NCBI GenBank assembly: GCA_030625965.1
Contig: DAOUPV010000018.1
Coordinates: 1 to 34,225 of the forward strand
Length of the DNA stretch: 34,225 nt
Direction: 5' to 3'
Origin: Clostridia bacterium
Lineage (GTDB): Bacteria; Bacillota; TC1; UBA5767
Shown: piece after piece, positions 1-34,225 of the stretch
Numbering within the stretch: position 1 is the first letter of the stretch
Layout: each line of letters opens with the position of its first letter
Notes under the pieces: generated by a model
What the model saw: the letters and a program-made list of their open reading frames with translations, nothing else
What the model was told of the DNA's origin: nothing
Databases searched by the model: none
Position numbers and translations under genes: made by a program

Positions 1-1
1 T

Positions 2-1741
2 AAGGCAATAAAGTATAATGCAGTATCCATAGGAATAGCATGTGTATTATTTCTGGTTTATATCAGACATATTGGAGATTACGGATTGTTTACAATATTA
101 GATGATGAGTTCGGATACTGGGGGAATGCTGCATATTTTGCAGGTATGGATTGGTCGGATGTGATATCAATAATTCCGTATTACTCATACGGTTATTCAC
201 TGATTCTGGTACCGTTATATTGGTTATTTGATAATCCATTAATCATATATAAAGCCGCAATAGTTATCAATGGATTTTTGCTGATTGCGAGCTATTATTT
301 ATGTCTTAATATTTCAAAAAGATTAGCAGGTGGCATAGATGAACGAGCTTTGCCAGTTATTTCTATGTTGGTATTTTTATACCCCGCATATTTGGTCTAT
401 TCAAATATTGCTTGGAGTGAGTGTTTGTTGATTTTAATTTTTTGGTTGCTGACATGGTGCTTTGTTCGTATGAATACCGAAACAAAGCAGATAGTTTTCA
501 TCCTGACCGGCATCCTAAGTGTTTATATTTATATGATCCACCAACGGACGGTAGGTGTATTAGTTGCTAGTGTACTAACTCTGTTGATTATGAGTATTTC
601 GAAGAGAATCACTGTCAAGCAATTGATAAGTTCGCTTATCCCAGTGATAATATTGATGATAGTCCATAGATTCATAAAGGAGGATATTCAAGCCTCTCTT
701 TGGTTGAATAATGTGGGGAATTTGATTAACGATTACACTAGACAACTCAGCAAAGCGAAAACTTTACTTACCTCGGATGGCGTGATAAGAGCAGTCAAGA
801 CATTTTTCGGGCATCTATATGCTTTAGGAGCAGCAAGTTATTTGATTTTTTATTTTGGATCCTTTGCTATCTTGGCAGAATCCGGGAAACTGGTTGTTAG
901 TATAATCAAAAATAGAGGCTTTGAAAGGATAGAGAGTGGTGATAAATGTTATTTAAGTGTATTCCTAGTTTTATCAATGGTCCTCTCATTAGCTGTTAGT
1001 ATAATTTTTACTATAAATCCTTCTAGAATAGATCACGTGGTTTACAGCAGGTACGTCGACATTCTTGTAGGACCGATATTATTACTCGGTTTAATTAAAT
1101 TACTCAGACTAAAAGAATTTAAAACAAGATGGCGCATCATTACAATCCTAATGTTTGGTTTGTATTCTTATGCAACATATTTAATAGTCGGTTCATACGA
1201 ATTAGTAGCTTTTTATCCACAGAATAGTGTCGGGCTGGTTTTCATGAACACGTATTATGGGACATTAGTACCTGCAGTATTATGTACTCTAGTATTCTCA
1301 TTGATAACAATCTCTTTGAATAATCGTAAGCTTCTTGGAATCAGTTTAATGGTTGCTGGACTTCTATTCTTCTTTACTGCTGAAACAGTGACAAGCTTGA
1401 TAAGTTCTAATGGAGATATTGAACGGGATATCGTATCTATAACTGATACTATAAATTCAGCTGACGAAGACATTCCAGTATATTTTCTGTGGGATAAAAT
1501 TGTTACTAGCAAAGATGATGGATGGGTAAAAATTGAGGATGATAGTCGATATTATCCGGAATATTACCAATTCTTATTAAAAGATAGAAAGATTAATTTT
1601 GTAGATAGAACGACCCTGAATTCAATGAGCAATGAGAGATTTGTTATTACTGTTGATACATCTGAACATTTGGGTTTGAAAAATGATTATGTATATTCCA
1701 TGAATGCTATTAATAGTTATTTGTACTATTATGTTCCTTAA
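2..1741 (+). CDS. GT-C-like polytopic membrane protein, probable glycosyltransferase (5' end outside window)
   Basis: The reading frame is open to the left edge, so the true start lies outside the window; an in-frame TTG at 86 is internal and has no ribosome binding site. The visible 579 residues contain about ten hydrophobic segments and a soluble C-terminal tail of roughly 100 residues. An Asp-Asp-Glu triplet follows the first visible membrane segment (visible residues 34-36, before Phe-Gly-Tyr-Trp). This is the position of the acidic catalytic motif in the first outer loop of GT-C (GT39/GT83-like) lipid-sugar-dependent transferases. It leads an AT-rich surface-glycan cluster, so transfer of a sugar at the outer membrane face is likely. 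I do not recognise the exact family and it could also be a polymerase-like protein. The gene has no clear terminator after it. Confidence 0.72.
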   Translation, partial: KAIKYNAVSIGIACVLFLVYIRHIGDYGLFTILDDEFGYWGNAAYFAGMDWSDVISIIPYYSYGYSLILVPLYWLFDNPLIIYKAAIVINGFLLIASYYLCLNISKRLAGGIDERALPVISMLVFLYPAYLVYSNIAWSECLLILIFWLLTWCFVRMNTETKQIVFILTGILSVYIYMIHQRTVGVLVASVLTLLIMSISKRITVKQLISSLIPVIILMIVHRFIKEDIQASLWLNNVGNLINDYTRQLSKAKTLLTSDGVIRAVKTFFGHLYALGAASYLIFYFGSFAILAESGKLVVSIIKNRGFERIESGDKCYLSVFLVLSMVLSLAVSIIFTINPSRIDHVVYSRYVDILVGPILLLGLIKLLRLKEFKTRWRIITILMFGLYSYATYLIVGSYELVAFYPQNSVGLVFMNTYYGTLVPAVLCTLVFSLITISLNNRKLLGISLMVAGLLFFFTAETVTSLISSNGDIERDIVSITDTINSADEDIPVYFLWDKIVTSKDDGWVKIEDDSRYYPEYYQFLLKDRKINFVDRTTLNSMSNERFVITVDTSEHLGLKNDYVYSMNAINSYLYYYVP

Positions 1742-1793
1742 AATGAAGAGATGAGCATGATTAACTCCATATAATGGTGTAAGAACAGAATGA

Positions 1794-2063
1794 GCCAATA
1801 ACTCATTCCTCGATTACAATAAATCTGAAGAGAGCTCGGAACGCAGATTGTTCGTTCAGTATGTTGACCTTATTATCGTATCCTATATCAAACAGAAGAT
1901 GGATGAAGCAGACCACTTCAAGATATATACGGTCCAGGGCATTCTGGATGAGCTGGATTTCATAGAATGTTTCTGATAACCAGGGGTGAAGCGAACATTC
2001 GGAGCGGTTTCCAAGCGACAACAAAAGCTATATCGTCAGCTTGGTGTCGATGCCATTTCCTAG
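1794..2063 (+). pseudogene. C-terminal remnant of an IS1634-type (IS4 superfamily) transposase
   Basis: One frame encodes about 55 residues ending in a Thr-Val-Gln-Gly-Ile-Leu-Asp-Glu-Leu-Asp stretch followed by Ile-Glu-Cys-Phe. Two consecutive stop codons (1976-1981) come next, and then the same frame continues with Pro-Gly-Val-Lys, a Lys-Arg-Gln-Gln-Lys-Leu-Tyr stretch and Leu-Gly-Val. From memory of the family, this is the extreme C-terminus of IS1634-type transposases, where the stops replace the Glu-Gln of a Phe-Glu-Gln-Pro-Gly motif. The remainder of the element and its terminal repeats are not visible, so it is a dead fragment. It fills most of the 412-base gap between the membrane protein and the thioredoxin-like gene. 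Confidence 0.6.
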
Positions 2064-2153
2064 GTATAATTACCCGGGAATCTAGTTTTGAAGAGAAAAC
2101 TCAATATGTATTTATAAAACCTGAAGTTAATAGTGTTAGAAAGGAAAAATTCG

Positions 2154-2615
2154 ATGAAAGATATTTTAGTTATTGGTACGGAGCCTCAGTGTCCAAGATG
2201 TAAGTTGCTATCAAATATTATTAGAGATATGAATAACAAGTATGGTTGGGGTGCTAGTATAAGACATTGTGCATTTGATACTGATGAAGCTCAGATTATT
2301 GCTAAAAATTTAGACCTTAGAGCTAATACTGCTAAGGAAGTAGCGATTTTATTGGATAAACCTATGGATAAAGAGAAGATTAACAAGCTTTGCACTGAGG
2401 TTACAACTGAAGCTAATTCTGTGTGGGCAGAGCTAAACGATTGCAATTGGAGTCAGGAACTAGATGATGAAATCCGGCCATACCAGGAAAAGGCAAGAGA
2501 GGTTGGGATACTGATGACCCCAATTTTAGTAGTGGATGGTGAAGTGCTGTGGGAAGGTAGTGTGCCAAACAAGGAAACACTATATAAGCTGTTTGATATT
2601 AATCAAAATAAATAA
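2154..2615 (+). CDS. Thioredoxin-fold protein with CPRC motif
   Basis: A 153-residue soluble protein. Residues 4-8 form a beta strand leading into Cys13-Pro-Arg-Cys16, a thioredoxin-type redox pair. Residues 119-129 carry Ile-Leu-Met-Thr-Pro-Ile-Leu-Val-Val-Asp-Gly, the cis-proline strand typical of the fold. About 100 residues, largely helical in appearance, separate the two, more than in minimal thioredoxins. I start it at ATG 2154 because AAGGA at 2141-2145 is well spaced; an in-frame GTG at 2133 has no such site. It probably acts as a small thiol-disulfide oxidoreductase in the cytoplasm. Its place between a transposase relic and sugar genes gives no clear role and it may have arrived with the cluster. 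The specific family is not recognised. Confidence 0.7.
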   Translation: MKDILVIGTEPQCPRCKLLSNIIRDMNNKYGWGASIRHCAFDTDEAQIIAKNLDLRANTAKEVAILLDKPMDKEKINKLCTEVTTEANSVWAELNDCNWSQELDDEIRPYQEKAREVGILMTPILVVDGEVLWEGSVPNKETLYKLFDINQNK

Positions 2616-2726
2616 TGATAGTATTACATGTATCCAAAGGAATAACTGATGGAGTTTCTGACTCATTTGGTCAGATTGTATTATTAGAGATGCAGCATTT
2701 GCATATCATCAACTGGGGGTATAAGG

Positions 2727-3305
2727 ATGGCTTATTATAGTGCGGTAGAATTAGAAGGGATTGGATTCAAGTATATTGGCAAAAATGTAAAAATAAGTAC
2801 TAAAGCAAGTATATATGATCCTGAAAGAATAAGTATTGATGATAATTCGAGAATAGATGATTTCTGTGTGTTATCTGGCAGAATTTCTATAGGGAAAAAT
2901 GTTCATATTACTGTATTCTGCAATCTGGCGGGTGGAGAAAAAGGAATAGAGATGGAGGATTTTTCTACCTTGTCGTACGGAGTTAACGTGTTTACGCAGT
3001 CAGATGATTATACTGGAAAAACATTAACGAATTCAACTATACCAAAAAAATATAAGGAAGAAATAAAGAAAGCAATAACAATAAAGAAGCACGTTATAGT
3101 CGGTGCTGGGAGTATGATATTTCCAGGTGTAACTTTATCTGAAGGATGTTCAGTAGGTTCTATGTCACTGGTCAATAAAGATACTGAATCGTGGAAGGTG
3201 TATTTTGGCATACCTGCAAAACCGATTAGAGATAGAAGAAAAGATATGTTGGAGCATGAAAAAGCATACATTCAAGATATGAGAAATCTAGAGGAATCTG
3301 AGTAA
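2727..3305 (+). CDS. Left-handed beta-helix (hexapeptide repeat) acyltransferase, sugar O/N-acetyltransferase type
   Basis: A 192-residue protein with imperfect hexapeptide repeats from about residue 18 to 155 (isoleucine/valine every sixth residue), as in LbetaH acetyltransferases such as the WbbJ/FdtC/VioB group. The start has GGGGG at 2713-2717. Acetyl-CoA would be the donor. It sits two genes before a WecE-type aminotransferase that makes TDP-4-amino-4,6-dideoxygalactose and before a WecF-like TDP-Fuc4NAc transferase. A simple reading is that it N-acetylates TDP-Fuc4N, the step done by the unrelated GNAT enzyme WecD in enterobacteria. The sequence does not prove N- versus O-acetylation. 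The 111 bases upstream hold only an open frame of 41 codons without a ribosome binding site. Confidence 0.82.
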   Translation: MAYYSAVELEGIGFKYIGKNVKISTKASIYDPERISIDDNSRIDDFCVLSGRISIGKNVHITVFCNLAGGEKGIEMEDFSTLSYGVNVFTQSDDYTGKTLTNSTIPKKYKEEIKKAITIKKHVIVGAGSMIFPGVTLSEGCSVGSMSLVNKDTESWKVYFGIPAKPIRDRRKDMLEHEKAYIQDMRNLEESE

Positions 3306-3511
3306 GAGAGTATATATCAATTTTCATAGGATAATTGTTTGTGAGCATAAGAACTTACTGAGAATTTACCAAAACCAACTATAGTTAAGAATTCTGAATA
3401 TATTGAATGTATCTTTATTAGTCAGATGAGAAAATTGTTGTTGAATATGAAGCAATATTTCGCATGTGAAATAATAATGCCGGTTTTTTAGAACAATTAG
3501 GAAGTGATTAC
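3306..3511. other. AT-rich non-coding gap upstream of wecE
   Basis: No coding frame of useful length, hairpin with T-run, or repeat is visible here on either strand. The last bases carry the ribosome binding site (AGGAAG at 3499-3504) for the aminotransferase. The unusual length compared with the tight spacing further downstream suggests that the acyltransferase and aminotransferase genes may be transcribed separately or were joined by insertion. Confidence 0.4.
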
Positions 3512-4657
3512 ATGATAAACTTCAACAAGCCGCCCTATATTGGAAAAGAATTAGACTACATAAAACAGGTAGTGGAAAACAATCAGCAACTTTGTGGAGA
3601 TGGCCCATTTTCAATTAAATGTAATATGTGGTTTGAAAAAAGATTCAATACGCCAAAGTCTTTATTAACAACTTCCTGTACGCATGCTTTAGAAATGGCA
3701 GCAATTCTTGTGGATATAAATCCAGGCGATGAAGTCATTGCACCATCATATACTTTTGTTTCAACTGTGAATTCCTTTGTCATGAGAGGGGCGAAAATCG
3801 TTTTTGTTGACATAAGGCCTGATACAATGAACATTGATGAAAACCTTATTGAGGCAGCAATTACAAAAAAAACTAAAGCAATAATTCCTGTGCATTATGC
3901 AGGTGTATCTTGTGATATGGATAGGATCAAGGAGATAGCAAAGAAGTATAGCCTTTATGTGATCGAAGATGCAGCACATGGGGTTATGTCAACATATAAA
4001 GGTAAACCACTAGGAACTATAGGTGATTTAGGTTGCTATAGCTTTCATGAGACTAAGAACTATTCAATGGGTGAAGGTGGGGCAATATTAATCCAAAATA
4101 TAAAGTTTTTGGAACGTGCTGAAATAATAAGGGAAAAAGGGACAAATAGATCTCAATTTTTTAGAGGTTATGTTGATAAATACACGTGGGTAGATATTGG
4201 GAGTTCCTACATACCAAGTGAAATAAACGCTGCATATCTGTATGCTCAGCTAGAGGAAGCTAGCAAAATAAACAATGATCGCCTTAATATATGGAATACT
4301 TACTATAAGAGATTAAGAGATTTAGCACTAGAGGGATTCATAGAATTGCCTTATATACCTGAAGAGTGTAAACATAATGCCCATATGTTCTATATAAAAT
4401 GTAAAAATATTGAAGAACGTTCAAAGCTTATTAAGTACCTTAGTTATCATGGTATTATGGCGGTATTTCACTATGTCCCATTACATAGTTCCAGGGCCGG
4501 ACTTAAATATGGTAGATTCCATGGTGATGATACCTATACTACGGAGGAGAGCGAAAAGCTCTTAAGATTACCAATGTATTTTGGTTTGGAAGAGAAAAAG
4601 GTGAATCAGATAATAAAAAATGTAATTGAATTCTATCGAGGGGGAGAAAATTATTGA
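3512..4657 (+). CDS. wecE: dTDP-4-amino-4,6-dideoxygalactose transaminase (WecE/RffA type)
   Basis: A 381-residue PLP enzyme of the DegT/DnrJ/EryC1 sugar aminotransferase family. It would convert dTDP-4-keto-6-deoxyglucose to dTDP-4-amino-4,6-dideoxygalactose (TDP-Fuc4N) with glutamate. Resemblance to E. coli WecE is extensive: the N-terminus around Asn-Lys-Pro-Pro, the Ser-Cys-Thr near residue 55, Pro-Ser-Tyr-Thr-Phe-Val-Ser near residues 83-89, the Ile-Arg-Glu-Lys-Gly-Thr-Asn-Arg-Ser block, and Ser-Phe-His-Glu-Thr-Lys-Asn-Tyr near residue 180, whose lysine forms the PLP aldimine. Length also matches. The stop overlaps the TTG start of the next gene by four bases (TTGA), pointing to translational coupling with the transferase that would use the acetylated product. 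Confidence 0.92.
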   Translation: MINFNKPPYIGKELDYIKQVVENNQQLCGDGPFSIKCNMWFEKRFNTPKSLLTTSCTHALEMAAILVDINPGDEVIAPSYTFVSTVNSFVMRGAKIVFVDIRPDTMNIDENLIEAAITKKTKAIIPVHYAGVSCDMDRIKEIAKKYSLYVIEDAAHGVMSTYKGKPLGTIGDLGCYSFHETKNYSMGEGGAILIQNIKFLERAEIIREKGTNRSQFFRGYVDKYTWVDIGSSYIPSEINAAYLYAQLEEASKINNDRLNIWNTYYKRLRDLALEGFIELPYIPEECKHNAHMFYIKCKNIEERSKLIKYLSYHGIMAVFHYVPLHSSRAGLKYGRFHGDDTYTTEESEKLLRLPMYFGLEEKKVNQIIKNVIEFYRGGENY

Positions 4658-5718
4658 TATTGCATGTATTTAATAATCAAGAAAAGTTTTCAAAAGGTTA
4701 TTTTAAAATGCTGCATGATCATGGCTTTGATTTGAGTAAACATCGTTTATTTCATTATGGCGCCGAGAATGATTATTTTTCGTTATTGGGAATAGAGGCA
4801 ATATTCTCAAATTCATGGATTACCATATTGCCACACATAAAACTATTACAGTGGTTATATAGAGCTGATAAGATAATAGTCCATTCTTTAGCATCTCCAA
4901 TGGTATTACTATATTTATTAATTTTTCCGAAATTTCGCGACAAGGTAAATTGGGTAGTGTGGGGAAAGGATTTGTATTATTACAAATTACTAGTAAGACC
5001 GAACATTGCTCATCATATTTATGAGTTCATGAGGAAAAGAGTTTTTCCACGAATTCCTTTAATAATTACTGCTTTCAGGGAAGAGTACGATCTTGGTCGA
5101 CAGTGGTACAATTTTACAGGTGAAAATATTGAGTGTGCTTTATTGTATCCATATTCAGTTCGTCTAGATACTGATGATAGGGATGTATTAGAAAAGAAGA
5201 ATGGTAAACTTATATTATTGGTGGGGAACTCGTCAAGTTTGACAAATAATCATATAGATGCACTTCAGAAACTGAAAGTATTTGAGAATGATATAGAAAG
5301 GATTATTTGCCCATTATCATATGGAGGACAAAAGTCATATGTGAAGAAGGTATGTAAAACTGGTGAGAGATTATTCGGAGAAAAATTTATTGCGATGAAA
5401 GATTTCATGAGTGTGGAAGACTATTTTGGAATTATTGGGAATGTAGATATCGCAATATTTAATCACAATAGACAGGAAGGATTAAATAATATTTATTCTT
5501 TATTGAATCAAAAAAAGACAATTTATATGAATAGTACCATTTCTTCTTGGTCTTTCTTTATGCGGAACAATATACAAGTGAAGAATTTCTTAGATATTGA
5601 AAATGAATCTTTATGTAAATACGATGATAGGACCTTAGAGAATAATAGAATCGTATTGTGTGATTTAATTAATATTGGTGAAACATTGAAGATTTGGAAG
5701 AAAGTGTTAGAAGAATGA
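4654..5718 (+). CDS. WecF-like TDP-N-acetylfucosamine (Fuc4NAc) transferase, GT56 family
   Basis: A 354-residue protein that resembles enterobacterial WecF, which adds Fuc4NAc from TDP-Fuc4NAc to an undecaprenyl-linked sugar at the inner membrane face. Supporting blocks are Trp-Gly-Lys-Asp-Leu-Tyr at residues 103-108 (His-Ile-Trp-Gly-Ala-Asp-Leu-Tyr in WecF), Leu-Leu-Tyr-Pro at about 163-166, and Val-Gly-Asn-Ser at 190-193 with Asn-Asn-His at 198-200 (Ile-Leu-Val-Gly-Asn-Ser then Asn-Glu-His in WecF). The TTG at 4654 is chosen because it lies in the last codons of wecE behind a GGGGGAG ribosome binding site. Identity is by motif memory, but adjacency to WecE makes the assignment strong. Acceptor and final polymer are unknown. 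Confidence 0.82.
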   Translation: MILHVFNNQEKFSKGYFKMLHDHGFDLSKHRLFHYGAENDYFSLLGIEAIFSNSWITILPHIKLLQWLYRADKIIVHSLASPMVLLYLLIFPKFRDKVNWVVWGKDLYYYKLLVRPNIAHHIYEFMRKRVFPRIPLIITAFREEYDLGRQWYNFTGENIECALLYPYSVRLDTDDRDVLEKKNGKLILLVGNSSSLTNNHIDALQKLKVFENDIERIICPLSYGGQKSYVKKVCKTGERLFGEKFIAMKDFMSVEDYFGIIGNVDIAIFNHNRQEGLNNIYSLLNQKKTIYMNSTISSWSFFMRNNIQVKNFLDIENESLCKYDDRTLENNRIVLCDLINIGETLKIWKKVLEE

Positions 5719-5725
5719 GGCGATG

Positions 5726-6628
5726 ATGTTTAGTGATTTTAAAGTCCTGAGAATTAAGAGAGTAATACTAAAATATGAGGGCATTCTAAAAAAGATTGGT
5801 AGGTTATTCAGCATAAGTGCCATAATCTATGTTATATATTATATTTCAAGATTAGTGAATTCGATAGAAATTAGTATATTCCATGAAAATTTGATTTTAG
5901 CGATGGCACTATTTGTGATGGTGAGTACTTCTTTTGTATACATCAATGCATATGTATATAAGTCTATTGTTAGCAATGTTTGTGAATCAGAGATTAGATA
6001 CCGAGATATTGCTGACTTATATGTTACATCAAATATTTACAAATATTTACCCGGCAATGTGGTACATTTTATTGGTAGAAACGTTATTGCAAAGAAATAT
6101 GATATTGATCAAAAAAAAATTGTACTATCTACCATGATAGAAATATTAGTCATTATAACAACGACAATTTCGTTTCTCATTACAATATACATGGTGTATC
6201 TGGACTATTGGATTTGGGCACTTCTTTTACTGCTTCTATCAATGTTCATATTCTTTAAAAAAAGACTACTAACCCCTTTTTGTTTGATATTGTTTTCGAT
6301 ATTCCTAAATAATTGTATGGTAGTAATTCTATACAATATGTATGAGGGATCACAGTTACTATCAAGCTTTTCAGAAATATCAATGATTCAATCTGCATCA
6401 TGGTTGATTGGATTCTTAACACCTGGTGTGCCAGGGGGGATTGGTGTAAAGGAATTTTTTTTAATACAAATGAGTCCCCAAAAATTCATTACAATAATGG
6501 CTATAGTTGCAGTGGTTCACCGAATAATCTTAGTGTGTGCTGACTGCATGGGATATTTGTTATTACTTCTTTCAAGGCGTATCAAAGCAGATGATGTGAA
6601 TAGTAAGAATAATTTTAATAAGGGATAG
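5726..6628 (+). CDS. Flippase-like integral membrane protein (LPG synthase TM-region / UPF0104 family)
   Basis: About 300 residues with seven to eight hydrophobic segments. Near residue 235 it has Thr-Pro-Gly-Val-Pro-Gly-Gly-Ile-Gly-Val-Lys-Glu, the hallmark PGG-G-x-(K/R)E loop of the lysylphosphatidylglycerol synthase transmembrane-region family (PF03706). There is no catalytic aminoacyl-transfer domain, so this is the stand-alone form often found in surface-glycan clusters and thought to help move lipid-linked products. GAGG at 5717-5720 overlaps the previous stop; ATG 5726 is better spaced than the adjacent ATG 5723. It is the last gene of the cluster and is followed by a hairpin with a short T-run. 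Confidence 0.82.
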   Translation: MFSDFKVLRIKRVILKYEGILKKIGRLFSISAIIYVIYYISRLVNSIEISIFHENLILAMALFVMVSTSFVYINAYVYKSIVSNVCESEIRYRDIADLYVTSNIYKYLPGNVVHFIGRNVIAKKYDIDQKKIVLSTMIEILVIITTTISFLITIYMVYLDYWIWALLLLLLSMFIFFKKRLLTPFCLILFSIFLNNCMVVILYNMYEGSQLLSSFSEISMIQSASWLIGFLTPGVPGGIGVKEFFLIQMSPQKFITIMAIVAVVHRIILVCADCMGYLLLLLSRRIKADDVNSKNNFNKG

Positions 6629-6695
6629 TTATTATTCATGACGAACACTATTAATGCTTGAATTATCTATTGTAATCAATCACAGATAATAGAAA

Positions 6696-6730
6696 GGCGA
6701 AGCGAGTTATTCATCGCTCCGCCAGTTTTT
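6696..6730 (+). terminator. Probable intrinsic terminator of the glycan cluster
   Basis: Nine-base arms (6696-6704 and 6715-6723) pair with one A-C mismatch around a ten-base loop and are followed by AGTTTTT. It lies between two convergent genes, after the flippase-like gene and before the end of rubrerythrin, so it may serve both directions; the T-run is better for the plus strand. Confidence 0.65.
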
Positions 6731-6768
6731 GTATTTGTGATAATGGATACTGAAGCAACTACTCAATC

Positions 6769-7308
6769 CTAATAATCTTCTGAAAGCAGCGCGTAGTGTG
6801 CCTGAGGATGGTCGCAAACTGGGCATACATCGGGTGCTTTAGTACCGTAGTGCACGTTGCCGCAGTTCTGACAAATCCACTTGCAATCCATCTCACGCTC
6901 GAATACTCGTTTTTTCTGGATGTTCGCCAGAAGAGCCAAGTAACGCTCTTCGTGGTGTTTCTCGATTTCAGCGACACCCTCAAAGAGGTCGGCGATATCA
7001 TTGAAACCTTCTTTTCTGGCGGTCTCTGCGAATCCTTTGTACATATCGGTCCACTCGTAGTTTTCACCGGCGGCTGCGTCCATTAGGTTGTCAGTGGTGG
7101 TGCCCACACCATGAACCAGCTTGAACCAGATCTTGGCATGCTCTTTTTCATTGAATGCAGTCTCTTCGAAGAAATTTTGGATTTGCACAAAACCATCTTT
7201 CTTGGCCTGGCTGGCATAGAAGGTGTATTTGTTTCTGGCCTGTGACTCACCAGCAAACGCTGTCCACAAGTTCTCTTCCGTTTTAGTACCTAGTAATTTT
7301 TCATCCAT
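6769..7308 (-). CDS. Rubrerythrin
   Basis: A 179-residue rubrerythrin, which reduces hydrogen peroxide in the cytoplasm of anaerobes. The N-terminal ferritin-like four-helix domain has the diiron ligands: Glu21 in Ala-Gly-Glu-Ser-Gln-Ala-Arg-Asn, Glu54 and His57 in Glu-Lys-Glu-His, and a second Glu-x-x-His near residue 115. The C-terminal rubredoxin-like domain has Cys-x-x-Cys pairs around Asn-Cys-Gly-Asn-Val-His-Tyr-Gly and [10 protein letters not shown]. Length is typical. A GGGGG ribosome binding site precedes ATG 7308. It follows a rubredoxin/flavin reductase gene by 15 bases, which is a plausible electron donor for it. Confidence 0.96.
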
Positions 7309-7323
7309 GATTTGTTCCCCCTT

Positions 7324-7920
7324 TTATTTATTCTTCCTATAATACGCGTAGGTCATGGCTTCAGCATCTTTGCTGCCGTCTCCATCTAGTACATCTGCCA
7401 CGAATATTGTGTGTGTACCGATATTTACAGTCTTATCCGGGATGATCCGGCATTCCAACCAACCGGCTGCATCCTTGAGATAGGGTACCTGGTTGTCAGT
7501 GAGTTCATAGTTCATGTTCTTGAACTTATCGAATTCACGGCCAGAGCGGAATCCGAAACGACGTACCAGTTTCATGTTATCCGTGCCCAGTACATTCAGG
7601 GTAAAGTAACCGCAATCGTCGATACATTCTTTGGTCAGGTTCTCCTGGTGGACCGATATTGCGATGGTAGTCGGATTGGTAGTTACCTGGAAAGCTGCAT
7701 TGGCTACTTGGCCATTCATTTTATCTTCTTTTCTGGAACAGATGACATATAGTCCATAACTCATCATGCGGGTGGCTGTTTTCATATTGCTGCCAGGGTT
7801 ATGTTCTTTGGGTATTTCTTCCACAAAATGCTCTGGTCCCACGTTGCAAACAGGGCATTTCTCAGGAGGCGTATCTCCTTCGAAAACATGGTTGCAGACA
7901 TCACAACGCCATAATTTCAT
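7324..7920 (-). CDS. N-terminal rubredoxin domain fused to FMN-binding flavin reductase domain
   Basis: A 198-residue protein. Residues 1-33 form a rubredoxin-like iron site (Cys6, Cys9, Cys22, Cys25). From about residue 45 the rest is a flavin reductase-like FMN-binding domain (Met-Ser-Tyr-Gly-Leu-Tyr-Val, the Asn-Gly-Gln-Val-Ala-Asn-Ala block and Phe-Thr-Leu-Asn-Val-Leu). This is the reverse order of Moorella high-molecular-weight rubredoxin (Hrb), in which the flavin domain comes first. The likely role is NAD(P)H- or ferredoxin-linked electron transfer to the rubrerythrin encoded just downstream in the same operon. I choose ATG 7920 because AGAGGTG at 7926-7932 is properly spaced; ATG 7923 and 7938 are also in frame. 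Confidence 0.88.
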   Translation of the reverse strand: MKLWRCDVCNHVFEGDTPPEKCPVCNVGPEHFVEEIPKEHNPGSNMKTATRMMSYGLYVICSRKEDKMNGQVANAAFQVTTNPTTIAISVHQENLTKECIDDCGYFTLNVLGTDNMKLVRRFGFRSGREFDKFKNMNYELTDNQVPYLKDAAGWLECRIIPDKTVNIGTHTIFVADVLDGDGSKDAEAMTYAYYRKNK

Positions 7921-7952
7921 CATTGCACCTCTTTTCAAAGTAGTATCGATTC

Positions 7953-7958
7953 AGTATA
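7953..7958 (-). promoter_or_regulatory. Possible -10 element of the rubrerythrin operon
   Basis: TATACT on the minus strand lies about 30 bases ahead of the flavin reductase start. No good -35 hexamer stands 17 bases upstream, so regulated or alternative recognition is possible. Confidence 0.3.
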
Positions 7959-8062
7959 TCATAGATGGCCTATGAATTCCTCCTTCCGAACGGCTAGGGT
8001 GGGCTCATTTCATGTAAATTTTTGCACAATACATTCCGGATACGTATTTTTAGGGACTAGTA

Positions 8063-8071
8063 TGTTATAAT
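8063..8071 (+). promoter_or_regulatory. Extended -10 promoter for the zinc-ribbon/DAHP synthase operon
   Basis: A perfect extended -10 (TG-T-TATAAT) lies 85 bases upstream of the zinc-ribbon gene start. No convincing -35 element is present, which fits extended -10 promoters. The transcribed leader would be about 75-80 bases, with no riboswitch or T-box signature that I can recognise. Confidence 0.55.
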
Positions 8072-8155
8072 CTTTTAAAGACGAATACCATGCATTGTAG
8101 AGATGAGTGACCGGCTTTCTGGCTGGTCGGAGTTGAGAGAACAGAAGGTGATCTG

Positions 8156-8548
8156 TTGGGAGATACACTGAGGATAAGCTGTACGGCTTGTTCTTTCGAA
8201 AGAGAATTGAGGGTTGGTAAGGGTCTGTTGTATAGCAAGCCCGGATCATATCTGATTGAATCGGAGATACCTAGCAAGCAAATGCAGATCAAACTGTTCG
8301 AGAGAATGGAAGGCCCTTGCGCCGAAGTGAAAGCTATCCGTGAAGCCTATCGTTGCGAAAAGTGCAACCGGCTGATGGATTGTATGAGCGTCAGTATCGT
8401 AAACGGCAAGAAGAGCTATAAGACCAAGTATCGTTGCCCTAGGTGCAACAAGACCATGAGTGCAGTAGATATGATACCAGGAGAGCACCAATGTCCTAAT
8501 TGTGAAGAAGGAAAATTGCACGTTGAAAAGATAGGACAATGGGATTAG
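8156..8548 (+). CDS. Small multi-zinc-ribbon protein
   Basis: A 130-residue protein with four Cys-x-x-Cys pairs: Cys9/Cys12, Cys67/Cys70, Cys94/Cys97 and Cys113/Cys116. They would make two zinc ribbons or knuckles, the second resembling nucleic-acid-binding ribbons. The TTG start at 8156 is supported by GAAGGTGAT ending a few bases upstream. It has no signal peptide or membrane segment. It is 17 bases ahead of the DAHP synthase start, so the two are probably cotranscribed. The function is not known to me; RNA or DNA binding, or a structural zinc role, are possible. Confidence 0.75.
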   Translation: MGDTLRISCTACSFERELRVGKGLLYSKPGSYLIESEIPSKQMQIKLFERMEGPCAEVKAIREAYRCEKCNRLMDCMSVSIVNGKKSYKTKYRCPRCNKTMSAVDMIPGEHQCPNCEEGKLHVEKIGQWD

Positions 8549-8565
8549 TTGAGAAGGAGAGAGTT

Positions 8566-9597
8566 ATGGGATTCAAGAATGTACAAAAAATTTCGGAACC
8601 GCTGGAAATCAAAGAGCGCATGCCGATTACACCAGAGATTAAAGCTATAAAGGAGAGACGGGACAAGGAAATCGCAGATATCTTTACAGGTAAAGACAAC
8701 CGATTTGTCATGATCATAGGACCTTGCTCGGCAGACAATGAAGATGCAGTCGTTGACTACATTACCAGGTTGGCCAAGATTCAGGAGAAAGTCAAAGACA
8801 AGATCTTGATGATTCCTAGAATCTATACGAATAAGCCGCGTACTACAGGCCAGGGATACAAGGGAATGCTACATCAGCCCAATCCTAGCAAGGGAACAGA
8901 CATGGCCCAGGGCATCGTCGCAATTCGCAAGCTCCACCTGAGAGCTATTGCTGAGACCGGGCTGACCAGTGCCGATGAGATGCTTTACCCAGAAAACCAC
9001 GTTTATCTGGATGATCTGCTGGGTTACGTGGCAGTAGGCGCCAGGAGCGTAGAGGACCAGCAGCATCGGTTGGTAGCCAGTGGAGTCAACATACCGGTAG
9101 GAATGAAGAATCCCACCAGTGGTGATATCCCTATTATGCTTAATTCCATCCAAGCCGCGCAAGCAAGCCATAACTTCATCTACCGTGGATGGGAAGTAAA
9201 AACGGAAGGTAACCCGCTGGCGCATGCCATCTTGCGGGGCGCCGTGGACAAGTTCGGCAACAGCATCGCCAACTACCATTATGAGGATCTGAGCATGCTG
9301 ATTCATGCCTACGAAGGCAGAAACCTCAAGAACCTGTCCATCATCATCGATACCAACCACTCCAACTCAAACAAGGAGTACGGACAGCAACCCAGGATAG
9401 CCCAGGAAGTGATCCGCAACTGCCATTATGATAGTTCCCTCAAGAGAGCCATTAAGGGATTGATGGTCGAGAGTTACATCGAAGATGGTAGACAGGATAT
9501 CGGCACGGAAACCTATGGTAAGTCGATTACTGACCCTTGTCTGGGTTGGGCCAAAACTGAAAGAATGATTTTTGACACAGCTGAAGCCCTCTGGTAA
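8566..9597 (+). CDS. 3-deoxy-7-phosphoheptulonate (DAHP) synthase, class I AroF/AroG type
   Basis: A 343-residue enzyme that condenses phosphoenolpyruvate and erythrose 4-phosphate, the first step of the shikimate pathway. Recognisable blocks are Ile-Gly-Pro-Cys-Ser-Ala-Asp (PEP/metal site, near residue 51), Lys-Pro-Arg-Thr-Thr-Gly-Gln-Gly-Tyr-Lys-Gly near residue 90, Gly-Ala-Arg-Ser-Val-Glu-Asp-Gln near 160, and Asp-Thr-Asn-His-Ser-Asn-Ser near 260. Length and N-terminal extension match the E. coli AroG/AroF/AroH type rather than the AroQ-fused Bacillus type. ATG 8566 is preferred because AGAAGGAGAG at 8552-8561 precedes it; an upstream ATG at 8539 overlaps the previous gene and lacks a ribosome binding site. 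No other aromatic-pathway genes are adjacent. Confidence 0.94.
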   Translation: MGFKNVQKISEPLEIKERMPITPEIKAIKERRDKEIADIFTGKDNRFVMIIGPCSADNEDAVVDYITRLAKIQEKVKDKILMIPRIYTNKPRTTGQGYKGMLHQPNPSKGTDMAQGIVAIRKLHLRAIAETGLTSADEMLYPENHVYLDDLLGYVAVGARSVEDQQHRLVASGVNIPVGMKNPTSGDIPIMLNSIQAAQASHNFIYRGWEVKTEGNPLAHAILRGAVDKFGNSIANYHYEDLSMLIHAYEGRNLKNLSIIIDTNHSNSNKEYGQQPRIAQEVIRNCHYDSSLKRAIKGLMVESYIEDGRQDIGTETYGKSITDPCLGWAKTERMIFDTAEALW

Positions 9598-9617
9598 GAG
9601 GGCTTCATTTTTTTTAT
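9583..9617 (+). terminator. Intrinsic terminator overlapping the DAHP synthase stop codon
   Basis: Perfect ten-base arms at 9583-9592 and 9597-9606 enclose a four-base loop (GGTA) and are followed by A and a run of about nine T. The stop codon TAA (9595-9597) lies in the loop and second arm, so the hairpin encodes the last amino acids. Confidence 0.93.
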
Positions 9618-9631
9618 ATTGTCTTTGTTTA

Positions 9632-10906
9632 TCAGATTGTGCTACTGGCCAGGTGTTTCTTGTAGATCTTTATAATTATTTTGGTGCCGATATTTTTTGT
9701 TGATTCCACATGATAGGTGAAGGCATCTTCAAAATGCAACTTTAACCGTTCGATGGTATTAGCAAGGCCATAATGGGTATCGGTGCTGAGATGCTTGTCA
9801 TTGGTAAGCGGTGACTTCTTTATATTGGTGAAGAAGCGCTCCATCTGCTCGTCATCCATGCCGGCGCCATTGTCCTCGATGGTGATGGTGTAGTAGTTGT
9901 CTGATTCCCGTCCCAAGATCTGAACGATGCCTTCCCGGTCCAGCGGTTCCAGGCCATGGATAATTGAATTTTCCACGAAAATCTGAAGCGAGAAGAAGGG
10001 AAGCATCAGGTTTTTGAGTGAGTCATCGATGTCGATGAGGAATTTTACCCGTTCACCGAAGCGGAAGTTCTGCAGGTAGAGGTACTTTTCTATGTAGTTC
10101 AGTTCCTGCTCCAAGGTTACCAGATTGGTCTTATTGTGTAGGCTGTAGCGTAACATCTTGGTGAAGGTTTCCAGAATGTTCTGGGCACTGTCATATTCTT
10201 CCAACTCCAGTAATCGGATGATACTGGACAGGATGTTGAACATGAAGTGGGGATCCACCTGGTTCTGCATGGCACTCAGCTTGGCGAAGCGCAAACTGTG
10301 CTCCAATACCGTACGTTTCTTTTCCTGCTGGAAGAGGATGTCCTGTTTCTGAAGGAGCTCTTTTTCCAAAGCTTCTTTGACGTTCTTGTCTACGATGTAG
10401 TTGGCCAGCATAAAGAGGCTTTTGGCCGCCGCAATGATCCTCTGTTTGGGGATCATCATGGTCTCCTGGCGCATCTCCTTGAAACGATCCGTATTGAACC
10501 AGGGCATATTGTAGTCTTTTTCACCAATGCTTGGAAAATCTCCATCTTCAAAATCGCTACATCGTACCTGCCCGGCCATTACAGTACCTACAAACTTGTC
10601 ATCGATGATGATCGGTATGATGATATCGATCAGACCCGCATGACATTGGAATATGTAGGGCTTTTTTTGTTTCAGGGCTCTTAATGCCGCCAGCCGGTTG
10701 GAGGCGAAGCAGCAGTTGAGGCCACCTTCGTGTCCGTGGATTGCATTGCAAAAAGAACAGAAATTGGAGCCTTCTCCAAGGTGTGTGCCTTGGGCGTCGG
10801 TGAAGACCACACCCATTCCGGTCGCCAGTGCAAAGGATTCCTCGATTTCCTTAAGTGTTTCCTTGTCAATATTATGTATAGCAGTTACGAGTTTCGTAAG
10901 AGGCAT
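9632..10906 (-). CDS. Soluble PocR-domain sensor histidine kinase (LytS/YehU-type)
   Basis: A 424-residue kinase without membrane segments. Residues 12-175 are a PocR sensory domain with clustered cysteines (Cys50, Cys53, Cys65, Cys66, Cys88) and the Gly-Leu-Ile-Asp-Ile-Ile-Ile-Pro block. This fold is known from the propanediol/cobalamin regulator PocR and is thought to bind small metabolites. A coiled linker (176-205) leads to the His_kinase domain: His220 in Gln-Val-Asp-Pro-His-Phe-Met-Phe-Asn, an N-box in Phe-Val-Glu-Asn-Ser, and a G-box in Glu-Asp-Asn-Gly-Ala-Gly-Met-Asp. It is one base behind the response regulator and its ribosome binding site (AAGGAGGG) encodes that protein's last residues, indicating coupling. 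It likely senses a cytoplasmic ligand and controls the divergent operon from 12200. Confidence 0.93.
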   Translation of the reverse strand: MPLTKLVTAIHNIDKETLKEIEESFALATGMGVVFTDAQGTHLGEGSNFCSFCNAIHGHEGGLNCCFASNRLAALRALKQKKPYIFQCHAGLIDIIIPIIIDDKFVGTVMAGQVRCSDFEDGDFPSIGEKDYNMPWFNTDRFKEMRQETMMIPKQRIIAAAKSLFMLANYIVDKNVKEALEKELLQKQDILFQQEKKRTVLEHSLRFAKLSAMQNQVDPHFMFNILSSIIRLLELEEYDSAQNILETFTKMLRYSLHNKTNLVTLEQELNYIEKYLYLQNFRFGERVKFLIDIDDSLKNLMLPFFSLQIFVENSIIHGLEPLDREGIVQILGRESDNYYTITIEDNGAGMDDEQMERFFTNIKKSPLTNDKHLSTDTHYGLANTIERLKLHFEDAFTYHVESTKNIGTKIIIKIYKKHLASSTI

Positions 10907-10907
10907 A

Positions 10908-11978
10908 TTAACCCTCCTTGCAATTCGATCGGTATGCAGAAGGTGTCACTTGTCGGAAGGCTTTGAATGTCCGATTGAAGTGGCTGGTGTCGTGATACCC
11001 GACTTCGTTGGCGATTTCGCTGACCTTCAGGTTGGAATTTTCCAACAAATGGACGGCTTGGTTAATTCTCAACTCGTTCAGGAAATGAGGGAAAGACATG
11101 TTGGTCTCTTTACTGATACAGCGAGATAGGTGCGATTCGCTGAAGTGGAACTGATGGCTGAGCGTTTTCAATGTGATGTCTTCTTGGAAATTATTCTGTA
11201 TGAATTTCACAATATTCTTCGTCTGATAAATGGTTGATGAATCATGCAACAACAATTTTTCTGTTATGGCCTGTTCGCTTTCCACCAGGGCGTTCCTAAG
11301 TGCGTGGATGCTGGTGGCATTCTCCAAGCGGTCGATGGTATTGTTTTTGAATTGGTTGACATCTTCGGTGTCGAAACCGATAAGAACCATGGTTCTGCTG
11401 ATCTCGCTGATGAAATCTTTGAGGCAATGCTTGATGACAGGCGTGCCTTTGGATGATACCAGAAGTGAACGCATGAAATCATTAAAGCTACGTTTGAAAA
11501 GTTTCACATCGTAGTGCTGCATGGCCCCAATGAGAGATTTCTCTTCCATAAGGGGATAATCTGAGAGGTTGTATTGATTGTCGCAGGATTTTGTCATCTG
11601 AGTTTGTTGTCTGGATTTCTGATAGAGATTTTCAATAATCTCTGTGAGCATATAGTCTTTTGTAGGTTTGATGATGTATTCGTCTGCACCCAGGCGTAAG
11701 GCTTTCTGGGCCAGATCGAATTCGGCATAAGCTGTGTTGATGATGACCTGTATGTTCTTGTCGATGGCTTTGATTTGTTCTGTGGCTTGTAATCCGCCCA
11801 TGGTGGGCATCTTAATGTCCAATATGGCTACATCGACAGGGTTTTGGCGGGCATATTCAACAGCATCCTTTCCATTGTTTGCAGTGTGGACAACCTGAAA
11901 ATGATCGTTTTTGGATAAGATCTTGTTAAGGTATTTCATCTCCAGCATTTCGTCTTCCGCAATCAGAATGCGAATCAT
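10908..11978 (-). CDS. YesN-type response regulator with AraC/XylS DNA-binding domain
   Basis: A 356-residue regulator. The receiver domain (1-120) has acidic residues Glu8-Asp9-Glu10, phosphoacceptor Asp54 in Ile-Leu-Asp-Ile-Lys-Met-Pro, Thr82 and Lys104. A middle region (about 140-245) has no motif I recognise. Residues 255-352 form two helix-turn-helix units of the AraC family, ending in the signature Glu-Val-Gly-Tyr-His-Asp-Thr-Ser-His-Phe-Asn-Arg-Thr-Phe-Lys. An AAAGGGGGAA ribosome binding site precedes ATG 11978. It partners the PocR kinase downstream. The divergent position relative to the SDR/GcvP-like operon, with repeated motifs in the shared intergenic region, makes that operon the likely target. 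Confidence 0.95.
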   Translation of the reverse strand: MIRILIAEDEMLEMKYLNKILSKNDHFQVVHTANNGKDAVEYARQNPVDVAILDIKMPTMGGLQATEQIKAIDKNIQVIINTAYAEFDLAQKALRLGADEYIIKPTKDYMLTEIIENLYQKSRQQTQMTKSCDNQYNLSDYPLMEEKSLIGAMQHYDVKLFKRSFNDFMRSLLVSSKGTPVIKHCLKDFISEISRTMVLIGFDTEDVNQFKNNTIDRLENATSIHALRNALVESEQAITEKLLLHDSSTIYQTKNIVKFIQNNFQEDITLKTLSHQFHFSESHLSRCISKETNMSFPHFLNELRINQAVHLLENSNLKVSEIANEVGYHDTSHFNRTFKAFRQVTPSAYRSNCKEG

Positions 11979-12020
11979 AGAGTTCCCCCTTTCAATTGGA
12001 TCTATTCTCCAATTTCTATA

Positions 12021-12071
12021 ATATCAAAAAATGCCAATAAATATCCGATAAAAATCAAAAAATATCAATTA
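12021..12071. repeat. Direct repeat pair, 31-base period, candidate AraC-type operator
   Basis: Two 20-base units (12021-12040 and 12052-12071) match at 16 of 20 positions, sharing ATCAAAAAAT exactly and a downstream CAAT. The 31-base period is close to three helical turns, so both copies face the same side of DNA, as expected for AraC-family binding. The first copy lies about 45 bases from the response regulator start and may mediate autoregulation. AT richness raises the chance of coincidence. Confidence 0.42.
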
Positions 12072-12109
12072 AAAAAGTACGAGGCTGAATTACCAGGTTT
12101 TGGAAAGTT

Positions 12110-12124
12110 ATATCCGTAGGATAT
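12110..12124. promoter_or_regulatory. Palindrome ATATCC-GTA-GGATAT, candidate operator upstream of the SDR gene
   Basis: Perfect six-base inverted arms flank a three-base spacer, 75 bases ahead of the SDR start. Its core TCCGTAGGAT recurs exactly at 13099-13108 upstream of the GcvP-like operon, and both are preceded by TTGGAA. The shared block suggests a common regulator-binding site, most simply for the adjacent YesN-type regulator. Confidence 0.45.
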
Positions 12125-12199
12125 GGACTGGATTCCTAGAAGTCAGGTATTGGGTAAAGGGAGCGGCGTATCGGTTGGTTTAGGGTAAAGGAGGAAGCT

Positions 12200-13009
12200 A
12201 TGATCATGCACAGGAAGAAGAAACTTGATGGCCGCATTGCACTTGTCACGGGAGCAGCCAAAGGAAACGGTTTAGGTGGAGCTCTTGGATTGGCCCGGCA
12301 TGGAGCCAAAGTCTATCTTACGGATCTCGACGAGGCGGTTTACGAACGTGCTGAGGAGATGAGAAAAAGAGGGATTGAGGCTGAAGGGGTATTGATGGAT
12401 GTGTGTGATGTAGACTCCGTGAAGGAAACGATCAGTAAAATCGTACGCACGGAAGGCCGAATCGACATTCTGTTCAACAATGCTGGAGTCATCAAGGTGA
12501 AACCTTTTATGGAGATGAGTGATGATGAACGGGATTTTCATTTCGACGTGAATGTGAAAGGCGTTTGGAACTGTGCACGGGCCGTCTATCCACACATGGT
12601 GGAGAAGGACTACGGCAAGATCATTAATATGTCGTCTGTCACTGGAACTAGCGTAGTCGATGAAGGGGAGACAGCCTACGCTACGACTAAGGCAGCTATA
12701 TGGGGATTCACCAAAGCCCTGGCCTATGAGGGCGCCCAATATGGCATCAATGTGAATGCCATATGCCCAGGCTACATACTGACTCCTATGGCCAGACAGA
12801 TTGCCGTGGAATCCAATCCTGACGATCCCCAGGCAGCACTTGATGGTATTGCTGTGGCAGTACCGCTTGGTCGTCTTGGGACCATGGAGGAGATAGGAGA
12901 TCTGGTTGCATTCCTGGCCAGCGATGAATCGGCTTACCTTGTTGGTACCCAAATTGTGATTGACGGCGGAAGCACTTTGCCTGAAACCTTCAGTGCAGTG
13001 GGATTTTGA
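12200..13009 (+). CDS. Short-chain dehydrogenase/reductase, UcpA-like
   Basis: A 269-residue classical SDR. The nucleotide motif is Thr17-Gly-Ala-Ala-Lys-Gly-Asn-Gly24, with Asn where Ile is usual. Asp42 ends the second strand, which suggests NAD(H). Asn-Asn-Ala-Gly is at 93-96, and the catalytic set is Ser146, Tyr160 and Lys164. The Ser-Ser-Val-Thr-Gly block, Gly-Glu-Thr-Ala-Tyr-Ala-x-Thr-Lys-Ala-Ala, the Ile-Cys-Pro-Gly-Tyr stretch and the C-terminal Asp-Gly-Gly-Ser-Thr-Leu-Pro-Glu-Thr strongly resemble E. coli UcpA, an SDR of uncertain physiological substrate. GGAGG precedes ATG 12200; ATG 12206 is also possible. It is the first gene divergent from the PocR/YesN regulators. A 231-base gap with a repeat of the candidate operator separates it from the GcvP-like genes. 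Confidence 0.88.
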   Translation: MIMHRKKKLDGRIALVTGAAKGNGLGGALGLARHGAKVYLTDLDEAVYERAEEMRKRGIEAEGVLMDVCDVDSVKETISKIVRTEGRIDILFNNAGVIKVKPFMEMSDDERDFHFDVNVKGVWNCARAVYPHMVEKDYGKIINMSSVTGTSVVDEGETAYATTKAAIWGFTKALAYEGAQYGINVNAICPGYILTPMARQIAVESNPDDPQAALDGIAVAVPLGRLGTMEEIGDLVAFLASDESAYLVGTQIVIDGGSTLPETFSAVGF

Positions 13010-13240
13010 CGGATATATTCAAGCAAAGAACATGAATATGCAACAAATATAAACGTCATCGGTGCATGACAAGAATTGACAATTTATGCTTGGAAGTGTC
13101 CGTAGGATTTTACATTGTTATGGTGAATCAATAGACGTAGGACTTAAAGAATCAAATTATGATGTTTGTGCCGAATTGATTGGGGGGATGAGCGACTAGG
13201 CGCAATGCAATGAAAAACTAATAAATTGGAGGGAAACTTA
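13010..13240. promoter_or_regulatory. Leader/regulatory region of the GcvP-like operon
   Basis: It contains TTGACA at about 13077 without a convincing -10 at 17 bases, an exact copy of TCCGTAGGAT (13099-13108) shared with the SDR upstream region, and a relative GACGTAGGAC (13134-13143). No intrinsic terminator follows the SDR gene, so read-through is possible. I looked for glycine riboswitch core elements and did not find them. GGAGGG just ahead of 13241 is the ribosome binding site. Confidence 0.45.
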
Positions 13241-14629
13241 ATGAGCGGTAAAGGTAATATTGTATATCCTTATATTCCTAATTCAGTACCTGATGTAAGA
13301 CGGGCGATGTTGGACGAGTTGGGTTTTGAAAGCGAAGAGGACATCTATAAAGAGATACCCGATCGACTGAGATTTAAAGGTGAGATGAAATTGCCAGCCC
13401 CTATCCATTCTGAGGCCAGGTTGCAAAGACATGTAGAGAAGATTCTCGCGAAGAATGAAAACGTCAAAGACAATATCAGTTTCTTAGGCGGAGGTACTTG
13501 GAATCACTACGTACCAGCACTCTGCGATACCATTGGTGGACGTGATGAGATTTTAACTTCTTATGTCGGTGAAGCCTTCACCGACCATGGAAAGTTCCAA
13601 ATATTATTTGAGAGCACAAGTATGCTGGGCGACCTAACCGGTTTCGAAGCATGCAATACTCCGACCTATGACTGGCCGAATGCTGTTGCTATCACTTCAA
13701 GAATGGCAGCCAGAACTACCGGAAGAAAAGAAATTCTGGTATCTGAAAATATCGGTCCAGAAAGAAAAGTTATCAATGAAAACTACTGCAAACCAGACCT
13801 TAAAATAGTTGAAGTGAAATATGACTTTGAAAACCGTTGCCTGGATCTAGCGGATCTCAAAAGCAAGGTTTCTGATAATACTGCGTTGATATACTTCGAA
13901 AGCCCGTCATATCTGGGATTCCTGGAAACTCAAGGCGCAGAGATTGTTGAAATCGCGCACGCCAAAGGTGCGCTGGTAGCCGTCGGTGTAGATCCCACTT
14001 CTTTGGGTATCTTGGAAGCCCCTGGCGACTACGGTGCTGACTACGCTGTCGGCGAATTGCAGCCTCTTGGTGTCCACATGCAATGCGGCGGTGGCCTAGG
14101 TGGCTTCATCGCAACCAAAGACGAAGAGAAATTCGTAGCTGAATATCCTTCCTTGCTGTTTGGTGTACTGCCAACTGTAAAAGAGGGTGAATATGGATTC
14201 GGTCAGGTTGCTTTTGAAAGAACTTCCTATGGTTCCCGTGAAAAAGGTAAAGATTTCATTGGTACTTGTGCAGCATTGCACGGTATGATTGCAGCCGTAT
14301 ACTTAGCACTTATGGGTCCCGGCGGTATGAAGGATCTCGGATCTACCATCATGCAGCGCATGGCTTATGCAAAAGCTGAACTGGCTAAGGTTCCCGGCGT
14401 GAAACTATATGACGGTTACAACTTCAAGGAATTCGTAGTCAACTTTGATGATTTCGGAAAATCCGTTGCAGAAGTTAATAAGGCACTCCTCAAGAAGAAA
14501 ATCTTCGGCGGTATCGATTTGACGAAGAGCTTCCCGGAGCTTGGCAATTCCGCTTTGTATTGCGTTACCGAAATGTTGTCGAAAGAAGATATCGATGATT
14601 TGGTAGTTGCATTGAACGAAATGTGCTAA
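13241..14629 (+). CDS. Diverged GcvPA-like subunit (glycine dehydrogenase subunit 1 paralogue)
   Basis: A 462-residue protein with the GcvPA architecture: Tyr-Ile-Pro-Asn at 11-14, Ile-Pro-x-x-x-Arg-Phe-Lys-Gly around 39-47, and length close to the roughly 450 expected. In two-subunit P-proteins this subunit helps form the interface active site. Here most hallmark motifs are changed. Phe-Leu-Gly-Ala-Gly-x-Tyr-x-His is Phe-Leu-Gly-Gly-Gly-Thr-Trp-Asn-His (81-89). The Tyr-Gln-Pro-Glu-x-Ser-Gln-Gly loop is replaced at 108-117. Tyr-Asp-Gly-Ala is Tyr-Asp-Trp-Pro (143-146). The conserved Arg-Arg-Glu-Lys-Ala-Thr-Ser-Asn-Ile-Cys-Thr block is replaced by a Ser-Arg-Glu-Lys-Gly-Lys-Asp-Phe stretch (332-339). 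ATG 13241 follows GGAGGG. It should pair with the gene 37 bases downstream. A changed substrate is inferred. Confidence 0.82.
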   Translation: MSGKGNIVYPYIPNSVPDVRRAMLDELGFESEEDIYKEIPDRLRFKGEMKLPAPIHSEARLQRHVEKILAKNENVKDNISFLGGGTWNHYVPALCDTIGGRDEILTSYVGEAFTDHGKFQILFESTSMLGDLTGFEACNTPTYDWPNAVAITSRMAARTTGRKEILVSENIGPERKVINENYCKPDLKIVEVKYDFENRCLDLADLKSKVSDNTALIYFESPSYLGFLETQGAEIVEIAHAKGALVAVGVDPTSLGILEAPGDYGADYAVGELQPLGVHMQCGGGLGGFIATKDEEKFVAEYPSLLFGVLPTVKEGEYGFGQVAFERTSYGSREKGKDFIGTCAALHGMIAAVYLALMGPGGMKDLGSTIMQRMAYAKAELAKVPGVKLYDGYNFKEFVVNFDDFGKSVAEVNKALLKKKIFGGIDLTKSFPELGNSALYCVTEMLSKEDIDDLVVALNEMC

Positions 14630-14666
14630 TTGGGTTAAAAAAATCAAAATGGAGGTTGAAGTATAG

Positions 14667-16250
14667 ATGAGTAAACCATATGTAAGAACGAATTTCCACG
14701 AAGCTCGCTGGGATGAACCGATGATATATGAGCTTTCTACTCCAGGCACCAGAGGTATATTAGTTCCTGAAGTCGAGGATGAAATCGTTGATGCTGTTGG
14801 CGACGTAGCAGCAGCCTTGCCGGACAGCCTTAAAAGAAGCGCACCGCTTCTGTTGCCGGAAGTTGACCAAAAACACGTTTTGGCACACTACATTCACCTG
14901 ACTCAGGAAACTATGGGCTCCAACTTAAGTAATGACTTAAGTGAAGGAACCTGTACAATGAAATACAATCCACGTTTAAGTGAAGCGATGTCTATGAATC
15001 CGGACTTTGCAGAGATTCATCCGGAACAGGATGACAGCACTGTTCAAGGCACTTTGGAAATATTCTACAAGTTCGAACAGATCATGAAGGAAGTTTCCGG
15101 AATGGATCGATTTAGTTTCCAACCGGGTGGTGGTAACCATGCCGTTTACTGTGCATCATCCGTAATGCGCGCTTACCACGCTTCCAGGAAAGATGACAAG
15201 AGAGATACCATCATCACCACTATCTTCTCACACCCCTGTGATGCAGCGGCTCCCTGTACAGCCGGTTATAACGTTGTGACCCTGTACCCGGATGAGCAAG
15301 GTATCCCTGATTACGAAGGCTTGAAAAAAGCTGTAGCTGAAATTGGCGATCACTTGGCTGGTTTCTTCATGACCAACCCTGAGGACATCGGTATTTACAA
15401 TCCGAACATCGACAAGTTTGTAGAACTGGTTCACTCTGTTGGCGGTCTGTGCTACTATGACCAAGCCAATGCCAACGCCTTCTTGGGCGTGGTTAGAGCC
15501 AGAGAAGCAGGCGTCGACATGTGTCATTTCAATGTACACAAGACTTTCGGTACCCCGCATGGTGGTGAAGGCCCAGCAAACGGCGCTTTCGGTTGCCGTG
15601 AATTCCTGAGTAAATTCTTACCGGTTCCGACCATTGAATTTGACGGAGAAAAATATTTCAGAGACTATGACAGACCCGACAGCTTCGGTAAAGTCAGAGG
15701 GTACATCGGTACTGCCGGCGTAATCCTGAGAGCTTACAGCTGGACCATGATGCATGGTGCAGAAGGTCTTAGAATGTGTGCAAATATCTCTGTACTGAAC
15801 AACAACTATCTGGAGAAAATGCTTCTATCCATCAAAGGATTGGGCGAAGCATTCCTCGGAAATGGTATCACCAGACAAGAGCAATGTCGTTACACCTGGG
15901 AAGAGCTCAAGAACGACACTGGTGTCGGCACCGACGACATCAACAAACGAGTTGGTGACTTCGGTATTCCTTGGTACTGGGCTTCCCATCATCCATGGGT
16001 CATTCCCGAGCCTATGACTCTGGAGCCTTGCGAGACATATAGCAAGTGTGATCTGGAAGAATACTATCTGAGCTTGAAACTGGTAGCAGAAGAAGCATAC
16101 GATAATCCTGAAGTTGTACTTTCGGCGCCACACAGACAAGCATCTCATGATCTTGCCAATCCGGAAGATCTGGATGATCCAGAAAAATGGGCAACCACTT
16201 GGAGAGCCTTCTTGAGAAAACATGGCGACAAGTATCTTAAAGTGAAATAG
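14667..16250 (+). CDS. Diverged GcvPB-like PLP subunit (glycine dehydrogenase subunit 2 paralogue)
   Basis: A 527-residue PLP fold-type I protein, about 40 longer than usual GcvPB through a charged C-terminal tail (from residue 495). Retained: Cys-Thr-Met-Lys-Tyr-Asn-Pro (96-102), His189 aligned with the PLP-stacking histidine, Asp265 of the Tyr-Asp-x-Ala-Asn motif, and Lys292 in His-Lys-Thr, the Schiff-base lysine. Changed: Ala-His-Gly-Glu is Asn-His-Ala-Val (157-160), His-Gly-Thr-Asn-Pro-Ala-Ser is His-Pro-Cys-Asp-Ala-Ala-Ala (189-195), the glycine loop Pro-His-Gly-Gly-Gly-Gly-Pro-Gly is Pro-His-Gly-Gly-Glu-Gly-Pro-Ala (297-304), and an aromatic-rich Trp-Tyr-Trp stretch stands at 436-438. 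PLP chemistry should persist; glycine specificity and H-protein use are doubtful. Confidence 0.83.
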   Translation: MSKPYVRTNFHEARWDEPMIYELSTPGTRGILVPEVEDEIVDAVGDVAAALPDSLKRSAPLLLPEVDQKHVLAHYIHLTQETMGSNLSNDLSEGTCTMKYNPRLSEAMSMNPDFAEIHPEQDDSTVQGTLEIFYKFEQIMKEVSGMDRFSFQPGGGNHAVYCASSVMRAYHASRKDDKRDTIITTIFSHPCDAAAPCTAGYNVVTLYPDEQGIPDYEGLKKAVAEIGDHLAGFFMTNPEDIGIYNPNIDKFVELVHSVGGLCYYDQANANAFLGVVRAREAGVDMCHFNVHKTFGTPHGGEGPANGAFGCREFLSKFLPVPTIEFDGEKYFRDYDRPDSFGKVRGYIGTAGVILRAYSWTMMHGAEGLRMCANISVLNNNYLEKMLLSIKGLGEAFLGNGITRQEQCRYTWEELKNDTGVGTDDINKRVGDFGIPWYWASHHPWVIPEPMTLEPCETYSKCDLEEYYLSLKLVAEEAYDNPEVVLSAPHRQASHDLANPEDLDDPEKWATTWRAFLRKHGDKYLKVK

Positions 16251-16264
16251 GCGCAAGCCTTTAA

Positions 16265-16301
16265 CCCGGGGAGCAACGGGAAATCCTGATTGCTCTTCGG
16301 G
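16265..16301 (+). other. Strong intercistronic hairpin without T-run
   Basis: Twelve-base arms (16265-16276 and 16290-16301, two G-U pairs) close a 13-base loop between the GcvPB-like and kinase-like genes. No T-run follows, so it is not a standard terminator. It could be an RNA-processing or 3'-end stabilising element that raises the level of the GcvP-like messages relative to downstream genes. Confidence 0.55.
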
Positions 16302-16327
16302 CTATCTCTGAAGAAGGATGTGACATT

Positions 16328-17452
16328 TTGGCTAAAAAAATCGGAGTTATAGTAAATCCAGTAGCTGGAATAGGCGGAAGAGTCGGCCTCAAGGGGTCTG
16401 ACGGGGAAGCAATACTGGCCAAAGCATTGGCATTGGGTGCAAAACCGGAGTGCCCGAACAAGGCAGTTGTGGCAATCAGCCAATTCAAAGATTTTCAGGA
16501 CGAACCCTTGGAGATCTATACCTATCCCAAAGAAATGGGAGAGGATGAAATGCGTGCTGCCGGTCTTACCCCCATAGTAATCGGGGAAATTGATTCTGGA
16601 CATACTACCCCGGACGATACCGTCAGGGCTGCCAAGGACCTGCTAGCGCTTGGTGTGGAACTTATTTTATTTGCGGGTGGAGATGGTACTGCCAGGAACG
16701 TACTGGATGCAGTGGGTGAAGAAATCGCTGTGTTGGGCGTACCAGGTGGATGCAAAATTCATTCCGCAGTATATGCCATCAACCCGAAGACCGCAGGAAA
16801 ACTGGTATTGGAATTTTTACTAGGTAAAGTACAGGACTTGAAAGAGTCTGAAGTCATGGATATCGATGAGGATGCTTTCCGAGAAGGCGTGCTACGTGCC
16901 AGACTATATGGCTATATGAGAGTGCCCAATGAGAAGAAAATGGTGCAGAACCTGAAAAGTGGCCGAGGTTATGGTGAAGAAGCCGCCCTCGACTTGGTTG
17001 CACGATACATTGCCTTCAACTTGGAAGAAGATGTTCTCTATGTCATGGGTCCTGGATCGACTGTCCGCGGCGTCATGAACAAGTTGGAACTTCCAAATAC
17101 CTTGTTGGGTGTTGATTTGGTATACAACAACAAGGTGATTGCCAACGATGTGAACGAAAAAGGGATCCTGGATGTCTTGGCGCAGTATGACAAGGCTCGG
17201 ATCATCATAACCGTAATTGGGGGACAAGGCTATTTATTCGGCAGAGGAAACCAACAACTCAGTCCGGCCGTTATTCGTGAAGTAGGGCTGGACAATATCA
17301 AGGTTATAGCTACAAAGAATAAAATGTTCTCATTGTTCGCTCAACCACTTTTAGTTGATACAGGTGACGAAAGTCTAAATGAAGAATTGAGCGGATATGC
17401 AAGAGTGACTGTTGGTTACGGCGAGTCTGTGATGTTCAAAGTCAATGCTTGA
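16328..17452 (+). CDS. ATP-NAD kinase-like protein (COG3199 type)
   Basis: A 374-residue protein of the NAD kinase/diacylglycerol kinase superfamily. It has Ile-Val-Asn-Pro-Val-Ala-Gly-Ile-Gly-Gly at 8-17 and the phosphate-binding Gly-Gly-Asp-Gly-Thr-Ala-Arg at 117-123. Length and N-terminus match the long NAD-kinase-like family that also includes proteins from acetoin clusters (AcoX). It would make NADP from NAD, or phosphorylate a related small molecule. The start is TTG 16328, behind AGAAGGA. It follows the two GcvP-like genes, after the hairpin, and precedes the permease by 26 bases, so it is probably cotranscribed. Why a dedicated NAD kinase-like gene sits here is unclear; the flanking SDRs look NAD(H)-dependent from their acidic residue after the second strand. 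Confidence 0.83.
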   Translation: MAKKIGVIVNPVAGIGGRVGLKGSDGEAILAKALALGAKPECPNKAVVAISQFKDFQDEPLEIYTYPKEMGEDEMRAAGLTPIVIGEIDSGHTTPDDTVRAAKDLLALGVELILFAGGDGTARNVLDAVGEEIAVLGVPGGCKIHSAVYAINPKTAGKLVLEFLLGKVQDLKESEVMDIDEDAFREGVLRARLYGYMRVPNEKKMVQNLKSGRGYGEEAALDLVARYIAFNLEEDVLYVMGPGSTVRGVMNKLELPNTLLGVDLVYNNKVIANDVNEKGILDVLAQYDKARIIITVIGGQGYLFGRGNQQLSPAVIREVGLDNIKVIATKNKMFSLFAQPLLVDTGDESLNEELSGYARVTVGYGESVMFKVNA

Positions 17453-17478
17453 TGTGACCAAAGAAGGAGGTTTAACGT

Positions 17479-18930
17479 ATGTCAGAAAATCTTGGAATCA
17501 GTCCAGATACTGGATCACGTATGGAAGAATCCGGCAAACTTAAGAAGAGTTTAAGACTGCTTTATGTTTATGCATTGGCGACAGGCGCAATTCTTACGTT
17601 TATCGGATACTGGGATGGTATTTTCTTGACTGGTGCAGGTCCTGCAACGTTTTTATCATTTTTCCTAATGACTTTAATGGTTTTACCAGTTGCGTTCGTT
17701 TACTGTGAACTGACTGCACTGTTCCCCAACACAGGCGCTGAGTTGGTATTTAATACCATCGGCTTGAATAAATACTGGGGATTCTTCTCCGCATGGGCAA
17801 TCATGGCAGCTTGGATCGCCGTACCGCCCGCAGCTGTAATGGGTATCTTGGAGTGGATCAACTATGCATTCCGTTTGGATATGTCGTTCACCACGATCGT
17901 TACCATCGCAGCTGTCTTATTAGTACTTTATACTGCACTTAGCTTGAGTGATATCAACCTGTCAGGTCAGATTCAGACAGTCATGCTATTCGCAGCTTTA
18001 TTTGGTGTTACCTTGACCGGAATTATCTTCTTGTTCTCCGGACATTGGGATATCGCTAACTTTACTCCTTTCTTCCAATCGGCACATGCCGGTGGTGGAG
18101 CTGCAGGAACTGGTGGGATACCCGGTTGGATTATCGGTACCGCGCTCATCGTTACACCGTACTTCGGTTTCGAAACAGTTCCCCAGTTGGTTGAGGAAGG
18201 TGACTTCCCGATTACTGATACAAGTAAAGCCATCTTGGGTTCTGTAATTACATGTGGCGCACTGTATGTATTCTTCTTCTTTGCTCTTGCAGGGATGGGC
18301 GACTGGACTACTCTTACTGCGGCAGGTACCAATGTTCCGTTCGTAGCCATTAAAGTAATCGAAAATACATTCGGTTGGTATGGATATGCCTTGTTCTTTG
18401 GGGTAACAGCCGTATTGTTCACTATCAGTACCTGTATCCTGGGTTTCTGGATTTCCACAGTACGTCTGATGTTCGCTATGGGCAGACAGGGCTTCTTGCC
18501 TAAAATCTTCTCCAAAGTTAATAAGCATCAGCAACCAATCGTTCCTAACCTGGTAGTATTGGGACTTTCTCTGGGCGCCATCTTCATCATGAATGCTGGT
18601 ACCTATCTGGAAGACTTCTTCACAGTTATGGCACTTTCCGTGGCCATCGCTTACACCATCACCATGTACTCATCGACCAGAATTGCTATCAATCATCCCG
18701 AGTGGAATCGACCATATATTCTTAAAGGCGGCCAAGGATTCAGATGGTTTGCATTCTTCATCGCTATCGGCATCGCCATCCTGTGTGCTCTCGGTCTTCC
18801 GACTGGTGCCTGGATCAGCTGGGGCTGGTACATGGGTATCGGCGTAGTGCTGATTGCCTTCATGGCAGCTTTCCGTTGGAAGAAAGATCCTGTATGGATG
18901 GTTACTCCTGACGGCGAAAAAGAGTTTTAA
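17479..18930 (+). CDS. APC-superfamily amino-acid permease/antiporter
   Basis: A 483-residue protein with about twelve hydrophobic segments, beginning after a 30-residue polar N-terminus. The first segment contains Ala-Thr-Gly-Ala-Ile-Leu-Thr-Phe, matching the unwound helix 1 glycine motif of APC transporters, and the Tyr-Phe-Gly-Phe-Glu-Thr stretch in the middle is the helix 6 equivalent. It has a strong AGGAGG ribosome binding site and is the last gene before a terminator. Family members import amino acids or exchange an amino acid for its decarboxylation product. Linkage with a PLP enzyme related to a decarboxylase makes it the probable substrate carrier, possibly an antiporter. The transported compound cannot be told from the sequence. 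Confidence 0.9.
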   Translation: MSENLGISPDTGSRMEESGKLKKSLRLLYVYALATGAILTFIGYWDGIFLTGAGPATFLSFFLMTLMVLPVAFVYCELTALFPNTGAELVFNTIGLNKYWGFFSAWAIMAAWIAVPPAAVMGILEWINYAFRLDMSFTTIVTIAAVLLVLYTALSLSDINLSGQIQTVMLFAALFGVTLTGIIFLFSGHWDIANFTPFFQSAHAGGGAAGTGGIPGWIIGTALIVTPYFGFETVPQLVEEGDFPITDTSKAILGSVITCGALYVFFFFALAGMGDWTTLTAAGTNVPFVAIKVIENTFGWYGYALFFGVTAVLFTISTCILGFWISTVRLMFAMGRQGFLPKIFSKVNKHQQPIVPNLVVLGLSLGAIFIMNAGTYLEDFFTVMALSVAIAYTITMYSSTRIAINHPEWNRPYILKGGQGFRWFAFFIAIGIAILCALGLPTGAWISWGWYMGIGVVLIAFMAAFRWKKDPVWMVTPDGEKEF

Positions 18931-18954
18931 ACTTCACCACAATGTTGCCTGTAT

Positions 18955-18990
18955 GCAGATCTGCTCTTCGGGGCAGATCTGCTTTTCTTT
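18955..18990 (+). terminator. Intrinsic terminator after the permease gene
   Basis: Two copies of GCAGATCTGC (18955-18964 and 18973-18982) pair across an eight-base loop (TCTTCGGG) and are followed by TTTTCTTT. It separates the GcvP-like operon from the MFS-led operon. Confidence 0.92.
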
Positions 18991-19002
18991 AACGAAAGCT
19001 AG

Positions 19003-20226
19003 GTGAATATGAGGAATACAAGCCATCGCTACCTGATTGTCACGGTCATGTTCCTAGGCCTGATGATGCAGAACATCCTGTGGTTTGCACCGGCTCCGTT
19101 CCTGTCGCTCATCGTGGATGACCTGGGGATGAACATGATGCAAGCTGGACTGAGCATGTCCGTAATCGGACTCATAACAGCTATTTCAGGTATGTTTCTG
19201 GGTGAGCTTTTTATAAGAATCGGCATTAAGCACACGTTTAGTATCGCACTCGTGCTGATGGCACTGGGATCATTTATGAATCTGGTGGTCACTAAGTTCT
19301 GGATACTTTTATCAGCAAGGATTCTAATTGGAATAGGATTCGGATTTTGCCTGCCGGTCGCCGGCACCGTAATCATGACTTACTTTTCTGAAGGGGAGAG
19401 ACCTTATCTTAACACGATCAACTCCCTGTTACCCTATTTTGCAACAGCCATGACATTCATCTTAACCATACCGGTCTTCCAATTCTTTGGGTCTTCCTGG
19501 CGAATCACCTTGGCTCTGCCAGGTGTGTTTTCCCTGGGGGCACTCATACTCTGGCAAAAATACTACCAGGAAAAAGAGAGATCGGTTGTCCGGGTGGAAG
19601 AAAAGCTGGACAGAAATATCCTTAAGGAAATAATCGGTAACAAACAGGTGATATTGCTCACGATTGCGGATGCCTGCGATATGTGGAGTTTTCAATTCGT
19701 TGCCACCTATTTGGCTACCTTCTTCTATACAGAGGCCATGATGACACTGGCCAGATCCTCATACCTGATGTCGATATTCCCCATCGCGGGAATCATTGCT
19801 GGGTTTAGCTGTGGTATCGCCATGGGCAGGATCGGGCTCAGAAAACCCTTTACCTGGCCCCTGCATATTATGATCTTTGTGGGCACGACCATGGCCTTGT
19901 ATCTTGACGGAACTGGAAGAATGATCGGCATATTCCTATCCGGATTCGGCAACGCTGGTTGGGCGCCTGCTCTTTTCACCATGCCCATGGAATTTGAGAA
20001 TATGACACCGGAAAAGGTGGGTGCAGTGTATGCACTCATGCTTTCCGCTGGCTTCTTTGCCGCCTTCGTTTCACCCTTTCTGGGTGGCTATCTGACTGAA
20101 TTCATGACTCTTAGAACTGTAATTTTTTTGTTTTCAATGCCATCGCTGTTGGCCGCATTTGTTACTTGGAAGATGAAGGAAACTGGCTCGGCAAAGCGTA
20201 CCAAGCGCGATAAGTTAATAATTTAG
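19003..20226 (+). CDS. Major facilitator superfamily transporter
   Basis: About 407 residues with twelve hydrophobic segments in two halves, separated by a charged central loop (near residues 185-205). A charged Arg-Ile-Gly-Ile-Lys loop follows the second segment in place of the classical motif A. The shape resembles CynX/NimT-like or anion/metabolite MFS importers, but I cannot name the substrate. The start is uncertain: GTG 19003 and ATG 19009 are both in frame and the AGGTGA at 19001-19006 is tight for either. It lies 13 bases after the T-run of a terminator and 13 bases before the YwlG-like gene, so it heads a three-gene unit. It may import the substrate, or export a product, of the same pathway. 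Confidence 0.85.
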   Translation: MNMRNTSHRYLIVTVMFLGLMMQNILWFAPAPFLSLIVDDLGMNMMQAGLSMSVIGLITAISGMFLGELFIRIGIKHTFSIALVLMALGSFMNLVVTKFWILLSARILIGIGFGFCLPVAGTVIMTYFSEGERPYLNTINSLLPYFATAMTFILTIPVFQFFGSSWRITLALPGVFSLGALILWQKYYQEKERSVVRVEEKLDRNILKEIIGNKQVILLTIADACDMWSFQFVATYLATFFYTEAMMTLARSSYLMSIFPIAGIIAGFSCGIAMGRIGLRKPFTWPLHIMIFVGTTMALYLDGTGRMIGIFLSGFGNAGWAPALFTMPMEFENMTPEKVGAVYALMLSAGFFAAFVSPFLGGYLTEFMTLRTVIFLFSMPSLLAAFVTWKMKETGSAKRTKRDKLII

Positions 20227-20239
20227 TGAGGAGATTCGA

Positions 20240-20803
20240 ATGATGGAAATGAACTATGATTTGGAAAGAAGCATCGTACAAGATGCCAGAGAGGCAGTAC
20301 GGGAGCTGATTGAGGCCAGTGCACTTTCACCAGGAAATCTGCTGGTCATCGGTTGCAGCACCAGTGAGATTGCCGGCTCAGTCATCGGGAAAAATTCAGC
20401 CCCGCAGCTGGGAGAACTGATCATTGGGGCCATACTGCCACTAATCAAGGACCATGGCCTGTACCTGGCAACTCAGTGTTGCGAACACCTGAACCGGGCT
20501 TTGGTCGTCGATGCGGACTATGCCGAGCGAAATTGCCTGGATCGTGTGAGGGTGGTGCCTCACCCCAAGGCGGGAGGTTCATTCAGCAGTGCCTATTACC
20601 GATATCTGGAAAATCCAGCTATGGTTGAGGCCATTATGGCGGACGCCGGAATCGATATTGGAGATACATTTATTGGGATGCACCTGAAACGGGTGGCCAT
20701 ACCGGTGCGACTGTCTATTAAAAGCATAGGACTGGCCCATGTTACTGCGGCTAGGACGCGTCCCAAACTGATCGGGGGGGAACGAGCCAAGTATGATATT
20801 TGA
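20240..20803 (+). CDS. UPF0340/TIGR01440 family protein (YwlG-like)
   Basis: A 187-residue protein of the YwlG family. Diagnostic stretches are Leu-Leu-Val-Ile-Gly-Cys-Ser-Thr-Ser-Glu near residues 33-42, Gln-Cys-Cys-Glu-His-Leu-Asn-Arg-Ala near 78-86, Pro-His-Pro-Lys-Ala-Gly-Gly-Ser near 106-113, and Met-His-Leu-Lys-Arg-Val-Ala near 147-153. Biochemical function is unknown. In Bacillus the gene stands next to glyA (serine hydroxymethyltransferase), so a link to glycine/serine chemistry is plausible, which is notable beside GcvP-like genes. GAGGAG precedes ATG 20240; alternative ATGs are at 20243 and 20249. It is in one operon with the MFS gene and the following SDR. Confidence 0.88.
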   Translation: MMEMNYDLERSIVQDAREAVRELIEASALSPGNLLVIGCSTSEIAGSVIGKNSAPQLGELIIGAILPLIKDHGLYLATQCCEHLNRALVVDADYAERNCLDRVRVVPHPKAGGSFSSAYYRYLENPAMVEAIMADAGIDIGDTFIGMHLKRVAIPVRLSIKSIGLAHVTAARTRPKLIGGERAKYDI

Positions 20804-20853
20804 CGAGCATGCTTGGCTGTGTGCGTAAAGTGCACCCATGAGAGGAGAGTACT

Positions 20854-21630
20854 ATGGAGAGACTGATTGGTAAGGTAGCTGTTATTTCAGGCGGGGCCTT
20901 GGGTATCGGTGAGGCGGACTGCCTGCTTTTTGCGAGAGAGGGCGCTAAAGTTGTAATCGGGGATATTAATGTGGAAGCAGGAGAGGCGCTGGCCGGAAAG
21001 ATCAAGGATGAGGGTTTCGAGGCCAGCTTCTGCTTCTTGGATGTTTCCAAGGAGGCAGCATGGAAAAAACTCTTTGCTTATACGATTGAAAAGTATGGTA
21101 AAGTGAACGTTTTGGTGAATAATGCTGGTGTATCCTTGGGAAAAGATGTCGAAACCACGACACTCGAAGAGTGGAACTGGCTGATGGGCATCAATTCTAC
21201 AGGCGTTTTCCTTGGAACCAAATATGGAATCATCAACATGAAGAACAACGGTGAGGACTGCTCCATCGTGAATCGATCTTCCATTGACGGACAGGTAGGT
21301 GAAGCGGGACTGGCAGCCTATTGTGCCTCCAAAGGATCGGTAACAATCCTAACCAAGTCCGCCGCCTTGGCATGCGGAGAGAAAGGGTATAAGATCCGGG
21401 TGAATTCGGTTCATCCCGGTTATGTACATACCTCACTTACTGAGAAAGAAGCGGCCGATTCAGGCCTTACCAAGGATGAGTATTTTGCCAAGGTCAGCAA
21501 GATGCATCCCATCGGGTATATCGGCAGGCCTATGGATATCGCCTATGCGGATCTATACCTGGCCTCAGATGAATCAATCTTCAGTACTGGGTCAGAGATC
21601 ACTGCCGATGGTGGCTGGACTGCACAATAA
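20854..21630 (+). CDS. Short-chain dehydrogenase/reductase (second SDR)
   Basis: A 258-residue classical SDR with Ser12-Gly-Gly-Ala-Leu-Gly-Ile-Gly19, Asp37 at the end of the second strand (NAD(H) preference), Asn-Asn-Ala-Gly at 89-92, and catalytic Ser143, Tyr156 and Lys160. It resembles NAD-dependent secondary alcohol dehydrogenases of the 3-alpha-hydroxysteroid/cyclohexanol type, but the substrate is not evident. GAGAGGAGAG precedes ATG 20854. It ends the MFS-YwlG-SDR unit and is followed by a strong terminator. Together with the UcpA-like SDR it brackets the GcvP-like block, suggesting that the pathway handles a hydroxy or carbonyl intermediate. Confidence 0.9.
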   Translation: MERLIGKVAVISGGALGIGEADCLLFAREGAKVVIGDINVEAGEALAGKIKDEGFEASFCFLDVSKEAAWKKLFAYTIEKYGKVNVLVNNAGVSLGKDVETTTLEEWNWLMGINSTGVFLGTKYGIINMKNNGEDCSIVNRSSIDGQVGEAGLAAYCASKGSVTILTKSAALACGEKGYKIRVNSVHPGYVHTSLTEKEAADSGLTKDEYFAKVSKMHPIGYIGRPMDIAYADLYLASDESIFSTGSEITADGGWTAQ

Positions 21631-21632
21631 TA

Positions 21633-21662
21633 ATGAGGGCTCCTAGGAGCCCTCATTTGTTT
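21633..21662 (+). terminator. Intrinsic terminator, likely bidirectional
   Basis: A perfect 24-base palindrome (21633-21656, ATGAGGGCTCCT and its complement) is followed by TTTGTTT. The stop codon of the small minus-strand gene lies in its right end, so the same hairpin could end both converging transcripts. Confidence 0.88.
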
Positions 21663-21814
21663 GGTAGGAAGAATAGCGCAATGAAGAAAAGGATGAAGAT
21701 CAGGTTACGGATCTGGGTCCCGAAAAACTGGGGCAGCGTCAGATACATGATCACCAGCAAGGCCAGTATCAGGATCTTTATGAAGCGTTTTAGGTCAGAG
21801 TGATTCAGATTCAT
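21653..21814 (-). CDS. Small two-helix membrane protein, 53 residues
   Basis: A short open frame on the minus strand begins at ATG 21814, with AAAGGAAA correctly spaced upstream. It encodes a polar N-terminus (with Lys-Arg at 9-10), a hydrophobic helix at about 11-28, a short hydrophilic turn (Gln-Phe-Phe-Gly-Thr-Gln-Ile-Arg-Asn) and a second hydrophobic helix at about 38-50, ending Pro-Asn-Lys. The pattern of ribosome binding site, two membrane helices and a stop inside the terminator hairpin argues that it is real. The family and function are unknown. It is divergent from the iron-sulfur flavoprotein gene. Confidence 0.62.
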   Translation of the reverse strand: MNLNHSDLKRFIKILILALLVIMYLTLPQFFGTQIRNLIFILFFIALFFLPNK

Positions 21815-21865
21815 AGATTTCCTTTCTATATATAAACATTTGTATGTAGATCTTTCATATCATAG

Positions 21866-21871
21866 TATAAT
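21866..21871 (+). promoter_or_regulatory. Possible -10 element for the flavoprotein gene
   Basis: TATAAT stands 37 bases before ATG 21908. The -35 is weak (TTGTAT lies three bases too far, TATGTA is at the right spacing). Confidence 0.4.
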
Positions 21872-21907
21872 ATATGAGAGTCAATTAGGAAAGAAAGAGG
21901 AAAATTC

Positions 21908-22564
21908 ATGAAAATCACGGCCATCGTGGGAAGTCAGAGAAAAGGCAATTGTTATAGGGCTGCTGAATTGTTATTGAAAGGTGCGGAAGATGCGGGTGCT
22001 AGTACTCATTTGGTGTACCTAGGTGACAAGAAAATTGCCCGTTGTGAGGGTGTCTGTCACGAGCATTGCCACCCACGGGATGATCAGGGAAGGCTGCTGC
22101 CGGGTGGTTGGATGAGCTGCACCAGAAAAGACGATGCCGCTGACGTTTTGCAGGCCATGGTTGATTCAGATGTGTTGGTCATGTGTTCACCGGTATTGTT
22201 CGGCAACATGAGTGCATTGCTCAAGACCCTGATGGAGCGAACCAATGCTCTATGCTCCTTCGACCAGGAAAAGGATCACTCCTTTTTAGCCGGAAAATAC
22301 GGCGCTGCTGTCTGTGTGGGTGGAGCGAGGCACGGTGGACAGGAACGAGTTCTAGCGGATATCATGCACTACTATCTGGCAACTCAGATGATGCCTGTCG
22401 GGCTGGGTGAATATCAGGCACCACAGGGACTGGCTCTGTTGGCGGACCGTCCCGGAGATCTGGAAAAGGATCACTGGCAGGACTATGGTGTGAAACAAGC
22501 CGATGCGGCACGCTACCTGGCCTGTTACGGCCAGAAGCTGGCAGGATTGAGTAAGTCCATTTAG
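21908..22564 (+). CDS. NADPH-dependent FMN reductase / iron-sulfur flavoprotein-like protein
   Basis: A 218-residue flavodoxin-fold protein. The phosphate loop Gly-Ser-Gln-Arg-Lys-Gly-Asn is at 8-14, and Cys-Ser-Pro-Val-Leu-Phe-Gly-Asn-Met-Ser near 97 matches the second FMN contact loop. A cysteine cluster (Cys46, Cys50, Cys54, Cys71) sits where iron-sulfur flavoproteins (Isf) carry their [4Fe-4S] site, but the spacing (three residues between each, then sixteen) is wider than in the archaeal Isf motif. It would serve as a cytoplasmic electron carrier or quinone/oxygen reductase. AGGAAA precedes ATG 21908. It is not obviously part of a larger operon. Confidence 0.8.
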   Translation: MKITAIVGSQRKGNCYRAAELLLKGAEDAGASTHLVYLGDKKIARCEGVCHEHCHPRDDQGRLLPGGWMSCTRKDDAADVLQAMVDSDVLVMCSPVLFGNMSALLKTLMERTNALCSFDQEKDHSFLAGKYGAAVCVGGARHGGQERVLADIMHYYLATQMMPVGLGEYQAPQGLALLADRPGDLEKDHWQDYGVKQADAARYLACYGQKLAGLSKSI

Positions 22565-22635
22565 GTTTGTAAAAGGGCTTTTAAAATGCTAGGATGAATA
22601 TGTTACAACTTAACTGGTGACAGGGAGGAAAATCT

Positions 22636-24045
22636 GTGCGTAGAAGTAGACTAAGCATAAAACTAACATCCATAATACTGCTCCTCATGCTGGTGCCTGT
22701 CCTCATTACGTTGGGCTTGTACCGCTATAACATGAACATCGTGGAGAAGGACACAGTTCAGAAGATGTTCCGTGAGAGATATACCACCTACGATCAGGTT
22801 TTCGACCATGTAGAAGTTGCCTATGATCAATATCTCGGTGTAGACTATATCAGTACCGGCGTAGAGCTGTCTCTTGAAAGATATAACGCACATCTCAGGG
22901 TGGTCCGTAAGGACGGTATCCTGCTTTACGATTCCAAGTATCCAACAGAAGTGAGAAGCAGCTTGAACATGGAGTATGAGCTGAAGCTCATATCAGAGCA
23001 GGGTGACCTTTTTTCCACCAACGGTAAATACATCCGGCCTATCAGTGAAGGAAATGAAGTGGTGGCCTATGCCATCATCGTGGATGATCCCATAGAGATT
23101 GAAGAGAGCATTTACAGCCAAATGGCAGATTTCTTCATGCAACCATTCTACTTCGGAGCGGCAGCACTATTGCTGGCTGGCATTTTGATCTTGGTCGTAA
23201 TCTACCGGGAAATCCTGCGACCAGTCAAGGCATTGCGCGTTTCTACCAGACGTATCGCCCAAGGTCAGCTGGACTTCGAGATGAGCTGCGATACCAATAA
23301 TGAACTGGGAGATCTGTGTGACGATTTCAGCCTGATGAAGAACAGTCTGATGATTTCGATGCAAAATAGACTGAAGGAGAAGGAACACAACCGACTGTAT
23401 GTGAAGAATGTCTATGATGATCTTGTGGAAACAATGGAACAAGTTGAGACCATGGGAGATACGGAGACTGATTCCCAGGAACAACTGGAGCTGATCATTA
23501 AACAAATCGGGGAACTGTTGGAGGATCTTAGCCTTTATACCCAGGGTGCAGAAACCAGGATACGGCTTAGAAGTGAGATCGTCTCCAGTTACAAATTCAT
23601 AGAACAGTTGAAGAAGATCCGAGAACAAAACAAGACAGGGAAAAAGAATATACATCTTATCGAACCCTACGAAAATTCCATGTTGTATATCGACCGCAAG
23701 AAATTGGTCAAGCTACTGGATGGCCTGATCATGCGGATGGATGAATATACCGGAGACTCAACCAAGATCTATTTGGAGACGGTGTCTGATATGTTGGACT
23801 ATACCAAGCTGCAGTTCAAAATCTTTTGGGCCAAACCTATGGTTATCGAGGAATTTACGATAGAAGATTTTATTAATAATGTGTATCATGAGGAGGCTAC
23901 TCCGGCCAGGAAAAACTTGGTTGAAGCACTTCTCTTGCTAAGGGAGATTCTGGAAGAGTCATCAGGCGACATGGAAGTGTTGCAAGGAGACCAGGTATCT
24001 GGATTTATTTTGCGCATGCCTCGCTATACGCCAGGCATTCAGTAA
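22636..24045 (+). CDS. HAMP-domain membrane sensor with degenerate kinase-like C-terminus
   Basis: A 469-residue protein with a membrane helix at about 11-26, an extracytoplasmic sensor region (about 27-170), a second helix (about 172-190), a HAMP linker (about 191-245) and a long coiled region (245-330). The last 140 residues look like a remnant of a histidine kinase, but I find no phosphoacceptor His motif, N-box or Asp-x-Gly-x-Gly box. No response regulator is adjacent. It may therefore act by protein contact rather than phosphotransfer. GTG 22636 is chosen because GGGAGG precedes it. It is followed by 19 bases and a polysaccharide deacetylase lipoprotein, suggesting an envelope-related role. 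Confidence 0.75.
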   Translation: MRRSRLSIKLTSIILLLMLVPVLITLGLYRYNMNIVEKDTVQKMFRERYTTYDQVFDHVEVAYDQYLGVDYISTGVELSLERYNAHLRVVRKDGILLYDSKYPTEVRSSLNMEYELKLISEQGDLFSTNGKYIRPISEGNEVVAYAIIVDDPIEIEESIYSQMADFFMQPFYFGAAALLLAGILILVVIYREILRPVKALRVSTRRIAQGQLDFEMSCDTNNELGDLCDDFSLMKNSLMISMQNRLKEKEHNRLYVKNVYDDLVETMEQVETMGDTETDSQEQLELIIKQIGELLEDLSLYTQGAETRIRLRSEIVSSYKFIEQLKKIREQNKTGKKNIHLIEPYENSMLYIDRKKLVKLLDGLIMRMDEYTGDSTKIYLETVSDMLDYTKLQFKIFWAKPMVIEEFTIEDFINNVYHEEATPARKNLVEALLLLREILEESSGDMEVLQGDQVSGFILRMPRYTPGIQ

Positions 24046-24064
24046 TGACAGAAGGAGACAGGAC

Positions 24065-25162
24065 ATGAGAAAAAAAGTAGGTATCATCATTGTATTACTG
24101 GCGCTGGTACTGGTGGCTGGCTGTAAAAGTCAGGCAGTTGCTATTGAAGACGCAGACCTGACAGAAGCATCCGAGCAGGAAGTGGTCGTGGAGCGGGTAA
24201 TTCCAGAGGAGCTTCCGGAACCTGAACCCATCGATCCCAAGGAACTGATCGATCTATCCCTCAAGCCTAATGAACTGGGTAAGGTCATGGTGTTGATGTA
24301 CCATAATATCGGGGATGAGGAGCAGGACTGGGTGCGAACCCCGGATAATTTTAAAAGGGATCTTAATACGTTGTACGAACAAGGCTACAGGCCGCTAAGC
24401 CTGACAGACTTCGCTACGGGAAATATCACGACTGAGCAGGGATACACACCAATTATCATCACCTTCGATGATGCCAGAGAGAACAATATACGATATATGG
24501 ATGACGGGTCCATCGACCCGGAGTGTGCAGTAGGCATACTGCTTTCGTTCCATGAGACCCATCCGGACTTCCCCCTTGAAGTGACCTTTTTCGCCGACGG
24601 TCCCAGCGCTTTTGGCTCAAGTGATGAAGAAGTAGCCAAAATCAATTTCATCATTGAGCAAGGAATGGATATCGGCAACCATACGTCGAACCATCCCAAT
24701 TTCAAGGATGCGGATGCTGCGAAGATTCAGAAAGAAATCGGCCAACAGGCACAGAACCTGGAAGACATGATTGAGGCTGAAACATATAAGGTCAATACGA
24801 TTGCACTACCTTTTGGCTCCAGACCCAGAGCCGACGAGTTGGAGATATACCTGCATGAGGGTAGTTATGAGGGCGTAACCTACGAGAATCTGGCCATCCT
24901 GAACGTTGGTAGCAATCCGGCTTATTCACCGTATGATGAACGTTTCAACGCACTCAGCCTTCCCAGAGTCAGAGCCAGCGAGATGAACGTGGATAACGTG
25001 GGGATGTACTCATACCTGGAGTATTTCGTGAACCATCCTGAAGCCAAATTCATCAGCGATGGCAATGCGCAGATCATCACAGTGCCTGCAGGTGATGGGG
25101 ATCTTGGAAATATGGAAAAAGAGATCTATTTCTATGAGATGGAAGATGCTAGCGAGGAATAA
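24065..25162 (+). CDS. Polysaccharide deacetylase-family (CE4) lipoprotein
   Basis: A 365-residue protein with a lipoprotein signal: Lys-Lys near the N-terminus, a hydrophobic stretch, and Leu-Val-Ala-Gly-Cys with lipidated Cys20. An acidic, proline-rich linker (residues 25-70) leads to the NodB/CE4 domain: the Tyr-His-Asn stretch at 79-81, Thr-Phe-Asp-Asp-Ala at 133-137 (the usual motif ends in Gly) and metal-ligand pair His206-x-x-x-His210. It would deacetylate an N-acetylated envelope glycan such as peptidoglycan or an exopolysaccharide from the outer membrane face. AGAAGGAGAC precedes ATG 24065. It is in a tight gene row with the sensor before it and the aminotransferase three bases after it. 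Confidence 0.9.
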   Translation: MRKKVGIIIVLLALVLVAGCKSQAVAIEDADLTEASEQEVVVERVIPEELPEPEPIDPKELIDLSLKPNELGKVMVLMYHNIGDEEQDWVRTPDNFKRDLNTLYEQGYRPLSLTDFATGNITTEQGYTPIIITFDDARENNIRYMDDGSIDPECAVGILLSFHETHPDFPLEVTFFADGPSAFGSSDEEVAKINFIIEQGMDIGNHTSNHPNFKDADAAKIQKEIGQQAQNLEDMIEAETYKVNTIALPFGSRPRADELEIYLHEGSYEGVTYENLAILNVGSNPAYSPYDERFNALSLPRVRASEMNVDNVGMYSYLEYFVNHPEAKFISDGNAQIITVPAGDGDLGNMEKEIYFYEMEDASEE

Positions 25163-25165
25163 ATA

Positions 25166-25966
25166 ATGAAGGCAATCTATAACAAGATGTATTTGGATGG
25201 GTCTTTCGTAGATACGGAGCGTGTTCTTTCCGAAGAGCAGTCAGCCACATACGATGTCCTGAGAGTCATTGAGGGAAAACCACTGTTTCTGGAAGCGCAT
25301 GTGGAACGGGTGAACCGAAGCCTTACCAAAATGGGATACGCTGAACGGACGGATATCCCACGGGTATTGGCTGCCTTGATCAAAGAAAATGAAAATTCCG
25401 GAATCAGCTGTAATGTTAAGATATTGGCTGGTGGGGCATACCGGTTGGCGATGGGGTTTGTGTCAAGCTCCTACCCGGACGAAACGGCATATAACAATGG
25501 TATCCGCCTGACGGCTGCGTCTATTGAGCGGTCCAACCCGGAGGATAAGGTCTGGGATGATGACTATAAGGAAAGAATTCAGGAACTGGTTAATGAAAAG
25601 CAGGTTTTCGAAGTGCTTCTGGTCAATGACCAGGACCTGGTGACAGAAGGTTCCAAATGCAACGTATTCTTTATTAAGGATGGAATGGTACTAACACCGG
25701 CCACGGATGTGTTGCCAGGTATCACCAGAAGGTATGCGGAACTGGCCATCAAGGATGCTGGCTATGAGCTGCAGATGGTCAAGATCGGAAGGGCGGACCT
25801 CGATGGTATGGATGCTGCCTTTTTAACAGGCACTTCGCTGCATCTGCTGCCTATCTGTTCCATCGATTCAAAAGAGTACGATGCGGATAATTTGGTTCTT
25901 AGGGCATGCATGAAAGCCTTTGCACTAGTGGTAGATCAGGATTTAGCATCATATCGGGGGGAATAG
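25166..25966 (+). CDS. Class IV PLP aminotransferase (D-amino-acid/branched-chain/ADC-lyase type)
   Basis: A 266-residue protein of PLP fold type IV, a family covering D-amino-acid transaminase, branched-chain transaminase and aminodeoxychorismate lyase. It has Tyr-Asp-Val-Leu-Arg-Val near 29-34, the likely PLP lysine in Asp-Tyr-Lys-Glu-Arg near residue 134, Val-Thr-Glu-Gly-Ser-Lys-Cys-Asn-Val-Phe near 158-167 (the PLP-contact Glu motif) and Leu-Pro-Gly-Ile-Thr-Arg near 182-187. It is short for the family, with a six-residue deletion between the lysine and the Glu motif compared with the Bacillus D-amino-acid enzyme, so the reaction is uncertain. The gene starts three bases after the deacetylase stop and is followed one base later by the hydrolase gene. 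Confidence 0.83.
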   Translation: MKAIYNKMYLDGSFVDTERVLSEEQSATYDVLRVIEGKPLFLEAHVERVNRSLTKMGYAERTDIPRVLAALIKENENSGISCNVKILAGGAYRLAMGFVSSSYPDETAYNNGIRLTAASIERSNPEDKVWDDDYKERIQELVNEKQVFEVLLVNDQDLVTEGSKCNVFFIKDGMVLTPATDVLPGITRRYAELAIKDAGYELQMVKIGRADLDGMDAAFLTGTSLHLLPICSIDSKEYDADNLVLRACMKAFALVVDQDLASYRGE

Positions 25967-25967
25967 C

Positions 25968-26513
25968 ATGAGAATCAAACGCGAGGATTGCTTTTGCATC
26001 ACAGTAGATATCCAGGAAAAGCTGCTACCGGTGATGCACGAACCGCAGGTACTTCTTGAGCAGTCCACCAAGTTATTGAAGGGCATGAGGGTGTTGGGGA
26101 TTCCTATCGCGGTGATCGAGCAATATCCAAAAGGATTGGGTAGAACAGTAGAGCCGATCACCACCCTTTTGGGAGACCTGCAGAAATATATTGAGAAACA
26201 GGCATTCAGCATAGCGGCAGAACCGGAGATCCAGGAGATTCTCAAGGAAATCCAAAAGAAGACATTGATCCTTCTCGGGATCGAAACCCATATTTGCTTG
26301 TTGCAATCGGTGTTGGACCTGCAGAAGCAAGGTTACCAGTGCGTGCTGCCAGTTGATACATTGTCTTCACGCAAAGTGCTCGACAGGGATGTAGCGCTAA
26401 CCCGTATTCAGAAGGCAGGGGCTATACTGACCACCACGGAATCCCTGCTACTCGAATTGCTGGAGAGCTCGGCCAAGCCGGAATTCAAGGAGATATCCAA
26501 GCTGGTTAAATAG
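25968..26513 (+). CDS. Isochorismatase-family cysteine hydrolase
   Basis: A 181-residue protein with the isochorismatase/nicotinamidase fold. The predicted catalytic triad is Asp14 in Val-Asp-Ile-Gln, Lys77 and Cys110 in Gly-Ile-Glu-Thr-His-Ile-Cys. The size and Glu-Gln-Tyr-Pro block resemble YcaC/ISOC1-type hydrolases rather than true isochorismatase, so the substrate (amide, isochorismate-like or other) is open. A GGGGGGAA ribosome binding site overlaps the end of the aminotransferase. An IS110 remnant begins immediately after the stop codon. Confidence 0.87.
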   Translation: MRIKREDCFCITVDIQEKLLPVMHEPQVLLEQSTKLLKGMRVLGIPIAVIEQYPKGLGRTVEPITTLLGDLQKYIEKQAFSIAAEPEIQEILKEIQKKTLILLGIETHICLLQSVLDLQKQGYQCVLPVDTLSSRKVLDRDVALTRIQKAGAILTTTESLLLELLESSAKPEFKEISKLVK

Positions 26514-26602
26514 GTGAACACGTTATGAATGATTTCACCCTCCGAGTCAATTATAAAACAGTCATGTTTGTTTTTGGTGACATCGATACCTGCATAGATC
26601 AT
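26514..26602 (-). pseudogene. N-terminal remnant of an IS110-family transposase
   Basis: On the minus strand, ATG 26602 opens about 29 codons reading Met-Ile-Tyr-Ala-Gly-Ile-Asp-Val-Thr-Lys-Asn-Lys-His-Asp-Cys-Phe, the classic start of IS110 transposases with the first DEDD-motif aspartate. The frame then runs into the complement of the hydrolase gene, so the rest is missing. The break coincides with the stop of the hydrolase gene. Confidence 0.72.
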
Positions 26603-26846
26603 AGCGACACATCCTTTTCTAAAAAGTTGCTGCAGTCTATAAACGTCTATGTCATGTAACCTTGCCCGAGATAAAGCATCAGAGTGTCATCAACTCATTA
26701 ACAAAAGAACATTTAGTATGTGGTTAGAGCCTAAACGAAATAGTCAAATCTATTGGAAACAGAACTAATCTAAAGCAATATGTGAATTATATCAAAAGAT
26801 TGCAGAACTATAGCTTTGCTATATGTTCATAATACAAGGAGAAGAT
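26603..26846. mobile_element. Non-coding end of the IS110 remnant and flanking DNA
   Basis: This stretch precedes the transposase start and has no gene on either strand. In IS110 elements the region ahead of the transposase is non-coding and specifies the bridge RNA, so part of it is probably relic element sequence. I cannot place its outer boundary. The last bases carry the ribosome binding site AAGGAGA for the HD hydrolase gene. Confidence 0.4.
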
Positions 26847-27410
26847 ATGAATAGAGAACAAGCGTATGAACTATTAACAGAGTATACGGATAAAAAGGGA
26901 CTGTTGCAGCATGCTTTTGCCGTGGAAGCGGTCATGAGAGCCTACGCCAGGTCATTCGGTGAAGATGAGGAGAGCTACGGTATCGTGGGTCTGATTCACG
27001 ACTTCGATTACCAACGCTATCCCACGGAAAAGGAGCATCCTTTCGAAGGCGCCAGGATCCTTAGGGAATTAGGTGTTGAGGAGGAATGGGTGAAAGCCAT
27101 TATGGGTCATGCCAAATACAGCGGCGTAGCCCGTGAGTCACGTATGGCCAAGACGCTGTTTGCAGTGGATGAGCTTTGCGGATTCATAATCGCATACGCC
27201 TTGGTAAGATCATCCAGAAGTCTGGATGGTCTGAAAGTGAAGAGTGTGACCAAGAAGATGAAGGACAAACGTTTTGCCGCCGCTGTCAGCCGGGAGGATA
27301 TCCGTAAAGGGGCTGAAGAGCTGGGAGTAGGGCTTTCGGAGCACATCGCTTTTGTCATTGAAGCACTGCGTCCGGTGCAGGGAACCATCGGTTTGAATAG
27401 CAATTCCTGA
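26847..27410 (+). CDS. HD-domain phosphohydrolase-like protein
   Basis: A 187-residue HD-superfamily protein with metal ligands His22, His51-Asp52 (His-Asp-Phe-Asp) and His64. The usual role is phosphomonoester or nucleotide phosphodiester hydrolysis; the specific substrate is unknown. The start is ATG 26847, behind AAGGAGA; an upstream in-frame ATG at 26823 lacks a site. It stands alone between the IS110 remnant and the tRNA operon. Confidence 0.86.
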   Translation: MNREQAYELLTEYTDKKGLLQHAFAVEAVMRAYARSFGEDEESYGIVGLIHDFDYQRYPTEKEHPFEGARILRELGVEEEWVKAIMGHAKYSGVARESRMAKTLFAVDELCGFIIAYALVRSSRSLDGLKVKSVTKKMKDKRFAAAVSREDIRKGAEELGVGLSEHIAFVIEALRPVQGTIGLNSNS

Positions 27411-27446
27411 GGTATAGCTAAAATTGCAAAAAAACATAAAAAACTA

Positions 27447-27475
27447 TTGCATTTTAATAGCTGACTCTATATAAT
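27447..27475 (+). promoter_or_regulatory. Promoter of the tRNA operon
   Basis: TTGCAT (27447-27452) and a perfect TATAAT (27470-27475) are separated by 17 bases, about 35 bases ahead of tRNA-His. This is the cleanest vegetative promoter in the window. Confidence 0.85.
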
Positions 27476-27509
27476 AACACTTGCGTCAGAGATGACGTGT
27501 ACTTCATAT

Positions 27510-27585
27510 GGTGGGTGTAGTTCAAAGGTAGAGCGCCAGATTGTGGTTCTGGATGTTGTGGGTTCGAGTCCCATCATCCACCCCA
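27510..27585 (+). tRNA. tRNA-His (anticodon GTG)
   Basis: A complete cloverleaf: the acceptor arm GTGGGTG pairs with CATCCAC through one G-U pair, the anticodon loop carries GTG, and the T-arm is GGTTCGAGTCC. The extra 5' G at 27510 opposite C at 27582 is the G-1 identity element of tRNA-His. CCA is encoded. Confidence 0.95.
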
Positions 27586-27590
27586 AATAT

Positions 27591-27667
27591 GCTCCATTAG
27601 CTCAGTTGGCTAGAGCACCTGACTTTTAATCAGGGTGTCCCGCGTTCGAGTCGCGGATGGGGTACCA
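27591..27667 (+). tRNA. tRNA-Lys (anticodon TTT)
   Basis: Cloverleaf with anticodon stem CCTGA/TCAGG and loop CTTTTAA, T-arm around GTTCGAG, and encoded CCA. The acceptor arm (GCTCCAT with ATGGGGT) includes a G-U at the first pair and a U-G at the third, slightly unusual. Five bases separate it from tRNA-His. Confidence 0.93.
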
Positions 27668-27672
27668 TAAGT

Positions 27673-27757
27673 GCGGGTGTGGCGGAATTGGCAGACGCGC
27701 TAGATTTAGGATCTAGTGGTGAAAACCGTGGAGGTTCAAGTCCTCTCACCCGCACCA
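27673..27757 (+). tRNA. tRNA-Leu (anticodon TAG)
   Basis: Class II tRNA of 85 bases with a long variable arm, acceptor GCGGGTG/CACCCGC, anticodon loop TTTAGGA (anticodon TAG), T-arm GGTTCAAGTCC and encoded CCA. Confidence 0.95.
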
Positions 27758-27762
27758 CATAT

Positions 27763-27837
27763 GCGGAAGTGGCTCAGTGGTAGAGCATTGCCTTGCCAAG
27801 GCGAGGGTCGCGAGTTCGAATCTCGTCTTCCGCTCCA
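27763..27837 (+). tRNA. tRNA-Gly (anticodon GCC)
   Basis: Cloverleaf with acceptor GCGGAAG/CTTCCGC, anticodon loop TTGCCAA, T-arm GAGTTCGAATCTC and encoded CCA. It is the last of four tightly packed tRNA genes. Confidence 0.95.
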
Positions 27838-27844
27838 AAAATTG

Positions 27845-27875
27845 ATACCTCGGCAGGTTAATCTTGCCGAGGTAT
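27845..27875 (+). terminator. Hairpin ending the tRNA operon
   Basis: Perfect 11-base arms (27845-27855 and 27865-27875) with a nine-base loop follow tRNA-Gly by seven bases. The T-rich tract after it is interrupted (TGTATTATGTGTGTTTTT), so termination may be partial and trigger factor could be reached by read-through. Confidence 0.7.
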
Positions 27876-27958
27876 TGTATTATGTGTGTTTTTATGTTTT
27901 TATATATAAGGATAACAATATTATGAAAATAAATTACCGAAGTGTCTAGGAGGATAAT

Positions 27959-29266
27959 ATGTCTGTGAAAGTAGAAAAATTAGAAAAGAATTTTGTTGGT
28001 TTAGAGATAGAGGTTTCCCAAGAGGATTTTGCAAAAGCCTATCAGGCTGCTGTCAAGAAAATGGGCACCAAGGTGGAAATCGATGGATTCCGTAAGGGCA
28101 AAGTTCCTACGGCTCTTTTGGAAAAGAACATCGGTGTAGAGGCTATTCTGGCTGAAGCGGCTGATGAGGTGATTCCCGGTGCGTACTTCAAGGCGATCAC
28201 CGAAGAAGATTTCGAGCCGATCGACAGACCGGATGTTGAACTAGTGATCTGCGAGAAAGACAAAGCATTGCTCTTCAAAGCCAAAGTTCAGGTGAAACCA
28301 GAAGTTACACTAGGTGACTACAAAGGTCTTGAAGTGAATAAGACCGCTACCGAAGTAAAAAAAGATATGGTTGATCATGAAATTGAAACCATGAGAAACC
28401 GTTATGCTAAGATAGAAGATATCGAAGAGGGTGCATTGGCCCACGGCGACATCGCTTTGATGGACTTCGAAGGATTCGTAGACGGCGAAGCGTTCGACGG
28501 CGGCAAAGCTGAGAACCACTCCTTGGAGATTGGTACAGGATCGTTCATCCCCGGATTCGAGGAGGGAATGGTCGGCATGGTCATCGGTGAGGAAAAAGAA
28601 GTGAAAGTCACCTTCCCTGAAGAGTACCATGCAGATAACCTGAAAGGTAAAGATGCAAACTTCAAAGTGAACCTGAAGGGCATGAAGAGAAAATCCCTGG
28701 TTGAACTTGATGACGAGTTCGCAAAGGATGTAAGTGAGTTCGAATCTTTGGACGAGCTAAAAAAAGATATCGAAGAAAAAATGACCAAGGCTCTGGAAGA
28801 ACAGAGTGTCAATGGATTGCGCATGGACCTGATGGAAAAAGCTGCTGAAAACGCGACTGTGGAAATTCCTGAAGCCATGATCGACACCAAAATTGATGGC
28901 TATGTGAAAGATCTGGAGCAGCGACTGTCTCAACAGGGTGCTACTTTGGACCAATACCTAGAATTCTCAGGTCTGGACATGGACAAAGTTAAAGAGGAAT
29001 ACAAACCCAGAGCAGAAATGCAAGTGAAGATCGACTTGACGCTGGAAGCTGTAGTGAAGGCTGAGAATATCGAGGTCTCCGACGAAGACATAGATCAAGA
29101 GCTGGAGAGAATGTCGGCTATGTACGGGCAGGAAAAAGAAAACCTGAAAGCATTCTTTGATGCACAGGGTGAAACTAAATCCTTGAAGCACAGCATCGCA
29201 TTCGAAAAAGCTGTAGATCTGATTCAGGCTGAAGCAAAAATCACTGAAGTTAACGAAGAAAAGTAG
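27959..29266 (+). CDS. tig: Trigger factor (ribosome-associated chaperone and prolyl isomerase)
   Basis: A 435-residue protein with the three trigger-factor parts. The N-terminal ribosome-binding domain includes Gly-Phe-Arg-Lys-Gly-Lys at about 42-47, the ribosome-contact signature. The central FKBP-type prolyl isomerase domain (about 150-245) has the Gly-Asp-Ile-Ala block and the Ile-Pro-Gly-Phe-Glu-Glu-Gly-Met stretch. A long helical C-terminal chaperone domain follows. Length is standard. TAGGAGGA precedes ATG 27959. It acts on nascent chains at the ribosome exit and heads the tig-clpP-clpX-lon-engB quality-control row. Confidence 0.97.
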   Translation: MSVKVEKLEKNFVGLEIEVSQEDFAKAYQAAVKKMGTKVEIDGFRKGKVPTALLEKNIGVEAILAEAADEVIPGAYFKAITEEDFEPIDRPDVELVICEKDKALLFKAKVQVKPEVTLGDYKGLEVNKTATEVKKDMVDHEIETMRNRYAKIEDIEEGALAHGDIALMDFEGFVDGEAFDGGKAENHSLEIGTGSFIPGFEEGMVGMVIGEEKEVKVTFPEEYHADNLKGKDANFKVNLKGMKRKSLVELDDEFAKDVSEFESLDELKKDIEEKMTKALEEQSVNGLRMDLMEKAAENATVEIPEAMIDTKIDGYVKDLEQRLSQQGATLDQYLEFSGLDMDKVKEEYKPRAEMQVKIDLTLEAVVKAENIEVSDEDIDQELERMSAMYGQEKENLKAFFDAQGETKSLKHSIAFEKAVDLIQAEAKITEVNEEK

Positions 29267-29294
29267 GATTGATAAACAAACTAGTATATAATTG

Positions 29295-29321
29295 GGTACA
29301 GGAATCTTGTATTCCTGTACC
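29295..29321 (+). terminator. Hairpin between tig and clpP
   Basis: Perfect 11-base arms (29295-29305 and 29311-29321) with a five-base loop. Only CTCTTACTATA follows, not a T-run, so it may be a weak terminator/attenuator or a 5' structure on the clpP message. It does not match CIRCE or CtsR operator sequences. Confidence 0.5.
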
Positions 29322-29363
29322 TCTTACTATATACAAGCTATACGAAGAAAGGTCGTGATTATT

Positions 29364-29951
29364 ATGGCACCGTTGGTACCCATGGTTGTAGAGCAGACAG
29401 GTCATGGCGAGAGATCGTATGACATCTACTCAAGACTTCTAAAAGACAGGATTATTTTCTTAGGTGGACAGATTGATGACGCTGTAGCTAACCTCTTGAT
29501 CGCCCAGCTTCTGTTTTTGGAAAGCGAAGATGCTGAAAAAGAGATTTATATATACATCAACAGCCCAGGTGGTTCCATTACCGCTGGGATGGCCATTTAT
29601 GACACCATGCAATACATCAAATGTGACGTCGTAACCATCTGTGTGGGTATGGCAGCCAGTATGGGCGCATTCCTACTGGCGGCTGGTACGATAGGCAAGC
29701 GTTATGCTTTGCCTAATGCAGAGATTATGATCCACCAACCGCTGGGCGGCGCTCAAGGCCAGGCGACTGACATCGAGATCCAAGCCAAGCGTATTATCAA
29801 GATGAAAGCAGATTTGAACCGTATACTTTCTGAAAGATCAGGACAACCTGTGGATCGAGTCGAGAAGGATACAGACCGGGATAATTTCATGACAGCCGAG
29901 GAGGCCAAAGCATATGGCCTGATCGACGAAGTTATGCAGAAGAAGAATTAA
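29364..29951 (+). CDS. clpP: ATP-dependent Clp protease proteolytic subunit
   Basis: A 195-residue serine peptidase. Starting at ATG 29364 gives the typical N-terminus [12 protein letters not shown]. An in-frame upstream start at 29292 would lie inside the hairpin and is rejected. The catalytic Ser is in Gly-Met-Ala-Ala-Ser-Met-Gly, the His in Met-Ile-His-Gln-Pro-Leu-Gly-Gly, and the Asp in the later Asp-Arg-Asp-Asn-Phe-Met block. It assembles as a tetradecamer and works with ClpX, encoded 16 bases downstream. Confidence 0.97.
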
Positions 29952-29967
29952 AGGAGAAGGGTACAAT

Positions 29968-31233
29968 ATGACATCGAAAAAAGATGATCAGCTGTTTTGC
30001 TCTTTTTGCGGCAAAAGCCAAGCAGAAGTAAAACATCTGGTTGCAGGCCCAGGCGTATTCATTTGTAATGAATGTATCGAGCTTTGTAACCATATCATGG
30101 AGGATGAATTCGGAGAGACCATCACTTCTCACCTTGAGATGGGTGATATGCCGAAACCTCAAGAAATGAAAGCGGCGCTCGATGATTATGTGATCGGCCA
30201 GGACAAAGCCAAGAAGGCTTTGTGTGTTGCCATTTACAATCACTACAAGCGGATCGGTAGCCACAAGTCGAAAGATTCCGATGTGGAGCTGACCAAGTCC
30301 AACATCTTGCTGGTTGGACCGACCGGAAGTGGTAAAACCTTTTTGGCCACCACTATGGCCAGAATACTGAAAGTTCCGTTTGCTATCGCCGATGCCACCA
30401 CTTTAACCGAGGCCGGTTATGTGGGTGAGGATGTGGAGAACATTCTTCTGCGTCTGGTGCAGGCGGCTGACTATGATATCGAGAAGGCGGAAAAAGGCAT
30501 CATCTACATTGATGAAGTCGACAAGATCGCCAGAAAATCTGAGAACCCTTCGATTACCCGGGATGTTTCCGGAGAAGGTGTTCAGCAGGCATTGCTCAAG
30601 ATTATCGAAGGAACTGAATCCAACGTACCTCCACAAGGAGGTAGGAAGCATCCACATCAGGAATACCTGAAGATCAATACGGAAAATATCCTATTCATCT
30701 GTGGTGGAGCTTTCCAAGGTCTGGAAAAGATCATTGGTAGAAGAGTCAATGCTAAGACCATAGGTTTTGGTGCGGACATCCAGGAGAAAAGCCTAAAGTC
30801 CTCAGATGCCCTGATGGAGAAGATGTCTCCAGAGGATCTGTTGAAATTCGGCCTGATCCCTGAGTTCATCGGAAGACTTCCTGTAGCTGTCACTCTGAAA
30901 GAGCTGGACGAGGAAGCCTTGATGAATATCCTGACAGAGCCTAAGAACTCCCTGGTGAAGCAGTACAAGCATTTGCTTGCCTACGAGAACATCGATTTGT
31001 TGTTCGAAGAGAAAGCATTGATGGCCATCGCCAAGGAAGCACTGACACGCAAGACCGGTGCTCGTGGCTTACGAGGGATCATCGAGGAAGTCATGATGGA
31101 TATCATGTACGAGGTTCCATCCAGGACTGATGTGATTCAATGTACAGTGACTGAAGATACGGTCATAAACAGAAGTAAACCGATTCTTAAGACAAAAGAC
31201 GGCAAGAAGAAAAAGGCCGAGGAAATTGCGTAA
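29968..31233 (+). CDS. clpX: ATP-dependent Clp protease ATP-binding subunit ClpX
   Basis: A 421-residue AAA+ unfoldase. The N-terminal zinc-binding domain has Cys11, Cys14 and the Cys-Asn-Glu-Cys pair near 33-36. The ATPase has Walker A Gly-Pro-Thr-Gly-Ser-Gly-Lys-Thr near 117-124, Walker B Ile-Ile-Tyr-Ile-Asp-Glu-Val-Asp near 175, and a pore loop Gly-Tyr-Val-Gly-Glu-Asp near 149-154. It selects and unfolds substrates for ClpP. AAAGGAGAAGG precedes ATG 29968. It is followed by an intrinsic terminator, so lon is probably a separate transcript. Confidence 0.98.
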
Positions 31234-31234
31234 T

Positions 31235-31266
31235 AAAAAAGGGCAGCAGTTATCTGTTGCCCTTTT
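31235..31266 (+). terminator. Intrinsic terminator after clpX
   Basis: A nine-base stem (GGGCAGCAG with CTGTTGCCC, one G-U) with a TTAT loop is preceded by an A-run and followed by TTTT, giving a short bidirectional-style terminator. Confidence 0.88.
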
Positions 31267-31288
31267 AACTAGAAATTGAGGTGACAAT

Positions 31289-33646
31289 ATGGCAGAAAAA
31301 GAATATACGATTGACACCATCATAGATGATGAACTAGGATTGTTGGAAACCATTCCCATGCTACCCCTTCGGGGTGTGGTTGTGTATCCGCACATGGTTA
31401 TGCATCTGGATGTTGGCAGAGATAAATCACTCAAGTCGGTGGATTTGGCGATGGACGAGGACAGAAGAATCTTCCTGTCTTCCCAAATCGATCCCCAACA
31501 AGGAGAGCCCCAGGAAGAAGATATTTACGACATCGGCGTAATCGCTGAAGTGAAGCAACTCCTGAGACTACCAGGAACTACGGTCCGCATATTGGTGGAA
31601 GGGGTAACACGTGCCAGACTGCATCGTTTTATTGATGAAAATGACACGTACCAGGCAGAAGTGGAGTATCTTTATGACGAGCATTCCATTGACGATGATC
31701 TAGAGCTGGAAGCTCTGATGCGCACGGCCATTCAGGACTTCAAGGATTACGCGGTGATCAGCAACAAGATATCCAACGATACGATTGCCATCGTGGAGAA
31801 TTTGAACGATAGCGCGGCACTAGGGGATATCATTGCATCACACCTGAGCATCGCCTTGGAGGACCGCCAGAGCATTCTGGAAGCCATCGACATCAAGGAG
31901 CGCCTGGAAGTGATCTGTCAGATTCTGGTTCGTGAAAAACAGGTTGCCGAGCTGGAAAGAAAGATTGCAGAAAAGGTCAAGGAACAGATCGACCAGTCCC
32001 AGAAGGAATACTACCTGAAGGAACAGATCAAGGCCATTCAGAACGAACTGGATGACAAAGACGACAAGGAAAGTGAAAACGAAGAACTTCTAGACAAGTT
32101 GGAATCTTCAGGAATGCCAGAAGAAGCCTACGAGAAAGTCAAGAAAGAGATCGAACGTCTTTACCGCACACCGAGCGCGGTAGCTGAGGTTTCGGTCATG
32201 CGTAACTATATCGACTGGATGCTGGACATTCCCTGGCAGGAAAAAAGTCGTGACCGCCTGGATCTGAACAAGGCGCAGAAAATCCTTGATGAGGACCATT
32301 ACGGTCTGGAAAAACCCAAGGAGCGTATCCTTGAATATCTGGCAGTACGCAAGATGAAGAAAGATATGAAGGGCCCGATCGTATGTCTGGTAGGACCGCC
32401 GGGAACAGGCAAGACCTCCCTGGCCAAGTCAGTGGCACGGGCACTGAATCGTAAATTCGTCCGTCTTTCTTTGGGCGGTGTGCACGATGAGGCAGAAATC
32501 CGGGGACACAGGAAGACATATATCGGCGCTATGCCGGGACGTATCATCCAATCGATGAAAAAAGCGGGAACCGTCAATCCGGTCATTTTGCTGGACGAAG
32601 TGGACAAGCTTGGCAGCGACTACAAGGGCGATCCTTCCTCAGCACTACTGGAAGTCCTCGATCCGGAACAGAATAATTCATTTTCTGACAACTACATAGA
32701 GGTGCCATACGACCTGTCGAAGGTGTTGTTCATCACGACAGCCAATGTGGCCCACACCATTCCCAGACCACTCTTGGACCGTATGGAAACCATTGAGGTG
32801 AACAGTTATACCGAACTGGAGAAGCTGGAAATCGCCAAGCGACACCTTGTAACCAAGCAATTGAAAGAGAACGGTTTGGAAAAGAAGGATATCCAGATGC
32901 TGGATGATGGCATCGCCAAGATTATCAACCAGTACACCAGAGAGGCTGGAGTACGGAGCCTGGAACGTTCCATCGGGACCATATTTAGAAAATCCGCCAA
33001 GCTTTTCCTGCTGGGCGAGAAGAAGATTGTGGTTGATGAAGCGAAAGTGGAAGAACTACTAGGTGTACCTCCGTACCGTAAGGACGAAATGGCCAAGGAA
33101 AGTGAAAAAGGCCTGGTCATGGGTCTGGCTGTTACTTCCGTGGGTGGAACCATCTTACCTGTTGAGGCATCTGTCATGAATGGAACCGGAAAGCTACAAT
33201 TGACTGGTTCGCTGGGTGATGTGATGAAGGAGTCTGCAAGTGCTGGACTCACCTATCTGAGGAGCAATGCGGAGACGTATAAGGTGCCGGAGAACCTCAA
33301 CAAGGAAATGGATATCCATATCCACTATCCGGAAGGCGCGATCCCCAAAGACGGACCTTCAGCTGGTGTGACCATGGTCACGGCGTTGAGTTCGATCTTC
33401 CTGGACCGCAAGGTTAAAAAAGATGTGGCAATGACCGGAGAGGTGACCATACGTGGACGCGTATTGGCCATCGGTGGTTTGAAAGAGAAGGTATTGGCTG
33501 CACATAGGGCCGGCATCAAGACAGTTATCATTCCCAAGGAGAATGAAAAGAATATCGAAGATATACCTAAAGAAGTGCAGGAGGATTTGAACATCGTACT
33601 TGCCGAAACGGTAGAGGATGTTCTGGCGGTAGCCTTGGAGAAATAG
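31289..33646 (+). CDS. lon: ATP-dependent protease Lon
   Basis: A 785-residue single-chain AAA+ protease of normal length. The N-terminal substrate-binding domain (from Pro-Met-Leu-Pro-Leu-Arg-Gly near residue 23) is followed by a coiled-coil region (about 200-290). The ATPase has Walker A Gly-Pro-Pro-Gly-Thr-Gly-Lys-Thr near 367-374 and Walker B Val-Ile-Leu-Leu-Asp-Glu-Val-Asp near 434. The C-terminal peptidase domain has the catalytic Ser in Lys-Asp-Gly-Pro-Ser-Ala-Gly and the Lys about 40 residues later. It degrades misfolded and regulatory proteins. GAGGTGAC precedes ATG 31289. The engB gene begins one base after its stop. Confidence 0.98.
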   Translation: MAEKEYTIDTIIDDELGLLETIPMLPLRGVVVYPHMVMHLDVGRDKSLKSVDLAMDEDRRIFLSSQIDPQQGEPQEEDIYDIGVIAEVKQLLRLPGTTVRILVEGVTRARLHRFIDENDTYQAEVEYLYDEHSIDDDLELEALMRTAIQDFKDYAVISNKISNDTIAIVENLNDSAALGDIIASHLSIALEDRQSILEAIDIKERLEVICQILVREKQVAELERKIAEKVKEQIDQSQKEYYLKEQIKAIQNELDDKDDKESENEELLDKLESSGMPEEAYEKVKKEIERLYRTPSAVAEVSVMRNYIDWMLDIPWQEKSRDRLDLNKAQKILDEDHYGLEKPKERILEYLAVRKMKKDMKGPIVCLVGPPGTGKTSLAKSVARALNRKFVRLSLGGVHDEAEIRGHRKTYIGAMPGRIIQSMKKAGTVNPVILLDEVDKLGSDYKGDPSSALLEVLDPEQNNSFSDNYIEVPYDLSKVLFITTANVAHTIPRPLLDRMETIEVNSYTELEKLEIAKRHLVTKQLKENGLEKKDIQMLDDGIAKIINQYTREAGVRSLERSIGTIFRKSAKLFLLGEKKIVVDEAKVEELLGVPPYRKDEMAKESEKGLVMGLAVTSVGGTILPVEASVMNGTGKLQLTGSLGDVMKESASAGLTYLRSNAETYKVPENLNKEMDIHIHYPEGAIPKDGPSAGVTMVTALSSIFLDRKVKKDVAMTGEVTIRGRVLAIGGLKEKVLAAHRAGIKTVIIPKENEKNIEDIPKEVQEDLNIVLAETVEDVLAVALEK

Positions 33647-33647
33647 A

Positions 33648-34225
33648 ATGATCATTAAAAGCGCAGAGTATATCTGTACATCAGTTTACGAGGAGCAGTA
33701 TCCAGAGCATGATATGCCGGAAATTGCCATGGTTGGACGCTCCAATGTGGGAAAATCTTCCCTGATCAACAGGATAGCCAATCGCAAACATCTGGCAAGG
33801 ATCAGCGGGAAACCGGGTAAGACCAGGACCATCAATTTCTACATGATGAATGAATCATTTTATCTGGTGGATCTTCCTGGTTACGGATATGCTCAAGTAC
33901 CCAAAGATATGAAAAAGCAGTGGGGCCAGATGATCAACACCTATCTGGAGAGAAGACGCAACCTGATTACGACGGTGCTCTTGGTGGATATGCGTCACAA
34001 ACCGAGCGTAGAGGATGTCCAGATGTATAGTTGGCTCAAGAACACTCAACCAAAGGTTATCATAGCCTGCACCAAAGCCGATAAGATATCGAGAGGCAGA
34101 TGGCCCAATCACATGAAAATCATTCGCCAGGCGCTGGATATGCGCAAGACGGATATAATCTTACCCACGTCATCACTGCACCATCAGGGTGTGGAGCCGT
34201 TGATGCTGGAGATGGGGAAAATGCT
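33648..34225 (+). CDS. engB: Ribosome biogenesis GTPase EngB/YsxC (3' end outside window)
   Basis: The frame begins at ATG 33648, one base after the lon stop, and stays open to the right edge (about 192 codons visible, nearly full length). G1 is Gly30-Arg-Ser-Asn-Val-Gly-Lys-Ser37, switch I follows Gly-Lys-Pro-Gly-Lys-Thr-Arg-Thr, G3 is Asp75-Leu-Pro-Gly-Tyr-Gly80, and G4 is Thr-Lys-Ala-Asp near 143. It assists assembly of the large ribosomal subunit. TTGGAG within the end of lon can serve as its ribosome binding site. The lon-engB order is widely conserved. Confidence 0.96.
   Translation, partial: MIIKSAEYICTSVYEEQYPEHDMPEIAMVGRSNVGKSSLINRIANRKHLARISGKPGKTRTINFYMMNESFYLVDLPGYGYAQVPKDMKKQWGQMINTYLERRRNLITTVLLVDMRHKPSVEDVQMYSWLKNTQPKVIIACTKADKISRGRWPNHMKIIRQALDMRKTDIILPTSSLHHQGVEPLMLEMGKM

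Follow-up and report, generated by a model that had tools for sequence, protein, structure and literature searches.

The GcvPA-like and GcvPB-like proteins encoded at positions 13226–14629 and 14667–16250 of the window (the whole stretch of 34,225 nucleotides analysed here) form a pair, hereafter PA' and PB', that is distinct from the P-protein of the glycine cleavage system (GCS). We tentatively propose that PA'PB' is a PLP-dependent decarboxylase of glycine, or of a close relative of glycine, which would act independently of an H-protein and yield a small amine. That PA'PB' differs from this P-protein is far more certain than the assignment itself, for which we infer the enzyme's own H-protein independence, glycine (or a relative) as the substrate and an amine as the product.

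Gene set and conservation

The five-gene cluster reported in the preliminary description is real, and all its open reading frames are open. The first gene (12200–13009, + strand) encodes SDR1, a UcpA-like short-chain dehydrogenase (NCBIfam UcpA, 377.9 bits for a cut-off of 356) with 56% identity to UcpA of E. coli. It is followed, on the same strand, by the genes of PA', the GcvPA-like subunit (13226–14629; NF001696, 435.1 bits for a cut-off of 364), of PB', the GcvPB-like catalytic subunit (14667–16250; NF003346, 490.5 bits for a cut-off of 441), of NADK', a protein of the NAD-kinase/diacylglycerol-kinase fold with a GGDGT motif (16328–17452; Pfam NAD_kinase and NAD_kinase_C above cut-off), and of an APC-superfamily permease (17479–18930; PF13520, 116 bits). 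Judging from the GGAGG that precedes it, the ATG at 13241 is the more likely start of PA'. In SDR1, the Asp after beta2 (LTDLD) suggests a preference for NAD. The best solved relative of SDR1 in a PDB search is 6qhe, titled Alcohol Dehydrogenase; as this single match cannot give specificity, an assignment of SDR1 to an ephedrine-like pathway was abandoned.

Two features of the cluster differ from what had been described. The interval 12200–18930 holds one SDR and not several, the second, SDR2, being encoded at 20854–21630 (+); it resembles (R)-specific alcohol dehydrogenase (NF052562, 292 bits, below the cut-off of 400). The permease, which had been considered to close the operon, is indeed followed by a terminator-like hairpin (18955–18982, +; 12 pairs, 7 of them G-C, with a T-rich tail), but the same strand goes on to encode an MFS transporter (19003–20226, +; PF07690), a DUF436/TIGR01440 protein (20240–20803, +; PF04260, 242 bits) and SDR2. 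All three belong to the set by synteny, the MFS gene being conserved in loci L161, L008, L012, L159 and L160. As the complete order, from SDR1 to SDR2 and including the divergent regulatory genes, is the same in L161, which comes from a single-contig genome of the same genus, the permease is not clearly the end of the gene set.

The divergent genes encode a PocR-sensor histidine kinase, which is a probable regulator (9632–10906, −; PF10114 and PF06580), and its partner, a response regulator with an AraC-type DNA-binding domain (10908–11978, −; PF00072 and PF12833). A PocR-sensor kinase gene is also found next to PA' in L161, L008, L014 and L036. Upstream of SDR1, the element TTTGGAAAGTTATATCCGTAGGATATGGA (12099–12127, +), with TCCGTAGGA as its core, is a possible regulator site; a second copy of the TCCGTAGGA element lies upstream of PA' (13085–13113, +). 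TCCGTAGGA occurs nowhere else in the window, and the related AGGAAGTGTCCATAGGAG precedes PA' in L161. A longer gapped pattern around TCCGTAGGA is no more frequent than expected by chance. Elsewhere in the window (3512–5718), a gene for a WecE-type sugar aminotransferase adjoins a TDP-Fuc4NAc transferase-like gene, a pair of enterobacterial-common-antigen-type genes in a genome of the Bacillota.

With regard to conservation, a point raised in the preliminary description, the PA'-PB'-NADK core recurs across the Bacillota and in other phyla, which is far beyond chance. The loci compared comprise 35 from a scan of genome contigs and further ones from genome searches. In an even sample of Bacillota genomes, PB' is present at E 1e-150 in 24 of 398 (about 6%). 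Sedimentibacter saalensis DSM 13558 and Hespellia stercorisuis DSM 15480 are among the carriers. In 45 of 54 loci, PB' and an NADK' gene are no more than 5 kb apart, and four of the nine loci without this proximity are near contig ends. NADK-PA'-PB' units, annotated gcvPA/gcvPB, are also carried on plasmids of Rhodococcus, Gemmobacter, Antarctobacter, Sphingomonas, Paracoccus and Roseicitreum; the Rhodococcus order, SDR-APC-SDR-NADK-PA'-PB', is the set of the window rearranged. A haloarchaeal plasmid has PA'-PB', with the NADK homologue located elsewhere. Literature searches on GcvPA/GcvPB without GcvH, P-proteins with ATP-NAD kinases, AcoX with NAD kinases and ephedrine-type SDR clusters retrieved no description of this gene set.

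Six genomes (G017, G031, G009, G011, G022 and G023) contain two or three PA'PB' copies each, with differing neighbours that include CoA-transferase, M20 peptidase, racemase and EutH genes, which suggests several substrate specificities. PdxS adjoins three PA'PB' copies, and this fits PA'PB' being a PLP user.

The GGDGT motif of NADK' is invariant. No PDB match was obtained for the NADK' sequence at E 0.01. The AlphaFold model (pLDDT 88) has an N-terminal part that resembles both DAGK and NADK at Z 9–11; in VIA-align, NADK structures reach Z 8–11 over part of the model, and DAGK, NADK and unrelated ligand-binding folds all fall within about one Z unit; whole-chain Foldseek matches are weak (TM about 0.3). 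The fold search on this model does not settle the substrate of NADK'. On a plasmid of Peptoclostridium acidaminophilum (L169:9992–12068), the gene of an NADK' relative overlaps that of a PLP enzyme of the class I/II aminotransferase fold, with no PA'PB' nearby, so that a pairing with PLP enzymes may be a more general trait of this kinase family.

A P-protein-like family with changed pocket and contact residues

The host genome contains a separate and complete GCS, of which gcvT, gcvPA and gcvPB are clustered on contig C40; its only gcvH is on the same contig, away from this cluster. As had been noted previously, neither GcvH nor GcvT is encoded in the window, and the search for a dedicated H-protein elsewhere in the genome yielded none for PA'PB'. 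PA' and PB' share 32% and 35% identity with the host's own GcvPA and GcvPB, respectively. PB' matches the Thermus protein (1wyt_B, E 7.7e-72), and both subunits pass the curated equivalog cut-offs for GcvPA and GcvPB, which do not separate the PA'PB' family from classical GcvP. The separation is obtained in a maximum-likelihood tree, where a single 100/100 branch splits 61 rows of the new family from 19 classical GcvPB rows; no grouping of the former with the latter is seen among these rows. The pair is thus distinct from the P-protein of its own host cell.

In PB', K292, D265 and H189 are invariant in all 60 family members; based on homology to 1wyt, they are the PLP lysine (in an HKTF context), the Asp and the stacking His, respectively. 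In contrast, several positions that are invariant in classical GcvPB are altered together in the family: TNPNT becomes TNPED, YDGAN becomes YDQAN, HGTNP becomes HPCDA, HE becomes EQ near residue 405, and a V is replaced by R408. In PA', the TPYQPE motif is lost, with VGxAxxDHG in its place, and the classical REQHIRR is replaced by RTSYxSR. According to the alignment (via K754), the Arg of REQHIRR is the equivalent of Arg373 in human GLDC, for which a published docking model places a salt bridge with the H-protein (PMC7259800). This position is an Arg in 33 of 33 classical sequences and mostly a Ser in the PA' family. In the plasmid homologues, the PLP residues are likewise conserved, as are D240, E405 and R408 of PB' and D343 and G346 of PA'. 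The PLP machinery is therefore kept, whereas the pocket residues and the predicted H-protein contact are uniformly changed.

Glycine-side and amine-side contexts and the proposed reaction

Of 48 loci scanned, seven (L012, L015, L034, L142, L146, L159 and L160) have an RF00504 glycine riboswitch immediately before PA'; none is found in the window, nor before PA' in the sampled plasmids and most other loci. The last aptamer of five of these loci (L015, L034, L146, L159 and L160) overlaps at its 3' end with the start of a terminator-like hairpin, and this is the layout of glycine ON switches, i.e. of the gcvT riboswitches. Two of the riboswitch units, L142 (in genome G096) and L015 (in G008), stand in genomes without GcvH, GcvT or glycine reductase, and in L012 a glycine riboswitch accompanies the full SDR/APC/MFS/DUF436 set. 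In the place of the riboswitch, the window lineage has its PocR/AraC two-component system; with this system and two SDRs, its exact substrate may differ.

Other glycine genes are found close to the units. GCS genes share the stretch with PA'PB' in L012, L159, L160, L028 and L143, a second gcvH lies beside PA'PB' in L159 and L160, and the units of L113 and L146 have grdX/trxB/grdE genes as neighbours; in L038 and L148, an lpd-like gene is the only GCS-related gene of the stretch. Two further observations were made on these loci. One aptamer upstream of PA' in L159 (9990–10310) seems to be interrupted after GGGAGAGACCTTTTTTATA, to resume as GGCGCCGAAGGAGC about 250 bases further on, as if a small element had inserted there. 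T-box leaders are present near the end of the PA'PB' set (L012:18364–18574 and L160:604–388), close to pdxS; that of L160 also adjoins the second gcvH.

Amine metabolism is the other recurrent context. G096 encodes a pyrrolysine-type MtmB (692 bits, one in-frame TAG) beside a corrinoid protein, and pyrrolysine-type MtmB is also encoded three times in G120, which is of the riboswitch type, and once in G027. Strong matches of this type occur in only 3 of the 41 carriers examined, a count made among carriers alone. In L155, PA'-PB'-NADK is followed by a pyrrolysine MtbB, a corrinoid protein, an NhaC-type antiporter and an MttB-family protein. Gemmobacter exhibits a primary-amine oxidase downstream of the unit, and Vagococcus has EutH beside one PA'PB' copy (V. 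elongatus) and a GAF-kinase/ANTAR pair beside another.

The host genome (G000) itself contains fourteen MtmB-family matches without an in-frame TAG, which are of the non-pyrrolysine type and include some contig-end fragments (examples are C103:2994–4337, C135:2391–3734, C27:1127–2464 and C21:3090–4430); the same-genus genome G039 contains two. In Methanococcoides, the use of tetramethylammonium and choline requires a non-pyrrolysine MtmB homologue (PMC13044021). By analogy, the host is possibly specialised in methylated amines.

Both the glycine-side regulation and the amine-side neighbours would follow from a decarboxylation by PA'PB' of glycine or, in other copies, of related small amino acids. 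PA' and PB' would form an alpha/beta PLP enzyme that has diverged from the GCS P-protein and no longer depends on the lipoyl H-protein. It would convert glycine, or a closely related small amino acid, into CO2 and a small amine (methylamine in the case of glycine), with protonation of the quinonoid taking the place of the attack on lipoamide, and the permease would import the substrate or export the amine. Purified P-protein alone forms methylamine slowly. We know of no organism with such a route from glycine to methylamine and carbon dioxide. Five points count against this decarboxylase. The two SDRs and the PocR regulator of the window are not accounted for by glycine decarboxylation; the riboswitch is missing from the window and from most loci; GcvT and GcvH are common among carriers, which is also predicted by a product link or an H-protein link; strong pyrrolysine-type MtmB is confined to the 3 of 41 carriers given above; and the MtbB beside L155 would imply an N-methylated substrate, an unusual one for a PLP enzyme.

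The SDRs are better explained if the unit makes glycine instead of consuming it. An SDR would oxidise a beta-hydroxy amino acid or an amino alcohol, PA'PB' would cleave the C-C bond beside the amino carbon, by a PLP-dependent retro-Claisen or retro-aldol step, and the glycine would pass to the GCS or to glycine reductase. SDRs do form part of the gene set in Rhodococcus, as in the window lineage, and an AMP-binding ligase and an M20 deacylase in Rhodococcus suggest a carboxylic acid co-product; the full SDR set of L012 is under a glycine riboswitch, and the neighbouring GCS operons and grd genes would offer outlets. Nevertheless, many copies have no SDR, including the riboswitch-controlled L142, L159 and L160, glycine would have no fermentative outlet in G096, G008 and G013, which contain neither an intact GCS nor glycine reductase (Grd), and induction by glycine fits consumption better than production. 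We consider glycine formation rather unlikely.

Dependence on the H-protein and comparison with known systems

The NCBIfam scores would be satisfied by a second, ordinary glycine dehydrogenase, for which PA'PB' borrows an H-protein encoded elsewhere and feeds the normal GCS. Most carriers have GcvH and GcvT, GcvT being found in 23 of 24 carriers versus 236 of 374 non-carriers (Fisher p 0.0006, with genomes counted as unrelated), and the second gcvH of L159 and L160 points in the same direction. The presence of both partners in the same cell is true of the window genome but not of all carriers. G096 (99% complete, 1% contamination) carries in L142 a complete PA'-PB'-APC-NADK operon; no GcvT was found in this genome, and the search for GcvH gave only a biotinyl-type match of 24 bits. 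Neither GcvH nor GcvT was found in G008 and G009, while in G013 GcvH was not found and GcvT is reduced to a fragment of 25 positions; as absences from these three metagenome-assembled genomes are weak when taken alone, the argument rests mainly on G096. Because the complete L142 operon stands in a genome without GcvH and GcvT, the PA'PB' unit seems, from gene content, able to work without an H-protein. With the predicted H-contact Arg and TPYQPE lost throughout, and with members of a distinct clade coexisting with a classical P-protein within one cell, an ordinary glycine dehydrogenase is improbable. The preliminary description had regarded consistent co-occurrence with gcvT and gcvH as an argument against its decarboxylase. 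Such co-occurrence is observed in part, at least five relatives having GCS genes and PA'PB' in one stretch, but given G096 it points to a shared glycine metabolism and not to H-protein dependence.

With regard to the permease, the GadB-GadC-type arrangement put forward earlier is not supported, although the decarboxylase part of that proposal fits the relatives' glycine riboswitches and amine-side neighbours. At E 0.001, the permease gave ten NCBIfam matches, all below cut-off and none to a GadC or other exchanger model, the transporter type varies among relatives (three APC types, MFS, NhaC and EutH), and no observation indicates exchange. A decarboxylase/antiporter pair for acid resistance or energy conservation is very improbable: a decarboxylase-like enzyme and an APC permease do share one cluster in several lineages, and glycine/methylamine exchange would be the natural form of such a pair, but some PA'PB' copies have no APC gene, the relatives' control responds to glycine and not to acid, and SDR and NADK partners are foreign to such systems.

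Annotation pipelines name the PA'PB' genes glycine dehydrogenase subunits, and the metabolic models of many Clostridia and of some aerobes may credit them with a glycine cleavage that is not performed. Extended to the whole widespread family annotated GcvPA/GcvPB, our decarboxylase proposal is bolder and calls for more reserve: the family would be a lipoyl-free, methylamine-making glycine decarboxylase whose NADK-like partner has a new function, other small amino acids being the substrates of related copies. If glycine is indeed converted into methylamine, anaerobes would have a third route for glycine besides the GCS and glycine reductase, methylamine would have a biological origin in this reaction, glycine fermentation would be coupled directly to methylamine-using methyltransferases, and an orphan NAD-kinase-like family would gain a new partner role. 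The riboswitch-controlled operon in a genome without an H-protein makes this reading directly testable with one purified enzyme.

Four known systems can be compared with the gene set. As in GadB-GadC and similar pairs, a PLP enzyme adjoins an APC permease, but PA'PB' is unrelated to that decarboxylase family, the permease of the window matches no exchanger model, there is no sign of acid control, and the cluster adds SDR, NADK-like, MFS and DUF436 genes. From general knowledge, NADK' shares with AcoX-type proteins the NAD_kinase domains, the annotation as ATP-NAD kinase family and the location in a catabolic operon of a cofactor-dependent decarboxylating enzyme, whereas it is tied to PA'PB' and not to acetoin dehydrogenase. 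The riboswitch operons of the relatives exhibit the tandem aptamers, the overlapping terminator and the downstream P-protein-like gene of gcvT-type operons; in contrast, they control PA'PB' units, two of them in genomes without GcvH and GcvT, and the window itself has no riboswitch. Finally, PA'PB' and the two-subunit P-protein of the GCS (GcvPA/GcvPB; Thermus 1wyt) have in common two adjacent subunits, the fold family and the PLP lysine, Asp and stacking His. PA'PB' differs in its separate clade, in its changed pocket and predicted H-contact residues, in its occurrence in genomes without GcvH and GcvT, and in its partner, which is an NADK-like protein instead of GcvH and GcvT.

Follow-up and report, generated by a model that had tools for sequence, protein, structure and literature searches.

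The P-protein of the glycine cleavage system (GCS) is generally treated as having one reaction. The closest described relatives of the locus reported here are two-subunit P-proteins, GcvPA/GcvPB (1wyt/1wyu and 9a73; NCBIfam models NF001696 and NF003346). In the human protein, GLDC, Tyr164, which corresponds to the second Tyr of the GcvPA motif YTPYQPE, is annotated as an active-site residue, and a block at about residues 366 to 376 contains the H-protein interface (His371, Ile372, and Arg373) as predicted by docking (PMC7259800).

The 34,225-nucleotide stretch analyzed here (the window), from a Clostridia bacterium, encodes on its forward strand an alpha-like subunit, here GcvPA′ (positions 13241 to 14629; 462 amino acids from ATG), and a beta-like, PLP-binding subunit, GcvPB′ (14667 to 16250; 527 amino acids). 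The GcvPA′ start is best placed at the ATG at 13241, with GGAGG at 13228 to 13232; a TTG at 13226 is an alternative start, but it overlaps this ribosome site. The pair resembles GcvPA/GcvPB in consisting of two adjacent genes, in its full-length homology, in its fold, and in the PLP-related Lys, Asp, and His kept in GcvPB′, at an identity of about 35 to 40% for the B subunit and 28 to 36% for the A subunit. It differs in that the glycine and H-protein motifs are replaced, in that the operon has a kinase-like gene and no gcvT or gcvH partner, and in that some hosts have no GCS.

The full-length alignment of both subunits with GcvPA and GcvPB, as read in the initial annotation, is borne out by NCBIfam scores (435 bits for GcvPA′ with NF001696, cutoff 364; 490 bits for GcvPB′ with NF003346, cutoff 441) and by the top PDB sequence matches, which are the Thermus thermophilus P-protein subunits 1wyt_A (1e-54) and 1wyt_B (8e-72), respectively. 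P-protein subunits are also the top PDB fold matches of the AlphaFold models of GcvPA′ and GcvPB′, which are of moderate confidence (pTM, 0.67 and 0.70). Both attributes of a fold-type-I PLP enzyme, the fold (in these moderate-confidence models) and the PLP lysine, are present in GcvPB′. A canonical gcvPA/gcvPB pair is found elsewhere in this genome (contig C40, 100476 to 103248), with GcvT directly upstream (99387 to 100136) and GcvH on the same contig (13315 to 13671).

GcvP′ forms a separate family

The GcvP′ family was sampled as about 60 pairs, with GcvPB′ identities of 41 to 91%, from Bacillota, Actinomycetota, Alphaproteobacteria, and one haloarchaeon. The loci closest to that of the window belong to Sedimentibacter saalensis and its relatives (GcvPB′ identity, 82 to 91%). 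GcvPB′ relatives with best-segment identities of 60 to 87% were found at 35 loci on GTDB representative contigs, where the named organisms are Bacillota, and plasmid records carry the family (41 to 47%) in Rhodococcus, Gemmobacter, Antarctobacter, Sphingomonas, Paracoccus, Roseicitreum, and the haloarchaeon Natronosalvus. Among 398 Bacillota genomes, 26 have GcvPB′, and a clean gap separates these sequences (48 to 100% identity; E ≤ 2e-168) from canonical GcvPB (at most 40% identity; E no lower than about 1e-103).

In maximum-likelihood trees, all 52 sampled GcvPB′ sequences lie on one side of one branch, as do all 51 sampled GcvPA′ sequences (SH-aLRT of 100 in each case), and the stems of both groups are long, that of GcvPB′ measuring 1.23 changes per site. 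Phylogenies of GcvPA and GcvPB that include the window pair thus place the two proteins in clades of their own, and both subunits fall outside the canonical glycine dehydrogenase clade with a support of 100. Rooting by the A/B duplication suggests that GcvP′ originated from the two-subunit P-protein, on branches that are not strongly supported.

Glycine dehydrogenase motifs are replaced in both subunits

Residues were counted in 58 to 61 GcvP′ family members and 35 canonical proteins; GcvPA′ residue numbers count from the TTG at 13226. The PLP lysine, the pyridine-contacting Asp, and the stacking His (Lys292, Asp265, and His189 of GcvPB′) are kept, as first read from the window, in 61/61 family members and are fixed in the canonical proteins, too. 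Four canonical PB motifs have changed. AHGTNP has become SHP(C)(D), with Gly replaced by Pro190 after the stacking His; TNP(N/S)T has become NPED, with Thr replaced by Asp240 (61/61); AHEF has become RxEQxR, with His replaced by Glu405 (59/61) and with the new residues Arg403 and Arg408 (61/61 for both); and PTVYFP has become W-x-S-H-x-P, with Pro replaced by Trp438, Tyr replaced by His441, and a new Ser440 (Ser440 and His441, each 61/61).

In GcvPA′, the second Tyr of YTPYQPE is deleted, Ser/Gln are switched to Asp120/His121 and Ser to Pro146, and the canonical block REQHIRREKATSN is replaced by RTSY(A/G)SREKGKDF. The predicted H-protein contact segment REQHIRR(E/D)KATSN is mostly gone. The entry of Trp residues, also claimed initially, is seen at positions 15, 359 (from Tyr), and 438 of GcvPB′ and at positions 92 (from Tyr) and 150 (from Gly) of GcvPA′; it is by homology that these and the other altered residues are placed in the putative pocket.

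AHGTNP, TNPNT, HEF, and PTVYF of PB and YTPYQPE of PA are replaced in essentially all GcvP′ members, and the class-specific residues are fixed across phyla. The initial claim that nearly all motifs defining glycine dehydrogenase had been replaced therefore holds for AHGTNP (the lost His-Gly-Thr-Asn-Pro-Ala-Ser motif, changed across the whole family), TNP(N/S)T, AHEF, PTVYFP, and the REQHIRR block, but it is a slight overstatement, since PA mostly retains Gly88/Gly90, the initial Tyr of YxxY, and, in REK, the Arg and the Lys. The GcvPA block described as lost (Arg-Arg-Glu-Lys-Ala-Thr-Ser-Asn) is thus replaced except for that Arg and Lys. The Glu said to be gained by the glycine loop is present in the window protein (Glu301 of PB) but is not family-wide; it occurs in 12/61 members, Ser or Gly being commoner at this position, and was rejected as a family marker.

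A kinase-like partner in a putative catabolic operon

Directly downstream of GcvPB′, on the forward strand, lies a gene for an ATP-NAD-kinase-like protein of 374 amino acids (16328 to 17452), a conserved partner of GcvP′ that was absent from the initial annotation. Like members of the ATP-NAD-kinase family (PF01513/PF20143, including AcoX), it has both NAD kinase Pfam domains and the GGDGT nucleotide-site motif (as AGGDGT), besides a weak DAGK_cat match. Unlike them, it belongs to no NCBIfam family, including the NAD kinase models, it matches no PDB sequence, and no solved NAD kinase, up to an E value of 0.01, and in the Bacillota sample it occurs almost only with GcvPB′. AcoX of acetoin clusters presumably resembles this protein. 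Glycerol or acetoin catabolism, considered for the likeness to GlpK and AcoX, was rejected: GlpK occurs in few loci, and acetoin dehydrogenase was seen in none.

Of the loci compared first, 36 have the kinase-like gene, and the count rose to 52 loci when the set was enlarged; the gene almost always lies next to the pair. It is present in 22 of the 398 Bacillota genomes, 21 of which also have GcvPB′ (hypergeometric P, about 3e-29, for genomes that span many families and uncorrected for shared ancestry); it was not found in genomes G096, G220, G303, and G341. In G267 and G372, the kinase-like gene and GcvPB′ share a genome but do not lie side by side, an argument that their coupling is functional and goes beyond inheritance as an operon. 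In the window's own genome (contig C141), in a congener, and in Peptoclostridium, a relative of the kinase-like gene (39 to 40% identity) overlaps with a HisC/CobD-like PLP gene, and no GcvP′ lies next to it. Thus, pairing with a PLP enzyme is seen more than once in this kinase group.

The genes around the pair are arranged in the order SDR (short-chain dehydrogenase), GcvPA′, GcvPB′, kinase-like protein, permease, MFS, DUF436, and SDR, all on the forward strand. Just upstream of GcvPA′ is a UcpA-like SDR (12200 to 13009); downstream of the kinase-like gene are an APC-family amino acid permease (17479 to 18930), which is the probable substrate importer, an MFS transporter (19003 to 20226; a recurrent accessory, in 5 loci), a DUF436/TIGR01440 protein (20240 to 20803; likewise recurrent, in 9 loci), and the second SDR (20854 to 21630). 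Divergently, on the reverse strand, are encoded a sensor histidine kinase with a PocR ligand-binding domain (9632 to 10906), a likely regulator of which homologs lie beside the GcvP′ module in other loci, and its partner, a response regulator with an AraC-type HTH (10908 to 11978). This gene run looks like a regulated catabolic operon. A census of 119 neighbor proteins yielded 22 SDRs, the commonest accessory neighbors, 16 amino acid permeases, and 8 DUF436 proteins. The neighbors point to no single substrate, with acyl-CoA synthetase, amine oxidase, deacylase, DeoC, MtbB, and similar genes each in few loci. Neither a glycine riboswitch nor another RNA element was found near the module, the RNA elements in the window being four tRNAs at 27.5 to 27.8 kb.

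Proposed function of GcvP′ and its partner

We propose, with a probability of about 0.6, that GcvPA′/GcvPB′ is a PLP decarboxylase or lyase whose substrate is not glycine but another amino acid and which works without an H-protein and that the kinase-like partner belongs to the same pathway. The pair would be a two-subunit fold-type-I PLP enzyme that derives from two-subunit glycine dehydrogenase and works outside the GCS. We infer a catabolic role in which the permease would import a polar, perhaps hydroxylated amino acid, and GcvPA′/GcvPB′ would decarboxylate it or cleave a bond at its C-alpha, reactions that are the usual scope of this PLP fold. The aminomethyl-accepting lipoyl H-protein would not be needed, and the neighboring SDRs would carry out dehydrogenase steps. 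Most simply, the kinase-like partner would phosphorylate the substrate or the product, and the new invariant arginines of GcvPB′ may form an anion-binding site.

We consider a more specific scheme doubtful: a hydroxylated amino acid or amino alcohol would be phosphorylated by the NAD-kinase-fold enzyme and then decarboxylated or cleaved by the GcvP-derived one, with no lipoyl carrier. The idea that phosphorylation precedes the PLP step is speculative; it is suggested by the kinase-like partner, by the arginines that are new and invariant in GcvPB′, and by the other gene pair in which a kinase-like gene accompanies a PLP gene. If true, such a kinase-first module would contain a non-glycine member of the P-protein family, a kind for which we found no description, and would assign a defined role to this group of kinases. 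The open-access literature, searched for the GcvP′ paralog, the kinase pairing, and Formimonas proteomics, yielded nothing on the family.

One alternative departs from our main reading only in what the kinase does: GcvPA′/GcvPB′ would take its amino acid in unphosphorylated form, and the role of the kinase-like protein would be to make NADP(H) for an NADP-dependent SDR or to phosphorylate a later intermediate. Its assignment by Pfam to the NAD kinase families and the frequency of SDRs among the neighbors lend this variant some weight. However, a role as NAD kinase would be a general one, whereas this gene is almost confined, in the sample, to genomes with GcvPB′; no solved NAD kinase is recognizable by sequence; and relatives elsewhere overlap a PLP gene. 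We therefore regard it as possible, though on the whole not likely.

Hosts without the glycine cleavage machinery

In four genomes with GcvP′ (G097, G342, G032, and G066), GcvH, GcvT, canonical GcvP, and an LplA-type ligase were not found; in a fifth, G267 (92% complete), GcvH, GcvT, and canonical GcvP were not found. Completeness is 99% for G097, 94% for G342, and 94% for G032 (7% contamination). In G097 and G342, the GcvH search gave scores near 1e-4 that reflect no more than partial matches, and the search for canonical GcvP in the GcvH-less hosts returned only the family's own GcvPA′ or fragments. These genomes are draft assemblies, so that incompleteness could explain one absence, but it is unlikely to explain several independent ones; G097, G342, G032, and G267 represent four different families. 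Thus, GcvP′ need not have a lipoyl H-protein as its partner.

Most hosts do encode GcvH (26/29 and 18/24 genomes with a match). Furthermore, canonical GCS and lipoate genes adjoin several GcvP′ loci (L037, L042, L123, L116, and L053), and in G372 the kinase-like gene alone sits in a GCS/lipoate gene run. These neighbors hint that GcvP′ is in some way connected with glycine or lipoyl metabolism; the pathway could deliver glycine, or some hosts could use the lipoyl machinery with GcvP′. There are two readings that would retain the H-protein. (i) The pair may decarboxylate another amino acid and pass the product to lipoyl H-protein, so as to form a cleavage system for a substrate other than glycine in which GcvH, GcvT, and Lpd are shared. 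GcvH, Lpd, LplA, and LipS-like genes lie nearby repeatedly (G372 included) and most hosts have GcvH, both of which fit this reading; it is nevertheless unlikely in view of the four genomes without GcvH and LplA and of the predicted H-interface motif, mostly lost in GcvPA′. (ii) The pair may be an additional isozyme of glycine dehydrogenase whose product, under other conditions, is still aminomethyl-H-protein. Although the scores exceed the NCBIfam equivalog cutoffs, most hosts encode GcvH, and GCS genes adjoin some loci, we consider an isozyme quite improbable: AHGTNP, HEF, the second YxxY Tyr, and HIRR, which are invariant or nearly so in the 35 canonical proteins, are replaced throughout; H, T, P, and lipoate ligase were not found in some hosts; the pair has a dedicated kinase-like partner; and the window's genome retains a canonical pair.

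That the pair is a degenerating duplicate or a noncatalytic regulator, as the long stem branches might suggest, is hardly credible, because dN/dS against close relatives is 0.03 to 0.05 in those comparisons in which synonymous sites are unsaturated (strong purifying selection, on which ground gene decay was rejected), the PLP lysine is present in 61/61 members, and the frames are open in nearly all of about 60 loci. Together with the separate clades, the fixed class-specific residues, and the hosts without H-, T-, and canonical P-proteins, this selection supports the initial view that the changes reflect a new substrate or reaction and not decay.

Annotation of the family and comparison with known systems

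The equivalog models NF001696 and NF003346 accept the proteins of the window and of loci L068, L106, and L112 well above the cutoff, and RefSeq plasmid records name family genes gcvPA/gcvPB, as had been foreseen for genome pipelines. In this way, a genome such as G097 would be credited with a glycine dehydrogenase though H- and T-proteins were not found in it. A widespread, misannotated sister family (26/398 Bacillota genomes and plasmids of Rhodococcus, Rhodobacterales, Sphingomonas, and Natronosalvus) would widen the repertoire of the fold and link an orphan kinase-like family to a pathway. It would also correct claims of glycine cleavage or the reductive glycine pathway that are based on gcvPA/gcvPB labels alone, for example, in hosts without H- or T-protein.

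Three known systems offer comparisons. After P-proteins, the best PDB fold matches of the GcvPB′ model are sphingosine-1-phosphate lyases, which act after a DAGK-type kinase; these are single-subunit enzymes with 12 to 14% identity to GcvPB′, and the likeness may be a generic one of fold-type-I enzymes. The L-threonine kinase PduX and the L-threonine-O-3-phosphate decarboxylase CobD are a kinase and a PLP decarboxylase in series, as in one model proposed for GcvP′, but the kinase fold and the PLP subfamily are different, and for GcvP′ the series is a proposal only. AibC of the Rhodococcus Aib cluster, an aminomalonate decarboxylase, belongs to the serine hydroxymethyltransferase family and not to GcvP, and it has no kinase; like GcvP′ as we read it, however, it is a PLP enzyme that carries the annotation of a one-carbon enzyme, serine hydroxymethyltransferase, and has turned decarboxylase, in an operon with a permease and dehydrogenases (PMC7782822).

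Genes associated with the GcvP' module

At three loci, a short HisC/CobD-like PLP gene, which scores below the HisC cut-off, is overlapped by another NAD-kinase-like gene, which shares about 40% identity with the kinase-like gene of the module. This kinase-PLP pair is a recurring arrangement, present in the window's own genome (G000 C141; L157:7667-9726), and, at L158:7676-9744 and L076:7992-10068, in a congener and in Peptoclostridium. In G372, a GcvPB-Ald-LipS1-LipS2-LplA-Lpd-like run ends with the kinase-like gene (L160:7852-15889), and GcvP' lies about 85 kb from that gene on the same contig.

At least two GcvP' copies exist within one draft genome (G032; contigs C87, C117, and C50), in which the glycine cleavage system was not found. 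A GcvPB' relative split over two frames (G005:C1:193699-195188; 48 to 51% identity), from a genome of the same order, is either a disrupted copy or an artefact of assembly.

Downstream of the module in G212 is a pyrrolysine-type dimethylamine methyltransferase gene (L119:12997-14043), and corrinoid- and MttB-like genes also lie 3' of this module. The dimeth_PyL match in the methyltransferase runs no further than position 355 of 466, which is what a frame read only as far as an amber codon would give.

The window also encodes a DUF436 protein (20240-20803), a family recurrent beside the module (9 loci), and four clustered tRNAs (27511-27834).

A Natronorubrum bangense plasmid (L077) carries gcvPA/gcvPB with neither gcvT nor gcvH adjacent at this locus; in our tree, the products group with haloarchaeal canonical proteins.
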